The position numbers and the translations under genes are program-made. The notes under the pieces are model-generated. The model made no database searches, was not told the origin of the DNA, and saw nothing but the letters and a program-made list of their open reading frames with translations. A stretch of 64,000 nt of DNA from Nematocida parisii ERTm1 (Eukaryota > Microsporidia): NCBI RefSeq assembly GCF_000250985.1, contig NW_013524648.1, positions 248,001 to 312,000 of the forward strand. The letters run 5' to 3'. Position 1 is the stretch's first letter; every line of letters begins with the position of its first letter. Shown here one piece after another: positions 1 through 64,000 of the stretch.

Positions 1-1
1 G

Positions 2-1027
2 CGGTTAGCTGCTATATTGGAGCATATAGAAGATTTATCAGACGAGGAAAAGCAAAAAGAAATTGAAGGTATGGTTGGTGCAATTACAGATTTTAAAAAA
101 ACTGATCTAATAGAAAAAATAGAAAAAAGAACACAGAAATGGTACAATGCTCTAATAAACCAGAAAGAAGTAAACTTGAAAGAATACTTCAGATGCATTC
201 GCCATATACTATATGAAAAAAAATTTGCACATGCAATACTAAACAGGAGTTTATTAAATGGTTTGAAAGAGTTTTCTGAGAATATAAGAAAATTAGGATC
301 TGCTTGTTCTGAAATTGACTTATATTACAAAAATAAGGACAATACCTATAACTTAGACCATGCGGTTGGTTTAATTCTACGAAATTACGATAAGCTTTCC
401 AATTACTCTACAGATAAACATAGCCAGATAGTTCAAAGCCTATCCCCTAAAGATATTAGTCTGATATGTGAGGTATACAATAAGAAAAATCGTTTATCTG
501 ATATTATAAACACTATTCATGATTTACAGGACGATTATATGTTGATTAATATATACCTATATCACGATAAAACCAACAGCATTGATATGATTGACTCTGT
601 TAAGCCTATTGTAATTGATAAAGAGCAGAATGCATGTATAAATAATCGGTTAAACGCAGTTTATAATGCAGAATCGCTTGATTCTAAAGAAAAGAAATAC
701 ATTATAGATACAATAAAATTTAGATGTGCCACTAAATTATCTAAAAAAGAAAACTTCACTCTTAAAGAGAAAAAATACAATAACGAATCAACGAGTGCCA
801 AAAAACCAGAATTGGCTAGTCAGGAAGACTTTACTATTGAAGAAAATAATTCTAATAGTGAATTAGCAAGTGCTAATGAACAAGAATCGATTACCCAAAA
901 AATCAATCAAATTGAGATTCAACCACCAAAGAAAAAATTCACTATAATAAATATGGTTATGACTGGAGTTGCTGTGTCAGTTGCAACAACTTTTATATGC
1001 AATGAGGTATACAAGTGTTTTAATTAA
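2..1027 (+). CDS. Partial C-tail-anchored protein, unknown function (5' end outside window)
   Basis: The reading frame is open from the left edge of the window, so the true start lies upstream. The first apparent start inside (base 17) is TTG and is not credible in a eukaryote. About 340 residues are visible. The first ~230 look helical and charged without a recognised domain. Residues ~245-305 form a polar linker rich in Glu, Asn and Ser with short recurring E/D-F-T-I/L-E/K-E stretches. The last ~25 residues form one hydrophobic helix followed by a short tail, which suggests a tail-anchored or single-pass membrane protein with its bulk in the cytosol. I do not recognise the family. A lineage-specific protein is the best guess. 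Confidence 0.6.
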   Translation, partial: RLAAILEHIEDLSDEEKQKEIEGMVGAITDFKKTDLIEKIEKRTQKWYNALINQKEVNLKEYFRCIRHILYEKKFAHAILNRSLLNGLKEFSENIRKLGSACSEIDLYYKNKDNTYNLDHAVGLILRNYDKLSNYSTDKHSQIVQSLSPKDISLICEVYNKKNRLSDIINTIHDLQDDYMLINIYLYHDKTNSIDMIDSVKPIVIDKEQNACINNRLNAVYNAESLDSKEKKYIIDTIKFRCATKLSKKENFTLKEKKYNNESTSAKKPELASQEDFTIEENNSNSELASANEQESITQKINQIEIQPPKKKFTIINMVMTGVAVSVATTFICNEVYKCFN

Positions 1028-1335
1028 AAATCACGGTAGATCGTATGGTGCAAGCATACTGGCATATACATGCTAATATATAATTGAAAATATTAACACA
1101 TTACATTGCTTATTTTTACCAAGACACCTATATTATGCTTAAAAGTGCTGCGAATTTTCTGTGTTGAATTCTTACAATAATTATAGAACTAATTTTAGAG
1201 GATCTCTGGGTATTCTTTTAATTCTGTAAGCAATTCATAAAATATATAAAGTTCATTTATTCCATTATTTTTTTATTATACTATCATTCCTCTAGTGGAT
1301 TCAATCTTTTTTCATTAAGATATTTCAACATATTT
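1028..1335. other. Intergenic, AT-rich, no gene seen
   Basis: About 300 bases between the 3' ends of two convergent genes. It is strongly AT-rich and has no open frame or RNA gene that I can support. The transcript ends of both neighbours should lie here. Confidence 0.5.
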
Positions 1336-2841
1336 CTATCCTAGCAGCTCCAATCTCTTCATAAGATATCTAGTATGCTCTTTTAGCAAATAGTACTCGC
1401 CCTGTAGCTTTGTATAGTTTTTGGCCATTTTAGGTTCTTGCATTTTTTGCTTCATCTCTTCTATCTTCAGATGGAGTGTGTTGATGTGCTCATTTGATGA
1501 GGCATCTTCTGTCTTTGTACCTTGACTGTGTATGTGTTTTATTTTCTCAATAATCTGGCCCAATCTGCTGATTATTCGTTCATTTTTCTCCATAACATCT
1601 TCTATCTTCTTTGATGTAGTGCCTTGCATCTTTTTTATCTCCTCACTTATCTCCTTAACATAGGATATTTTTTTCTCTAGCATAACCCCAAGTGAAATCA
1701 CTCGAATTGTGACATCTTCCTTGAATGAATTTAGTATTTTTTTGATATAAAGTGCATTCTCTTCCTCTGTCGCGCCCTTCAGTATATAATTAATATCTTT
1801 GTATTTTCTGAGATACTCTATACTAGACTCAATTAGGTCTGTCTCTTTTTTATGGATAGTTTTCTCTTTTTCCAGCTCTATAAGCGGAGCTTGGTATGTG
1901 TTATGCTCTGTTCTGTATCTTACAATTCTGGCAGTGTCTCCCTTGACCATAAAGGTTGTGCTGTTTATAGCATATACTTTTTCGCTGTTTTTTATGCACA
2001 ACAACTTTATTGGGCCACTCTTACTAATGTCGACAATAATGGCCCTGCCTGCATTAGAAGAATCCTTTTCTTTTATATAAACCCGCTCTGGTGCATTTAA
2101 ATCGCTACTTTTATTCACAATCATACCAGTTGTTTTATATATGTATTCTAGTTTATAGTTTTTATCCTTTATACTATAAACCTCGATTCCCGTAGTGTAC
2201 TTTATAATGCATCCCCACACAGTGCATAGAATATCAATAATTGGCTCGGCACAAAATACAGTTGGCTCTGGATGTATCAGAACTGGTCTCTTAATAGTAA
2301 CACGTGATTTCTCATCTTTCCACAGTATATTTGCCGCTTGGTAATCTTTGTTCTTTAGATTAAGATTTGTTTCTAGTATTTTATCCTCCACTAAAAGCAT
2401 CTGTTCTTCCTGCCGGAATAATCGCCTTATCCGATACTTGCTAATAAGCTTGTTATTCTCTACTACATAGCTGCTAATCCATGCTTCTGATAGATTATAT
2501 ACGTACATTTCATTGTAGAATAGGTTAATAACAGTGTAATTATCTACTAGCACAGTCATTGGTGAATTGGGAAGAGAAACTGTCTTCTTATGACTCATTA
2601 TTGGATTGTATATAATCTGGGTGTTGTCAATAGTAAATATTAGGTGCTCCCCGTGCATAGTTGAAACTACATCATTGAATGTGAATGGAATATCACATAA
2701 AGAGTAGATCTCTACACTTCCTGTTATATTTTGCTTATAAATACCAGTATACGTTATGAAATATACACCAGTTGAAAATTCAGCACTTGCCAAATATTCC
2801 ATTGGTGCTCCAGCAGGCAAGACTTCTTCTAAGACCTTCAT
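1336..2841 (-). CDS. Beta-propeller-like N-terminus plus coiled-coil C-terminus; possible Nup82/Nup88-type nucleoporin
   Basis: I take the ATG at 2839-2841 (protein begins MKVLEEVLPAG, 501 residues). An upstream in-frame GTG would add 13 hydrophobic residues that mimic a signal peptide, but GTG starts are not expected here. Residues ~1-320 alternate short beta-type hydrophobic stretches with turns, as in an irregular propeller. Residues ~330-501 are charged and heptad-like (long Glu/Lys/Ile/Leu stretches), ending in a helix. A propeller followed by a C-terminal coiled coil is the architecture of Nup82/Nup88, but no diagnostic motif was seen, so that name is only an inference. Another scaffold protein with a degenerate WD domain is equally possible. 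Confidence 0.55.
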   Translation of the reverse strand: MKVLEEVLPAGAPMEYLASAEFSTGVYFITYTGIYKQNITGSVEIYSLCDIPFTFNDVVSTMHGEHLIFTIDNTQIIYNPIMSHKKTVSLPNSPMTVLVDNYTVINLFYNEMYVYNLSEAWISSYVVENNKLISKYRIRRLFRQEEQMLLVEDKILETNLNLKNKDYQAANILWKDEKSRVTIKRPVLIHPEPTVFCAEPIIDILCTVWGCIIKYTTGIEVYSIKDKNYKLEYIYKTTGMIVNKSSDLNAPERVYIKEKDSSNAGRAIIVDISKSGPIKLLCIKNSEKVYAINSTTFMVKGDTARIVRYRTEHNTYQAPLIELEKEKTIHKKETDLIESSIEYLRKYKDINYILKGATEEENALYIKKILNSFKEDVTIRVISLGVMLEKKISYVKEISEEIKKMQGTTSKKIEDVMEKNERIISRLGQIIEKIKHIHSQGTKTEDASSNEHINTLHLKIEEMKQKMQEPKMAKNYTKLQGEYYLLKEHTRYLMKRLELLG

Positions 2842-3105
2842 ACAAAAAAATAAAATAATTAAGTATAAAAGCGCAACCACACACTAACAAAGAAATAAAA
2901 TATCATGTAATATTTATAATACAGGGTGCATTTGCCAATTCTGGCATAAATTAATTTTAACATAAAAGCAACAGAGTATTTTATAAATAGCAAATAAACA
3001 AACTTATACACACTTTATTGCAGATAATACAACAAATACATAGCCCAATATATGCCCAACAATTATTTAACAAAAAATTATCCTGCCTCTGCGATAAATA
3101 AAGAC

Positions 3106-3525
3106 TTAATTCTCTTTTTCCTCAAGGGTGCTGAGAAATGCAGAGTCAATTGTTACTTCTTTAGTCACTTTCTTCCATGTGCAGTAATCAAAGTATAAAA
3201 TAAGACCAGTTTCTTCCGTTCTTTTAATAATCTGTAAAAAAGTCTTCATCTCTTTGCTGTACATCCAGCCCAGTTTAATCAGCCTGTCATACGCATCCTT
3301 CTGCACTCTTTTACCACAATGGTTGAAAAACACATAGAATAAAGTACCCTCTGAAAACTTGTCTATTTTCTCTTCTTTGGTGCCGCGGATTGCTGTTTTA
3401 TACGATTCCGGCAAGATTCTGTCGATTTCTCTGTCGTATGGAAAGACTTGGCTGCTTCTGTCACTGCTTAGCTGAATGTCTACACCATCTATCTTCAGCG
3501 AGTCTCTATAAATATCTCGAAACAT
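3106..3525 (-). CDS. NOT2/CDC36-like subunit of the CCR4-NOT complex (NOT-box domain)
   Basis: A 139-residue protein starting at a clear ATG. Residues ~55-125 match the NOT2/3/5 C-terminal domain pattern: an F-x-E-G-T-L-F-Y-V-F-F segment, then a helix ending in LGWMYSKEMKTFL, then YFDYCTWKKVTKE near the end (compare the family consensus of a 'NRGWRYHKE' helix and 'YFDPETWKK'). In yeast and animals this domain joins NOT2 to NOT1 and NOT3/5 in the CCR4-NOT deadenylase and transcription complex. The protein is almost only that domain, typical of microsporidian reduction; yeast Not2 is also short (~190 residues). NOT3 or NOT5 is unlikely because there is no long N-terminal coiled coil. Confidence 0.8.
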   Translation of the reverse strand: MFRDIYRDSLKIDGVDIQLSSDRSSQVFPYDREIDRILPESYKTAIRGTKEEKIDKFSEGTLFYVFFNHCGKRVQKDAYDRLIKLGWMYSKEMKTFLQIIKRTEETGLILYFDYCTWKKVTKEVTIDSAFLSTLEEKEN

Positions 3526-3879
3526 AAATTAAAAATATAAGAATTTATTACTAAATGCGCATAGACAGGTCTTAAGGATGCAAGGAGTCGGCGTTGCACA
3601 TGGACATAAAATGTGAATACACTGCGCATATTAATTTATATTTCTACTGATTATATTAAGCAAACCAATAACATAGACATATAATACACCAAAGAATCAC
3701 TAGAAATAACTGAAATAATTTAAATCGGAATATATTCAGATAAATCTCCAAGACAGATAGAAAGTTACAGAATGTCTTATGGCTAGGATTGGGTTATACA
3801 TTTAAATAATTCCTTTTATGTAAATAATCTGAGTAATGTAAGAGTGAGTGTTATTTCATTTGATTATTCTGAGAGTTTA
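3526..3879. other. Intergenic, AT-rich, no gene seen
   Basis: About 350 AT-rich bases between two minus-strand genes. It should contain the NOT2-like promoter and the 3' end of the upstream repeat-protein gene. No RNA gene or distinct motif was found. Confidence 0.5.
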
Positions 3880-5730
3880 TTATAGTATGCTACTGGCTCT
3901 GATGTATACCACCGGTTTTGTTTTCTTTACCGCGGGTGGGCTATTATTAAATATATAGTGTTTTCTTTCTATATAATTCACGGGCTCTGGAGGAGTGCTG
4001 TATACTATGCTGGTTTCTGGCTCTGGCTCTGATACTGCTTTGATATAGTGATGCTTGGTTTGCTTTTGAGGGGTCTTTCTCTCCAGGTCGTATAAAGCCC
4101 GTTCTATTCTTTGAAGGGTTTCTTTATTGCTGCTGGAGTGTCTGGAGGGTAGAGGAACATCATCGTCATCATCAGAATATCCTTTTCTGTCTGGCACAGT
4201 CTCAGGATAGTCGCTGTCATAGGAGTTTTCTCTTTTCCAGGGAGTTTCATCGGCTGGATTGTTATAATTTGAATCATTAATCTTTTTCAGTTTTTTCAGA
4301 AGCTTTTCGTCTTCTTTTTTCTGTCTTTTTATAGCATCCAGTTGCTTTTTTATTTCTTTTTCCTTCTCTTTAAACTGGTTTTCAATTTCCTTTCTGATTA
4401 ATTTCTTTTGCCTTTTTAACTCCTTTTTCAAATTGTTCTTGCTCTTACTGGATTGGATATGTGCGCCAGAGTCACTGGATGTATTTGAAGAGTTGTCAGC
4501 ATCACAGTCTGGGCAGGGTAGTTCTTTATAGCTAGGATCACTCTCATCATCAATTGGACTGTTTTGTGCAGTGTTGTCATTTTCTTTATTATGACGGGGT
4601 ATAAATGTCTTTCTGCTCTTTTCCAACTTATGGCGATTTTGCGGCTTGTAACTTTTCTTTTTAGTGCTGGTGGGATTTAGGCGCAGTTTTCTCTTTTCTG
4701 GAGTGTAGCTTTGCTCTTTTTCTGCCCGATAATCTATTTCAAGATCCTCATGTAGAGATTCCCCAGTATTATTAGAATTTATATTCAATTTGCCACGGCC
4801 TTCTTCTGTGTTAGTGTGCTTTTCTGCATGTAAAGATGCATTGACAGACATATCATTTACTGGCCGCTCTGCCAAAGAAGGAGTTCCTGGGTTTTCTCTG
4901 TTGCTTGGCATTATTCGGGGTTGGTTGTTGCTTTGGGTGTTTTTGAACTGGCTATTTTGGTCAAAGAACTGTGGTGCTGGTTCACCTCGCTCATGTAAAT
5001 TATTATTTTTACTATTTGTTGCCAAATTGTGCTCACTCTCTGGCTTCTTAATTACAATTCGAGATATAATGTCATTAACAGAATTGCCGTGCTTATCGGT
5101 GCTTCCTATTGTAATTACTAAGTTGGACTTGTCTGTAATAACTTCTTTTTTGTTATTGTGCGCTTCTTTTTCTGTAATAGATGATCCAGGCCCATTATTA
5201 TACGGATTATAGGCGTTATTATTAGTAGGTGAATCCGGTGTAGCGTTGTATGGGTTATAGGTATTGTTATTAGTAGGTGAATCGGGAGTAGTTTTGTACG
5301 GATTGTATGTATTGTTATTAGTAGGCGAATTGGGAGTAGTGTTGTATGGATTGTATGTGTTTTTATTAGTAGGTGTGCTGGGTGTAGATGGGGTATTTGG
5401 CATGCATAATAACAGCGTTTTGTCACCGCACAAGCTGCCTGGTTGGCTTGGATTGTTATAACCAGCCAGCCCTAAGCGAGCGTGTAATGCTACGCTTGTC
5501 ATGGGGTATGAATAACCCTGCCGCAACAAATGAGTTGATAGCTTCTGGGTGGGCGGAAAGTTCTGTCCAAGTAGCCAGGGCTGTCTTAACCCAATCTGAT
5601 TTCTGTATAGGTGGCAGATCGCACTTTGCAATGAGTTCATCTCATGCAATAACCCGCAGTAGCGCATGTCAATGGTAGAAACAAGTCTTCTTGTTATTAG
5701 TCCGATTAGTGCTATTGTGTGAATTCTCAT
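3880..5730 (-). CDS. Secreted protein with 16-residue Asn/Pro/Tyr repeats and a long charged C-terminal half
   Basis: 616 residues from a good ATG. Residues 1-~20 form a plausible signal peptide (MRIHTIALIGLI...). Cys residues occur early (C25, C39, C101, C109). Residues 121-184 are four tandem 16-residue units of the type T-N-N-N-T-Y-N-P-Y-x-T-T-P-D-S-P. Residues ~300-616 are hydrophilic and low-complexity, with a Lys/Glu coiled coil around 425-480 and an acidic run near 520. Signal peptide, few cysteines and Pro/Asn repeats recall polar-tube or spore-wall proteins of microsporidia, but no specific family is recognised. The basic and acidic second half could instead be a host-exposed disordered domain. 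Confidence 0.75.
   Translation of the reverse strand: MRIHTIALIGLITRRLVSTIDMRYCGLLHEMNSLQSAICHLYRNQIGLRQPWLLGQNFPPTQKLSTHLLRQGYSYPMTSVALHARLGLAGYNNPSQPGSLCGDKTLLLCMPNTPSTPSTPTNKNTYNPYNTTPNSPTNNNTYNPYKTTPDSPTNNNTYNPYNATPDSPTNNNAYNPYNNGPGSSITEKEAHNNKKEVITDKSNLVITIGSTDKHGNSVNDIISRIVIKKPESEHNLATNSKNNNLHERGEPAPQFFDQNSQFKNTQSNNQPRIMPSNRENPGTPSLAERPVNDMSVNASLHAEKHTNTEEGRGKLNINSNNTGESLHEDLEIDYRAEKEQSYTPEKRKLRLNPTSTKKKSYKPQNRHKLEKSRKTFIPRHNKENDNTAQNSPIDDESDPSYKELPCPDCDADNSSNTSSDSGAHIQSSKSKNNLKKELKRQKKLIRKEIENQFKEKEKEIKKQLDAIKRQKKEDEKLLKKLKKINDSNYNNPADETPWKRENSYDSDYPETVPDRKGYSDDDDDVPLPSRHSSSNKETLQRIERALYDLERKTPQKQTKHHYIKAVSEPEPETSIVYSTPPEPVNYIERKHYIFNNSPPAVKKTKPVVYIRASSIL
5179..5370 (-). repeat. Four tandem 48-bp coding repeats
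   Basis: Four in-frame 48-bp units encode the T-N-N-N-T-Y-N-P-Y repeats. Units differ by a few substitutions, and the first and last are the most divergent. The repeat period keeps several other frames open through this stretch, so open frames on the opposite strand here are by-products. Confidence 0.9.
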
Positions 5731-5885
5731 GCCCCTTCATTGATTTTCTTGTTAAATTACTAGTCTAAAACGTTCTATGGCTAGGTTTTATATTTGGCCA
5801 ATTAAAAATTTATTATTCTGTATTTATTTATTGCCCGAATGGAGAAATTATAATTATTTAATAAATTATTTTTTGTTATTCTTAG

Positions 5886-6482
5886 ATGGGTAGTGTGGTG
5901 AGTAATTTTCTTAGTGCATTCGTAAAGAAAACCCCGAAAAAAGTGCTTATGCTCGGATTGGATAATGCAGGAAAAACAACTATTCTGTACTTATTACACC
6001 TTAAAATGGTTGAGGGGGCGGACCCAACTACTGTTCCAACTGTTGGATTTAATGTGGAGACAATTAAAATAGGAAGTGTCAACATAACAGTATGGGACAT
6101 AGGTGGCCAGCACAAGATAAGATTATTATGGGAGTTTTACACGGATGGTCTATCTGGTATGGTTTATGTCATAGACATACAAGACTCTGCGCGGTGGGAT
6201 TCTGCAGTGTCAGAGCTAGAAAGAATGCTATCTAATGGAGGAAAGCCCAGTAAGTATCCAGTCCTTGTCATTGCAAATAAAATAGACAAGATACCAGAAT
6301 CAGAAATAGATGAAGTAAATAAGAACCTGTACGATAAACTAAACCCTAAGATACTATTTGCAGGTAGACCATGGAGAATTGTTACATGTTGTGCTCAAAT
6401 TTCACACATAAATACAATTACAGAGGGATTTATATGGCTGGCAGATAATTTGTTAGAAGGTCAGGAGACAAGCAGTAAATAG
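5886..6482 (+). CDS. ARF-family small GTPase
   Basis: 198 residues from ATG. Gly2 is available for N-myristoylation. The nucleotide-binding motifs are intact: P-loop GLDNAGKT at 24-31, switch-I PTVGFN at 51-56, switch-II WDIGGQ at 70-75 and NKID at 131-134. The family SAxxG motif is replaced by a TCCAQ segment, which is close to ARF1's 'TCATSG' type. ARF proteins recruit coats to Golgi and other membranes when GTP-bound. The order W-D-I-G-G-Q places it in the ARF/ARL branch rather than Ras/Rab. It is ~17 residues longer than ARF1, with an insertion near 'LFAGRPWRI' and a longer tail, so it may be an ARL rather than ARF1 itself. Confidence 0.9.
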
Positions 6483-6572
6483 AGGCACATTGTGACAGGG
6501 CTGGTACTTTAAGTAATTTGTTTGCTATCTGATATTTTAATAAAATATTTAAGAACTTTTGTATTATTTTTC

Positions 6573-8810
6573 ATGGAAAGCGTTATTGCGTATATGCGGG
6601 GAGAGGTGGCACTCTCTGAAGTAATTAAGGCATACCCTACCAATACAACAAATACAAAGGCTTCTGCATATATTTTGTTTGAAAGCTTAAAAGACATCAC
6701 AGCCCCCAATGCACTTAGTCTGCACATAATGGCGGTAGAAAAATTCTTTAGAAAAGAGTATATTCCAGGACTATTTTCTGAGTATATAAGAATTCTTGTG
6801 AACCAAAGAATGAAAATACACCATGCTGAGATAATTAGAGTAATGGTATATTCTCTTTCTAAGCTGGAGAGGCTGGGAGAGGTCTTAAACTTGGAAGAAA
6901 AACTTTTTTTACTTCTGAAGACAGAGCACTCAAAGGAAATAGATTTAACCGATATACTGAGAGTGTGTCTGAGTAAGGGAAGTTTAGAGTGGATGAATAG
7001 ATACTCTGAAGTAGTACTAGAAAAAAAGTGTAGAGAACTATATGCATCTATAGACAAAAGTGTGGTTAGCTGCATACTCATGAAAGCTATAGGATCAGCA
7101 GACATAGCAAAAGTAATAGATGAAAGGAAAGAATTGCTTAGTGGAATGTCTGAATATAATCCATCCATACTTCTTCCATTGGTTAACTCATGCATTTCTT
7201 ACATACTGTGCAAAGAAATAGAAAACAGATCGAGTATTGTAGTCAATAGCAATAAACAGCATATAGCCGTGTCTAGTACTGGGTGCTCTGATGTAATTAA
7301 CATAGCCTCTAGTGACACACATAGACTAAAAAAGACAGTGCAAGTATTGCCAGCGAGTTCATCAGGTGAGGTTTTAGCACAGTCTATACCTGATTACATG
7401 CTGGACAAGCACAGAAAAGCAATAGTTAACTGGCTAAGAGCGCTTAGAAAGTCCTTTATAGAACAAAAAACTATAGGCAGTTCAGATGAAGATGCACCCT
7501 TAGTTGATTTGATGCATAAAAATAGTGATTCTAGCGCGCATGCTTTAGTAAAAACCCTCGCATGCACTATTCTGTCTAATAAAACAGAAAGGCTCTTGGC
7601 AGAGTCTATTTCTATGCTTAATGGTAAATCTGTTCTTCTGTTGTGTGATGTATGCAATGACATAAATGTGCCGGCAGGAAGCTTGCTATCCAGAGACTTG
7701 CTAATGAAGTTGCTTGAAGTGTCAGGCGATATAGAGTATATTAAATCACAGAGCATTGGCCATATACTCAATATAAAAGAAGAGTTGCAAATAAGGTATG
7801 ATTACTATTTGACCAGAATACTACACAAAGGCATAACACTCACTGTTTCTCTTAACTTAATATGCCTTATCATAGCGTGTGGATATCATAGCAGGATTGT
7901 TGGTCTGGCAGTGCGGCTGTCTGAAGTGCTTAAACAAATGGAATACAGAAATAGAAGTGGATTTATGCTTTGTAACAAAGAGCAGAATCATGAAATGGAG
8001 CTTATTCCACCCATACTTAGTAGAATTATAAGAACCGTTTATATAAAGAAGAAAGACTTACAACGAATTTTACAGGAGGTTATTTATCTTATTACTATTG
8101 AAAATGTTCAATTGGTTAAAGGCCTCTACCAAGTTCTTACTGAAATAATATATGCGTACAAAACACTGGACGAAGGAGTTTCAGAAAAAATGTATGGTCT
8201 TAAAAAGCCAGCACATAGTAAGTGTGGATATCTTGAAAATGTCTATACCCTGCCGGAAATAGAGAACCCGAGCAGTAATCAAAGCAAACAGTGCTCTACA
8301 CAAAAAGAACTTAGCAGCACTGCAGATATAGCTAATAACAATACAATGACAGTATCTGTTGAAATATTTAATATTCTTGAGGTTGATGGATTTAGCCACT
8401 CTGTTAGAACAGAGATAATGGAGTTGATTATGGCAATGATACAAACTACAGATGGCTTTTTAATCAAAAGATTGCAGAATAATCTGATTCCTGAAATACT
8501 GGATTACTATATTTCAAATAATATCCTTATAAACTGTAATGATACTGCAGTATTAATACAGTTCCTTATATGCGTCTCTAAACATAGATTGACAGTACAA
8601 AACACGATTAAGCTAGTTTTTCTTCTAATGATACTTATAGAAAGAAGCATTGCACGGTCAGAAGATATTATTAAGATTTTATATGAGAAAGACAAATATT
8701 CTTTGGCCTGTTCTGTATACTATAATGTAAAAAAAGATAGAAAAGCTCGAAAGGCCTCAATAATCTCGCCACGCACTATAACTAAAATACAGAAAATATT
8801 TATAGCATAA
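6573..8810 (+). CDS. Large helical protein, unknown function
   Basis: 745 residues from the ATG at 6573 (MESVIAYMRGEV). An upstream in-frame TTG adds only 17 hydrophobic residues and is rejected. The protein is almost entirely amphipathic helix with Leu/Ile-rich repeats, without signal peptide or clear membrane segments. It resembles an alpha-solenoid (HEAT- or TPR-like) scaffold. A low-complexity linker lies near 575-610. The stop codon TAA is followed immediately by the ATG of the WD40 gene, with no spacer, so the next gene's 5' leader must lie inside this coding region or both are read from one transcript. I cannot name a family. Confidence 0.7.
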   Translation: MESVIAYMRGEVALSEVIKAYPTNTTNTKASAYILFESLKDITAPNALSLHIMAVEKFFRKEYIPGLFSEYIRILVNQRMKIHHAEIIRVMVYSLSKLERLGEVLNLEEKLFLLLKTEHSKEIDLTDILRVCLSKGSLEWMNRYSEVVLEKKCRELYASIDKSVVSCILMKAIGSADIAKVIDERKELLSGMSEYNPSILLPLVNSCISYILCKEIENRSSIVVNSNKQHIAVSSTGCSDVINIASSDTHRLKKTVQVLPASSSGEVLAQSIPDYMLDKHRKAIVNWLRALRKSFIEQKTIGSSDEDAPLVDLMHKNSDSSAHALVKTLACTILSNKTERLLAESISMLNGKSVLLLCDVCNDINVPAGSLLSRDLLMKLLEVSGDIEYIKSQSIGHILNIKEELQIRYDYYLTRILHKGITLTVSLNLICLIIACGYHSRIVGLAVRLSEVLKQMEYRNRSGFMLCNKEQNHEMELIPPILSRIIRTVYIKKKDLQRILQEVIYLITIENVQLVKGLYQVLTEIIYAYKTLDEGVSEKMYGLKKPAHSKCGYLENVYTLPEIENPSSNQSKQCSTQKELSSTADIANNNTMTVSVEIFNILEVDGFSHSVRTEIMELIMAMIQTTDGFLIKRLQNNLIPEILDYYISNNILINCNDTAVLIQFLICVSKHRLTVQNTIKLVFLLMILIERSIARSEDIIKILYEKDKYSLACSVYYNVKKDRKARKASIISPRTITKIQKIFIA

Positions 8811-9746
8811 ATGAGCAGTGTATGCAGCAGTATATCCTGTCTATACGACCAAAAAAATCTAATCTATGGACTGTGGGATGGAGGTGTAAGAATAAATAAA
8901 AAAGGAATGGCTACTTCCATTTCTCTTAAGTCACCAGCCACTGCCATATTTGAGACCACAGAAAGCACTGTATACATAGGAACCGCCGATGGAGATGTAT
9001 GGGAAATAAAAAATGAAAATGTACAGCGAATTGTCAGAGCATGCAGGCACACAAAACATACTGATATAAATATACAGTCTGTAACAGGAGTTCATGGGCA
9101 TATAGATCACAATATTATTATTACATACATATATGGTGAAGTAGTAGTATATAACACCAAAGACAGTGCCATTGTGCAAAGAACGCCAATAGAAGGAAAA
9201 ATAACAAGCAGCTGTGCTGAAAATGGAAAGGTTTTGTGTACAGTAGATAGTAATGCACTATTAGTGTATGATACAAGAAGCAACACAGTTATTAGAATGA
9301 AAGCACTTTTCTCTAATATTATTATTACCCATAGTATATTTGTTTCTGGCACAGACCAGCACACAATTGCATACGCCACCTCTATTGGAAAGGTTTGCAT
9401 TGATTACACAAACAGGCCAGGAACGGGATTTGTCTTCAAGGCACACAGGCAAATAGCAGATAATAGGGAAATGTATTATCCTGTAACCCTTATAAAACCC
9501 GCAACTTCTTCTAGAATCATCACAGGAGGCGCAGATGGGGATGTTCATCTCTGGGACTTAAAAGACAAAATAAAAGTACACACCATTGTATCAACAAAAA
9601 AATGCATTCTTACAGGTGATGTCAAAGTAGATGAAAACAATTTGCCAATTTCTCTAATGCTAGTTTTATCTGAGAGTATTAACGGCCTTTGTGAGATAGA
9701 AGGCACAAATCAGCTAGTTGATGTTTCTTTAAAAGGATGGATCTAG
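8811..9746 (+). CDS. WD40 protein of the Bub3/Rae1 (Gle2) family
   Basis: 311 residues, about the usual size of Bub3 or Rae1 (~330). It contains degenerate WD repeats. The most diagnostic part is residues ~205-250: a V-C-I-D-Y segment, then F-V-F-K-A-H-R, then Y-P-V-T-L-I, then ITGGADGDVHLWDLKDK. This parallels the 'V-A-V-E-Y...Y/T-F-K-C-H-R...Y-P-V/A-N...G-S-D-G...W-D' block shared by Bub3 (spindle checkpoint) and Rae1 (mRNA export, nuclear pore). I cannot decide between the two by eye. The gene starts directly after the preceding stop codon. Confidence 0.65.
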   Translation: MSSVCSSISCLYDQKNLIYGLWDGGVRINKKGMATSISLKSPATAIFETTESTVYIGTADGDVWEIKNENVQRIVRACRHTKHTDINIQSVTGVHGHIDHNIIITYIYGEVVVYNTKDSAIVQRTPIEGKITSSCAENGKVLCTVDSNALLVYDTRSNTVIRMKALFSNIIITHSIFVSGTDQHTIAYATSIGKVCIDYTNRPGTGFVFKAHRQIADNREMYYPVTLIKPATSSRIITGGADGDVHLWDLKDKIKVHTIVSTKKCILTGDVKVDENNLPISLMLVLSESINGLCEIEGTNQLVDVSLKGWI

Positions 9747-10225
9747 CCCCGTATACTGTCTATTTAGTTTTACACTATAATATACCCAAAATTAGTCTAT
9801 ATAATTGAATAAACTTAATCTATACCTACAATACAAAATATTTAATCCAATATGCCTCAAATCACACTATATCTACCATGTATCATAGCATGTCTAATCA
9901 GTTACATACCATTTAACATAAAATACATATTTTTATTCTTCTTATTCACTTGGTTATATTTTTAAAACTCTTAATATCTTCTAAGGATAAATAATTTTAA
10001 TATTTTTATTAAACTGTATTTATTATAGCAGACATCTAAAATCGAATTAAAATCTATTTTAAGAATATAACCCGAATAAATCCTTGTTATACATAAAATA
10101 ATAACCCGAAATTTTAAATTATATAAGAGAAGATTAATATTAATTTTTGATAAATCATAACTAATTCACATTTTATTATATACAGAAACTCATTGCATAA
10201 CTAGAAATTTGATCCTTATTAATAT
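9747..10225. other. Intergenic, very AT-rich, two AACCCGAA octamers
   Basis: About 480 bases between the 3' ends of convergent genes. No gene is supported. Two copies of AACCCGAA lie at 10069-10076 and 10103-10110, each preceded by TA-rich sequence. See the octamer finding. Confidence 0.5.
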
Positions 10226-10846
10226 TTATTCTAGAGTCCAAACATACTGTAAATAAGCGCTAAAAATATGTGCAGTAATGTGTAAAGCACTACACATAAA
10301 AAGACTTAGGTATAGCATAAGAAAAGGCCCTGCCAGTGCTTGAATGACATAATGCTTCATATACATTTTTTTAAATAATAGAGCCATTCCTATAGAAATA
10401 AGCATACACATGGAAAAATACGTATATATTTCCACTATGCTATATTTTAATGTGTTTATCTGATATGTGATTATAATGAAAATAAGCAGTAATGAAAATC
10501 CCCAACCAGTAAATCCTAAAACATACGAGTGTTTGTTTATGAAAAGTTGGGGAATTCTGTTTGTATATTTATTATTAGTTCTGTGCAGTATTAGAAGAGC
10601 ATAAAAATAAAAAATACACTGCATAATATAAAATACAAAATATTTTAAATTATTGGATTTAACTGCATAAATAGTGTCAATCGCATTGTAAAAGGCTCCT
10701 TCCTGCATTAATACAGATACAACCCCTATGGAAAAGTATGCAAATATTGTGATGTAGATGGTTATTGTATGCGTTAATGTATCTAATGGGGGCTTTTCGG
10801 GTTGTGATGAAATTTCCTGGCATTCGTGCTTAATTAGACTGGGCAT
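10226..10846 (-). CDS. Small polytopic membrane protein, unknown
   Basis: 206 residues from a clear ATG. After a hydrophilic N-terminus (~25 residues) there are five or six hydrophobic segments (around 29-48, 70-92, 110-130, 134-156, 170-188), separated by short charged loops. No transporter signature was recognised. It belongs to the same general type as the membrane proteins at 17356 and 18953 (short, Ile/Phe/Tyr-rich, isolated in AT-rich accessory DNA), although I see no convincing alignment between them. Confidence 0.6.
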   Translation of the reverse strand: MPSLIKHECQEISSQPEKPPLDTLTHTITIYITIFAYFSIGVVSVLMQEGAFYNAIDTIYAVKSNNLKYFVFYIMQCIFYFYALLILHRTNNKYTNRIPQLFINKHSYVLGFTGWGFSLLLIFIIITYQINTLKYSIVEIYTYFSMCMLISIGMALLFKKMYMKHYVIQALAGPFLMLYLSLFMCSALHITAHIFSAYLQYVWTLE

Positions 10847-10919
10847 GCGTTGATTTAATAATTTTTATTTATGTTTAAAGTATGATTATTTATTAAATAT
10901 AATGTGTATATAATAGTAA

Positions 10920-11271
10920 TTTTTTTTTTTATCTTAAAACAGTTTATTGATATAAGTTTCGAGGGGCCTCGAACGGATGGACGTCGAGCGCCACACACTC
11001 TCTTCCTATTCTCTCTAAGCCGTTCCTCGTGCCCCTAGGGCGGCCGTAACAAGTTAATGTCTTTGACTGCTAGGGGTGGAGGAACGTGGCTTATAAAGTA
11101 GGACTTTATACGATCACTCCTCAATGGGATGATGGCACTGAGATAACGTGCCACCGCACGAGTAGTACTCACGCTACGGTCTACGCGCTGGGCCTTAGTT
11201 TCGGGATAGTCCCGGAACAGAGTCCTCCATGCGTGTTTAGGTAACTTCCCCCTAAGAAGCGCATTGACCAA
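10920..11271 (-). mobile_element. GC-rich island, probable 3' fragment of a polyadenylated retroelement
   Basis: This stretch is far richer in G+C than its surroundings. Read on the minus strand it ends with AATAAA (10943-10948), a 12-base spacer and an uninterrupted run of 11 A (10920-10930), which is what a reverse-transcribed polyadenylated RNA leaves. At the other end (about 11271) the composition drops abruptly to AT-rich host DNA, as for a 5'-truncated insertion. It encodes a basic open frame of ~78 residues on the minus strand but no recognised domain. It does not match the LTR element at 20-21.8 kb by eye. It could be the 3' end of a non-LTR retrotransposon or a retrocopied transcript. 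Confidence 0.5.
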
Positions 11272-12857
11272 ATTCTTTCATATGTGTTATTATGCCGAGT
11301 GATTCTAACTTATTAGAAAAACTCATGTAGTTGCTATATGTGAATTGGTTGTATGTTTGTATATTCACAGTACGCATATTAGTCCAAATATAATACTTTT
11401 CTTCTTTAACTATTCGGGTTATTTTAAATTTCAATAGACCATAAATTACTATCAACCCAATCACTCTGTAGTTTAAAGATGTTCTAGAAGAAATAACCAA
11501 TAAGCTTTAAAAATAAAGCATTTATATTAGAATTGCCTGAGTCCCCCCATTCTACATACTCAAATATATTTAGACTGGTCTATATAATTTCAAAATATAT
11601 CTGGGAAACCCTTTGACCAGTCTCTTTCCTTGCTGTATACATAATCTCATTGGAGGATGCAGTGCTGTATTTTGCTTAAGTTAAAATTTCTATACACATC
11701 ATTTAACATATGAACATGCATGCATTGTCCTATGTTTTAGTGTTTTTGATTGGATGCACTTCTACCCATTCCCTCTGGTATTCTATTTTTTAAGCATAAT
11801 ACTATGCTTATTGCATATAGAAATAAAACTAGTACATTAAGCAAATACTTTTTATTGGCATAGTCTATTTATAGTTCCGTGCTATATTTTTATTTATTCT
11901 TTCTATACATACCATAACCAATCTTGTTTACACTGAATATTGTATAGAACCAGACCTTCTTAATAAACTTATCAGAGAAGTAGGTGCCATTTCATAATTC
12001 TTATAAAGTTGTCTCTCTTTAGTTAAAAGTTTACTATATGTGAGTATCTATACTGTTTTTGGATCTCATTGAATATAATACTGTTTGTTTCTGTTATATG
12101 GGCCTGTTGTAATAATTTATTTGTCCTAAGTATATGCCGTTTCTCCTCTATTATTCATGCTTTATTACCAATTTTATGATAGCAAATGAATTTTTCTATT
12201 AAATGTTTCAAATTCTAGAAATAAAATATGTTCACTTTTTATATGGAAATATTTGATTGAATATGAGTTTATTACAAGAAGAATAGAAAAATAAAAAAGA
12301 ATTTAACTATTTTATAATAAACTACACTAAAAGTATACAATATAACAAAACATGAAAATAGCCTATAAATAACCCGATATAAAAAGATCAAAAACAATAT
12401 AACCATGCGCTGGCATATCATATCAATTAAAGAACATTGAAAAAAACAGCTGTAATCCAAAGAGAAAGTTAAATAAACTATTTTTTATTAAATTAGTGGA
12501 TCATAATCAGTTTAGATTAATTTCAAAGAGATGGAATATATCTATAATCTAGTTGTATATTTTAATATAAATATATTAAATTTTCTTTGCATTCTATGTA
12601 AAGAAAAAATAATTATACTTTTAATAAATCATGTTTATACTATGTTTTATAAATAGGCAACCATTAAAAAATTAGCTAGAAACTGTATTTCAGACTATTA
12701 ATGCGGACTAAAACAAAGAGTAACAAATAAAGTACTAGAACGCTTATTATATCAATATAAACTGCATAATTAAGTAACACAGACAACAAATATGATATAT
12801 ACCTAAGTATTTTTCTTAATTTGTGAAGTTTTTCTTATTATATTTTTACAGTTTATG
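11272..12857. other. Long AT-rich accessory stretch without a supported gene
   Basis: About 1.6 kb, mostly A and T. The first ~230 bases (minus strand) hold a short open frame whose only ATGs are internal and which runs into the GC-rich island; it may be the remnant of a gene cut by that insertion. The part 11480-11650 resembles 15950-16110 (see findings). An AACCCGAA octamer lies on the minus strand at 11413-11420. Nothing else can be called. Confidence 0.4.
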
Positions 12858-15827
12858 TTAAGTAATTGGTTTTTTTAGTTGTTTTAAGCGTGATTTTTGA
12901 GTAATGCGGTCGGTATTAATTAAAGAACTTAAAATATCATAGTGGATACCATATTTACAGCCGTTATAATTATTATCTCTTATATATAGAATTCCTTCAT
13001 CACTTTGTTTAATTTCTTCTAGTTTACTATTTTGAATAGCACTTGAAACATCTTTTAGAATAAACTTTGGATCATAGTCCTTTTTATAGAGTTTTCTCAT
13101 TGAAATAGGATCGATTATTTCATCTTTTGTATTTTTATCCACTAAATACGCATTCATTCTTTCTAAAAGATCTTTCATAGTCAGACAAAAAACAGAGCTG
13201 GTTTTATAATCAACCTCTGCATGGCTTTTATAGAAGCAGTGTCCATATAATGCTGTATTAAGAGAAGGATTTTTGCGCTGTAGCATGTCAATGAAAGAAA
13301 CATGGGCAGGTTGATTAATAACACCCATGCGCGTTCTTTCATCTCGTATTTTGCTGTCAAACTTGTATGTTGTGTACTCATAGACGCTTTCATAAATTCT
13401 TGTATTCCAAGTTATATTTACATTTGAAGTATTCTCATCTATTCCCTGTTGAATATTCATGCAGTAACACTGTGGGTCTTCATAGAAGTCTGTTGAATTT
13501 CGTATAAAGAAGTCACTATAGTAGTGTTTAATAGCATAATTTAGATCACTTTCTTTCATGTGTCTTTTAATCTCTGACAATATTGAATCATCAGTCTGTG
13601 AATTGGAAGATCTTGAATCACTATTAAAAGGGGGAGTAGTATAAACCTCTGTATAGTCAATTGGTGTTAAGTCTTTATATTCGCCCAATCTAAATACATT
13701 ATAATTAATGTTATTCTCGTCATAAGGCCCAAGCGCAGCGCCAGAAACCATAATCCTAGGAAGAAACAGTGGGATTCTTATTTTATCCATATTATCATCC
13801 TTAACATTATTTTTTACTTCTGATGAATACACAAACTGTGCAAAACAGAACTCGGTTTCATAGATATTTTCTTTTATGCAATAGAATACCATATTGCAGT
13901 TTTCACTTTCTATTGTCTGTACTGTTTTGTTTAAATTAGATTCTTCAGTCATTATTGACCAGGTTTTATTCTGCTTGCTGTACTTAAATGGGTATATGCA
14001 CCCACTCTTACCATATTTTGTGGCATCCTTTATATTGATGGCTCGTTCAAGATAATTTATTATGTCTTTAATTGTATGAAACTGATAGTTTTTAATTGTA
14101 CCATTTTTTTGTCTATATATGTAGTAGGGAAGATGAACCATTGTAACCGTATGCCACACATTATCTACAAATTGCACATGATAGTGGTCTTTTATGGTTA
14201 GTAATGGGTTATTTTCAGCAATCGATCCAAAGTCTGTGAGGTTTATTACTACAAAATTCGGGTTAAGCATACTATTTTCTGCTATACATATATTTTTTAT
14301 CTTTGCGGTAAATTTAAAGTGTTTTTGAGCCATCACACTATTTACACCTAAAATTTTACTATGTGATCGAAACATGCACATGTTATTTATATGAATAAGC
14401 GGAGTTCTATTTATAATGACACATTTCTGGCTTGATTTTAATCTATACGATACTCCATAATAGGTATAAAAGAGTCTAACCGTATTAAGCACTAGATTGT
14501 ATACGTCTACTGTATTGAAGTTTTTTATGAGTTTACCAATATTTCTAGGCAATTTAATTTGTTTAATTTCATTATATGACTTTTCTGCTAATATTTCATC
14601 TTTCTGTGCAGTGTGTATAAGATATGATATAATAGGACATGTATGCGGCAGCTCTTTCTTTAAATCATTTAAATACTCGTTTATATTGTCACTTTCGCCA
14701 TTACACATTATTTCTTTTTTAAACTCATTAATTGCACTCACTGACATTTTATAGAAGTCTTCGTATACCTCTGGTATTAAAAGAATGGCGTTCAACTTTT
14801 TTTTAAGCTGTATATCCTTCTCTTTTCCTTTTATATTGATTTGTCTATCTATGCCACTACAACAGCAGTATAAATTTACTTCTTTATTCAGCCAAATATC
14901 ACCGAGGCTTTCTCTTTTCTTTTTAGTATGTATGTAGTTATGATATCGATTTATAGCTGGCATATGTATTTTATTATAATAAACTAGATCATTTAGAAAT
15001 CCAATATAGAATAATGGGTTGGGCATTCTTTTGTCGGGGTCGGTTTTCATCATATTTTGAAGTATGCGCTTTAGTAGAAGAAACTTACTATTTATATTTT
15101 TAACCATAGTCCAAATATCTGTTTTTGCATCACTATTCCAGTTTTTAATTGCCTCCATTGTTTTGCTGTCTACTTTGTTTGATCTAAGGCACCCAGTTGA
15201 ACTTAAAAACACTGCCTTATCAATATTTTCGATGTAGCTAGTATAATTTCGTATAATATACCTGTGCTCGAGCTTACGTGAATATGGCATAGTGTTTATA
15301 GTCGACTTAGTTGTAGAATCCACTTTAAGTGGATTGATAGTAATAGATGAAATTGGTCTCAAAGTTGCCCTTGAAGGTGAATCTGATGTTAGTTCTGGAT
15401 TTAGATATATTGTTGAAACATTTGCATCGTTTCCTGTATCATCAGAATCATAGCTGTCTACATACCTATAATAAAACTCTTGAATATTGCTAGAAGATGC
15501 AGTATTGGCATTTGCGTCATGGAATGATTTAAATGCATTATATATATTCAAAGACGGATCGGCTATTTGTATAGGCTGAATATCCATAGTATGTGATACA
15601 TAATTAGTGTTATAACATGTATTTCTTACTATTGGCAACTCTTTTGACTTTGCACTAGTATTTAGAACTGAAATTATGCTTCTCGAAGAGTGTGCTCTAT
15701 TATATGGCCAGTTGCTGTCTTTTTTTCTATCTTGTTTACACTCTGGTTTAAAGTTTGAACAAATTACTATTTCTACACATATATACAGTAGTCTAAATAT
15801 AAAGAATTTCTTTCTTAATTTCTTCAT
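12858..15827 (-). CDS. Large secreted protein, member 1 of a three-gene paralogous family
   Basis: 989 residues from the ATG at 15825-15827. A GTG three codons upstream is ignored. The N-terminus MKKLRKKFFIFRLLYICVEIV is a basic-hydrophobic signal peptide, ending near CSN. Residues ~30-200 are polar and variable. From ~270 onward the protein aligns with the genes at 58946 and 62490. Shared landmarks are a LGDI-x-L/I-x-K-E/D block, IPEVYED, HYHVQ followed by H-x-P-Y/F, YPFKY-x-x-x-x-KTWS, a FAQF segment, RIPLFLP, YYSDF, CYAMNIQQ and, near the end, GIHYDIL. No enzyme motif was recognised. An expanded, signal-peptide-bearing, fast-evolving family is typical of host-exposed proteins in Nematocida. 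Secretion is inferred from the signal peptide only. A dyad motif lies 65 bases upstream of the start. Confidence 0.8.
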   Translation of the reverse strand: MKKLRKKFFIFRLLYICVEIVICSNFKPECKQDRKKDSNWPYNRAHSSRSIISVLNTSAKSKELPIVRNTCYNTNYVSHTMDIQPIQIADPSLNIYNAFKSFHDANANTASSSNIQEFYYRYVDSYDSDDTGNDANVSTIYLNPELTSDSPSRATLRPISSITINPLKVDSTTKSTINTMPYSRKLEHRYIIRNYTSYIENIDKAVFLSSTGCLRSNKVDSKTMEAIKNWNSDAKTDIWTMVKNINSKFLLLKRILQNMMKTDPDKRMPNPLFYIGFLNDLVYYNKIHMPAINRYHNYIHTKKKRESLGDIWLNKEVNLYCCCSGIDRQINIKGKEKDIQLKKKLNAILLIPEVYEDFYKMSVSAINEFKKEIMCNGESDNINEYLNDLKKELPHTCPIISYLIHTAQKDEILAEKSYNEIKQIKLPRNIGKLIKNFNTVDVYNLVLNTVRLFYTYYGVSYRLKSSQKCVIINRTPLIHINNMCMFRSHSKILGVNSVMAQKHFKFTAKIKNICIAENSMLNPNFVVINLTDFGSIAENNPLLTIKDHYHVQFVDNVWHTVTMVHLPYYIYRQKNGTIKNYQFHTIKDIINYLERAINIKDATKYGKSGCIYPFKYSKQNKTWSIMTEESNLNKTVQTIESENCNMVFYCIKENIYETEFCFAQFVYSSEVKNNVKDDNMDKIRIPLFLPRIMVSGAALGPYDENNINYNVFRLGEYKDLTPIDYTEVYTTPPFNSDSRSSNSQTDDSILSEIKRHMKESDLNYAIKHYYSDFFIRNSTDFYEDPQCYCMNIQQGIDENTSNVNITWNTRIYESVYEYTTYKFDSKIRDERTRMGVINQPAHVSFIDMLQRKNPSLNTALYGHCFYKSHAEVDYKTSSVFCLTMKDLLERMNAYLVDKNTKDEIIDPISMRKLYKKDYDPKFILKDVSSAIQNSKLEEIKQSDEGILYIRDNNYNGCKYGIHYDILSSLINTDRITQKSRLKQLKKPIT

Positions 15828-15891
15828 ATTACACACAAATTTTAATAAACTATATCTTCTTATATAGTTTGAAGTATTTTATGGTTTGTAA

Positions 15892-15930
15892 GGCATAAAT
15901 AATATTTTATTTTTAATAAATTATGCATAG
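15892..15930 (-). promoter_or_regulatory. AT-rich dyad motif, copy 1
   Basis: On the minus strand, which is the sense of the downstream family gene, the copy begins CTATGCATAATTTATTAAAA and ends TTATTTATGCC, followed by TTACA. The ends form an imperfect dyad (GGCATAA / TTATGC). It lies 65 bases upstream of the ATG at 15827. Four similar copies occur in the window, all in the same orientation relative to the next downstream gene. Promoter element or small repeat; the function is an inference. Confidence 0.55.
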
Positions 15931-16170
15931 TTCACATGGTTTATAGATACTTCAAGAAGAAACAACCAATTAGCTAAACAAGAACATATATTTTTATTTA
16001 AAATTTTCTAGCGGCACGTATTCTATATATTTCATTATATTTAGACCCATCTATTTGATATTTTGAGAATCATTGAGTAGTTTCTCTTTCTGTATACAGC
16101 ATATTATTCAAAAACAGTACATTCCCACCACATATTATAAATGTAGTAGATGACTAATAAAGATGTTCTT
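15931..16170. other. AT-rich flank of the assembly gap
   Basis: AT-rich sequence with recognisable similarity to 11480-11650: an agaagaaacaaccaattagc-like stretch, then ATATTTAGAC, then CTTTCTGTATAC. It ends at a run of N. An ATG at 16153 opens only a few codons before the gap, so no gene can be claimed. Confidence 0.4.
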
Positions 16171-16861
16171 NNNNNNNNNNNNNNNNNNNNNNNNNNNNNN
16201 NNNNNNNNNNNNNNNNNNNNNNNNNNNNNNNNNNNNNNNNNNNNNNNNNNNNNNNNNNNNNNNNNNNNNNNNNNNNNNNNNNNNNNNNNNNNNNNNNNNN
16301 NNNNNNNNNNNNNNNNNNNNNNNNNNNNNNNNNNNNNNNNNNNNNNNNNNNNNNNNNNNNNNNNNNNNNNNNNNNNNNNNNNNNNNNNNNNNNNNNNNNN
16401 NNNNNNNNNNNNNNNNNNNNNNNNNNNNNNNNNNNNNNNNNNNNNNNNNNNNNNNNNNNNNNNNNNNNNNNNNNNNNNNNNNNNNNNNNNNNNNNNNNNN
16501 NNNNNNNNNNNNNNNNNNNNNNNNNNNNNNNNNNNNNNNNNNNNNNNNNNNNNNNNNNNNNNNNNNNNNNNNNNNNNNNNNNNNNNNNNNNNNNNNNNNN
16601 NNNNNNNNNNNNNNNNNNNNNNNNNNNNNNNNNNNNNNNNNNNNNNNNNNNNNNNNNNNNNNNNNNNNNNNNNNNNNNNNNNNNNNNNNNNNNNNNNNNN
16701 NNNNNNNNNNNNNNNNNNNNNNNNNNNNNNNNNNNNNNNNNNNNNNNNNNNNNNNNNNNNNNNNNNNNNNNNNNNNNNNNNNNNNNNNNNNNNNNNNNNN
16801 NNNNNNNNNNNNNNNNNNNNNNNNNNNNNNNNNNNNNNNNNNNNNNNNNNNNNNNNNNNNN
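16171..16861. other. Assembly gap (691 N)
   Basis: All bases are N. Any frame spanning it is meaningless. The gap sits in repeat-rich accessory DNA, so an unassembled repeat or gene-family member may be hidden here. Confidence 1.
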
Positions 16862-17355
16862 AATAAAATTAAAAAAATATCCCGTCAGAAAAAAATGAGA
16901 AAAGTATAATTAGAGTATAATTAGTCAATGTATGGCTGTGTATAGTAGTAATAGAACATGAAGAGAATATATAAGGCTTTAGATTAAGCATATGCTATAT
17001 GCACTGCCATATACCTATAATTTTATGCAACGTATATAATTAAACTTATATAAATATGCCCGTTTACTTCATATAATCCATAGTATGTATCCATGTATAA
17101 AAAACTCGTGTGAAATTTCTGGTTAGTTTATAAATATGCTTAAATAGACATCATTCTAGTAATTAACGCTTATTTATTGCTAGTCATTATATAACTCATA
17201 ATTTTATGCCAAATTTAATTAAATAATTGCTGTATTATAATTACTAAAAGTATGATACATTATTAATGAAAGTCAATTATAAGCCTTTAAAGGGAATTTT
17301 TATAGTGGGATAGATTCTTCCATGTTTATGGATACCTTAGATGTGTTTTTATAAC
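16862..17355. other. Intergenic, AT-rich, no gene seen
   Basis: Nearly 500 bases right of the gap. No open frame of note, no RNA gene. It contains the 3' end of the membrane-protein gene that starts at 18147. Confidence 0.4.
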
Positions 17356-18147
17356 TTAATGTTCTAGGTGTCTATGGTAATGTAAAATAGTAAAGAATTC
17401 TCGTGTTTGCATTTTAAGATAGCAGAGGATAGAGAAAATATTTGTTATAAGTATAATTGTAAGATTAATCCCAATTATCACCTCAATTATTGAGCTATTA
17501 TTTGTATAGTTTATTATAATATTTAGGATTTCATCTATTACAATATAATAAAAAGTAATAAACATGACTAGAATTATAGGCTTGTTATCAATATCACCAT
17601 AGCGAAACATACTAAAATATACAACTCTTTGCATGATATTCACTATAACACAAAAAAGAAATATAACTGCCATAGGAAATAGAAACAATATTAAAGTACA
17701 GAGGACGGGTGACTTGCATATAACTAATGAAAAAGATATTAAAATCATTTGAAATTTAACGATATAATAGAATGTTATAATCGAGCTAGATATCATGATA
17801 GGCATGTTTATAACCAATTTCAAATAATAAACTATATTGCTTTTTAGGCCAAAATATGCAATAGCGTTAAAGAATATACTATGCCACACATATAGAGAAT
17901 ATGCCAGTGAAACTATTAGATGTAAAATCGATAGTGTACTTAAACTATTTCCAAATAATTGAAGCACGTTGCTACATTTCGAAAACTCTTGAAAATTTAT
18001 CTCTTTCATATATAAGTGCCAAGATTTGTTACTTATTCTAAATAACATATTATTCACATTGAATATTTTAACTAGCGCTGCTGCTAATTGTATGATAGAA
18101 TCGTTTAACTTGTTTAATAGAGATATATTTGTTTCCATAACTGGCAT
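17356..18147 (-). CDS. Polytopic membrane protein, unknown
   Basis: 263 residues from the ATG at 18145-18147 (MPVMETNISLL). A GTG two codons upstream is not used. The first ~65 residues are amphipathic. Six or so hydrophobic segments follow (around 70-95, 105-125, 130-150, 150-175, 190-210, 220-245), and the C-terminus is His-rich (HYHRHLEH). No known transporter motif. It is in the same Ile/Phe/Tyr-rich style as the proteins at 10226 and 18953. Confidence 0.6.
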   Translation of the reverse strand: MPVMETNISLLNKLNDSIIQLAAALVKIFNVNNMLFRISNKSWHLYMKEINFQEFSKCSNVLQLFGNSLSTLSILHLIVSLAYSLYVWHSIFFNAIAYFGLKSNIVYYLKLVINMPIMISSSIITFYYIVKFQMILISFSLVICKSPVLCTLILFLFPMAVIFLFCVIVNIMQRVVYFSMFRYGDIDNKPIILVMFITFYYIVIDEILNIIINYTNNSSIIEVIIGINLTIILITNIFSILCYLKMQTREFFTILHYHRHLEH

Positions 18148-18952
18148 ACTCACGATCTTGTTGATTCAAAATTATTTTAAAGGTCAATTATTTACATCTT
18201 TTTATTTTCCATGAACACACAAGAGCCATATACACCTCAGCGGCAACATTGTCTCTTGTGAAACAATGAAACAGTTAGTAATATTAACATACTGGATGAT
18301 ACTGCATATCATGGTAGCATATTAGCCAATATTACGATATCTCATGTGTGCATATCATAATATCATGCGAAATAAACTATATAAGAGTTTTCAGAATTCA
18401 ATAAATATGAAGTTTTGTCATGGCATCTAGCAGCTCATATTCTAAAAAAGAGAGAAACAAGCTATATATAGAGAAACAAGAAAATCTTAATACGCCAAAG
18501 ATTATTTTACAAACTGTCATAAATATATTTATATAAAAACCGAATGACATACTATAAGAATAAAATAATAATAGAAACCCCATAAAATTTCGGGTTATGT
18601 TATAATCTGAAAGTGCGGTAGCACAACTTATATATGTTTAAAAAGAAAACCAGTATAAAAAAGCAGCAATAACTTCAAAATAATTCTAATATATAACAAA
18701 TTGTTTACTAATCCTCAAGCTTGGTCCGAAATATATAATAAGTGGCATAGGCTAGCAAAGTATGAATTAGTTTATATTGCCAATAAATTAAACTTAAGAT
18801 AAAATTTATTTAAATTTTTAATATTTATGCCGTCTGAGAGCAAACTTCAATATCTGAAATTTTATGATCTTGACATTTTTTTATTTCAATTAAAATCTGT
18901 TTATATCTGCAATCTTAACTACTTAAATAGTATATAGAATTTTTAAAACCAG
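18148..18952. other. Divergent intergenic region between two membrane-protein genes
   Basis: About 800 AT-rich bases. It holds one AACCCGAA octamer on the minus strand (18589-18596) and a weak, imperfect relative of the dyad motif near 18800-18832 (minus-strand GGCATAAAT followed by an A/T run). A short hydrophobic minus-strand open frame at 18398-18583 is listed separately. Confidence 0.4.
18398..18583 (-). CDS. Possible small membrane peptide (61 residues), doubtful
   Basis: It starts with ATG and encodes a strongly hydrophobic 61-residue peptide, MGFLLLFYSYSMSFGF..., with two potential membrane segments. The composition suits the neighbouring membrane proteins, so it may be a real small gene or a remnant of one. 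AT-rich DNA easily produces such frames by chance. There is no other support. Confidence 0.2.
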   Translation of the reverse strand: MGFLLLFYSYSMSFGFYINIFMTVCKIIFGVLRFSCFSIYSLFLSFLEYELLDAMTKLHIY

Positions 18953-19771
18953 ATGAAAAATACTGAAAATACAAAAATAGAAAACACCCAGAAAACAGAA
19001 TTTAGTACTCTAACTAAACTAGAATTACTTGAGAGAAAAAATATAGAAAATGGAGAGCGTAATGAAATGCCTACAAGTGGTATGTCTTTTTTGATTAATT
19101 TATATGAAAAGACAATCTTCTATACAAATTTAATGGTCTATATTATGCATATAAGTCTACTTGCATTGATTTTTCTTTCGATTCCTATTGCATATTTATT
19201 TCAAACAATATATTATAAACAGGACTCATTATTAGGATACCTTAAGATAGTATCTATTGGTGGAATAATTACGCTTGCCCATACCAGTATATATTTTGTG
19301 AATATAAAATGGAAGAACACGTATATATACACAGAATTTTTTATTATAGAAAAGTCATTCATATATATAAGCATAGCATTTAGTTTTATAATTATAACTG
19401 CTTTTATGTGCCTGGGCTTTTATTATTCTAACCCATTATCGAATAAAAAAATACTTATGGGCATGTTGGTATGTGTATCATCTGCTAAAGTACTCACTAC
19501 AATCGCTGAAATAATAGAAGCTCTTGCAATAGTTTTTTTAAGAAATATATTCAAAGAGGCTTTGTTTAATATGAAAATAGAAAATTCTCGATATAGAGAG
19601 ACATGCCTTGTTATTATAATTGGTTTGCTGGTTTTCATGTTTTTATGGGGGTTTTATTTATTTTTCTGTGCGAAAATATCTACTATCCAGTACAGAATTA
19701 TTTTAAATAATGGCTATGATAAATTTAGCCCAATATATAACGAGATTTGTGGGTCTATGTTAACACCATAA
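18953..19771 (+). CDS. Polytopic membrane protein, unknown
   Basis: 272 residues from ATG. A hydrophilic N-terminus of ~45 residues, rich in Thr, Glu and Lys, precedes about six hydrophobic segments (roughly 55-85, 98-118, 132-155, 162-190, 218-242). One longer soluble loop is centred on residues 190-215. No catalytic or transport signature is visible. It is transcribed divergently from the membrane-protein gene at 17356-18147, which may reflect duplication of a membrane-protein cluster, but the sequences are too diverged for me to align by eye. Confidence 0.6.
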   Translation: MKNTENTKIENTQKTEFSTLTKLELLERKNIENGERNEMPTSGMSFLINLYEKTIFYTNLMVYIMHISLLALIFLSIPIAYLFQTIYYKQDSLLGYLKIVSIGGIITLAHTSIYFVNIKWKNTYIYTEFFIIEKSFIYISIAFSFIIITAFMCLGFYYSNPLSNKKILMGMLVCVSSAKVLTTIAEIIEALAIVFLRNIFKEALFNMKIENSRYRETCLVIIIGLLVFMFLWGFYLFFCAKISTIQYRIILNNGYDKFSPIYNEICGSMLTP

Positions 19772-20022
19772 AACTGCTTCTTTAGGATTTTACACATTTT
19801 AAAAGTCAACTATAAACAATTAGAATTTCTATATTTATTAGATTTATGATTAAGCCCTGCTATAAGTATGTGTTTTATGCCAAAACAAAGGATAGATAGC
19901 ATGTTCTTAATAAATCTATATTTTATTTGCTTTAAATATAGGTTCTTTTTATTTTTAATACATTATTAAGATAAAATTATGAGAACAGACATGTTGATAG
20001 CTATACTAGCTCTAAATCATTT

Positions 20023-20027
20023 AGATC
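20023..20027. repeat. Left target-site duplication AGATC
   Basis: AGATC directly before the TG of the left LTR. The same five bases stand directly after the CA of the right LTR at 21803-21807. Confidence 0.85.
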
Positions 20028-20366
20028 TGTGGTGACACCACCACTCGGACGGGAGCCCCCGAGGGCGATCCGTCTGCGCGCCAGCTCGCGCGGTGATCCC
20101 GCCAAAGCAAAGGCCGGGATCTCTGAATCAGTATATCAACTTCCGACTATTTAACCGGAGCTCTTCCCCCAATTTAGGGGGAGACTCAGGGAAGCATCGA
20201 CGGCTTAACTTCAGCGCCAGGCCTAACACAACTGCGCCCGAGACTCCGTGTCCGCGCAGGCTTGGGCCGCTTCCTAAAGACAATAAAGAGCTCTCCCCTT
20301 TCACTCTCTTCTCTCTCTTGGCCACGTAGCAGGGCGGCGGTGGCGTTACTCCTCGTGAGTACGTCA
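20028..20366 (+). repeat. Left LTR (339 bp)
   Basis: TG...CA ends. It contains a TATA-like ACTATTTAA around 20150 and a polyadenylation signal AATAAAGAGCT near 20282, giving a U3-R-U5 layout. It differs from the right LTR only at 20323 (C here, T at 21759). Confidence 0.9.
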
Positions 20367-21463
20367 TAATGAATTCATTAATGTAAACTAGCCAGCCAAA
20401 ATAGCCCTGTGGGCAATGCGTAGTCGCATAGGACGGAGCAAGAGTAGTGAACTACTACTAGCCGCGCTCGGCATCCGATGACCAATATTACATCCCGGAG
20501 CCGGTCAATTGCGCCACAACTCAAGCTACCCAGACACAAGCTTCCTGATCCGCCACGTAGCCGCATGGGGGGCAACCCTAGCCGCCGTCATCGATCACAG
20601 CCAGGATCCATGACCATCCAGGCGACGTCTTGTGCGGTACGGGCACCACTAGAAATTTATTTTATCTCAATTTACCGTCACCCAACAGAGGCCTATGACA
20701 CTAGAACGAGGCTCATTCCCAGGCCGCCACGACGAACGGGCCCCTAGAGAATAGTTATCGGGCAGCATAGCGCCCCCACCAGATGGCACGCGCTATCGAC
20801 CCAGTTCACCATTATAACCTACACACACCAGGCAGAATCTACTTGGGCACTTCTGGATGCACCCATGGTGCCAACAACATATCTATTCGCAACTGCTAGC
20901 ACCACCGGATGGTCCGCAGCATGCCCTAGGCCGCAGCAAACCTGCCGCCCACGCACCTCCAGCAACACGACGCAGCGTCGCCTCCGAGGCCGGCGTCGCT
21001 CGAGGCAGCCTTAATCATCATTCATTTATCTTTATATCCAGACCCAGAGCAAGACCAGTCCTTCACGCAAACAGCACACAGCGGCCAGACCGCCTTCACT
21101 CAGCACCCAAGCGCCCACACACTAAGGGACACAAATCAAGAACACTATTACTGAGACCACACGATCCTACCGGTGGCAGAACACCACTACATCCAACGAC
21201 ACTATGAGAATCAGGACAGGAAAACCGGAGAGGAGCAGGGGAGCGCTCCAGTCTCCACACACGCGCCTTCGCGCACCAACCAACTACAATCATCCCACAG
21301 CTTTCCCAGGAGCACACCGACAGGCCCTTGGCTAGGTCTGAGTTCCAAACCATGCGCACTTGCCGCAACCAACATATCCATCTGGGATCCAACTCAAACA
21401 CCAGGGGTTTTGGGCAGAACCCACCGATACGCTTCGCTTCACCTTCCGCTAGGAGGGGCAGGA

Positions 21464-21802
21464 TGTGGTGACACCACCACTCGGACGGGAGCCCCCGAGG
21501 GCGATCCGTCTGCGCGCCAGCTCGCGCGGTGATCCCGCCAAAGCAAAGGCCGGGATCTCTGAATCAGTATATCAACTTCCGACTATTTAACCGGAGCTCT
21601 TCCCCCAATTTAGGGGGAGACTCAGGGAAGCATCGACGGCTTAACTTCAGCGCCAGGCCTAACACAACTGCGCCCGAGACTCCGTGTCCGCGCAGGCTTG
21701 GGCCGCTTCCTAAAGACAATAAAGAGCTCTCCCCTTTCACTCTCTTCTCTCTCTTGGCTACGTAGCAGGGCGGCGGTGGCGTTACTCCTCGTGAGTACGT
21801 CA
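21464..21802 (+). repeat. Right LTR (339 bp)
   Basis: The same length as the left LTR, with one mismatch. It ends 75 bases before the ATG of the gene at 21878, so its promoter or U5 end now forms the upstream region of that gene. Confidence 0.9.
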
Positions 21803-21807
21803 AGATC
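21803..21807. repeat. Right target-site duplication AGATC
   Basis: Matches 20023-20027 exactly. Five bases is the usual duplication size for Ty1/copia and Ty3/gypsy integrases. Confidence 0.85.
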
Positions 21808-21877
21808 ATATTGGTTAATTGTGCTAGTTAATGTTTGATGCTCCAGCTATAAATAAAAGTATTTCTTTTACAAATAT

Positions 21878-23686
21878 ATGGTAAGAATCGTTGAAAGAAA
21901 GAAATGCTTATTATTAGCAATACCAATGATATTAGGAGCTATGATAAATCCAATGATAAATTATACTTCATCAATAGTGCAAACAGACATACCCGTGGCG
22001 ACATATCAGCCTATGAAATTTCCAGATGTTTATATGGCTAAAAACAATGAAGACTCTTATTCAAACCACACATTGGCCTATTCAAGTTATAAAGATAAAT
22101 ATGAAGACAAAAATACTTTTATACCTATAGACTCAGTAGAAAATGATATGTCTAACAGTAACTCCTATGTTATTTATAACACTATATTAGACGAATACCT
22201 GCAATATGGCAATGTATATGCGCATTTAGAGAGTATGAATAAGCATGAGGTATATAAGAGACTATTAGATAGTTTGCAAGAAGATTTTTTTGGCCCAGAT
22301 ACTATTTATGGAAATAGTATAAACAATGAAAATAGCAAAAAAGTGCTATCACACTTACTACTAAGCAACTTGTCACCAATAGAATCGATGGCGATAAAGA
22401 AGATAATGTCTGGTGGTCCAGAAAATCTGTATAATCCCATTGAATATAACAAGTCTACTTTCTCTTCTGGTGCAAACAGTTCAATTTTTAATAATATTAT
22501 AACAAGAGAGGTACAAACAAGAAGTATACTAAGTGAATTTGACAGTTCTCTTCTAGAGGTTTTTAATGAATTATTTGCTATTAACAGCAGATTTGTTGTA
22601 GATAGAGGTACTATAGAGACAATTAATAAATACGCCTCTGCTGTGCGCACAACATATGCATATTTGTCAAAACAACTACTGCTGGCACTGGATAGTTGTA
22701 AAACCCAAAATGTTTATTCGGCAGAATCATTGCAGAAAATAATGTTGTTTTCTATAGAATACTTAAGCGATTTTGGGGAGAATATCACAGATTCGGGCAT
22801 TTCATCTGACGATGATTTACATTTAACTATTTCAGATTATGTATTTAAGAATATTCAAGAGTTTTCCAAAGACATAAATAATGCATATTACTTTCAGGCC
22901 ACAGTAATTAACACAATACTGCAAATAAAAGAACTGCTCCCATTTATAGCTTCTTCTATGGATGTCTTGAAGTTAACCGAAAAAACCAAAGACCAAATAG
23001 CAACAATTGAGTATGCAGAAAAATCTATACAGGAAGGCCTTAACAAAGCATTTGATGAGTTGTTTCTATTTAATCCTTACTTCTTTGATGTAAAATATGT
23101 AGAGCGAATAAATATATACCTGCAGACAAGCATAAACAAGCTTTTGTTTGGAATAAATATAATATCCGTTTTGTTACAAAAAAATATTGAAACTTTAGAA
23201 GTGTGTCTGAATGAAATATTAGACAAAGCAGATGCATACTCAGCGGATAATAAAATAGAGCTAAATATGCTGAATTATTCAGATAAAAAATTCATACAGG
23301 AAATACGAAGAAGCTCCCGTATTATAAATAGAATAGAAGAACAAATTAATGGGCTAAAAGAATCTTTACTTAATTCCCAGGACAGTAAAACTATCTCCAG
23401 CCTTATATTCAAACAGGAGGAAGACATGGATGAGTGGATAGACATATTGTACTGCAAATATAAAACATGTATAGACGAGGATGCTGATGAGTATGAAGAC
23501 GAATTTAGAAGTGGCATAGAATTCTCTAAAACATCGAATAACTCTTCTAAAGTTAAAATAGGTTCTAATGAAGCTAGAAGTGATTTTGTATCTAAGAGCC
23601 AAAGGTTTTATTTAAAGTATTTAAAGCCTATTTTATATATTCCTATAAGCATAATTATATATATACACGCAGAAATTATTCAGTAA
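21878..23686 (+). CDS. Secreted or membrane-anchored protein with two internal homologous repeats, unknown
   Basis: 602 residues from ATG. The N-terminus (MVRIVERKKCLLLAIPMILGAMI) is a signal peptide or anchor, and the last ~25 residues form a hydrophobic helix, so it probably spans or is tethered to a membrane. Two segments look like diverged copies. The first has FNELFAINSRFV followed by a V-D-R-G-T-I-E-T-I-N helix and ...NVYSAESL. The second has FDELFLFNPYFF, then VKYVERINIYLQ, then ...DAYSADNK. They are about 165 residues apart. A Leu/Ile/Asp-rich helical fold is suggested. An acidic patch occurs near 550-560. No known family. The LTR element sits directly upstream and may have replaced its native promoter. 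Confidence 0.7.
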   Translation: MVRIVERKKCLLLAIPMILGAMINPMINYTSSIVQTDIPVATYQPMKFPDVYMAKNNEDSYSNHTLAYSSYKDKYEDKNTFIPIDSVENDMSNSNSYVIYNTILDEYLQYGNVYAHLESMNKHEVYKRLLDSLQEDFFGPDTIYGNSINNENSKKVLSHLLLSNLSPIESMAIKKIMSGGPENLYNPIEYNKSTFSSGANSSIFNNIITREVQTRSILSEFDSSLLEVFNELFAINSRFVVDRGTIETINKYASAVRTTYAYLSKQLLLALDSCKTQNVYSAESLQKIMLFSIEYLSDFGENITDSGISSDDDLHLTISDYVFKNIQEFSKDINNAYYFQATVINTILQIKELLPFIASSMDVLKLTEKTKDQIATIEYAEKSIQEGLNKAFDELFLFNPYFFDVKYVERINIYLQTSINKLLFGINIISVLLQKNIETLEVCLNEILDKADAYSADNKIELNMLNYSDKKFIQEIRRSSRIINRIEEQINGLKESLLNSQDSKTISSLIFKQEEDMDEWIDILYCKYKTCIDEDADEYEDEFRSGIEFSKTSNNSSKVKIGSNEARSDFVSKSQRFYLKYLKPILYIPISIIIYIHAEIIQ

Positions 23687-23948
23687 TAAAAGTACCTGCA
23701 TATAAAGATACCTGCCTTGGCCCTAATAAATACATATTTAACACTAGAAAAATAGGTTGTACTAGAAACATCATATATCTTGAAATCAATTTTAAAATGT
23801 CTAACCAGGAAAAAATCTATAAAAACTAAAAAAAATTGCAAATATATTAAATTATACAAAGCATAAATAGTTAAAAGCGCATTTACTTATTTAGAGTTTA
23901 AAAAGTACTGTACACCTGAAAGAGCACCTCAGAAGCATAGTAAAATAA
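23687..23948. other. Intergenic, AT-rich, no gene seen
   Basis: The 3' side of the repeat-protein gene. Nothing is supported until the promoter-like block that starts at about 23949. Confidence 0.4.
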
Positions 23949-24104
23949 AACACGTGTTTGAGTGTTTGTTTATGTTTGTTTAGTGTTGCTGCAACAAGAA
24001 CTAATAAATTGCTTAACAAACAAAGAAATAGACCAATAAGACCGGTCTAAATACATTCTAAAACACACGTGTTTTATGTTTGTTTACAATTGTAGGTATA
24101 AATA
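23949..24104 (+). promoter_or_regulatory. Structured promoter: duplicated CACGTG + TATGTTTGTTTA modules and a TATA box
   Basis: CACGTG occurs at 23951-23956 and 24066-24071 within AACACGTGTTT-like palindromes. Each is followed by an exact TATGTTTGTTTA (23971-23982 and 24075-24086). Between them lies the palindrome AGACCGGTCT. TATAAATA at 24097-24104 is 25 bases before the ATG of the next gene. CACGTG is the classic bHLH (E-box) site and TGTTTGTTTA a forkhead-like site in other eukaryotes; their use here is inferred. Confidence 0.65.
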
Positions 24105-24128
24105 GGCGTGGGCTTATGCAAAATCAGA

Positions 24129-25553
24129 ATGGAAAAAGTAATATCATCAAATGACATCACTGCTACAAATACCATAGCAGAGGATCAAAATGTGGTAGCT
24201 GAGCTTTCTGAGCCTACAGAAAACCCTTCTTCTGGTGAACCACAAGAAGAAGCACAGCCATCCGACCCTTCTTCTGCTTTGGTGCTTGAAACTACCGAGC
24301 CAACCAATGATGAAAAGCCGGCACCTGAACAAGAGACCACAGGTGATTCGGAGAATGCCCCCAGAGAAAGAAAATCTATATTTAGAAAACTTTATGGGGG
24401 GATAAAAAGAATTCCAGCAAATGCTGCCAGACATGGATCTAGCATAAAGAACAAAACAATCCATCTGTTAAGAGTGGTAACCTGCAGTGCAGAAGCATCT
24501 GAAATTACAGTAGATGCTCCTATGGATGCTCCAGTTGAAGCCCCTATCGGACCACCAAGAAATCTTACTGTAGTTGAAAATGCTATTTTGCAAACTCAGC
24601 TGTGCCTTGAAGAGATGGACAGGCAACTACAGGAAGTTGAGCCTCCAGTACATAGGCAGATTGATACATCCTTACTTTTGGATTCATTTGAACTTATTTC
24701 TAAGATTCAAAAGATTATTTCTTCATCTAATCCAAAAACATCCGATTTATCTCTCCCTATGGTAATTGTTCACTCAATGAGGGAGTCCTCCCTGGATCTT
24801 AGCAACTCTCTTTTCAATGCAGAGGAGAAGTTATACTCCAGCCTTATGTCTGGGAAAAGGCCAAACACTTTAATAAGTGGAAGAATAGTTAAGTATCTCA
24901 TTTCTAAAGCATATGAGCCAAGTACCTACCTAAAGTATTGGCTGGCTAAGAATTCGGACTTTGAAAAGGCATATACCGAGTTATATCAATCTACTCTTGC
25001 CTCTTTAACAACAGATGTTGAGGACTGCTTAAGAAGTGAATTCCCTGTAATGTTCTTTACAGAGGTAATACATGAGATAAAGGCCCAATTAGTAAAAAAA
25101 CTCTCAGCAGTTAAATTACAAAAGGCTGAACATAATGAGCTTGAGGTCTTATTTGTAAGCCCATCCATTAGCAGTGGCTTAGAAACAACTAAAGAAATTG
25201 ACACTTACTTACAGAAAAACATTTCTCTTGAAGACCCTCAAGAAGTAAATGCCTCTCAAATTTCTGACGTAGCTGATACTGAAGTGGCTGCTGAGCCATC
25301 GGCCAACCCATCCGAGGAGCCAGCAGCAAACTTATCAGACAGCAAGCCAATAGTGTTTGAGTCTACAAAGAAGGTAAAATCTGCTCTTAAAAACCCCAAC
25401 AAAATTGAAAAGAGCGTAAAAAAAAGAGTAACTTTTTCAGATAAAATCAAGAGTGAACACCCATCTGATCAAGATACTCCCTCGGCAGAATGCACTCCAG
25501 TTAATCCAGCAATTGAGTTGCTTGTTCCAGAAGCATCTAAATCCAATATATAA
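24129..25553 (+). CDS. Acidic low-complexity protein with central basic patch, unknown
   Basis: 474 residues from the ATG at 24129. An in-frame GTG 21 bases upstream is not used. Residues 1-85 are Glu/Pro/Thr/Ser-rich. A basic stretch around 85-115 (R-E-R-K-S-I-F-R-K-L, K-R-I-P-A-N-A-A-R) may bind nucleic acid or act as a nuclear signal. Residues ~150-340 are helical and folded-looking. The C-terminus is again acidic, with a KSVKKRVTF segment near 435. The folded part contains a P-S-T-Y-L-K-Y-W segment that resembles P-S-V-Y-F-K-W in the gene at 57276, hinting at distant kinship. Its codon use is less AT-biased than that of the accessory genes, and the structured promoter suggests strong or staged expression. 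Confidence 0.7.
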   Translation: MEKVISSNDITATNTIAEDQNVVAELSEPTENPSSGEPQEEAQPSDPSSALVLETTEPTNDEKPAPEQETTGDSENAPRERKSIFRKLYGGIKRIPANAARHGSSIKNKTIHLLRVVTCSAEASEITVDAPMDAPVEAPIGPPRNLTVVENAILQTQLCLEEMDRQLQEVEPPVHRQIDTSLLLDSFELISKIQKIISSSNPKTSDLSLPMVIVHSMRESSLDLSNSLFNAEEKLYSSLMSGKRPNTLISGRIVKYLISKAYEPSTYLKYWLAKNSDFEKAYTELYQSTLASLTTDVEDCLRSEFPVMFFTEVIHEIKAQLVKKLSAVKLQKAEHNELEVLFVSPSISSGLETTKEIDTYLQKNISLEDPQEVNASQISDVADTEVAAEPSANPSEEPAANLSDSKPIVFESTKKVKSALKNPNKIEKSVKKRVTFSDKIKSEHPSDQDTPSAECTPVNPAIELLVPEASKSNI

Positions 25554-25898
25554 ACATAGCATGAAATTGGTCTCTTCAATACGCTTCCTTCTATAATGGA
25601 AATAAATACTAATACGCACTTAATATTTTTACTGGTTTAAAACCATTATTTACTACTCTTTATCTCTCAGCTTTCTTTCTTCTCCCTTGTTTATCTTAAT
25701 ATGTCTAAACACGCGTATTCTAATTGTTTATTATATTCATTTTAAATTAAATTGGTGTTTATATACTAGTTTATTAAAAAGACAATTCGTACTTATACCA
25801 CTATAAAATATATCAAAGTGAAGAGTTTATTTTTACAAATAGAATTGAAAATCTATAAATCATCAAGGTTACACAACAAATCAGTATACACCAGATGG
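25554..25898. other. Intergenic between convergent genes, no gene seen
   Basis: About 345 AT-rich bases with no supported gene. It carries the 3' ends of the acidic protein gene and of the TFIIIC-like gene. Confidence 0.4.
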
Positions 25899-28424
25899 CT
25901 ATCTAAGCATTACCACTGAATCAGAATACTTTTTCTTTATATGAAGCAGAAATATAGTTGGATACTGATTAATGATAGTTTCTATCTCTATTCGGGTAGT
26001 AAAGTTCTTTTGTTGTGCTTTATTGAGACATACTGCTCCATTATGTATTAAATAGAGGAACAAAGATGCAGCAGCGTAAGAAACAGCACTATTATCAGAA
26101 GATATTTTGCTAATACCATCTATTCCAAAGGTCTGTAGATACATGCTAGAAGAATACGCCTCGCTACTTTCCTGATTGGTATCGGATATACCATTTGTTC
26201 TATACAGTGCTATTTTAGCATTTGTAACCGCTTTTTTGTACTCTTCAAATATCTTTATCTGAATTATCACATTGTTCCTTATTGATGCTTTAGAGAGCAT
26301 GAGTACTTTATATGCATTGAGTGTTAGAATCACATATTCAAGCAGAAAATAGTCATATTCCTGGAAGGCTTCAAGTGCCCAAACAGTGCCCATATTAAGT
26401 AATTCTGTTTTTACTGCATATATGCACTGAAGTATCTGCTCCTTTGAAAATACTTTGTTGTTTAACTCTATATCTTCTGCACAAAGCTGGTCATAGTTTG
26501 CTGGAGATATTTTCATACAACTGTTGAATATGCTGTATGTCTTTTTAAACGACTGTTTTCGAATAAAAAGCCCAATTATATCTGATTTTATCTCCTTGTT
26601 ATGCCTGCTGCGTAATATTGAATCTATTCCCACACCAAATGCTATTTGCTTTGGAATGGTGCCATCCGGCTTAGAACAATCTGCTCTTTTCTCCAATTCA
26701 TTGCACATGCACTGATATAGAGCCTCTCTCTCTTCTTTATTTATGAAAGACAATTCTTTTCGCATTAAACTATCTTCTTCAACTGAACTGGCCACCTCAT
26801 TATCACACAGTGCATAATACACGGTATTTGTTGATGGATTGGGCATTTCTTTGAGTTCTAAATTATCTAACAATTCATCTATATATTCAGTTAAAATGTT
26901 TAGATATTTCTTAGCTGTGAAGTACTTAGACAGCTCTACTCCAGCATCCTTTCTAAAGTTATTATAGGGCACGCTTTCCCAGTCTTTTTCTAATCCACTG
27001 TAAAACTCGTGCACTTTGTTTCTTAAATTTGGAGCCGAAAATGGAAACACAGAAAACAGAATCCACATTGGCAATTCATCCACGGTCTGGTGGTTTTTTT
27101 CAATTCTTAATGACGATTTTCTCCAGAAATCTTTTAGTATCCGCAGTCGGTTTTCTTTTTTGAGCACATACCCATTGCCTTCAGATGCAAACAAGTTTTC
27201 ATACTCGGTGAATAGTATGCCTCTATAGTACTTCTTAGAGTCATCTAGCCTGCTTGGTTTAGTACTCTTTTCAGCCGATTGTGGGCTGTCTTCTGTATAC
27301 TCATCCTCATAATTATAGTCAATTACACCGTTATTGGTCACAATGCTAAAGGACTTATACCCCTCCTTTCTTATGCAATTTATGATCACAGGATCTGTTG
27401 GTTTTAGCGAACATATCTTAAACACATTTCTGGAAATGGTTTTCATTGCATATTTAATATACACGCATACCAAATCGATCTTTGAGGATGTCCGGGCAGT
27501 TCGTACAACAGTGTTCTTATCAATAGTATGCTTACTGCCAAGTATTTCAGATATTTTTTGATGAAATGCCTTATTGTACATGATTACCTGCTCTTTTGAT
27601 ACTAAGTCCTCTATCACCCTAGTGCGCTGCTCGGTGTCTATGCAGTCATTGTGTACCTCAATAGACCCTGCTGCCTCCACACCCTGCATATGGCTTTCAA
27701 ACTGTTTTTCTTTATTGCCATAGTGCTCTTTTAAGATATACCGGTGCCTTCTTGTCTTTCCTTCGAATTCTGTTACTATTTTTATTTCATCCCCAAATTC
27801 TTGCATGACATGTCTTAGTGCAACGTGCGCCTGCCTATTCTTTATCCCCAAATATTCTTTAATCTGCTGAGTGGATGTTCCTTCTGCTCTTGTCAATAAA
27901 TTGCGGATCTGCACATATATTGGTACATGTTGTAATAAATGCTTTGGCGGCGGATACTCAGGAAGCTCTTTTTCCTGCGGAAGGTCATCTTTACATAACG
28001 CAATTTTACTTCCATTTTCTAGCTTCTTGACAACTCCAGAAAGAACCAGCTTCTTTATAAAGTAGAAGAACGACTTGGCACCTATCTTTAGCTTTATTCG
28101 TGTATCATTACAGCTAACTGGATGGTCATGTACTACTAGTTCGTGCAAAATAAAATAATACTCTGGGCAGTTAAAATTTAATCTGCCATTGGTCATATAT
28201 TGCGTGAACTCTTTGTTGCTTGCCCGTATATAAGAATTTATGCTGGCATTTGGGTCTTGCTTAAAAAGTGTTGGATCTAAAGTTTCCTTCACTTTTCTAA
28301 GAGAAGATTCTGTGACAATCTCTACACCTGGCTGGTCTTTTAGTGTGATTATTTCATTTTTCTTGAGATCTTTTATCTGTATTCCATAGAATCCTTTTCT
28401 GCATAAATCCTCTGTTGTCAGCAT
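25899..28424 (-). CDS. Winged-helix protein resembling the B-block-binding subunit of TFIIIC (Tfc3/GTF3C1)
   Basis: 841 residues from ATG. Residues ~85-145 resemble the TFIIIC B-block domain: a helix EYYFILHELV, then K-L-K-I-G-A-K-S-F-F-Y-F-I-K-K-L-V-L-S-G-V-V-K-K. A second winged helix follows at ~168-235 (VPIYVQIRNLL, STQQIKEYLGI, then ...GKTRRHRYIL). The rest is helical without known motifs. TFIIIC binds the internal B box of tRNA genes and recruits TFIIIB and RNA polymerase III. Human and yeast homologues are far longer (>1,100 residues), so reduction would have occurred. A different multi-winged-helix factor is the main alternative. Confidence 0.6.
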   Translation of the reverse strand: MLTTEDLCRKGFYGIQIKDLKKNEIITLKDQPGVEIVTESSLRKVKETLDPTLFKQDPNASINSYIRASNKEFTQYMTNGRLNFNCPEYYFILHELVVHDHPVSCNDTRIKLKIGAKSFFYFIKKLVLSGVVKKLENGSKIALCKDDLPQEKELPEYPPPKHLLQHVPIYVQIRNLLTRAEGTSTQQIKEYLGIKNRQAHVALRHVMQEFGDEIKIVTEFEGKTRRHRYILKEHYGNKEKQFESHMQGVEAAGSIEVHNDCIDTEQRTRVIEDLVSKEQVIMYNKAFHQKISEILGSKHTIDKNTVVRTARTSSKIDLVCVYIKYAMKTISRNVFKICSLKPTDPVIINCIRKEGYKSFSIVTNNGVIDYNYEDEYTEDSPQSAEKSTKPSRLDDSKKYYRGILFTEYENLFASEGNGYVLKKENRLRILKDFWRKSSLRIEKNHQTVDELPMWILFSVFPFSAPNLRNKVHEFYSGLEKDWESVPYNNFRKDAGVELSKYFTAKKYLNILTEYIDELLDNLELKEMPNPSTNTVYYALCDNEVASSVEEDSLMRKELSFINKEEREALYQCMCNELEKRADCSKPDGTIPKQIAFGVGIDSILRSRHNKEIKSDIIGLFIRKQSFKKTYSIFNSCMKISPANYDQLCAEDIELNNKVFSKEQILQCIYAVKTELLNMGTVWALEAFQEYDYFLLEYVILTLNAYKVLMLSKASIRNNVIIQIKIFEEYKKAVTNAKIALYRTNGISDTNQESSEAYSSSMYLQTFGIDGISKISSDNSAVSYAAASLFLYLIHNGAVCLNKAQQKNFTTRIEIETIINQYPTIFLLHIKKKYSDSVVMLR

Positions 28425-28574
28425 TCCAAGTTCGATTCTGAAAAATACAAAAATATTTAAATACTTTTATTATTTTAGATAAGCATATATTCAATTGTAA
28501 GCTAAAATGGGAATCTGGCCAGAATACTTATCACAGTTAAGAATCATACTTACACTGCTAGAAGAGAAAATTTT

Positions 28575-30017
28575 CTATTTAACTGTCTTATTTCCTTGCT
28601 GGTTTGTTTCGGGAGCGCTTCCGGGTGCTCTAACATAAACAGTTCTAACTAGCTCAGTGCAGTCTTTGTTTTTGCATTCAGTATCTTGCATGCTATTCAC
28701 TGCAACAGAAGATTTAAATCCAGTCTGTGCGTGTAATGGGGGGCAGACTCCAATTGCACTAACTGAGCACTCTCCAGAGAGGGGGATCTTTGGATTGGTG
28801 CAGGCCTGCTGGCATACAAGCTTATTCTTTACTTCTTTTTGCACAATAAAGTACTTCTTGTTTGTTGGCTTCTGTTCTATCTTATGCCTAATATTCACAG
28901 AAGATGCCCCGAAAGAAAGACTATTTTTGATCTTTGCCAGATTTATAAAAGAATTATTCTTTACTTCTTTCTTCTGTGGAGCTGGTTGCGTCTTTGTGAC
29001 TGTTATTGTTTTCGCCGAATACTTTGTGACTGTAGATATTTGGTTAATAGTAACCGTTTTGGGCATATAAACAGTTCTAAATTTGGTTCTTTCAATATGA
29101 TCACTGATAGTTTCTGTAATGGTTTTAATTACCGTCTTTGGCTCTGTTTTGGTTTCTGTCTTGGTTTCTGTTTTTGTCTTAGTCTCTGTCATGTAATTGT
29201 CCACTGTGTTAACAACGTATTGCGTTCGGACTGTTGTCTTATATATAGGGACTGTCACATGCATTGTTGTTGTAACTGTTGAGTATGGAATGGTAATGAC
29301 GTTGCCAATAGAATGAATATCTTCAGCATTAGAGTGCATAGACACCACAGGAGTGTTGCTCTCTTGCTTTAAAACCGGCGGCTGCTCTGGCCATGGTGTT
29401 GGGCGGTAGTTATCCGAAGAAAGCAATTCTATCTGCTTGCTTAGCTTTAGAAGAAGCTCCTGGTTAACCTGGTCGCTGTTATTAGACAGATGTGCAACAG
29501 TAGATATCACGGGCCTTCCATATTCCACTGGTGGCACTTCAACCACTGGCTCTGAGGCCTTTACAGTAATTGTTTTTATTTCACTCACGGTCTTTGTCAC
29601 AACATGATGGACAGGCTCTATTGTAGGAATAGAAATAGTTGGAATCTTGTAAATAGCGGGTGGAGCAGGCTGTGGAACAGCAATCACCTCACATCCGCAC
29701 ATCGCAGACCCTAAGCATACACAATTGCCAGGCGGGTGCGCGTTCTGTGTAATATTTATAAACCTGTCTGAACCACTGCCTAGCAGTGCTGCCTTACATG
29801 CAGAAAATGAACATATTTCATCCTTATGTATTGGTAGATTGAAGCTCTTAATATATGCATCGTATATTGAAGAAGGCCTGTATATAGATCCGATGCAGTC
29901 ATTATAGCTTATCCCAAATAACTGGCACCGGGCAGCATTTTCATTATAAAAGGAATACGCCTGGGACAGATATAATAATGTGACCCCTGCTCTTATTGCC
30001 ACTCCTAGTTTCTTCAT
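28575..30017 (-). CDS. Secreted Cys-rich, Thr/Val/Lys-rich protein, probable wall or surface protein
   Basis: 480 residues from ATG. Signal peptide MKKLGVAIRAGVTLLYLSQAYS. A Cys-rich segment follows (roughly 30-110, about nine Cys, with C-V-C, C-G-C and C-x-x-x-C-x-x-C-type spacing). The middle is Thr/Val/Pro-rich with many T-V-T and K-T-V triplets and a short tandem block, T-E-T-K-T-K-T-E-T-K-T (near 280-300). The C-terminus has further Cys residues. Such Thr-rich, Cys-containing secreted proteins are common in fungal walls and microsporidian spore coats, often O-glycosylated. No specific family is identified, and wall location is an inference from the signal peptide and composition. Confidence 0.75.
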   Translation of the reverse strand: MKKLGVAIRAGVTLLYLSQAYSFYNENAARCQLFGISYNDCIGSIYRPSSIYDAYIKSFNLPIHKDEICSFSACKAALLGSGSDRFINITQNAHPPGNCVCLGSAMCGCEVIAVPQPAPPAIYKIPTISIPTIEPVHHVVTKTVSEIKTITVKASEPVVEVPPVEYGRPVISTVAHLSNNSDQVNQELLLKLSKQIELLSSDNYRPTPWPEQPPVLKQESNTPVVSMHSNAEDIHSIGNVITIPYSTVTTTMHVTVPIYKTTVRTQYVVNTVDNYMTETKTKTETKTETKTEPKTVIKTITETISDHIERTKFRTVYMPKTVTINQISTVTKYSAKTITVTKTQPAPQKKEVKNNSFINLAKIKNSLSFGASSVNIRHKIEQKPTNKKYFIVQKEVKNKLVCQQACTNPKIPLSGECSVSAIGVCPPLHAQTGFKSSVAVNSMQDTECKNKDCTELVRTVYVRAPGSAPETNQQGNKTVK

Positions 30018-30198
30018 TCCTAAACAGGCATGACTGTCTATTAACTATTTACTAATTGTTTCAGAAAAATTATTGGCTAAATACTAAACGCCTCAATAAG
30101 AAACACAAAAGCTTTAGAAAGTATAATTACTAATAATAGCTAGTGCTATAAGTAAATACAAAAACAAATATTACATTTACTACTTATTATAATAAGTT
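30018..30198. other. Intergenic, no gene seen
   Basis: About 180 AT-rich bases between the wall-protein gene start and the RPB4 stop. Both genes are on the minus strand. Confidence 0.4.
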
Positions 30199-30549
30199 CT
30201 AGTTAGTAGGAATATCACTTATACTATTAAGAAGTGTATCTAAACTATAATTATCCATCCTATTAAGTGAGGGTATTAGTGCTTTTGCATCGATGTGTCT
30301 TTCTGGTGACAGATTAATTATCAGTGATGCTTCATAGTCTGTCATTCCTCCACTTACAAGAGTTCTTCTGACTCTTTCTGCCCAGGACGGGTTTCTTGGG
30401 GATGGGCAGAGTCTTAAATACTTTAAAATGCTTTGAAACGCATCATTGCCTTCCATTCTTCTGTCCATTCTGGTTCTTTCTACAATAATTAGTGCTTCTG
30501 CGGATGAAATGGATTTTGCTTTGTCCTCTGCTTTCTCAATAAATTTCAT
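30199..30549 (-). CDS. RPB4: RNA polymerase II subunit RPB4
   Basis: 116 residues from the ATG at 30547-30549. A longer frame starting at TTG (30672) would overlap the divergent gene and add a Trp/Phe-rich false N-terminus. The Rpb4/RpoF core is clear: SISSAEALIIVERTR near the start, then LKYLRLCPSPRNP, RRTLVSGGMTDYEASLI, NLSPERHIDAKALIPSLNRM, and a final helix LDTLLNSI. Rpb4 pairs with Rpb7 in the stalk of RNA polymerase II. Its length equals archaeal RpoF (~117) and is half that of yeast Rpb4. The AKALIPSL motif favours Rpb4 over the Pol III relative Rpc17. It is divergently arranged, 47 bases from the next gene. Confidence 0.8.
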   Translation of the reverse strand: MKFIEKAEDKAKSISSAEALIIVERTRMDRRMEGNDAFQSILKYLRLCPSPRNPSWAERVRRTLVSGGMTDYEASLIINLSPERHIDAKALIPSLNRMDNYSLDTLLNSISDIPTN

Positions 30550-30596
30550 GGGTGACTCTACTGTATTTCTATTAGTAAATTTTTCATCACTGCACA

Positions 30597-31247
30597 ATGG
30601 ATGGCAGGAATCCGTACGACTCAATTCTATCACATGCGCTGAAAGGAAAAAAAGAAGAAACCAACCAGGCAATAAATGTATATAAAGATGAGCTGGTGTC
30701 TAAAATTGATGCTAATTATAGAAGACTTTCTCCCATTGCAGAATTTCCGTACTGCACGTGTTCTCTTTCTGAAGACAGGTTAGATAAAGCAGTGGAAATT
30801 GAGAAAATTAATGTGGCATTTGACTCTATGCATATAAATATTTTAACCAAGATGTCTAATACAAACAAACCTAAGAGTAAACAGGAAAGTATACTCCCTA
30901 TAAAACAGAAAATAAGAAGAGATGTGATTATTCTCAAATGCAAATGTACAGAAAAGAAACAAATTGATTGGTCAGAATCTATTAATATAAAACTATTGGG
31001 CCTTCTAACTGATTATGCATATAAAACGCTGAGTCATCTTACGTTAATAAGTGATTTGGTAGATCCAAAAAATGAAATAGAGAATGAAGAAAAAGAAGAA
31101 GAGGTACTACACTCAGAGGAAATAGTTGAATACCTAAAGAAGAACATAACAGATGTAGACACAGTAGAGTGCCTTACGTCAGGGGATACAGAGGAGAGAA
31201 ACAATTTGTTAGCAAAGATATTAAGAGAAAGCAGACAAAAGAAATAA
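30597..31247 (+). CDS. Charged helical protein, unknown
   Basis: 216 residues from ATG. Mostly charged helix, with an acidic coiled coil around 160-180 (E-N-E-E-K-E-E-E-E). Two Cys-x-Cys pairs (C-T-C at 53-55 and C-K-C near 117-119) could bind metal, but no complete zinc motif is seen. Its start is 47 bases from the RPB4 start on the opposite strand, so the two may share a bidirectional promoter. No family recognised. Confidence 0.6.
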   Translation: MDGRNPYDSILSHALKGKKEETNQAINVYKDELVSKIDANYRRLSPIAEFPYCTCSLSEDRLDKAVEIEKINVAFDSMHINILTKMSNTNKPKSKQESILPIKQKIRRDVIILKCKCTEKKQIDWSESINIKLLGLLTDYAYKTLSHLTLISDLVDPKNEIENEEKEEEVLHSEEIVEYLKKNITDVDTVECLTSGDTEERNNLLAKILRESRQKK

Positions 31248-31533
31248 ATAGGTATTAATAGATGCAGAATATAATGGCTTATTTATACTTTCAGATACTT
31301 TAGGTTCTTTAGAGCCATGTTTTATTTATATATGTAACCTACCCTACACAGTATATTCGGAAATTCTAAATAAATAAGCATTTTCAATATAATTTGCTAT
31401 GCTATGCGAGAGTTCTGGCGATTTGCTATAAAAATTATAATATGTGCTAACCTGGAATATAAAATTTATTTTTAGTCTACTAATAGAAATACATTTTGTA
31501 TTTTCCTAGTAATGCTATTCTAAGATCATTTGG

Positions 31534-34422
31534 CTATATTTCAGGTGTAAGCAAAGTGCATCCTGGAGTGCTTTCGGTATTAAACCCTCTTTGATATTCT
31601 TTTATTACATTTGCAATTTTATCGTACTTTTTCTTTCCATTATTTCTACCGTATAGTGGAATTTTCATGCTTTTAAAGACATTTATAGCATGGCTGCAGT
31701 TATCTGGGGTATATATAAAATTAAAGATGTCTTTGTCACAGTATGGCTGTACCATATCAAAAACCAAACAAATAATTTCAATCGAAATGTCTTCATCATT
31801 ACACGCATAAAATAGCCATATGCAGCAGACAATATTTGATAGAGTGTGGCCATGCCCATGGTATCTCGCTTTCATTATGTGAATTAGTTTCTGTGCGTAT
31901 GCCGGATCTTCATCTTTTAGTAGAAGCCGGAATGTTTCGTGGCTTAATTCTTTTATAAGTAGTATTACATTATCACCTGGGCGCTCACCTGTATCAAAAG
32001 ACATAAACACATCCAGTGCATCCACAAGAAGCTCTTTATTTCCTATGGAAACTATAGAATTAAATAGACCTAGGCATGCCTTTGAATCTGGCAGCTGAAC
32101 TGGCCAGTTGCCTTTTGTATTTATTTTAATTTTTGAGCCGTAAAACTTGTACACTCCAGTATATATTATAACTGACAACAGACTACTGACATTTGATAAG
32201 GCAAAACTGTGAACAATTCCTAGTATATTGGACGTGAATTTTACTCCAGAATAATCTTTATCCAGATTTTTGTTACACATGTATATTGAACAGTATTCTA
32301 ATATGTTAAATTTAGACTGCAATGTGTAAATTGAATCTAGCATTAATATCCTATTCACATTTATAAAATCTGTCTTTGCGGCATGACAAATTTCTTCAAT
32401 AAAATCCGTGTTTTTTATATTTTCTGCGCAATTGATTAATCTTTTAAGCCCTACATCGATGTAGCTATTGACTAGATGACTAAAGAAATCGTTTGGATCT
32501 TCATATTTCCTTGGTGTATTTAATATAAATGAGCTGGCCGTCCTTATAGAACGCTTAGATCCAATAACTGCGGACTGTGTGTGAAAAGAAGATATTTTTA
32601 TGCAAAATTTCTGTTTGTTCTTGCACACTTTATATTTAATACTAAGGCATCCGAATAGATCATATGCCGGATCACTGCGCTTACACTTGACAATATCCAG
32701 CATGGAAAGCTTTAAACTTTTATTCACAGAAAGCGCTAGAAATATGTCTTCTAAAACTGTAGCCAGTTCTATAAGCATCTCATTTGTAATTTCTTGTTCT
32801 GAATTAACTATGCTTTTAAACTGATATATATTTTTAGCAAATGTGTGTGAAATCCCTGTTATTTCAATAAGAACTGCAGCAATGTTTATGATTCCTGACA
32901 TCAGTTCGTTACCTTTATTACAATACAAGACTTCTTTGTTTTCTAAATTCGAAACAATCTCATTCCATTTTTGATGCATCTCTAAGCTTATAAATTCAGT
33001 TGGCATTTTATACTTCATAAAGAAGCTATGCAGCTTTGGCATTGCATTTGGAAGATGGCTTGTTGTATATTCCCCTAATATTGGATCATACATAAAGCAG
33101 CACACGAGACTAAGTATTGAAGATTCAACACAGTTAGCAAAATACTCAATGCCATGCTTCAGCTCATCACTACTGGGCAGATTTTGCATAGGAATTCTGC
33201 TAAATGTAAAAACCTGCACAGAATTTAAAAACGGGGTAGACTTTCTCATGGCCTCTAGCGATTTAACCTTCTTTACATTATCTATGTATGTAAGAGACGC
33301 TTCTAATTGATTTGCTGGTACAAAACATCTATTGAAAACAGAAATAGCATGATCCGTCTCTTTTTCTTCTTTACTTTCATTTTCTTCAGAATATTCTTTT
33401 AGTATTTCATATACTGCGAAGATGAATTTGTTTGCATCTTCTATATTGTCAATGAATTCAAAGATGTACATTTGAATTAAAAAGGGCAGGCTATTTAGAA
33501 ATCTTCCAGAATTGAATTTTTCTAGAGTATTTGGCTCTATGAGTGCATCATCCCACTTTAGGAATGAGCTTTTTTGGTGGGATATAAAGAAGTTGAAAAT
33601 TCCTTTGGCTTCTTTTTGCATAACACTTTTAGTTCTTTTACTGATAGGGCATTTATATGGCACGTGCATACTAACTGAAAGGTGTTCCTGTATTCGATTC
33701 TTTTTTTGTATAATGAGCTGTGTATTCATGTTTTCTTTTGATGACACGTATTTAATAGGCACTTTTATTCCCTCAGTTAATAATAAAAGAGTGGCCAGTA
33801 TTGCCATTGAGTGCTCTTTTACTCTAGTATATCTAAGGAATGTAGTTAGTGAATCACCTCGCCCCGTTTCAATGCATGCTCCGTTGTCTTGTATTGTAAA
33901 CATCTGCAGAAGCTTTCGATGATATCCAATTGTGTATCTTTTTAATTTTTCCTGTTCTTGGCACCTGTATTTATCTTCACTTTTGGGGCCAGAACTAGCT
34001 TCTAATGGCCGCACAGTATCATTCTGTGGGCTTCTTTTATATAAGTACTTAACATTATCTGAGTCATCGGCAGTATCTAATATAATTTCATATCTAATGT
34101 CTAGTTCAGGAGAAAACAGCCGCTTGTTAAGCATAAAATGCTTCTTATAGTAAATATAACCCCGCAACAGATTAAGCGGGCCTTTCGGGTTTATAATATA
34201 TTCTTCCTTTTCACCTTTAATTACACTTGATTGATGGGCTAAAAGATCATCTAGCTCTAATCGAGCAACTGCTTTATAAATAATGAGCAGTGCAATTAAA
34301 TAGAATCTCTTTCCAACGCAGATAATCCTGCTATCGTTAAACAAAATTCGCGATTTTTTATCATCTTCTTGTACAGCAGAAAGAAATCTGGATTTTGCAC
34401 TTTTGGTTTTTAAGGTACGCAT
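31534..34422 (-). CDS. Large lineage-specific protein, unknown function
   Basis: 962 residues from ATG, without signal peptide. One hydrophobic segment near residues 38-55 (YLIALLIIYKAVA) is weak as a membrane span. Long Leu/Ile/Phe-rich helical stretches fill residues ~200-950, interrupted by short charged loops and a Glu-rich loop near 345-360. A Cys-Leu-Ile-rich region with K-C-K-R and C-K-N-K-Q-K-F-C occurs near 605-635. It looks like a globular all-helical protein. I recognise no domain. Size and composition suit the large microsporidia-only proteins found in Nematocida. It lies isolated between ~290 and ~1,400 bases of non-coding DNA. Confidence 0.65.
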   Translation of the reverse strand: MRTLKTKSAKSRFLSAVQEDDKKSRILFNDSRIICVGKRFYLIALLIIYKAVARLELDDLLAHQSSVIKGEKEEYIINPKGPLNLLRGYIYYKKHFMLNKRLFSPELDIRYEIILDTADDSDNVKYLYKRSPQNDTVRPLEASSGPKSEDKYRCQEQEKLKRYTIGYHRKLLQMFTIQDNGACIETGRGDSLTTFLRYTRVKEHSMAILATLLLLTEGIKVPIKYVSSKENMNTQLIIQKKNRIQEHLSVSMHVPYKCPISKRTKSVMQKEAKGIFNFFISHQKSSFLKWDDALIEPNTLEKFNSGRFLNSLPFLIQMYIFEFIDNIEDANKFIFAVYEILKEYSEENESKEEKETDHAISVFNRCFVPANQLEASLTYIDNVKKVKSLEAMRKSTPFLNSVQVFTFSRIPMQNLPSSDELKHGIEYFANCVESSILSLVCCFMYDPILGEYTTSHLPNAMPKLHSFFMKYKMPTEFISLEMHQKWNEIVSNLENKEVLYCNKGNELMSGIINIAAVLIEITGISHTFAKNIYQFKSIVNSEQEITNEMLIELATVLEDIFLALSVNKSLKLSMLDIVKCKRSDPAYDLFGCLSIKYKVCKNKQKFCIKISSFHTQSAVIGSKRSIRTASSFILNTPRKYEDPNDFFSHLVNSYIDVGLKRLINCAENIKNTDFIEEICHAAKTDFINVNRILMLDSIYTLQSKFNILEYCSIYMCNKNLDKDYSGVKFTSNILGIVHSFALSNVSSLLSVIIYTGVYKFYGSKIKINTKGNWPVQLPDSKACLGLFNSIVSIGNKELLVDALDVFMSFDTGERPGDNVILLIKELSHETFRLLLKDEDPAYAQKLIHIMKARYHGHGHTLSNIVCCIWLFYACNDEDISIEIICLVFDMVQPYCDKDIFNFIYTPDNCSHAINVFKSMKIPLYGRNNGKKKYDKIANVIKEYQRGFNTESTPGCTLLTPEI

Positions 34423-34958
34423 AATATATTTAATGATTTAAAATTTAAATTATTTATACCTAACAAATTAATAATTGCATAATTACGAATTCTTAAATAA
34501 TAAGACCGTTTTTGCCGGTTTTCTTACACAGATCAGTAGTTTATAGAGTTTCATACCCAAATAATAAATTAATCTCCTTATTCCCCAGAGGAATTCCATT
34601 AATCTTATACATTATATGTATTTAACAAAATAATATTAATATATTAATTTCAAGTTATATAACCCGAATATAAATAAAAGCATGTATATCAATTCTAAAT
34701 AACCCGAATTCTGGCACAATTAACAAATTAAATGTTTTTCTATTTCATACTAGGATTTTAACTCTACACTGCGCTAATTAGTACTACTACGTATATATTA
34801 GACAAAATAATTATACTTAATTTGTTTTAATTAAAAACGCCTAATAAAGAAATAACTACATTAAATTCATAAATAGGGGGATTACAAAAAAAGGGGCAAC
34901 ACATAGAGAGCAGAGGGAAAGAAAAAGAAAAATTTAACCATGCCATTTAAACAATTCC
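34423..34958. other. Upstream region of the large unknown gene, two AACCCGAA octamers
   Basis: AT-rich. AACCCGAA occurs at 34661-34668 and 34701-34708, 40 bases apart. No gene. The stretch 34870-34935 is purine-rich (runs of G and A). Confidence 0.45.
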
Positions 34959-35297
34959 TAATGTACTCACAAGGAATAATGTAATTACCATTCTGCTACA
35001 TAGCCGAGATAAATGAGATAATCAAAAGAGAAAAGCTCTTTATTGTATTTAGGATGTATTTTAAGGCCATGCAGACTCGGAGTTTTAGTAATGCGGCTGT
35101 GCCAAACACAATGCCAAAGTATGATGTTAATGCCTTCCAGGCCCCCCTCTAAATTTGAGGAAGAGTTTGGATTAAATAGTCAGAAGTTTATCTGCTTATT
35201 TAAAATTCCGGCCTTTTTCTTAGAAAAATTGCCCCACAAGCTGACATATAAACGAATTGCCCCTAAGGGCTCATGCTTGAATGGCAGTGTCACCACA
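34959..35297 (-). mobile_element. Decayed solo LTR of the same element (339 bp)
   Basis: On the minus strand it begins TGTGGTGACAC and keeps the family's landmarks: the TATA-like CTATTTAA, the stretch around AATTTAGAGG, and the polyadenylation signal AATAAAGAGC. It is exactly 339 bases, like the intact copies, but much more AT-rich. In the alignable terminal ~50 bases the changes are almost all C to T or G to A, and every CpG of the intact LTR is lost there. No target duplication is recognisable, and no internal region is attached, so it is an old solo LTR. Confidence 0.75.
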
Positions 35298-35831
35298 GAT
35301 TATTATAATTGTTTCTAAACTCTATTCTATATACCACTAGATAGCTTTCTTTATTTATTATTTGAAGCTAAATAAAGTAAAGTTAAATTCAATCTAGAAA
35401 TATTAATTAAAATTGTATTATTATAAGAAATAGCTAAATAATGCGAACTATGCATAATTTATTTAAAAAATATTATTTATGCCCTACGAATAATAAATAA
35501 CCTAACGATGTCAGCTGTTTTCTTAGGAAAAGACATTCTTAAACTTTGACAGTTATTTAATTTGTATACGTATTTATAGACCGTATAATCAATTTAATTT
35601 ATGCTGACATGTTGTATCAACAGCTATTTCTGATTTAATTTGTGCTATCATGTTTATGTAAACATTCAGATAACTCATGGCATGCTACACAAATGCTAGT
35701 CTTAGCATACAACAATGTAATTCATTAGTGGGGTATAAGATAAATTATTATAATTTTAAAATTACAAATATTAATAAACTAAATTTCAATTAAATTAAAA
35801 CTATAAATACTGAAAATATTCAAAAATATAT
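35298..35831. other. AT-rich upstream region of the broken transporter gene
   Basis: It carries dyad motif copy 2 (35448-35483) about 350 bases before the ATG at 35832. No gene. Confidence 0.4.
35448..35483 (+). promoter_or_regulatory. AT-rich dyad motif, copy 2
   Basis: It starts CTATGCATAATTTATTTAAA and ends ATTATTTATGCC. It has the same orientation relative to the downstream gene as the other copies. The distance to the ATG (35832) is about 350 bases. Confidence 0.5.
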
Positions 35832-38225
35832 ATGCAGATAGAGAATAAAGAAATAAAAGTAAATCTGAGTGATTCAAAAATAAAAACAGTAAAAAAAGAA
35901 AGTGTATTTAATGAAACACTTAATACTATTATTAAGTTAGAGAAATATGAAGTACTTTCAAAGAAAAATGAATGTGTTCTTAAGAGTGATACACTATCTA
36001 TACCAGAAGGAAAACTCATAGGGATTATTGGGGTGAATGAGCATGAGAAATTAAATTTAATGGATAGTTTAGCAGGAAAGTGTAAATCTACACATACAAT
36101 ATATGGGCATGTTTATACTAAAAACAAGGCGGGCGGTCTTTCTATGAGACGGTCTGGTGATTGGTTTAATAGAGTTAATTACATATCCCAGTCTGCAGTT
36201 GATTATGAAAATGTTCCTGCTAGGAGTATATTAGTTTCCATTGCAAAATGTAATGGCATGGCAGAAGCAGACGTAGACAATTATATGAATACATTTGGGA
36301 TAGAAAGAGCAAAAAAGTGTTATTTTTAAGAATCTGTCACATGAAGAGAAGAAAATACTTTCAGTTATTGGGGGAATGCTTTCTATAAAAGAGATGAATA
36401 TATGGGGAGAACCATTGAATGGACTTAATGCAGAATTAACTAGAAATATACTTTCTCATATAAAGAAATTTAGTAATACAAATGTAGTTGCATTAAACCA
36501 TGTACCAAAAGTAGTACTGGATGTATTTGACTATGTTATTATTATGTATAACTCTGCTATTATATATTCTGGACCTTGTCTGAAGCAGATGAGTATTTCG
36601 TGGAGATGGGCGTAGAGTTTCCTAAGGATGTTTTTTATGCCGACTATCTTATGCAGCTCATTACAGGTAGAGTCACTAATGAAAAAGACAAAAATAATAT
36701 TGCTGTGCTTAGAAAGATGTGGAATAAAATATCAAAAGTTCCACGCGGACCTAGAAGAAGTTCAAGCAGTAGTTGCTGGTTATCGCAGGCAAAAATATCC
36801 TTTACCCGTGTTAGAGAAATAATTGGCTTGTCTTTATACTCAAACAAACTATTTAAAGGGTCGTCTTTTCTGATTACTACGCTGCTTATAGTTGGACTAT
36901 GCAGTATTGTACTGTTTAATACATTTTATATACTGTGTGCTTACAAAGCAGTTGATTTTAGTACAAACTCAATTCAAAAATACTGGAGAAAACACACATC
37001 ACTTTTCTATCCAAATATTTTGCGCTGTTTCTCGAACCATAATCCATCGGATTCAATCATATTTAGAATGAATTTGGGAGTGAATTATATTTCGGATTAT
37101 AAATATATTTTAAAGCAAACATCTAAGTATTACAGAGCAGTCAACAACATGGGATGGATCTCCATCCTTGGCCAGGTGTTTAGCAATGTCTTCTTATTTG
37201 CTGGGTTTTTAGCCTGTATCTGCTCTTCAAATGGATTCCATAGTTCATCTTTCTACAAAACATGCAAAGTCAATATAAAAGCAAACCGCTTTACAGCAGG
37301 TGACTATATGTGTGCGCAAGTCATTAATGTAATACTCCAAAAAACATTGGCCCTTTCAGCTATATCAATGATTATATACTGGGCTCTTTACTTCACTATA
37401 GATGTGAATATGGCAAAAGAAAACACCATTGGCCACACCCTTCCAACTATTTTATTGCTTTGTGCTTCCTGTTTAATAAGCGCATACTCAATTATGATAG
37501 ATTTTGCCGTCATTCCAATAAGATGGTTTTCTTTTATTGGATTTTTCTATGTAGTGACTATACATATTATTCCAATTCTGCTAAAGCATTATTTTTTAGA
37601 AAACACTGAATCTTTCTACCAAGATTTAGATCCATTTGCTATCAACATTGGCATTTTCCAGCCAGAAAAAGTTGACAGCACTAAAAACAGTATCTTAGCA
37701 TGCCTCAGCATGATGCCATTTGATGCTTTTTATATTTCTGCTTGTCTAGACTATGCTATCACTGCATATAAAGTTCTTGTAAGGTACAATCCTTGCTTTT
37801 TCTTCTCACATATATTAACCAAGATGTCTTTTTATTTGGGCCATATAAGGTTAAATACAGAAGCATTAAAACCAAATCTACCTAAGATAGAGGATCAGCA
37901 TATAAAGAGTGCAATATCAGGATCACTATATAGTGACTCCCTTCCTGTTTCTTCTGTTATAAAAAAAACCCTAATGTGGGTTTCCTTTGACGAGTATGAT
38001 ACCGGGTTTATAAAAACTGCCTATAATCATATAATAAATGAAATAGACACTAAATATGATGCAAGCAATGCACATGAAATATTAGATAACACTTACTCGC
38101 TTCAAGACACGCCATATATGCATATTCTGTGGAGTGCGCTCTGTTTTTGGTTAATTCCTATTGTATTAATAGCATTAACCGCATTATATAAGTATAAAAA
38201 ACTACTGCCTAATGTAAGAAATTAA
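35832..38225 (+). pseudogene. ABCG-type half transporter broken by two compensating frameshifts
   Basis: Three consecutive frames encode one ABCG protein. The first (35832-36329) has the N-terminus and a Walker A region reading GVNEHEKLNL, where a working one needs GxxGxGK(S/T). It stops at a TAA. The frame then moves +1 near the A6/T5 runs at 36311-36326 and continues with LSHEEKK (degenerate LSGGQ signature), IWGEPLNGLN (Walker B position, normally LDEPTSGLD) and ALNHVP (H-loop). Around 36576 it returns to the first frame at SEADEYFVEMG and continues through a six-segment membrane domain to 38225. Walker A, signature and Walker B are all damaged, so this looks like a decaying gene; sequencing error cannot be excluded. 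Expected role if intact: ATP-driven export or flop across a membrane. Confidence 0.7.
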
Positions 38226-39025
38226 AATTGTTTTCATGCCTAGCTATATAGTATGCACCCCAATTATTGTATGCTAAGTCTGGCATAAGAGTAATAATAT
38301 ATGATTTATTTAATTAACACATATAGCATGCACATATTGGGCTTTAATTATAATAAAGTATAATTGGGCACTAGAATGGCATTAAATAGGTCTTACATCC
38401 GCTCTAGAGGCATGATAAATGGCGTATGAAGTATAGGGGTAAGTATGTGATGCCTGCCATCTGCGCAGCCAGGTTTCCTTAAACCGCCTTATATTAATAA
38501 ACTGTTTTCTATTAAAAAAGCATTAAGTCGAAACTACTTAAAAGAAATAAATTAATTTAATTTTTACTGTATAAATATGCATTCAAAAATCAATAAACAT
38601 TAAATTGTCTTCATGAATTATTCTAAGAAATCAATTATGTATATTGTTATTTAATGTGTCTTTTCATTGTTAATTTGATTTAATTAATACAATCTGTGAG
38701 CTATGCATAAATTATTAAAAATAAAATATTATTTATGCCTTAAACGATCTAAGGCATTAAGAGTAGATAATATTATATAGTGTCAGCTAGCATAAAATAT
38801 ATTATGGTTTTTGATTGGAAGCTGTTTATTAATTTAAGATATAATTATGGTCTAATGTTGTTGTGGATCCATTATTTAATTCCATCTCACTGTATTTTAC
38901 TATGTAAAGTCTGATTGTGTGTGATATTATTGAGTTTATGTATAGATATGCATATTTGCAGCTCAATTGCACTAAAGTGTAAAAACAACTTATTCTAGTT
39001 AACTTCTGAAGTAAAATTTTACTGA
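38226..39025. other. Intergenic, AT-rich, with dyad motif copy 3
   Basis: About 800 bases between the transporter remnant and TRM5. The dyad motif at 38701-38739 is the only structure noted. Its AT-rich surroundings (TTAATTAATACAATC-like) loosely resemble those of copy 2. Confidence 0.4.
38701..38739 (+). promoter_or_regulatory. AT-rich dyad motif, copy 3
   Basis: It starts CTATGCATAAATTATTAAAA and ends ATTATTTATGCC, followed by TTAAACG. It precedes the TRM5 ATG by about 290 bases and points the same way. Confidence 0.5.
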
Positions 39026-40258
39026 ATGACTGAAGAAGCAGCAACAGAATACTTGCAAAGTGAAGAAGAAAAAAGAGTCTACAATAGTATAAAGAATGGG
39101 GAATACTCTGAACGAATCCCTTGTAAAATACTCAAAATAGCCAGAGAGGAAATAAAAGATGCATTAAAAACAGAAAAGAGTATACTGAAAATGGAAAGGG
39201 TTCCAAGAATTTTAGATTGCAGTATATTTCAGGAGACAAACAAAAAAAGAGGCATTCACATAGAAACCGACGCAATGTACAAAAAAACAGATAACCTATG
39301 GATTGTGCTAGATGAATCATCTGAGAAGGGCCATTCTGCTACACTGGTTTTAAGCTATGAATACTTCACTCACAATGAGCTATTAAAAAAGGCAGGAATA
39401 TGCGAAAAAGAGTACCAGTCTAGCTATAATAGAGTAGGGAGTATAATCCATTTAAACTTAAAGGAGGAATCACTAAAGCACAAAGAAATTATTGCAAAAA
39501 CGCTTTTGAACAAAATAAAAGACTGCAAAACTGTAATAAGAAAAAAGTCTAATATCGAAAATGTGTTCAGAAATATAGAAATAGACCATCTTCAAGGGGT
39601 TCCTTCATATAAAACAGTTCACAGAGAAAATGGATTAAAATTTAGTATAGATTATGATAAAGTGTACTGGAACTCAAAGCTACAGAAAGAGAGGGAGGTT
39701 TTAAGCAAAGAAATCCATAAAAACCAGACTGTTTGTGATATGTTTTGTGGAGTGGGCCCGTTTTCGATTCTTGCATTATATAAAGGCGCCGAAGTGTGGG
39801 CAAACGACCTAAACCCAGCAAGCGTTGCTAATTTTAAAGAAAGCATTATTCTCAACCGAAAGGCGCTTGGCCTTGAAGAAGTAGAGAGCGCCATATGGAA
39901 TGAAGAGCTTGAGGGCAAAGTGCATCTTTACAATCTAGATGCCTACGAGTTTTTAAAAGAGGCAACGGAGGCAAGAAAAAAAATGAATGTATCTCCCCGA
40001 TTTAACCACTACATTCTAAACCTACCAGAGCTAACACTAACTTTTATAAAGCACTTTGCAGCATTGGAAAAAACCACAGAGCCACATAAATCTGGGCATG
40101 CAACAGTACATGCATACTTCTTTATTAGAACAGGAGAGTCTGCTACTGAGAAAATAGAAAAAGAAATGAACAGAAGAATAAAAGGAACTGCAAGACTAGT
40201 TAGAAAGGTATCACCAAGCAAAGAAATGTGGGTTGTCTCGTTTACACTTTTACAGTAA
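39026..40258 (+). CDS. TRM5: tRNA (guanine-37-N1)-methyltransferase TRM5
   Basis: 410 residues from ATG. Diagnostic Trm5/TYW2 blocks are present: RVGSIIHLNL (136-145), KTVIRKKSNIENVFRN (168-183), KVYWNSKLQKER (212-223), the AdoMet-binding DMFCGVGPFSILA (238-250), NDLNPASVANF (260-270) and an NLPEL motif near 344. Trm5 uses S-adenosylmethionine to form m1G37 next to the anticodon and prevents frameshifting. The length agrees with eukaryotic Trm5 (~450-500) after some trimming. The NLPEL motif (NLP family signature) and the preserved WNS block favour Trm5 over the wybutosine enzyme TYW2. An N-terminal mitochondrial extension is absent, fitting the lack of mitochondrial DNA in microsporidia. Confidence 0.9.
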   Translation: MTEEAATEYLQSEEEKRVYNSIKNGEYSERIPCKILKIAREEIKDALKTEKSILKMERVPRILDCSIFQETNKKRGIHIETDAMYKKTDNLWIVLDESSEKGHSATLVLSYEYFTHNELLKKAGICEKEYQSSYNRVGSIIHLNLKEESLKHKEIIAKTLLNKIKDCKTVIRKKSNIENVFRNIEIDHLQGVPSYKTVHRENGLKFSIDYDKVYWNSKLQKEREVLSKEIHKNQTVCDMFCGVGPFSILALYKGAEVWANDLNPASVANFKESIILNRKALGLEEVESAIWNEELEGKVHLYNLDAYEFLKEATEARKKMNVSPRFNHYILNLPELTLTFIKHFAALEKTTEPHKSGHATVHAYFFIRTGESATEKIEKEMNRRIKGTARLVRKVSPSKEMWVVSFTLLQ

Positions 40259-40390
40259 TAAAATTATTGTCATTTAAATATAGAGAAAACATTTAAAGTC
40301 CTTCAATAAAAATACAAAATAAATATGAAGGTATATGGGTTTGAAAATAAATAAAAATATATTATTTTAATGGTGCTTGCCAGAAATTTA

Positions 40391-42019
40391 TTATGCCAGC
40401 TTCTTTTTTACAGACGCAAGCATATTGTTAAGAATGTTGTGCTGCTCCTCAAGTATAGATGCCGTCTGTTCTGCCTTCTCCAGATTAAATTCGCGCCTGT
40501 ATGCTATTGCATTCTCTGCCAAAGATGCCAGGCCATCGCTTAATAAATTCGCTCTTTTCTCTAATTGGGCGTACTGCGAAGATGCTCCTTTTACTTCTAG
40601 GCCCAGTGATTTTCCTGCCCGCTCAAGAACATCAACCAGCAGTGCATTGTACTTTTCGTTGATGCTAGTTAGTTTGTTTGTTAGCCGAAGAATTCCTCCT
40701 TCTACTAGCTCATTAAGCCTGTCTCCTAGATATCTTCTACTTATTTTTAGCTTCTCAATTACAGACTTTTGTTTTTCTAGTCGCATCGCTAGATCTTCAT
40801 ATCCAAAAATAATTTCGGGGTATAAATACCCTGGTGCTGGATTGAGCCGCACTGCCTGATTCCATACGTCCAGCGATACATTGCTTGGTTTTTGCATATG
40901 TGGATAAGTCGGGTCTGCTAAGTTGTAAAATGTATATGTGAATTTATACAGAGGGCTGTTCCGGTCATAAGCTTTCTCTAGATAGTCAATCGTACACTGA
41001 ACATCATCCACTGATCCTGTTGCATTTTTTAGCGAGGAGTTTATAAGACTATTTGTTACATTGGAAATAGACTGATTTGCCCCTAGCCCACTGTCCTGTC
41101 TAAACATAGAAGATCCTAGCCCCGATTGAGCTCCGCCTAGTCCGCTGCCAAGAGATGATTGCATTCCTGCACCTATGCTCCCTCCAAATACAGAGCCCAT
41201 CTGGCTTCCTCCAATTACTGAGGTGTTTCCCATTTGATTTCCAAATCCAGTGCTGCCTCCCAAGCTATTCTGGTTGCTTCCAAAGCCCATATTGTTGCCT
41301 AGTCCTGAGGTATTTCCAAGCATGCTACCAACACCAGTATTACCGCCTAATGTATTTTGGTTGCTACCAAATCCAGTGTTTCCTAATCCACCTCCTAATT
41401 GACTTCCCTGCCCATTAGTATTCATGGAACTTCCAAACCCATTATTACTTCCAAATCCATTATTGCTGCCGAACCCACTAGTAGTGTTTTGTCCTGAACC
41501 AAGACCAAAAGAATTGTTGTTGTTTCCAGAGTTCCCTCCGAAGCCTCCTAAACTACTCATATTATTCACATTGTTCATACCACCCATACTGTTCATATTA
41601 TTCATACTATTTGTATTATTCATACTGTTCATACTGTTCATATTGTTCATTCCACTACCAAAGCCCCCTGGATTTAAAGAATTGCTGCTACTTCCAAACC
41701 CAGTGTTAGCCTGATTATTGCCAAACCCACCACTAAAGCTGTTTCCTTTGTCTGCACCAAATCCCCCCATGCTTAGATTGTTGTTTCCTTGCCCAGAAGA
41801 ATTTCCAAACTCTGAGTTGTTGCTTAATACTAGACTTGTGCTATTGTTCTGCCCCATGTTTGCTCCATTCGCGCCACCAAGTGCCATTTGATTCTGCTGC
41901 GCATTAGAGACACCAAACATATTATTCGGCCCCATTCCCATTTGATTCTGGTTATTCTGTGAAGAATTTGGATTCATTCCTTGTTGCCCGTATTGAGTCT
42001 GATTGTTGTAGAAGGACAT
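40391..42019 (-). CDS. FG-repeat nucleoporin of the Nup54/Nup57 type
   Basis: 542 residues from ATG. Residues 1-~330 are Asn/Gly/Ser/Met-rich with many G-F-G and F-G-S/N units (the FG permeability-barrier domain), including an N-S-M-N-N-M run near 125-160. Residues ~340-542 are the conserved structural part: D-V-Q-C-T-I-D-Y-L, YKFTYTFYNL, W-N-Q-A-V-R-L-N-P-A-P-G, GYEDLAMRLEKQ, then a long coiled coil. The 'W..A...NP.P......GF.DL..R...Q' pattern is that of Nup54/Nup57, which form the central channel with Nup62 and Nup58. The gene is convergent with TRM5, with ~130 bases between stops. Confidence 0.8.
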   Translation of the reverse strand: MSFYNNQTQYGQQGMNPNSSQNNQNQMGMGPNNMFGVSNAQQNQMALGGANGANMGQNNSTSLVLSNNSEFGNSSGQGNNNLSMGGFGADKGNSFSGGFGNNQANTGFGSSSNSLNPGGFGSGMNNMNSMNSMNNTNSMNNMNSMGGMNNVNNMSSLGGFGGNSGNNNNSFGLGSGQNTTSGFGSNNGFGSNNGFGSSMNTNGQGSQLGGGLGNTGFGSNQNTLGGNTGVGSMLGNTSGLGNNMGFGSNQNSLGGSTGFGNQMGNTSVIGGSQMGSVFGGSIGAGMQSSLGSGLGGAQSGLGSSMFRQDSGLGANQSISNVTNSLINSSLKNATGSVDDVQCTIDYLEKAYDRNSPLYKFTYTFYNLADPTYPHMQKPSNVSLDVWNQAVRLNPAPGYLYPEIIFGYEDLAMRLEKQKSVIEKLKISRRYLGDRLNELVEGGILRLTNKLTSINEKYNALLVDVLERAGKSLGLEVKGASSQYAQLEKRANLLSDGLASLAENAIAYRREFNLEKAEQTASILEEQHNILNNMLASVKKKLA

Positions 42020-42272
42020 ACTACTCTACAATAAAAAGACAAAAATATAAAATGAATATCCGCTAAGAAATTCTGCCCACATGACACTTCCAGAGTAAAA
42101 TATAAAAATCCTCAAACCCCACTCAAAAATGAATGAATAAAGTAATTGGCCAGCTAAACTGATTGTATGTGACATGGAGTAAATATAGAAACAAAACTAA
42201 CAAATAGTAGTAAGTAAATACGATCAGTGTTTTATAATTTGTCTATATAAAGAGCACTCCGTTCTATGAGAT

Positions 42273-42575
42273 ATGGTTAAGAAGAACATTGTAAAGCTAT
42301 TCATATCTGTATTATTACTTGTGTGCTTACTGAATTTCAGTACATCCCACGTAAAAGCAGCTGACGGGGCAAGTGGCGGTGACAGCGGCGGTGGCACCCA
42401 GGGAACATTTAAGGATGTCTTTACCCACACATTTATACAAACCCAGACAACTGATGGATTTTTTATAAAGACAGGAAAAATAACATTCAATGTTATAACT
42501 TCTCCAATTTGGTTTGTCTATAATTTAGCATCGTATGGATTTGGAACCATATCTGGAAGAGGATGGACATTCTAA
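42273..42575 (+). CDS. Small secreted protein, unknown
   Basis: 100 residues from ATG. The first ~30 residues (MVKKNIVKLFISVLLLVCLL...HVKA|AD) form a textbook signal peptide with a plausible A-x-A cleavage site at residue 30. A Gly/Ser/Asp spacer follows (G-A-S-G-G-D-S-G-G-G), then a compact Thr/Phe/Gly-rich domain without Cys. A TATA-like TCTATATAAAG stands about 25-30 bases before the ATG. No family recognised. It sits in the housekeeping block with its own promoter. Confidence 0.7.
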   Translation: MVKKNIVKLFISVLLLVCLLNFSTSHVKAADGASGGDSGGGTQGTFKDVFTHTFIQTQTTDGFFIKTGKITFNVITSPIWFVYNLASYGFGTISGRGWTF

Positions 42576-42751
42576 GCCAATTTAAGTATACCAATTGCAT
42601 ATTTGCCTTTGTACTTAGCTCTTTCTAGTATAGAAAAGAAGATAAGCCATTCAATAAAGATTTGTGTATGCCCACATAGAGATTTTTCTATTCTTATTAA
42701 AATGTTTACGTGTTATACTTATATATTTTGTAAACTGTAAAAGAAATAAAA

Positions 42752-43060
42752 ATGAAAGTAATATTCCGGGGCGGCCTTGAGGATAATGTAAACTCTGAAA
42801 CCTTGCTGGTTGACATAGATGAGTTAAAGAATAATTTAGAGAAATTTGAACCATGCGAAATTGTAGTAAAAGACTTAATATACTACATAGAAAGAAACCA
42901 CTTAAAAAGAGACTATAAGCACTTTTCAACAAATGGAGAGCTAGAGGGGGGCATTTTGTGCATAATAAATGAGGTAGACTGGGACATTTTAAATGAGCAG
43001 AACACAGTACTAAATAACAATGATACAATTCATTTTATAACAACCCTTCATGGTGGATAA
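42752..43060 (+). CDS. URM1: Ubiquitin-related modifier URM1
   Basis: 102 residues from ATG, matching the ~99-residue family length. It ends in the required Thr-Leu-His-Gly-Gly tail whose C-terminal glycine is thiocarboxylated. Other Urm1 landmarks are the starting F-R-G-G-L-E, the central G-I-L-C-I-I-N-E-V-D-W and the final D-T-I-H-F-I-T-T-L-H-G-G. Urm1 serves both as the sulfur carrier for 2-thiolation of wobble uridine in tRNA and as a protein modifier. It would need Uba4-type activation, not seen in this window. TRM5 nearby is also a tRNA-modification gene, but they are not adjacent, and microsporidia show no operons, so I read nothing into it. Confidence 0.88.
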   Translation: MKVIFRGGLEDNVNSETLLVDIDELKNNLEKFEPCEIVVKDLIYYIERNHLKRDYKHFSTNGELEGGILCIINEVDWDILNEQNTVLNNNDTIHFITTLHGG

Positions 43061-43352
43061 ACAGTTATTATAAGCACACTCCTAAACCACCATGTTTTTA
43101 GTAGAATCGTTCTGCTATTATAATTATTTGGGTTAAAGTATTAATACAATAGTTCTTACATAGTGTCATTTTATAAATACACCAGTATTATTAACTTATA
43201 CATATGCAATAAATATTCTTTCTAAATAGTAATCCTTTATGTGTTTGTCTCTTTCTTTCCTCACATCTTTAACTGTGTTTTATCAATATTTTTATTATAG
43301 AATATGCAAATATAAAAAATAACTCACTAATTATTAGTATAGCATAATAATT
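43061..43352. other. Intergenic between convergent genes, no gene seen
   Basis: AT-rich. Only transcript ends are expected here. Confidence 0.4.
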
Positions 43353-44609
43353 TTATTCATTGGTTCTTTCGTATACAGTCATATTATGTCCTGGATTCAG
43401 CCATAAGGAACTAATAAAGCATAAAATTTGTTTAAGCATGTTTTTAAATCTATCATTGCGCCTAAATTCAATCTTTAGCCGAATTTTTTCTAATGCAAAT
43501 AGTGTTAGAATAACCAGAAGAATTATAAGAAAGACTAAATTCATATAAAATGTTAGAAATATTGCAAAGAACAGATAGGTGGCAAGTGATGACAGCCGAG
43601 GAAGTAACCTTGTCACTGTTTGACTTAGTGTGCTTGTGGTGATTCTTTTTCCTTTCTTTTTCTTCAGATAATACATCTTTCCATTTATATTTATTAAAGA
43701 ATTCTTTTTTACGAACAGCTCCTTATTTGTTTCGATTGTTCGTATAGAAACAAACTCGCTATTTTCTTCAAGTATATTCTCAACTGTAGAATCTGCGGTC
43801 TGTTTTATACTGTTTTCTGAGTCTATTAAACCTTTCATCGAATTATCTTCTATCTTATTATTTAAGAATAAATCGTCTCTGTTTTTATCAGTATTGTCCT
43901 TTTCTTGAAGCTTTTCTTCTGTATTAATTGGTTTACTGTTTTGTTCTATATGGTTAACTTCTAAAGTGTTTGTTTCAACTGTTTCAACAGACAAATCTGC
44001 AGAAATATCACTTGCACACTGTTTTATATCTTCCTCTTCTTCTGAGTATTTCTTCTCATTGGCATTTTTAGTTTCATCGATAATCTCAGATTTTTCTATA
44101 CTATTTACACCATAATTGTAAATTAATTCTTCGGATTTTGTTGTTTCTTTTTCTTCTGCATTAATTATACATTTGTTTTTATGCATATTATGCGAATTTT
44201 CATTTTGATTCAGCTCAGTGGTAATGGCTTCTTGCAGTACATTACTAATAGCGCATGCTCGATCTAAATCAGACTGCGCTATTTGTGGAGCTGCACTCTC
44301 CTTTACTTCTTCTGAACCTTCTTCTGCTGAGTTGTTACATCTATACTTTCCCAGTATTGCTTTTATGTCTATTGTCTCTATCCCCTCTAACAGTTTTCTG
44401 TACTCCTGTGAATCTATAAGAAGATTTTCCTTATGAAACAATTCAACATCCTCTATTTTATACATTAGTTTTATCTTTCCCTTTATATCCTCAATTGTAT
44501 TACACTCTGCCGCATCTAATTCACAAACTTGTGAATCTACTTCCACTCTTATTCTTTTTTCTTCCATTATTTTTGCAAATTCTGCAGAATTTATAAAAGC
44601 AGCAACCAT
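43353..44609 (-). CDS. Ubiquitin-like domain plus membrane hairpin; HERP/Usa1-like ERAD candidate
   Basis: 418 residues from ATG. Residues ~18-85 look like a ubiquitin fold: RIRVEVDSQVCEL, then NTIEDIKGKIKLMYKIED, then ELFHKENLLIDSQEYRKLL and a final IDIKAIL. An acidic, Asn/Glu/Thr-rich linker follows (~90-300). A basic K-K-K-K-G-K-R segment precedes two closely spaced hydrophobic helices at ~345-382. A ubiquitin-like N-terminus and a membrane hairpin near the C-terminus is the layout of HERP/Usa1 of the ER-associated degradation machinery, hence the candidate name. Sequence identity is not enough to be sure; another membrane-bound UBL protein is possible. Confidence 0.55.
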   Translation of the reverse strand: MVAAFINSAEFAKIMEEKRIRVEVDSQVCELDAAECNTIEDIKGKIKLMYKIEDVELFHKENLLIDSQEYRKLLEGIETIDIKAILGKYRCNNSAEEGSEEVKESAAPQIAQSDLDRACAISNVLQEAITTELNQNENSHNMHKNKCIINAEEKETTKSEELIYNYGVNSIEKSEIIDETKNANEKKYSEEEEDIKQCASDISADLSVETVETNTLEVNHIEQNSKPINTEEKLQEKDNTDKNRDDLFLNNKIEDNSMKGLIDSENSIKQTADSTVENILEENSEFVSIRTIETNKELFVKKNSLININGKMYYLKKKKGKRITTSTLSQTVTRLLPRLSSLATYLFFAIFLTFYMNLVFLIILLVILTLFALEKIRLKIEFRRNDRFKNMLKQILCFISSLWLNPGHNMTVYERTNE

Positions 44610-44899
44610 ACAAAATTTTTAAAAACAAACCAATAAGTATAGCCTTGAAGTGTTCTTTCTGGCCATATAACCTTATAAATTCATTTTATAACTATTTTAA
44701 CCGCCTTATTAAGCATAAAAATAGAAAATATTTTATATTTAATCAAGTCTTAGGAGAAGAATTGGAAGAGAGCAGAGTAGGAGGAATAACCCGAATTTCA
44801 TATAGGAGAGTTTTATTATTATTGCAATATATTCCATGCGTATAGACCGGCAAAATAGAATTACAAGTCTTATTGATACAGAAAATAACTGCGCTGTTA
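44610..44899. other. Upstream region of the UBL-membrane gene, one AACCCGAA octamer
   Basis: About 290 AT-rich bases. AACCCGAA at 44788-44795 lies ~180 bases before the downstream gene's ATG. No gene. Confidence 0.4.
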
Positions 44900-45541
44900 T
44901 CACATGCCTTTTTTCTTCTCAATGTTATTTTGCCGGTATAGATTCATTCTTGTTGTTTCGATGTAGTTTGGATCGACTAAAAAACTGGCCGTTAGTCCGT
45001 GAATGACTTCATCCATGTTATTGTCTTTTCTTTCAGACTTTTCATACTCCAGGTATTTTAGCATTCTTACAATAAGTACTGGGTTTTTATACTCTTTGTC
45101 TATTTTCTCAATGAATTCGTATATTTTAGGAGACAAAAATACTGTTGTATTGTTTGCGTCTATTATATTTACATCTTCTAGCTCCCTGATAAAACACATT
45201 ACGCTTCTATCTATGGTTAGGCTCTTTATTGGGTGGCATCTGATCTCTTTCACCTTTACATATAGCAGTTTTATAGACTTACAGCTTATACATAGGGGAA
45301 TACTTGGTGTTTTTATCAGGTTAATTATACCCACACACACCGGGCATGTCTTGGGGCAGGTCATTCTGCTGCATGCATTTTTAATTCTTATGCTTGGTAT
45401 TAGCTTGTTTATTTCGTCAATCCATATGTTTAGTACGATGTCATATTTTAGTATTAGTATTGTTTCGTCTTCTATTTCCTTTACAATCTCTTCCGCCCAC
45501 TTGTAGGTTATTTCCTTTTTAAGTATTTCGCTTGCCTTCAT
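44900..45541 (-). CDS. Small Cys-cluster protein, unknown
   Basis: 213 residues from the ATG at 45539-45541 (MKASEILKKEITY). The longer frame begins with a TTG and adds 53 Phe-rich residues that I reject. A possible zinc-binding cluster lies around residues 56-90: C-S-R-M-T-C-P-K-T-C-P-V-C and later C-I-S-C (C-x4-C-x3-C-x2-C...C-x2-C). Helical segments surround it. The spacing is not a standard RING, LIM or GATA finger. It could belong to a DNA-transaction or transcription complex, but I cannot name it. It sits upstream of the P5-type ATPase on the same strand. Confidence 0.55.
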   Translation of the reverse strand: MKASEILKKEITYKWAEEIVKEIEDETILILKYDIVLNIWIDEINKLIPSIRIKNACSRMTCPKTCPVCVGIINLIKTPSIPLCISCKSIKLLYVKVKEIRCHPIKSLTIDRSVMCFIRELEDVNIIDANNTTVFLSPKIYEFIEKIDKEYKNPVLIVRMLKYLEYEKSERKDNNMDEVIHGLTASFLVDPNYIETTRMNLYRQNNIEKKKGM

Positions 45542-45984
45542 GTCTTTGCTGGCTTTCCTTGGTGTTAAATATTTTCGAATTATTTTTATATTTAGAAAAT
45601 TCCAAACCCCTTCAGACTTATGCCAAATAAAATAAAATGAGAAGAGTTTTTTAAAACATAAAATATGTAGAAAAGCACATAAAAGCCTGGATTTAGGCAA
45701 GAATCCAAGAATCGATTAAAGAAAAACTTACAAAAAGAATTGGCACCAGACAAATATATAAAAAGTTTATTTATTCTAGTAGAAATATCTAATATAAAAT
45801 AGCAATAAACGCATATGCCGCTACTTAGAGTAGAAGCGCATTCATTATTTTAGATAGCAGAATTACTATAAAAGAGTCTGAAACAGTAAGAATAAGAATC
45901 GCAAGGGTTGCATTAAGCGATAGTGGTAAAAGATTAAAAAAACTTCTGATTTTAACAAAGAAATAAGTGTTAGACCCAGAAACA
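45542..45984. other. Intergenic between two minus-strand genes, no gene seen
   Basis: About 440 AT-rich bases. No supported frame. It includes the 3' end of the ATPase gene and the promoter of the Cys-cluster gene. Confidence 0.4.
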
Positions 45985-48951
45985 TCACTTACTGCAATAA
46001 ACAAAAGGCTCAAAAAGCACTAAGTGAAAGATGTAGAACCCCACAAACAGCTTGTTACTACTTTTGTTTTCTCTAAAGGGTGCGCCTGGCGTGTATTCTA
46101 GCCCAGAATAAAGTGCCTGCAGGTTTGACATAAGAAATATTCCGGATGCCAGCTGAGACTGCTCTGATAGCTTGTTTGGCTTCGATGGATCTACTTTTAC
46201 ATGGCCTAGATACTCCATATACTTCAGTAGAATAAGAAGATGCACTAAATGCGTGAAGCAGTGCACAACTATTCCAACAAGCGGCGGCCAAGCAGCAAGT
46301 CTTTTTTGCGGCCTTTTATTAGATAGTTTAGAAGATGCTCTAAATTGGGACATGAGTATGGAAAGTGGAATGTTTATGAGAATATCTATATATATATTCT
46401 GCGTATCTGACATGAACAGTCCTTTAAATAAGAGAATTAGCAGCGCGTTAAACTGGGATATGGTTATTATAAGGATCTGTTCTATTTTGCTTAGAGTAGT
46501 TATAAGTGCACACTTCCCCTCCTTTATAATATCAAGTATACAGGATATTTCCTTGGTATATGACAGATACGATGAAACACAGTACTCAACTGAACCTTCG
46601 GAGTTTGACAGAGAGATGCCCACATCTGCTATTTGTATTGCATTACAGTCATTAGCCCCATCCCCAACAAAACACACTAAATCTGTTTCCTTATACATTT
46701 CAACAACCTGGCTCTTTTGCAGAGGATTCATCCGAGCAAAGACCTTGCACCGCCTTTGAAGAAGCTGCTTGTACTCTAGCGATGCCATAAGCTGATCAAA
46801 CAGGGCGCCCTCGACAGCAATCACATAGTCAATGTACGATTCGTAGTCCTGGCCCTTTTTAACTTTCATTAACATTTTATCAAAAACAACATCATCGTTA
46901 ACACACTCCCACTCTATAGACTCAATGCTCTTTTTTTGTGCATTGAATTTTGGATATATAACCGGCACGTGTGGATCAATTATTCCGCAATGCATTGCTA
47001 CAGACACAGCAGTTAATAATGCATCCCCAGTACACATTATATTTGATAAGCCTGCCTTCTTAAGAACCTCTATTGTTTTGGCAGTTTCCTCCTTCAGTTT
47101 ATTCTCAAACACAATGGTGCACAACAACTTTAAATCGGACTCTACCTCTGCCCGGCTAGACAAGCTAGTCTTTACAGGTTTTCCTGCTAGCGATATAACT
47201 CTATATCCCTCTCTTGTATACCCACTAACTATTTCTATATTTCTGTTAACATCATCCTGGCTTTCTGTGATGGACTGGATTGTCTCGGTTGATCCCTTAG
47301 TAAATACGTATGTGTTTCCACACATAAGATCTGCAACAGTAGACATCCTCCTTATTGTCGAGTCAAAGTCAAATGTTTCTTTTATTTTCCCAATAGGCTT
47401 TCCATCAGCAGTGATAGTTTTTTGCATTTTTTGATTTGACACTATATATTCTACATCTCCATCAGCAAATTGCAGCAACTTAATATCCAATGGATCTCCA
47501 ATAAGCCTGTCTCCTATTTTCTCCACAGAGTGGCATAGACTAAGGGCCTGCCTAACAATAGGATCTTTTATATCTTCTATCGAATAAATCTCCACTCCAT
47601 CAATGTTTATACACTTTATGTCAAGCCCTTCCTCTGTAAGTGTTCCAGTCTTGTCAAAGCATACTTTTGTAATCGTGCCCGAGATGTTGCTTATTGAGAT
47701 GTCCTTGCATACTATCTTTCTTCTATGAAGTCTTTGTGCGCACATAGACATTCCTACCCAGATAGCTGTGGGAAGTGAAGGAGACACCAGCGCATATATA
47801 AGATCAAACATATAACACATTAAAGTCTTAGTGGGCACACTGCCATGTAAATAAGTAAATATAGATGCAACGCATGGTATAAGCATAATTCCGATAGCAC
47901 CAATCACCTTAATTGTGTCATAGTATATTGGTGGTTTAGTTATTTTCTGACCAATCAAATTTTTAAATGCCTTTCCTCTAGCAGAGTTGTAAGATATTCT
48001 GACTGCACGCACCAAACAACAATTATTCAGCTCTAAATACTTCCTGAGTTCAGAGTCCTCGCCCTTGTATACATATTGCAAATCGTCCTGAGCCATCGCT
48101 TGAAAAACAATAGATCCTGCCAAAACCTCAGCTCCTTCTTTTTTTAGAACAGGAACAGACTCGCCAGTAACAAATCCTTCATTCACTGCAACAGATCCAC
48201 TGATAACGACGCAGTCGCAGGGAACCTCTGCAAAGGGAAACAGCATCAATAAGTCGCCCAGCACAATGTCTGCTTCCTTCACTACGGATACGGTGTCGTT
48301 GGAAACTATAAAAGAGTGTCTCTCCACTTTGGATATTTTATCTGACTGGTCGTTCTTCTGTACATCTGCCGTTACCTCATTCATCAGATTAAATGCCATA
48401 AGTAGAAAGATAATAAAGGCATAGACATAATACTCTATATAAATCCATAACAAAATACCAAAAATTGTATATACGTTGATTGTGTCAAACAGCGCATCAA
48501 AGAATATGTAAAAATTACTTTTGCTCTTTGTCACTAGCAAATTCTTTCCAAACAGTATTTCTCTTTCCTGCCTCGTCAGTGTGTCAATGTACTTAGCTCC
48601 CCGTGGCTTATAATACTCCCCAGTTCTCCAGTTAAATATTAGCCGGGTGCCATTTATATACACATATCGGTACTTTCCGTTCTTTACATACTCTCTAATC
48701 AGATACGTAATACCGGCCTCTTCAACTTGTTCTTCTTTTACATCAAACGCCTTTCCGTTAAATATTAAAATGTCTGCATCTTCAACGGATGTTGGCTTTG
48801 TTTCTAGCAATAGTTTTATTCTGGGGGACGAGCAAAGCACATGGAGAAGTCCTAAAGTCATCACTGAGAAACCATAGTACACTTCTTTAGGAAATCTGCG
48901 CTTTCTTCCCTCCATTCTACTCCTATTCTGGTCTCCAATGAATGTTGGCAT
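45985..48951 (-). CDS. P5-type cation-transporting ATPase (ATP13A/Ypk9-like)
   Basis: 988 residues from ATG. All P-type ATPase signatures are present: TGESVPV (262-268) in the actuator domain, the phosphorylation site DKTGTLT (433-439), KGSTE (552-556), TGDALLTA (641-648) and GDGANDCNA (763-771). GDGANDC is the P5 form. The membrane motif of helix M4 reads S-P-S-L-P (390-394), closest to the PPALP of P5B (lysosomal polyamine exporters, ATP13A2/Ypk9) and unlike PPELP of P5A (Spf1, an ER helix dislocase). About ten membrane helices are visible. It is shorter than the family norm (1,150-1,470). The leading Pro of the motif is Ser here, which is unusual. Substrate specificity is an inference. Confidence 0.85.
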   Translation of the reverse strand: MPTFIGDQNRSRMEGRKRRFPKEVYYGFSVMTLGLLHVLCSSPRIKLLLETKPTSVEDADILIFNGKAFDVKEEQVEEAGITYLIREYVKNGKYRYVYINGTRLIFNWRTGEYYKPRGAKYIDTLTRQEREILFGKNLLVTKSKSNFYIFFDALFDTINVYTIFGILLWIYIEYYVYAFIIFLLMAFNLMNEVTADVQKNDQSDKISKVERHSFIVSNDTVSVVKEADIVLGDLLMLFPFAEVPCDCVVISGSVAVNEGFVTGESVPVLKKEGAEVLAGSIVFQAMAQDDLQYVYKGEDSELRKYLELNNCCLVRAVRISYNSARGKAFKNLIGQKITKPPIYYDTIKVIGAIGIMLIPCVASIFTYLHGSVPTKTLMCYMFDLIYALVSPSLPTAIWVGMSMCAQRLHRRKIVCKDISISNISGTITKVCFDKTGTLTEEGLDIKCINIDGVEIYSIEDIKDPIVRQALSLCHSVEKIGDRLIGDPLDIKLLQFADGDVEYIVSNQKMQKTITADGKPIGKIKETFDFDSTIRRMSTVADLMCGNTYVFTKGSTETIQSITESQDDVNRNIEIVSGYTREGYRVISLAGKPVKTSLSSRAEVESDLKLLCTIVFENKLKEETAKTIEVLKKAGLSNIMCTGDALLTAVSVAMHCGIIDPHVPVIYPKFNAQKKSIESIEWECVNDDVVFDKMLMKVKKGQDYESYIDYVIAVEGALFDQLMASLEYKQLLQRRCKVFARMNPLQKSQVVEMYKETDLVCFVGDGANDCNAIQIADVGISLSNSEGSVEYCVSSYLSYTKEISCILDIIKEGKCALITTLSKIEQILIITISQFNALLILLFKGLFMSDTQNIYIDILINIPLSILMSQFRASSKLSNKRPQKRLAAWPPLVGIVVHCFTHLVHLLILLKYMEYLGHVKVDPSKPNKLSEQSQLASGIFLMSNLQALYSGLEYTPGAPFRENKSSNKLFVGFYIFHLVLFEPFVYCSK

Positions 48952-49061
48952 AGTCGGGGTAAAAAATTAATAGTTTAAATACGGGGGAATTCCTATTGGA
49001 GTACTATTTTTGATTTTTATTGGTAAAATACTAGGGGATTCATCTCTATATCTAGATATAT

Positions 49062-51242
49062 CTAATTATAATATTTGGCACTGGGCGCTCGCCTAAAAAA
49101 CTGCCTTGCTTGGGTTATTGACATGTCAATACTTAAATTTACACTTGTTTCTTCTAAATGCCGCTGTATCCATCTGGGCAGTTGTGTTTTTTTTTCGGGC
49201 ACATTAAATCGTCTGTCTGCTAGCACTGCCAAACCATAATCAGTGCTTGTTCTTAAAACCCTTCCTACGCACTGCGCAGTCTGCCTCATTGCATCAAAGG
49301 AAAGAAATTCTGACTCTCGTATTCCAAACTCCTCTGCCAAGAACTCTAGCCTTTTTTTAAGTCTAGGACTCTCTGTATACTGAAATGGAACACCAAATAC
49401 CAAAACTGCCCGCCCATAGCAGCCAGAAAAGTCTACCCCCTCTGAGACCTTTCCTCTTGCTACGCTAAGCATAAGCCCGCCTCTTCCAGTTTCGCAAGCT
49501 CTTTTGTAGCCATCAAGTGCTCTTTCAGTCTCCGCGTGCTCAAATGACTCGACAAAAATTAGTTTGCACTCCATTATCTTTTTTATAATACCACTTTCCG
49601 TCCAAGCAGCCACAGCTTCCTCCATGTACTTGTATGATGGAAAAAAACATACCAGCCCGTCCGGCACTGACATAGACATTTCAAGGAGAAGGTTTCCATA
49701 GTTACGGACAACAGCAGGCTCCGCCCGGAGTGAAAATGTGCTTGACAGAGCATTCGACCCATCCATGGCCAGCGTCATTTGATCACTTCCCTTTGTAACA
49801 ATTAACGCATGTAGACCCCTCTTAGAGGAAACATCTATTTCCACTGACTTTATTGGTGTAAAGTCCAATAGCCTTGGATATATTGAAATGGGACTAAGCG
49901 TTCCACTTGTAATAATTACATTATTGTACCCAGAAAAAACATGCTTCATAGCAATTGATGAGTCTAAGCATGAGAGATGCAGCACGGGCTCATAAACTGA
50001 ATAGGAATTGAATGGCTCAAAAACAACAGAAAACCCCTTTTTAAACTGCCCACACAATGAGCAGAAGTCACAAACTCTAGATAGTTCAGAGTAGTCTTCA
50101 ATAAATCCGTGCATTTCCAGCTCGCCCATTATTTCCCGGAGCCTCCGAGAAAGATGAACTATAGACGAAAAGTCAACATATACTGTATTTTCCAGATTTT
50201 TAATAAAAACATCTGTGGTTTCTGTTGTTAAATTTACATTTTTCAGCTTTGTTTTAAAGAATTCAATTATTCTCTTTGCAGCAGATATAAATCCATTTAT
50301 GCTTCGGAGGGTTCCTGGTACTAGAGAAGTAAATTTTCTGCTTGATTTATGCCCTTCAAGAAGAGATGAAAAGTCACTTCTGATGCCCTTTCCCTTGTTA
50401 TATGCGGTCTTTTCTTTATTTCTGTTATTTAAGCTTAAGCTCTTGCTTACCGAATACTCTGAAATATCGGACAGGCTTTTCCATGCTTTATCTAAGCACG
50501 CTCTGTTTATATGAACTGTTAACACTTCTACACAAACACTGTCTATATTATGTGCTTCATCAAAAACAACTACACAGTTGCTCCCCAATCCGCTGCTAAC
50601 CAAATCGTTTATTCGTGGGTCTATCATATAGTTATATGTGTATACTATACAGTCTGCTAAAAATATTGATGATCTCGCAGTGTAGTATGCGCAAGTCCCC
50701 TTTTTGTTGCCTATTTCTTTTAGATCGTCTAGTGTATATACCCCGCTCGGCATACCTTCAGCAGTTTTTAAATATTCCTTGTAAAAACTGCATTCTTCTT
50801 TTTCCTGCCTGCACCTTCTATTAACAAGACTAGAAACTGCATTGATATCTGGATTTAAGCAGAGCGTTCTTCTTGCAGCCAGTCCTAGGCCAGTGTACTC
50901 TATGTCTGGTATGTATGTTTTAATGTACTCATATAGCTCTTTTAGCTCCTCAAGGACTTTTTCTATTTCTGCTGTGGTTCTTGTGCAGTATACTATTTTA
51001 AAAATTCCTTCTTTTCTTTTAAACCCATTTTTCTGAATTCTTTCATACCCCTCTTCTTTCGTCATAAGATGTATCTGGTAGCTCACTAGAAAGCTCAGTA
51101 GAACAATGGTTTTCCCTGTGCCTGTTGGCATTTCTATTAGGCATTGCCCCTTTGCCTGCACCACCTCGTGCAGTTCTTTTATATATTGCATCTGTTCTGG
51201 GTATATTTTATTCTTTGGGAAGAATACTTCAATATTACCCAT
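49062..51242 (-). CDS. RAD3: TFIIH DNA helicase XPD/Rad3
   Basis: 726 residues from the ATG at 51240-51242 (MGNIEVFFPKNKIYPEQ, matching the family start). A TTG 27 codons upstream is not used. Walker A is EMPTGTGKT (37-45). The four iron-sulphur cysteines are in place: C128, C144, C151 and C184. The Walker B box is FDEAHNID (227-234). Motif VI reads QCVGRVLRTSTDYG near the C-terminus. XPD/Rad3 unwinds DNA 5' to 3' within TFIIH in nucleotide-excision repair and supports Pol II initiation. The length is close to yeast Rad3 (778) and human XPD (760). FancJ/Chl1/Rtel1 are ruled out by the N-terminal YFP-type motif and the XPD-like Fe-S spacing. Confidence 0.92.
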   Translation of the reverse strand: MGNIEVFFPKNKIYPEQMQYIKELHEVVQAKGQCLIEMPTGTGKTIVLLSFLVSYQIHLMTKEEGYERIQKNGFKRKEGIFKIVYCTRTTAEIEKVLEELKELYEYIKTYIPDIEYTGLGLAARRTLCLNPDINAVSSLVNRRCRQEKEECSFYKEYLKTAEGMPSGVYTLDDLKEIGNKKGTCAYYTARSSIFLADCIVYTYNYMIDPRINDLVSSGLGSNCVVVFDEAHNIDSVCVEVLTVHINRACLDKAWKSLSDISEYSVSKSLSLNNRNKEKTAYNKGKGIRSDFSSLLEGHKSSRKFTSLVPGTLRSINGFISAAKRIIEFFKTKLKNVNLTTETTDVFIKNLENTVYVDFSSIVHLSRRLREIMGELEMHGFIEDYSELSRVCDFCSLCGQFKKGFSVVFEPFNSYSVYEPVLHLSCLDSSIAMKHVFSGYNNVIITSGTLSPISIYPRLLDFTPIKSVEIDVSSKRGLHALIVTKGSDQMTLAMDGSNALSSTFSLRAEPAVVRNYGNLLLEMSMSVPDGLVCFFPSYKYMEEAVAAWTESGIIKKIMECKLIFVESFEHAETERALDGYKRACETGRGGLMLSVARGKVSEGVDFSGCYGRAVLVFGVPFQYTESPRLKKRLEFLAEEFGIRESEFLSFDAMRQTAQCVGRVLRTSTDYGLAVLADRRFNVPEKKTQLPRWIQRHLEETSVNLSIDMSITQARQFFRRAPSAKYYN

Positions 51243-51432
51243 TTTAATAATCATAAATAAAAAATCGTGCACGTATTTCTTTCTAGCAATAAAGCATATA
51301 TTTTCTAGCCAAATGGCGTACAAGTTAATTTTATAGAAACCCCCGCTGTATCTATTATTTCTACCAAACTATATCCTATTATACAGTGCTCTTCTCTAAC
51401 TGATTATGCATTTCTGAGTAATTTAATATTTA

Positions 51433-52653
51433 TTAAAGATCTGGCATTGCCTCATACATATTCTCTATGTTTTCTGTGGAGTCCAAAAGACTGTTTTCTT
51501 CTTTCTTGTACTGCCCGAATTTACTCTGATTTATATTTAGATTTATCAGTTCATCACTGGCACTTGGTAGCTCAGCACACTCTATTGGCACTTTTGTTGA
51601 GAAGCGAATTCTTCCTATCTGTAAATCCCTTAGAATCATGAATCCAGCAGTTCTTTTGTCTGGAATTCCTCCGCTTGTAAGTCTTCCCCACTTCACAGCA
51701 AGTGATATAAGAAGCTCGTCTTCTGTCTGTGGCTCTGCTATTCCGTAGAGTATAGCTAGCTCTTTTCTGCCGACTCTGTTAAATATAAAAGAAACAACTT
51801 CTTCTAAATTTACTTCAGAGGTGCTTGCTCTGAGCGCTGCACTTACTGGATTACACTTGTTGTAGATGACCCCCGGAGAGTCTATCAGCCGAATTGACCC
51901 ATTCAGGACAATTTGTTGCAATATTTTTGTTACTCCTGGAGTGTTTTTTACTTCACATGACTTTTCTCTCTTTAGTGAGTTTATAAGACTGCTTTTTCCT
52001 ACATTTGGGCATCCAACAATCCCTACTGTTACTGAGCCACCTGATCTGCAGTAGTTGTTTAGTAGGTTCATTAGATCTTTCACCCCAAATGCCTCTGCCT
52101 TAAGCTCTGTTTTTTCTGTGTGTCCGAGCTTAGTGCGCTGCGACTGTGTAGACGCTTTGAATGGAACAGTTGGCGCATAGTTTCTTAAGTATGCTAGCCA
52201 GCTGCCCCAATTTTCTCTGTCTACTAGATCAATTTTATTTAGAATATATACTAGCTTCTTCTCCTGCGAGTGGACTATTTTTTCTACCTCGGGGGCTCTG
52301 CTTCCTATTGGGTCTCTTGCGTCAAGAACTTGAAGAATAACATCAGATTCTGCTACCACCTTGTATATTTCCTTAATGTATCTTCTTGAAATATCATCTT
52401 GAGTGTCTTGCTTTAAGCCGTTCTTCTGCGCCTCGTTATACAACTTTAGTCTAATTTCTGCATTCTCTCTTATCTGCCTAAGGGTCATTTTATCCTCTTC
52501 CGTCTTTACTGCGTTGAATGCCCCAGTTGTTTCTCTTTTCTCTTGTTTTCTTTCCCTTCGCCTCTGCACCTTGTCTGCACTTGCTGCCTTTTTTCTTAAG
52601 TTTTCTCTAGTCTTTGTAGTCGTTCTCTTGCTTAACCGTTTCTTCTCTTTCAT
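51433..52653 (-). CDS. NUG1: Circularly permuted GTPase of the NUG1/GNL3 (nucleostemin) family
   Basis: 406 residues from ATG. The N-terminus is very basic (MKEKKRLSKRTTTK..., R-R-R-E-R-K-Q-E-K-R), a nucleolar signal. The GTP-binding motifs appear in permuted order, typical of YlqF/YawG-type GTPases: DARDP (111-115), NKIDL (139-143), then the P-loop GCPNVGKSS (214-222) and DSPGV (258-262). NUG1, GNL3 and GNL3L act in 60S pre-ribosome maturation and export from the nucleolus. N-terminal K/R-rich domain plus 'NKIDL ... GCPNVGKSS' puts it in the NUG1/Grn1 group; Nog2 and Lsg1 are less likely because of the short sizes of the flanking domains. Confidence 0.85.
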   Translation of the reverse strand: MKEKKRLSKRTTTKTRENLRKKAASADKVQRRRERKQEKRETTGAFNAVKTEEDKMTLRQIRENAEIRLKLYNEAQKNGLKQDTQDDISRRYIKEIYKVVAESDVILQVLDARDPIGSRAPEVEKIVHSQEKKLVYILNKIDLVDRENWGSWLAYLRNYAPTVPFKASTQSQRTKLGHTEKTELKAEAFGVKDLMNLLNNYCRSGGSVTVGIVGCPNVGKSSLINSLKREKSCEVKNTPGVTKILQQIVLNGSIRLIDSPGVIYNKCNPVSAALRASTSEVNLEEVVSFIFNRVGRKELAILYGIAEPQTEDELLISLAVKWGRLTSGGIPDKRTAGFMILRDLQIGRIRFSTKVPIECAELPSASDELINLNINQSKFGQYKKEENSLLDSTENIENMYEAMPDL

Positions 52654-52732
52654 AAAAAAATTTCATCTGGCTTTTTCTGCCTATAAAGAATCAAACCATA
52701 AATCATGCCTCTTTCTTCTAATTAATTTAAAG

Positions 52733-52900
52733 ATGGACTATAAACGCATTGTCATGTATAGCGGGTTTCTTTCTGCATTCCCTGGACATATGCTATTTAG
52801 AAATAATGTTTCTATTTTGTATGTTTCTATTTGCCCCTCTCAATTGATTCTTTCTTTAATAATAATGTTTTTACAATTAGTCATCACTTATCCACATTAA
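52733..52900 (+). CDS. Possible 55-residue peptide, doubtful
   Basis: An ATG-started frame, MDYKRIVMYSGFLSAFPGHM..., with a hydrophobic second half. It lies divergently upstream of NUG1. Composition is the only support; it may be chance. Confidence 0.2.
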   Translation: MDYKRIVMYSGFLSAFPGHMLFRNNVSILYVSICPSQLILSLIIMFLQLVITYPH

Positions 52901-53106
52901 TAGGTATATTCCGAATAAATTCGTGCGATAATACGTAATATATACATAATAGACACAACTATAATTGTTTTATAAGAAAGTGCATATTCTATAATATACT
53001 AGTACTTCCTCAATTTTTTACTAAATTTATATAGCTTGTTGGTACCATCTGCTATAAAAAAACACATGTTCTGGCTATTTCATATTAACATGATTTTATT
53101 GGATAT
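52901..53106. other. AT-rich, no gene seen
   Basis: Left flank of the solo LTR. No other structure noted. Confidence 0.4.
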
Positions 53107-53446
53107 TGACGTACTCACGAGGAGTAACGCCACCGCCGCCCTGCTACGTAGCCAAGAGAGAGAAGAGAGTGAAAGGGGAGAGCTCTTTATTGTCTTTAGG
53201 AAGCAGCCCAAGCCTGCGTGGACACAGAGTCCCGGGCGCAGTTGTGTTAGGCCTGGCGCTTACGTTAAGCCGTCGATGCTTCCCTGAGTCTCCCCCTAAA
53301 TTGGGGGAAGAGCTCCGGTTAAATAGTCGGAAGTTGATATACTGATTCAGCGATCCCGGCCTTTTGATTTGACGGGATCACCGCGCGAGCTGGCGCGCAA
53401 ACGGATCGCCCTCGAGGGCTCCCGTCCGAGTGGTGGTGTCACCATA
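53107..53446 (-). mobile_element. Solo LTR, second copy of the family (about 97% like the intact LTRs)
   Basis: On the minus strand it runs from TATGGTGACACC (the intact copies have TGTGGTGACACC) to GAGTACGTCA. It keeps ACTATTTAACC and AATAAAGAGC. Length 340 versus 339. By eye there are roughly a dozen differences from the complete element. No internal region is attached and the flanking five bases do not match, so the target duplication has been lost or the solo LTR arose by recombination between different elements. Confidence 0.85.
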
Positions 53447-53961
53447 CATTTGCTTTTCAAATTCGTATAATCAACTGATGGAGTTCTGCTTTTTATATAA
53501 TAGTACACTCAATAATGTTCTAATTTTATTTTATTTTCTCAAAGGAATAATAGTTTGGGATATTTGCCATAATTATTGAATTATATGCAAGTATAGAAAA
53601 ATAAATTATTGGTTTTTATTCTTATATATTCTATTTGTACATTTACTAGAAAATAGATCAAACAAGATAAAAAGCATCAAAGTACAAGAATTATTTATAT
53701 TTCTGTTAGAAATAACGTATAAATAGACAAATAAGAGATTATTAGCTCTATTTTATACCGATATATTCACTTGTAATATACAACAAATATATTTATTTGT
53801 TGTTTCATAATTTATTTTATTGGTGTATAATCGTATAACTACTGTGGTGCTATAATCATAGAAGTTATAAATTGAAGATATCATTTGTTTAATTTAAATA
53901 GAAAATAACCAGTTATTTAAATGACAAAAGTATAAATAGTCTGATAAATCACTAATTTATA
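53447..53961. other. AT-rich upstream region, no gene seen
   Basis: About 500 bases between the solo LTR and the next gene. TATAAATA (53932-53939), about 25 bases before the ATG, is a plausible TATA element. Confidence 0.4.
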
Positions 53962-56743
53962 ATGAGAAGCATTAAGATATTATTAATTATATTCCTACTA
54001 TGCATCTTGATCGCAATTGGAATAGTTGTATATGAAATAAGAGAAGAGATAAGTAAAAGTGAAAGTGAAACTAGCAGCGAAGCATTTAATAGCACAGAAA
54101 GTGATATAATAGAGTCATCTATCAGTGCTCAAAGAATTTATCATTCATCCACACAACAGAACAAAAACCAAGCTACACCAATAGTGGCGCCTGCTGCTGT
54201 TGCTATCAATCCACGTCCTTCTGTGGACAATAAACCCCTTAATCATACAATGGCGCCGACACCATCAAACACTCCTAAAGTAGAAGTATTCAATAGACAC
54301 ACTGTAAACAGTACATCTTCATTGGGCAATGTTTCTACTAAAGAAAATCAAGGTAATATTCACGATTTGGATTCTAAAAAATCAAAAGAGAAAACTCAAT
54401 GTATCCAGTCCCCAGTAAATGTTGAGAAAGATGATTTGGCTAAAAAGGCAGCTGCACCTATAAAATCCACAGCCAGTGGAAGCAGATTGTATCCACGGTT
54501 AGAGGATGATATTAATGACGAAAGAGTTTCTGGAGATATTCTACCAAAATATGCAGAAACAGTAGTGCTTTCTGCACATAAACCAACACAATTAAGTGCA
54601 GAGCCTGTTACTTCACATGCTGCATTAGACTTGGATGGCCAGCAGACTACATCCCTATCTAGAGGAATAGATGCTGCCTCTAGTATAACTAAAGAAAAAG
54701 AAAAGGAGGAACAAAAAGACTCTAGAAGTTCACCAGAGTTAAAACAAGAAAATGGCTTAAAACAGACTGCCCGTATAAATGAGGAAGAGGAAGAAGAAGA
54801 AAAGCATCTAGAGTCTAATACATCATCATTTGATATAATTNNNNNNNNNNNNNNNNNNNNNNNNNNNNNNNNNNNNNNNNNNNNNNNNNNNNNNNNNNNN
54901 NNNNNNNNNNNNNNNNNNNNNNNNNNNNNNNNNNNNNNNNNNNNNNNNNNNNNNNNNNNNNNNNNNNNNNNNNNNNNNNNNNNNNNNNNNNNNNNNNNNN
55001 NNNNNNNNNNNNNNNNNNNNNNNNNNNNNNNNNNNNNNNNNNNNNNNNNNNNNNNNNNNNNNNNNNNNNNNNNNNNNNNNNNNNNNNNNNNNNNNNNNNN
55101 NNNNNNNNNNNNNNNNNNNNNNNNNNNNNNNNNNNNNNNNNNNNNNNNNNNNNNNNNNNNNNNNNNNNNNNNNNNNNNNNNNNNNNNNNNNNNNNNNNNN
55201 NNGAAAAATGGGCATAGACTCCGGAATAGCCGGAGAAACCATTTCTTTATTGAAGGTATTAAGCAGTATTGCAGAAAACAATACTTTACAAAATTATTTA
55301 GATGCAAACTGCCTGTTTTTAACTAATTTCATTTTTTATCCGGAACAAATTCCAAAAAGTCCAATCATAACCCACGCACTGCTTAGTTATTGTGATGCAA
55401 CTCATGCGGGCATGTCTTCTTTATCACTAGATGGGTTTGAATTTTTACAAAATGCTTCTGTTTTCAACAAATACAAGGTCTTTTATAATATAGACTTACT
55501 TATACTATCTAGAAGTCGCATTTATTCTAGTACATTGGCCCAGTTAAATAATAATGCATGCTTAAACTTTATTAAAATATGCAAAAACACAGTTATAGAT
55601 TTTGATTCTAAGTTAGATCTAAGCTCATCAAAAATATTTAGTGTAGAAATAGATGGAATAGACAGAAAGTATATAGATCCATTGTTAACTGGATTGCTTT
55701 CTTTTGATATCTTAATAGATATAACTATAAGCAATATTAACTTTATGAGCACATCTTCACTTAACAATATAACAAAGCTGAGTAAAATAGACAAGTTTAC
55801 TCTCCAAAATATAGTTTTTGAAGGTTCGCCAGACTTCTCTTTTCTTAGAAAAATGGATAAACTTTCCGATTTAACTATGAATAATATTTTCTATTCGTAT
55901 ACAAATGAATTTAAAATAGAAGACTTGGATAGAATTAAGCAGAATCCAGAAGAATACTTAAGAATAACAGCTGAGCCAGAAGACTCTTCTGCACAGAAAC
56001 AAACAGTATTAAACAAGTCAGACGATATAGTAAGAAAGAACAAAGCAGTTGGTGAGTCTATTTCTCCTAAATTGGTTAATGTAGACAGCAAGTTATACAA
56101 TGATTTAGGACTATGTAAATTAAAACCCAAAGAAAGTAATAATTCATGTTATATGAATATTCAATTAGCACCTAAATCATTGGATGGTAAGCCAATGTCA
56201 ACTAAATTTAGATTTAGCTTAGAAAAAGAAAGCATTAATGTTTCTCTTTTCTCCGGCGATACTCAGATTCAAGATGTAATTGATTGTCTTAAATGCATTG
56301 ACTTTCCATTCACACGGGAAACAACTATAGATGAAATTATATTTACTAGTTATTGTATGCTATTTAGTGATAGTGAAATAATGGAAACAATTTCTGATAG
56401 GTTATTTAAGTATGCAGAGCACAATAGGATTAAGAAAATCAAAGTTTCATCCAGACTTACTCCCACTCCAATGGATATGTACAGAGTTGTTATGTTTAAT
56501 AGCAAAATGCCTACTCTTGAAGAAATGACTCTATCTAAGATTAAACTAACACCAACTAAAACATCTGCCCAAAACGATGATGAGAAAAATGCATTGGAAT
56601 CTTACTGCACTTTTATTAAAAAAGATTCTTCTTATACAGAACTTCATTTTGTAAAAGATGGAGATATTATGAAAATAGAACAGAAACCAAGAACTGAAAG
56701 AGAGTTGTTAATACAAAAACTATTTGATCAAAACAAGACATAA
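53962..56743 (+). CDS. Surface protein with N-terminal membrane anchor and LRR-like domain (split by assembly gap)
   Basis: I join two parts across a 362-base run of N. The first (53962-54840) starts MRSIKILLIIFLLCILIAIGIV, a signal anchor, followed by a Ser/Thr/Asn-rich disordered stalk ending in a Glu run. The second (55203-56743, about 513 residues) has irregular leucine-rich-like repeats (L-x-x-L/I-x-L-x-x-I and F-x-x-L-x-x-L-x-x-L-T-M-x-N-I-F), then a second folded region. The halves are in different frames as drawn, but the gap length is only an estimate, so one gene is the simplest reading. LRR-type secreted or membrane proteins form expanded families in Nematocida-like microsporidia and are thought to be host-exposed. 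If the gap hides a stop, these are two genes. Confidence 0.6.
54841..55202. other. Assembly gap (362 N)
   Basis: A run of N inside a coding region, right after an acidic low-complexity stretch. A coding repeat may have prevented assembly. Confidence 1.
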
Positions 56744-56883
56744 AAATAGAAGTTTGTCTTTAGTTTGTATTATATAACTGTAATAAATATCCAACCATTT
56801 TAGATAATCTACAGCTTAAAACAATATCTTTATTAGATAAAGGAAATAATTCAGCTATACTTAGATAATGCTATTTACATTTA

Positions 56884-57279
56884 TTAGGCCACTTTAAGAG
56901 CATTATTTCTCTTTAATGCCTTTTTAAGAGATTTAGCAAATTTCTTCTGGCACTGTTTAGAAATAGCAGGAATGGTTCTTTCTTTAAGTATTTTATTACG
57001 ATTGTCTCTATGTATTTTCTGAAGGTTCGCCTGTGTGAAAGCATGCTTAACTTTCTCATTTGACTCACTGCTTTGTATTGAATTTAAGCTTTCTAGTGAA
57101 CTAGAGTTGGCTGCACTCTGTGCTAGAGCCAAAGAACATAATCTTTTGGATTTCTTATGGGGTGCTGGTAGATCATTTTTAGCAGAATCTGCCTCTGCTT
57201 TTTTTGACATACGCGAAAGATGAAGCTGCTGCAAAAAGTACAAGATCTTTCTAGTGGGACTCATCTCGGTACTATTCAT
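56884..57279 (-). CDS. Small basic protein, unknown; start overlaps upstream stop
   Basis: 131 residues from the ATG at 57277-57279. Lys/Arg/Ser/Ala-rich throughout, with a basic helical tail (K-K-F-A-K-S-L-K-K-A-L-K-R). Its ATG overlaps the TGA stop of the upstream gene as ATGA, a 4-base overlap that in bacteria would imply coupling. In a eukaryote it suggests either a shared transcript or that the two are one gene with a frameshift. A nucleic-acid-binding or nuclear role is suggested only by charge. Confidence 0.55.
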   Translation of the reverse strand: MNSTEMSPTRKILYFLQQLHLSRMSKKAEADSAKNDLPAPHKKSKRLCSLALAQSAANSSSLESLNSIQSSESNEKVKHAFTQANLQKIHRDNRNKILKERTIPAISKQCQKKFAKSLKKALKRNNALKVA

Positions 57280-58199
57280 TTTAGCAATGAAAACATCCCT
57301 TTCATCAAGTCCCGTATTGTTTTTATACGCTCTTTGATAGATGGGCGTGGAACTGCTTTAGCCGATGAGGGCGCTGGCTTGTTCTCAATAGGCTGAATTT
57401 TATTATTTAATTCTTTCCCACAAAGCGCAGTAATATTGGATAAAACTAATTCTGCATACTTTAAGGGTGTAATACTCTGTTCTATTTTGCATGGCTCAGA
57501 AATAGAACTACTTACACTAAGTATTGCATATATGATGTCTTCATGTGGTATGTCTTTTCTTTTGATTAGTCCTGTTTCAAGTATTGCAGCTGCAACTGTC
57601 TGTGAATATTCCTGGCCCAGCCCAGATATGTCTATAAGAAGATCCTCTATATACTTAGTGCACCATTTGAAATATACACTAGGGTGACAGCGGTACGTAA
57701 ATCCTCTATCTGTTGGATGCGGTGATTCATAATAGTACATTGGTGGTATAAGCGGCCTTGGGTTTGGTGGGTTATCCAACTCCTCGCCAAGATACGTCTG
57801 TTTCTGTTTTTTGTTTATCTGCATTTGAATTTTCTCTTGAATTTCTTGCATGGTAACATACTTTTTTTTGCTTGGAGAAGATGCATCGTCTGGCTTACGT
57901 GCCTGTTTTCTGCGCTTAAATGCATGCTTTACAGCGCGTGCAGTTTTTCTGGGAATGTTTTTGATCGACCGCCCAACCTTCCAAATCATTCTTCCCGCCA
58001 AGGGAATAACCCGATAAATTCTTCGTCTTCTCTTTGAAATATACCTACAAGTTGATTTAAGTATGCCGGCGGTTTTTGTTATGAGGTACTTAGCTGCTCG
58101 GAATGGAATAGCTAAATTCCTTGCAATTGGTTCGGCCCGTCTAATACACCTGAAACTTGCTCTTTGTATTCTTTCGTGTGCTCTTATGATTCTTCTCAT
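57276..58199 (-). CDS. Basic-N-terminal protein, unknown
   Basis: 307 residues from the ATG at 58197-58199. A TTG five codons upstream is ignored. Residues 1-~105 are extremely Arg/Lys-rich with repeating I-A/R-R motifs (R-R-I-I-R-A-H, R-R-A-E-P-I, K-R-R-R-R-I). Residues ~150-265 look folded and helical, including HPSVYFKWCTKY and a second helix pair. Its centre recalls the P-S-T-Y-L-K-Y-W part of the gene at 24129, and both have a basic K/R-I-P-x-x-A-R stretch, so they may be distant relatives. No domain recognised. The stop codon overlaps the start of the next gene. Dyad motif copy 4 lies about 510 bases upstream of the start. Confidence 0.6.
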   Translation of the reverse strand: MRRIIRAHERIQRASFRCIRRAEPIARNLAIPFRAAKYLITKTAGILKSTCRYISKRRRRIYRVIPLAGRMIWKVGRSIKNIPRKTARAVKHAFKRRKQARKPDDASSPSKKKYVTMQEIQEKIQMQINKKQKQTYLGEELDNPPNPRPLIPPMYYYESPHPTDRGFTYRCHPSVYFKWCTKYIEDLLIDISGLGQEYSQTVAAAILETGLIKRKDIPHEDIIYAILSVSSSISEPCKIEQSITPLKYAELVLSNITALCGKELNNKIQPIENKPAPSSAKAVPRPSIKERIKTIRDLMKGMFSLLK

Positions 58200-58945
58200 G
58201 ATGTCAATAAACAAACTTTACTATTTATGATTTAAAGTCATTATAAATAATACACAGTTGACCTAAAAATAACACTTTTCTAACCAACAGCTCATAATTT
58301 AAGAGAAGTAGAAATAAGCATGCACTTTTCTCTTTCAGCAGCTATAACCCACATATTGGCATCACGCACTGTTTTTGTGGTTTAATATTTTGAACATCCC
58401 AAAATTCCTCAAAATACATATTCCTTTTGTTTATATGCTTAAGATGTGTATATGACCATAGTTTTATAATTATAATTAGCACTCTATTGAATACACCAAC
58501 AGCATCCAATGTTTATTTCAACACCAATTATCAATGTGAAATAAATATGGTGTCTGGCCATTCACATTCTTAAACTCATATTTTCCTTCTATGTATAATA
58601 AATATGGTTTTTCTACTCATTCTCTTTAGCTGTAAAATAAAAATAAATACGTATATAATTCTATTTAAATATAAAAGTGAAAGGCTTATTTATAAAAAAA
58701 TGTAAGGCATAAATAATATTTTATTTTAATAAATCATGCTTATATTATAGGAAATATATAAAAACTTTACATGAATAAACAGCATATGAATCATAGGAAA
58801 TGGGCAATAACGCCAATATAATCTAAATCAACTTCACATACTATATATTAATAAATTGCTTTATATCTAAAAAACTGCTATAAAGATTCTAATAATGTAA
58901 TAATAAAACATTTACATATTATTCAATAGTTTATTCTTAAGATTA
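58200..58945. other. AT-rich intergenic with dyad motif copy 4
   Basis: About 750 bases between the basic-protein gene start and the 3' end of the family gene. No gene. Only the dyad at 58706-58740 stands out. Confidence 0.4.
58706..58740 (-). promoter_or_regulatory. AT-rich dyad motif, copy 4
   Basis: In minus-strand sense it reads AGCATGATTTATTAAAAT and then ends TTATTTATGCC, followed by TTACA as in copies 1 and 5. It points toward the basic-protein gene at 58199. Confidence 0.5.
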
Positions 58946-61900
58946 TTAAAAGAAAGTGTTTAGGATATTATAGTGTATTCCGAGCTTAGACTTTGTGTAA
59001 TTAACATTTTTTATACATATATGTATTTTAGAGATATCTGATATTTCAGATGTATTTATATCTTGATGGGTCTTTATGAATTCAATGTTTCTTTTTGATG
59101 CAGGACTAAGCATATCATACATTCCATTATATTTACCAAAGAGCTCATCCATAAAAATTTTCATTCTTGAGCATAAAAGAGGAACTATATTACTCTTTCC
59201 TGTGCTTTTTCTTGTATATATGCATATTCCATAACGGAGCATATCCTGTGAAGCATGCTTTCTTTGGAGCATGTTTAAGAATGAGAAAATTATGTGAAAC
59301 TTAGTACTTCGCAGCTCACAATTTGTCCTCTTTCTAAAAGAAACACGGTCTAGATCTAATTCATAGTTAGTATACTCTCCTAGATCATATTGTTTTTTTA
59401 CATACCATGATATTTTCATTTTGTTTAATTCATAGGTTTTTTGCTTAATATTCATGGCATAGCAGTCGCAGTCTTCATACAGGCTGTTTATGCCTAGTAT
59501 GTAAAAATCACTATAATAATTTAGTTCCCTCTTATACATAGTAGCTAATTCTATAATTGTCTGTTTTCGATCTTCTTTCTTAACCATATAGTCTAACCAA
59601 CTAGAAAACTCAATAGGGACTAGATTTTGGTAGTCTGTTGTAAGTTGCTGAATTAAACAATTTTCTTTGTTTAAAATGTATGGGCCAATATGCACTGCCA
59701 ATGTGATAAATTTAGGAAGAAACAGTGGTATTCGTGGTACACTATCATTCGGCACATATCCATCAAATAACTTCTTTGCCTCAACTTCATCTTCTTCATA
59801 TGCTGTATTAATTGTCTCTTTACTAATAGGATTAAACTGTGCGAGCACAAAGTCATTAATTTTTATGTTCTCTTGAATATAGTAAAATATAACATCAAAT
59901 CCCAACTTGTCCATCTCTCCTATGGTTTTATTTATTTCACTGCCAATACTATCCGCTAACTTTCTTTTTTTCCTGTCATTATTGATAAAGCCAATCATTG
60001 ACCATGTTTTGTCCTTTCTATTATACTTAAATGGATATACATTGTTAACTAATGGCCGACCATATCGGGTTTTGGTATGGAATGTTTTTCTTACATGATT
60101 TGCAATATCATCTATTGTATGTATATAGTGATACTCTTTAGTCCCGTTACTATCAAGCATAAAAAACGGAAAATGCATAATATGCACACGATGTGCACTG
60201 TTATCTATAAGTTGGATATGGTAGTGATGTGAATAAGATAACACTGCGCTGTCTTTGTCCCTATAGCTATATATTATATCCAAGTTTGATATATCGTCTA
60301 ATATTTTTTTATTTGAAGATATAGCTTTTTTGGTATATTCAAATAAGAATTTGCATTTAACAAATGGTGTTTTTATAATAACGCCTTTTCCTTGATAGGT
60401 GGTTAGATTATCTCTAGAAAATTTTGTATAATTTTTCATAGCAAAATAGCTTAGGTTTCCCTGCACTGGATGGTGAGCGTTGCTTATACAAGAACTTGTA
60501 TTCGGGTTATATAAATATAAAGAATACCTATAAAAGCATATAAATATCTTATAAACCAAATTATACACATAAATGTCGCTATATTGATATAAAGATTTTT
60601 TTTTATCTTCTTGTATTTTTTTATATGACTCCTCAATTATTTTTTTTTGCGTATGAACCTCTCCATATAAGTACTCTATAATATAAAACTGATCGCACAT
60701 CTCTTTAACAATATCATTAAAAGATTTACTTGCAATTTTCTGCTTTACTAGATTAATTTCATCATACTGCATATAAAACAAGTCTTCATATATTTCAGGA
60801 ATGCTCAGAATCAGTAGAAGCTTCCGCTTTAAATCCAAGTCTTTCTGCAATTCTTCTGTATCTACATGGGTAGACTTTTGTATATGCTGAATTATGCAGG
60901 AGACCCACAGGCTTTCTGTATGCCACAGAAGGTTTATGTCTTTTTTAATGTATATGTCACCTAGTGTAACTTCATTTGGATTGAATCGCACTAATTTTCT
61001 ATCTAATTTAACTTTTTTCTTTTTGATATAGCAAGAGGAATAGTTCTTAGTTAAATACTTATACAGATTAGAACTCATTCCAGAATACCCCATATTGCAT
61101 TGTTTAAACATTTTATCCATATAATCTCTATTATTGCCTATAAAATCAATAAGTTCCAGCTTTGTGCTTATATTTTCTTTTTTAATCATATATAGCCCAC
61201 TCCATACAATTTTACGCTCTTTTATAGCATTCTTTATACTATCTATTAATTTTGAATATATTTTAATATTTACTTGTGATTTAACAAATGATGGTGGCTC
61301 TTGATGGGCCTGTTTGGCGACAGACAGTCTATAAATACATAGAGTGTCTATAATGTTCTTATACTCATTTGAATATTTTAAAACTGGGTCTTTAATACTG
61401 TTTTGATTTCTCTTATTTATTTCATCTGCACTTTTCTGTACTATATTTATAGATGGATTTTCTTTATTTATTTCTAGATATTGGGTGGCATTAAATAGCA
61501 TTTTGTTCATAGAAGTAGTTGGCTGTTCATATTTCATTGTCATTGTACTATTTGAAGCTACATCATTACATGCACTTGCATTGTAGTTTAATGGGGTTTC
61601 CACATGTGGTGCAGTGCTAAAATATGGATCTATAGTATTCGTATTAAATTCCTGTGGTGTAAATGTCTCTATTAAATCATCTATTAATGGTGTATCATAC
61701 AAATAACCATTCTGATTAATAAATGGATTAAGCAATTGTACACTGTTCTGTACGCAGGATGTATTATTAGAATATATATTTATGGTCTGAGGATTAAATG
61801 TTTCTGGAGCTGGCATTTCTATTTGATCCAATTCAACTGGAGGATTATTCGCATGACTTTCTGTGCAGATATAAGTATTATACAAGTCTTCCATATCTTC

Positions 61901-62128
61901 TATGTAATTGTTATTGTCATTGCTTAATTCGCTGTTACTAATAAAATTCTGGGCCGGGCAATACTCATTTATATTACTGCTTATATCAGTTATATGGCTT
62001 AAAAACTCTTTGTTTGATGTACATATGACAATATTTAATGTTTTTAGGGGATTTAAACCCAACCACATGCTTAAAATAAATAGTATTACTGGGCTTCTTT
62101 CTATTTTAGCTTTATTTGAAGCTTTCAT
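58946..62128 (-). CDS. Large secreted protein, member 2 of the three-gene family
   Basis: 1060 residues from ATG. The first ~35 residues have a basic start and a hydrophobic core (SPVILFILSMWLGL), acting as a signal peptide or anchor. Residues ~40-240 are Asn/Thr/Pro-rich and variable. Residues ~280 to the end align with the gene at 12858, with the same landmarks: T-L-G-D-I-Y-I-K-K-D, IPEIYED, HHYHIQL, then HFPFFM, YPFKYNRKDKTWSM, LAQFNPI, RIPLFLPKF, YYSDFYIL, CYAMNIKQ, LRYGICIYTR and KLGIHYNIL. No catalytic motif. The gene at 62490 is an even closer relative lying directly upstream in tandem. The dyad motif is only 10 bases before its ATG. Confidence 0.8.
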   Translation of the reverse strand: MKASNKAKIERSPVILFILSMWLGLNPLKTLNIVICTSNKEFLSHITDISSNINEYCPAQNFISNSELSNDNNNYIEDMEDLYNTYICTESHANNPPVELDQIEMPAPETFNPQTINIYSNNTSCVQNSVQLLNPFINQNGYLYDTPLIDDLIETFTPQEFNTNTIDPYFSTAPHVETPLNYNASACNDVASNSTMTMKYEQPTTSMNKMLFNATQYLEINKENPSINIVQKSADEINKRNQNSIKDPVLKYSNEYKNIIDTLCIYRLSVAKQAHQEPPSFVKSQVNIKIYSKLIDSIKNAIKERKIVWSGLYMIKKENISTKLELIDFIGNNRDYMDKMFKQCNMGYSGMSSNLYKYLTKNYSSCYIKKKKVKLDRKLVRFNPNEVTLGDIYIKKDINLLWHTESLWVSCIIQHIQKSTHVDTEELQKDLDLKRKLLLILSIPEIYEDLFYMQYDEINLVKQKIASKSFNDIVKEMCDQFYIIEYLYGEVHTQKKIIEESYKKIQEDKKKSLYQYSDIYVYNLVYKIFICFYRYSLYLYNPNTSSCISNAHHPVQGNLSYFAMKNYTKFSRDNLTTYQGKGVIIKTPFVKCKFLFEYTKKAISSNKKILDDISNLDIIYSYRDKDSAVLSYSHHYHIQLIDNSAHRVHIMHFPFFMLDSNGTKEYHYIHTIDDIANHVRKTFHTKTRYGRPLVNNVYPFKYNRKDKTWSMIGFINNDRKKRKLADSIGSEINKTIGEMDKLGFDVIFYYIQENIKINDFVLAQFNPISKETINTAYEEDEVEAKKLFDGYVPNDSVPRIPLFLPKFITLAVHIGPYILNKENCLIQQLTTDYQNLVPIEFSSWLDYMVKKEDRKQTIIELATMYKRELNYYSDFYILGINSLYEDCDCYAMNIKQKTYELNKMKISWYVKKQYDLGEYTNYELDLDRVSFRKRTNCELRSTKFHIIFSFLNMLQRKHASQDMLRYGICIYTRKSTGKSNIVPLLCSRMKIFMDELFGKYNGMYDMLSPASKRNIEFIKTHQDINTSEISDISKIHICIKNVNYTKSKLGIHYNILNTFF

Positions 62129-62137
62129 ATTCTGTAA

Positions 62138-62171
62138 GGCATAAATAATATTTATTTTAAATAAATCATAA
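62138..62171 (-). promoter_or_regulatory. AT-rich dyad motif, copy 5
   Basis: In minus-strand sense: TTATGATTTATTTAAAAT, then TTATTTATGCC, followed by TTACA and, 10 bases on, the family gene's ATG at 62128. The closest of the five to a start codon. Confidence 0.55.
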
Positions 62172-62489
62172 CTAGATAATATTTAATAAAAGTAAAAAAG
62201 AATAAAGATAATAAATAGTGAATTAACTTTATTATTTACATGCTTTCTTACCTGCATATACAGATACAGAATAAAGTATATGATGCATAAAGAAGAGAAT
62301 ATCATATACTCTGTAATATTTCCTTGTTATAAAAATAGAACCACATAGGCCAGTTACTTTTTTCTAGAGTTATTTTAGAAGAATACATAAATAAACCATT
62401 CCCATGTTCTCTAACAATCATTGCTTTGGATAGTAATAGTATTTAAATGGTATTTGTTTATTCAACTGCACTGTTGATTCTTAAGGTTA
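62172..62489. other. AT-rich intergenic between tandem family genes
   Basis: About 320 bases, no gene. It holds the 3' end of the partial paralog to the right. Confidence 0.4.
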
Positions 62490-63998
62490 TTAAAGAACCG
62501 CATTTAAAATATTATAGTGTAGGCCAAGCTTAGATTTTGTGTAATTGATATTCTTTACACATATATGTATTTTAGAAACATCCGGAGGAATATATGTGGT
62601 TTGGTTTATGTATGCCTTTAAATCCTTAATATTTTCTTTCAGTGTAGGGCTAAGCATAGAACGCATTTTATTGTTTTTAGTTAATAATCCATTCATGCGG
62701 GTTTTCATTTCTGGGCAGGTAAGAGGAATTGTAAAACTTTGATCGGCGCTTTTTCTTGTATATATGCATGTTCCATAACAAAGCATATCTTGTGAGACAT
62801 GCTTTCTTTGGAGCATATCTAAAAATAGGGATAAGGTTTGGCGTTTTGTCATTTTCTTTAATCCATCTGTAGTACAATTGTTACTATTTGGCAATAGGCA
62901 CAGCTCGTAGTTGGTGTATTCTCCTATATTAAATTGTTTTTTTACGATCCATAATATTTTTATAATATTGCTGTATTCGAATTTTATTTGCTGAATCTCC
63001 ATGGCATAACAGTCATAGTCCTCATATGGGGTATTTTTGTCTAATATGCAGAAATCGCTGTAATAATGTATTTCATGCCTATTTTTTTTAAGTATGTCTA
63101 TAATTGTTAGGCTTTGATCTTTTTTTTCAGTTATAGAATCTAGCGAATTGGAAAACTCAATAGGAACTAGGTCTTGATAGTCTAATAGATTTTTAGTTTC
63201 ATACTCTTCCGACTTTAAAACATAAGAGCCAGAGTGCACTGCTGATATAGTTAGTTTAGATAGGAATAGTGGTATTCGTGGAGCACCAACATTTGGCTCA
63301 TATCCATTGAATAGCTTCTTTGCTTCTTCCTGGTTTTCTTTGTACGCTGCATTAACTACTTCTACGCCTATTGGATTGAACTGGGCAAATACAAACGCCG
63401 TTTTTTCTATATTCTCTTGAATGTAGTAAAACACAATATCAAAGCCCAGCCTATCCATCTCTTCTATGGTTTTATCCATGTCTGCACTGTTTTTACCTAA
63501 TATTTTGCTGTTTTGGCCCTTTTTAGTACCTTTATTTTCAACAGGCAAAGTAATAATTGACCAGGTTTTGCTTTTTCTGTTATATTTGAATGGATAGATA
63601 TTATTGGTCCATGTATATTTAGTATATAAACAGAGGTGTGTTATTTTCTGTATGTACTCTAAAATCGTTTCAATTGTATGGATATAATGATATGTTATAA
63701 CATTGTCTTTTTTACCTACAAAAAATGGAAGATGTATAACGTGAACACGATGTGCGCGGTTGTCTACAAGCTGAACATGATAGTGGTTCGAATATGAGAG
63801 TTCAACAATATTTTTTTGTATATTATTACATTCTATAGTTTTATATAATATATTATCTAAAAACCTTGGTTTTAAATCATCCTTATTAGAGTATTTAAAT
63901 GAAATGGTAAAGGCATTGTAATGGGCCAACATAACGGTGGCGGCGCCTCGATATATGGATATATCATTGTCTGGGCGTGGCGTATATTGCTTTATAGA
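62490..63998 (-). CDS. Partial large secreted-family protein, member 3 (5' end outside window)
   Basis: The C-terminal part of a third family member. The frame stays open to the right edge of the window. An internal Met (at 63932) is not the start, because the sequence upstream of it (D-I-S-I-Y-R-G-A-A) still aligns with members 1 and 2 (T-T-Y-Q-G-K in member 2). Clear landmarks are SNHYHVQLVDN, then HLPFFV, YPFKYNRKSKTWSI, FAQFNPI, RIPLFLSKL, YYSDFCIL, CYAMEIQQ, LCYGTCIYTRK and KLGLHYNIL at the end. By comparison with member 2, roughly 580-600 N-terminal residues, including the signal peptide, lie outside. Much closer to member 2 than to member 1, which suggests a recent tandem duplication. 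Confidence 0.8.
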   Translation of the reverse strand, partial: SIKQYTPRPDNDISIYRGAATVMLAHYNAFTISFKYSNKDDLKPRFLDNILYKTIECNNIQKNIVELSYSNHYHVQLVDNRAHRVHVIHLPFFVGKKDNVITYHYIHTIETILEYIQKITHLCLYTKYTWTNNIYPFKYNRKSKTWSIITLPVENKGTKKGQNSKILGKNSADMDKTIEEMDRLGFDIVFYYIQENIEKTAFVFAQFNPIGVEVVNAAYKENQEEAKKLFNGYEPNVGAPRIPLFLSKLTISAVHSGSYVLKSEEYETKNLLDYQDLVPIEFSNSLDSITEKKDQSLTIIDILKKNRHEIHYYSDFCILDKNTPYEDYDCYAMEIQQIKFEYSNIIKILWIVKKQFNIGEYTNYELCLLPNSNNCTTDGLKKMTKRQTLSLFLDMLQRKHVSQDMLCYGTCIYTRKSADQSFTIPLTCPEMKTRMNGLLTKNNKMRSMLSPTLKENIKDLKAYINQTTYIPPDVSKIHICVKNINYTKSKLGLHYNILNAVL

Positions 63999-64000
63999 TA

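What the first reader, a model, noticed from the sequence alone, without database searches (positions are those of the whole stretch)
20028..21802. A complete but gene-less LTR retroelement in a microsporidian genome
LTRs of 339 bp with TG/CA ends, a 5-bp target duplication and a polypurine tract show a true integrase-mediated insertion, with only one mismatch between LTRs (20323 C versus 21759 T), hence recent. Yet the 1.1-kb interior has no gag/pol-like frame, so it must use another element's enzymes. This resembles the TRIM/SMART class known from plants and some fungi. I am not aware of such an element being described in microsporidia, but I cannot check.
Basis: partly seen in the sequence, partly recalled or inferred. 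Interest (0 to 1): 0.8.

Follow-up and report, generated by a model that had tools for sequence, protein, structure and literature searches.

The report
Gene-less LTR retroelement in Nematocida
A worm-infecting microsporidian carries one recently inserted jumping element that has the end repeats of a retrotransposon but no genes and no recognisable starting site for copying, plus about forty lone copies of its end repeat, so it probably had to borrow enzymes made by another element.

Summary
Window 20028-21802 is a 1775-bp LTR retroelement with 339-bp TG...CA repeats (338/339 identical), an AGATC target duplication and a purine tract. Its 1097-bp interior has no frame longer than chance and no credible Pfam or pol match. 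The genome is Nematocida parisii or a very close sibling. The assembly holds 38 other scored LTR copies, 73.6-99.7% identical, without the interior beside them. They look like solo LTRs; 13 of 36 checked keep an exact 5-bp duplication. No RT or integrase match lies within 8 kb of any scored copy, so recent mobilisation in trans is the best reading.

First, no tRNA primer-binding site was found after the 5' LTR, tested against 53 tRNA genes of the same genome with a Ty3 element as positive control. Second, the LTR copies form a star around one GC-rich sequence and decay individually towards AT: the source LTR seems to have stayed nearly unchanged.

It works like a TRIM-type element but fails the primer-site feature, and its non-coding form is single-copy, so I do not file it as a TRIM. 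It is a new member of a known kind. I found no report of one in microsporidia in capped searches.

The parts
20023..20027 (.). left copy of the 5-bp target-site duplication (AGATC)
20028..20366 (+). 5' LTR, 339 bp, TG...CA, 59% G+C
20282..20287 (+). AATAAA in the 5' LTR, polyadenylation-signal-like (motif recalled); repeated at 21718-21723
   Evidence: sequence
20367..20388 (+). place where a tRNA primer-binding site is expected: none found; begins with the palindrome TAATGAATTCATTA
20367..21463 (+). interior, 1097 bp, 55% G+C, single copy in the genome, no coding signal
21451..21463 (+). polypurine tract (12 of 13 purines) abutting the 3' LTR
21464..21802 (+). 3' LTR, 338/339 identical to the 5' LTR, identical to solo LTR L027 (C2)
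21803..21807 (.). right copy of the target-site duplication (AGATC)
53107..53444 (-). second copy of the same LTR in the window, without interior (96% identical, no exact duplication)
   Evidence: L036

Best explanation
This is a non-coding LTR retroelement. Shown from sequence: its structure, its recent integration, no detectable gene, a single-copy interior, 38 other scored copies of its LTR that look like solos, and no tRNA primer-binding site found. Inferred: it was transcribed from its own LTR, and its RNA was packaged, reverse-transcribed and integrated by proteins of another element. That provider is either a relative with the same LTRs that is lost from (or absent in) this assembly, or the genome's complete-looking Ty3/gypsy element (L019). 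Full copies are then removed by LTR-LTR recombination, which leaves solo LTRs that decay towards AT. Because no primer site is seen, the cDNA was either primed in an unusual way or begun on a co-packaged RNA that had a primer site. This copy may therefore be an end product that cannot move again.
For: LTR pair, target duplication and purine tract. 40 scored LTR copies of 50 candidates, a lower bound. Interior at one place only. 13 of 36 fetched solo LTRs have an exact 5-bp duplication. Non-coding tests. No hit of 60 of the 69 fetched RT proteins in the element or the window. The nearest RT or integrase match to any scored LTR is 8.3 kb away (from the tables). Of four same-strand LTR pairs under 10 kb, one is this element. 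Two others include a copy with its own exact duplication (L047). The last encloses an unrelated 476-aa frame with no hit from those 60 RT proteins. A possible donor exists: L019, a 1146-aa frame with RT, RNase H, H2C2 and integrase domains, 49-bp LTRs, target duplication TTTAT and a 15-nt tRNA-Pro primer site.
Against: No sequence link joins this element to L019: no BLAST match at E up to 1e-3 between the LTR or interior and L019-L026, and the LTR ends share only TGT...CA. The missing primer site argues that this copy could not have been copied from an RNA exactly like itself by the usual route. With one intact copy, the interior seen here need not be the family's usual interior. 23 of 36 solo LTRs lack an exact duplication, some of them 97% identical copies such as L032 and L033.
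Confidence: 0.8

Rival explanations
1. A one-off product (compatible with trans-mobilisation of this one RNA): during reverse transcription of a coding relative with the same LTRs, a template switch or deletion put unrelated or leftover sequence between the LTRs. There is no gene-less family; the solo LTRs come from coding elements now gone.
For: Interior is single-copy, no primer site was found, and nothing shows what the other 38 copies once enclosed.
Against: No source for the interior sequence in this genome, in E. coli genomes or in plasmids (no eukaryote collection could be searched). Its high G+C (55%) resembles the LTR (59%) in a 33% window, which fits one long-standing unit.
Confidence: 0.4
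2. The element arrived as a coding copy and its interior was replaced or lost after integration, keeping LTRs and target duplication intact.
For: The junction after the 5' LTR lacks the expected primer site.
Against: The LTRs differ at 1 of 339 sites, leaving little time. The purine tract is still in place at the 3' junction.
Confidence: 0.1
3. The interior encodes a small, unrecognised Gag-like protein.
For: Frames of 98-129 codons exist on the + strand.
Against: Frame lengths equal those of shuffles. Pfam shows nothing above cut-off in 10 of 14 frames. The 129-aa frame, the only one so searched, has no relative at E up to 1e-3 among 5.8 billion proteins, though that search needs shared 5-residue words.
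Confidence: 0.04
4. Assembly error (a collapsed or truncated coding element).
For: Reads could not be inspected.
Against: Matching target duplications at both ends, a purine tract against the 3' LTR, and a unique interior that offers no repeat to collapse on.
Confidence: 0.04

Closest known systems
TRIM elements (terminal-repeat retrotransposons in miniature; plants, some fungi)
   Same: Short, gene-less, direct LTRs, presumed trans-mobilisation; TG...CA, 5-bp duplication and purine tract as in LTR elements generally.
   Different: No tRNA primer site found. 1775 bp is longer than the 500-900 bp given in PMC3281118 (passages; other authors may draw the line elsewhere). Non-coding form single-copy here. 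The host is a microsporidian.
SMART elements such as FRetro129 (PMC3281118, passages)
   Same: Non-coding LTR element with solo LTRs and 5-bp duplications.
   Different: FRetro129 is 292 bp with 85-bp LTRs and shares primer site and purine tract with its putative partner FRetro64. No such partner was found here.
LARD elements
   Same: Non-coding LTR derivatives without a gag/pol frame.
   Different: LARDs are described as more than 8 kb in PMC3281118 (passages). This is 1.8 kb.
Ty3/gypsy element at L019 of the same genome (protein 100% to N. parisii NEPAR06_2421)
   Same: LTR retroelement in the same genome with a 5-bp duplication; possible enzyme donor.
   Different: 49-bp AT-rich LTRs, tRNA-Pro primer site, coding. 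No sequence similarity to this element at E up to 1e-3.

Membership tests
LTR retroelement (general) | Paired near-identical direct LTRs with TG...CA ends and a target-site duplication | tested here: met
LTR retroelement (general) | Polypurine tract at the 3' LTR | tested here: met
   12 of 13 purines at 21451-21463
LTR retroelement (general) | Primer-binding site after the 5' LTR | tested here: not met
   53 tRNAs of the same genome: best ungapped complementarity scores 7 against a shuffle median of 8; the best 12-nt comparison with a tRNA 3' end (Met, 12 nt inside) has 4 mismatches. No match of 7 nt or more to a tRNA 3' end within the interior on the + strand. No self-priming duplex beyond chance.
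TRIM | Gene-less interior | tested here: met
TRIM | Primer-binding site kept (feature recalled; shown for SMART/FRetro129 in PMC3281118) | tested here: not met
TRIM | Non-coding form in several copies | tested here: not met
   interior at 1 place; solo LTRs do not tell what they enclosed
TRIM | Size 500-900 bp with 100-350-bp repeats (as worded in PMC3281118) | tested here: not met
   1775 bp total; the 339-bp LTR is within the range
TRIM | Mobilised by another element | not testable with these tools
   inferred only
SMART (FRetro129-like) | Very small size with short LTRs, and an autonomous partner sharing primer site and purine tract | tested here: not met
LARD | Large non-coding interior | tested here: not met
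   interior 1097 bp

The most novel reading that the evidence does not exclude
A mobile LTR family that multiplies without a tRNA primer-binding site and without genes. It would use a priming route not known for LTR elements, or primer activity lent by a co-packaged RNA. Its source sequence is held GC-rich and almost unchanged while dozens of copies decay around it, perhaps because the source lives outside this lineage and re-enters it.
Probability: 0.12. Interest if true: 0.7.

Novelty: new member of a known kind. Interest (0 to 1): 0.42.

Why it matters
Microsporidia have some of the most reduced eukaryotic genomes. I found no description of a non-coding LTR element in them in searches and in the passages read. 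Those lists were partly capped and only passages were read; one survey of 625 fungal genomes (PMC6416283, passages) counts non-autonomous LTR elements over fungi as a class. If trans-mobilisation is right, even a 4-Mb genome supports parasites of its parasites. The ratio of 38 scored solo LTRs to one intact element points to very effective removal by LTR-LTR recombination. The missing primer site makes a concrete question of how such a copy was made.

Tried and rejected
Half-tRNA (copia-type) priming: complementarity to whole tRNAs is no better than shuffles. Tf1-type self-priming: the best duplex with the LTR is -5.7 kcal/mol against a shuffle median minimum of -6.7, and no exact complement of 7 nt or more was found. 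Structural RNA in the element: only two sub-threshold Rfam hits, one in each LTR. RNA structure of the interior: not significant (first 934 nt, z -1.4, 2 of 20 shuffles as good). Targeting to tRNA genes: 0 of 39 LTR places lie within 2 kb of a tRNA gene, uniform expectation 1.9, not significant. Shared targets of the 339-bp and 49-bp LTRs: 5 of 39 within 1 kb against 1.6 expected under uniform placement (maximum 5 in 300 draws); 90 of the 96 places were used (L019's second LTR and five places on C9 and C10 were left out), and the null ignores gene density, so I draw no conclusion. A second gene-less element with 49-bp LTRs at C2:497956-499466: rejected, the two copies share only 29 bp and frames of 244 and 199 aa lie in that stretch. 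The close 49-bp pair in L022: read as two separate insertions. A same-strand pair of our LTR at C6:301356/304513: rejected. A relative in viral contigs: none for the L019 protein or a 20-nt LTR pattern. A RIP-like process: changes are GC>AT biased but include many transversions, and CpG sites change most, so ordinary AT-biased decay fits better. The microsporidian rRNA model gave no hit in the assembly, so the host was named from proteins. L021 and the LTR start both contain TGGTGACA, an 8-nt match to tRNA-Leu 3' ends. I judge this chance: it lies inside the LTR, and I expect about 0.15 such matches in 339 bp (own estimate, no call). Not searched: phage records and the bacterial genome-contig collection with the interior.

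Full report
Observation. The LTRs at 20028-20366 and 21464-21802 differ at one of 339 positions. AGATC flanks both ends, and a purine tract abuts the 3' LTR. The difference appears private to the 5' LTR: the 3' LTR is identical to a solo LTR on contig C2 (L027), and the five copies compared base by base (L027, L028, L029, L032, L033) all carry the 3' LTR's base there.

Host. The assembly holds 3,978,357 bases in 11 contigs. A window protein carries the Pfam domain HTH_micro, and its best database cluster is 97% identical to a protein of Nematocida sp. AWRm78, with N. ausubeli next at 61%. The polyprotein of another retroelement in the same genome is 100% identical to N. parisii NEPAR06_2421 over the 767 residues searched. 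I call the host N. parisii or a very close sibling. The microsporidian small-subunit rRNA model found nothing in the assembly.

Genome-wide survey. The LTR has 40 scored copies, a lower bound because 40 of 50 candidates were scored; two of them are the element's own. The interior has one place. I looked at 36 of the other 38 with flanks: 16 with about 2.5 kb (one cut short by a contig end) and 20 with about 80 bp. The last two were fetched later (duplications not examined there). Identity runs from 73.6 to 99.7%. Exact 5-bp duplications flank 13 of 36; 23 of 36 lack one. One copy (L047) sits inside an older 49-bp LTR of another family. L038 and L043 share their left flank, and L060 and L061 share both flanks, which suggests later duplication or recombination. 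No copy other than the window's has interior sequence beside it. No RT or integrase match lies within 8 kb of a scored LTR; the nearest is 8.3 kb away. Four same-strand LTR pairs lie under 10 kb apart. One is this element. Two share L047, which has its own exact duplication. The last (C6) encloses AT-rich DNA with an unrelated 476-aa frame.

No genes. Stop-free frames are as long as in shuffled sequence. Pfam at E up to 10 gives only two chance-level matches below cut-off in 10 of the 14 frames touching the interior; the other four frames were not scanned. The 129-aa frame has no relatives. 60 of the 69 reverse-transcriptase proteins found match neither the element nor the window (the other nine were not used). 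The interior has no match in E. coli genomes or plasmids. No collection of nematode or other eukaryote DNA was available, so a eukaryote donor was not tested.

Primer site. The tRNA model found 53 places, and ARAGORN called a tRNA gene in all 53. The best complementarity of the region around and after the 5' LTR end to any of them is 7, below the shuffle median of 8. No 3'-end match of 7 nt or more lies in the + strand of the interior. The same script finds a 15-nt tRNA-Pro(TGG) site directly after the 5' LTR of the L019 element, so the method works in this genome. Self-priming finds no support.

Possible enzyme donors. Six RVT_1 and three integrase-core matches exist in the genome, and only on C1 near 38-40 kb do the two kinds lie together. 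That frame (L019) carries RT, RNase H, H2C2 and integrase domains (where 7 frames from 6 of the 8 loci were scanned), a zinc knuckle and YMDD, but no D-T/S-G protease motif. Its LTRs are 49 bp, with a TTTAT duplication. A pattern of its first 26 nt has 96 places with up to 3 mismatches, 34 of them exact, and none for the reversed control. It shares no sequence with the window element, so a functional link is unproven.

A frozen, GC-rich source. Over the 36 copies, G+C falls with divergence (r = 0.91). Against the current LTR their changes are mostly GC to AT, for example 63 to 10 in L041. In the tree of 38 LTRs, end branches sum to 3.62 and inner branches to 0.55 changes per site. Few inner branches are well supported (4 of 34 starred), and the bootstrap had not settled. 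Only 9 of 339 positions are shared by 70% or more of the nine oldest copies against the current LTR; two of those nine are duplicates of each other. The copies thus seem to have decayed individually from almost one sequence. The master-gene pattern of SINEs (recalled) is a known analogue. Selection on the LTR, whose RNA folds better than 100 of 100 shuffles (z -2.8), is one reading; a source outside this lineage is another. Caveat: copies were found by likeness to the current LTR, so lineages with a changed source would be missed.

Literature. Only passages were read in all papers named here. Parisot et al. 2014 (PMC4202319) list four LTR families for N. parisii, with no occurrence of 'non-autonomous', 'nonautonomous' or 'solo' in the text. 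PMC10393165 on Nematocida genomes has no occurrence of 'transpos' or 'LTR'. PMC13174016 and PMC12558613 treat transposable elements in other microsporidia; the first has no occurrence of 'non-autonomous'. PMC3248453 on LTR elements in fungi has no occurrence of 'microsporidia'. PMC6416283 counts non-autonomous LTR elements over 625 fungal genomes as a class, and its one mention of Microsporidia concerns genome compactness. PMC5689174 reports TRIM and LARD in three of five basidiomycete genomes. Searches (complete lists of 7, 4 and 8 papers; the top 25, 25 and 8 of much longer lists) show no title on a gene-less LTR element in microsporidia. Subscription papers and supplementary files were not searched.

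Verdict. This is a real, recent, gene-less LTR element and the only intact one of its family found in this assembly. It works like a TRIM-type element but does not meet that definition. Whether it represents a lineage or a one-off product is open.

Noticed in passing
L019:3912-7472 (G000:C1:37411-40971): A complete-looking Ty3/gypsy element with identical LTRs of only 49 bp, tRNA-Pro primer site and one 1146-aa gag-pol-like frame. 96 places in the 4-Mb genome match the first 26 nt of its LTR with up to 3 mismatches. Its LTR is shorter than the 85-bp repeats of FRetro129, the smallest LTR retrotransposon known to PMC3281118 in 2012.
   Followed up: partly
window 15887-15935 (+), 58701 (+), 62133 (+), 38744 (-): Copies or relics of the 49-bp LTR. 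The copy at 15887 has the duplication TGGTT.
   Followed up: partly
window 58929-63482: Tandem duplication: 71-82% identical blocks spaced about 3.54 kb, covering two frames on the minus strand (58946-62128 and 62490-63932), each with a 49-bp LTR relic beyond its 3' end.
   Followed up: no
L021:2634-2849 and 6205-6420: 216-bp direct repeats (97.7%) around a region with RT and RNase H. The repeat holds an 11-nt tRNA-Leu primer-site-like stretch in its middle, so its true LTR ends are unclear.
   Followed up: partly
L038/L043 and L060/L061: Pairs of solo LTRs share one or both flanks, suggesting segmental duplication or recombination between solo LTRs.
   Followed up: partly
   Followed up: no
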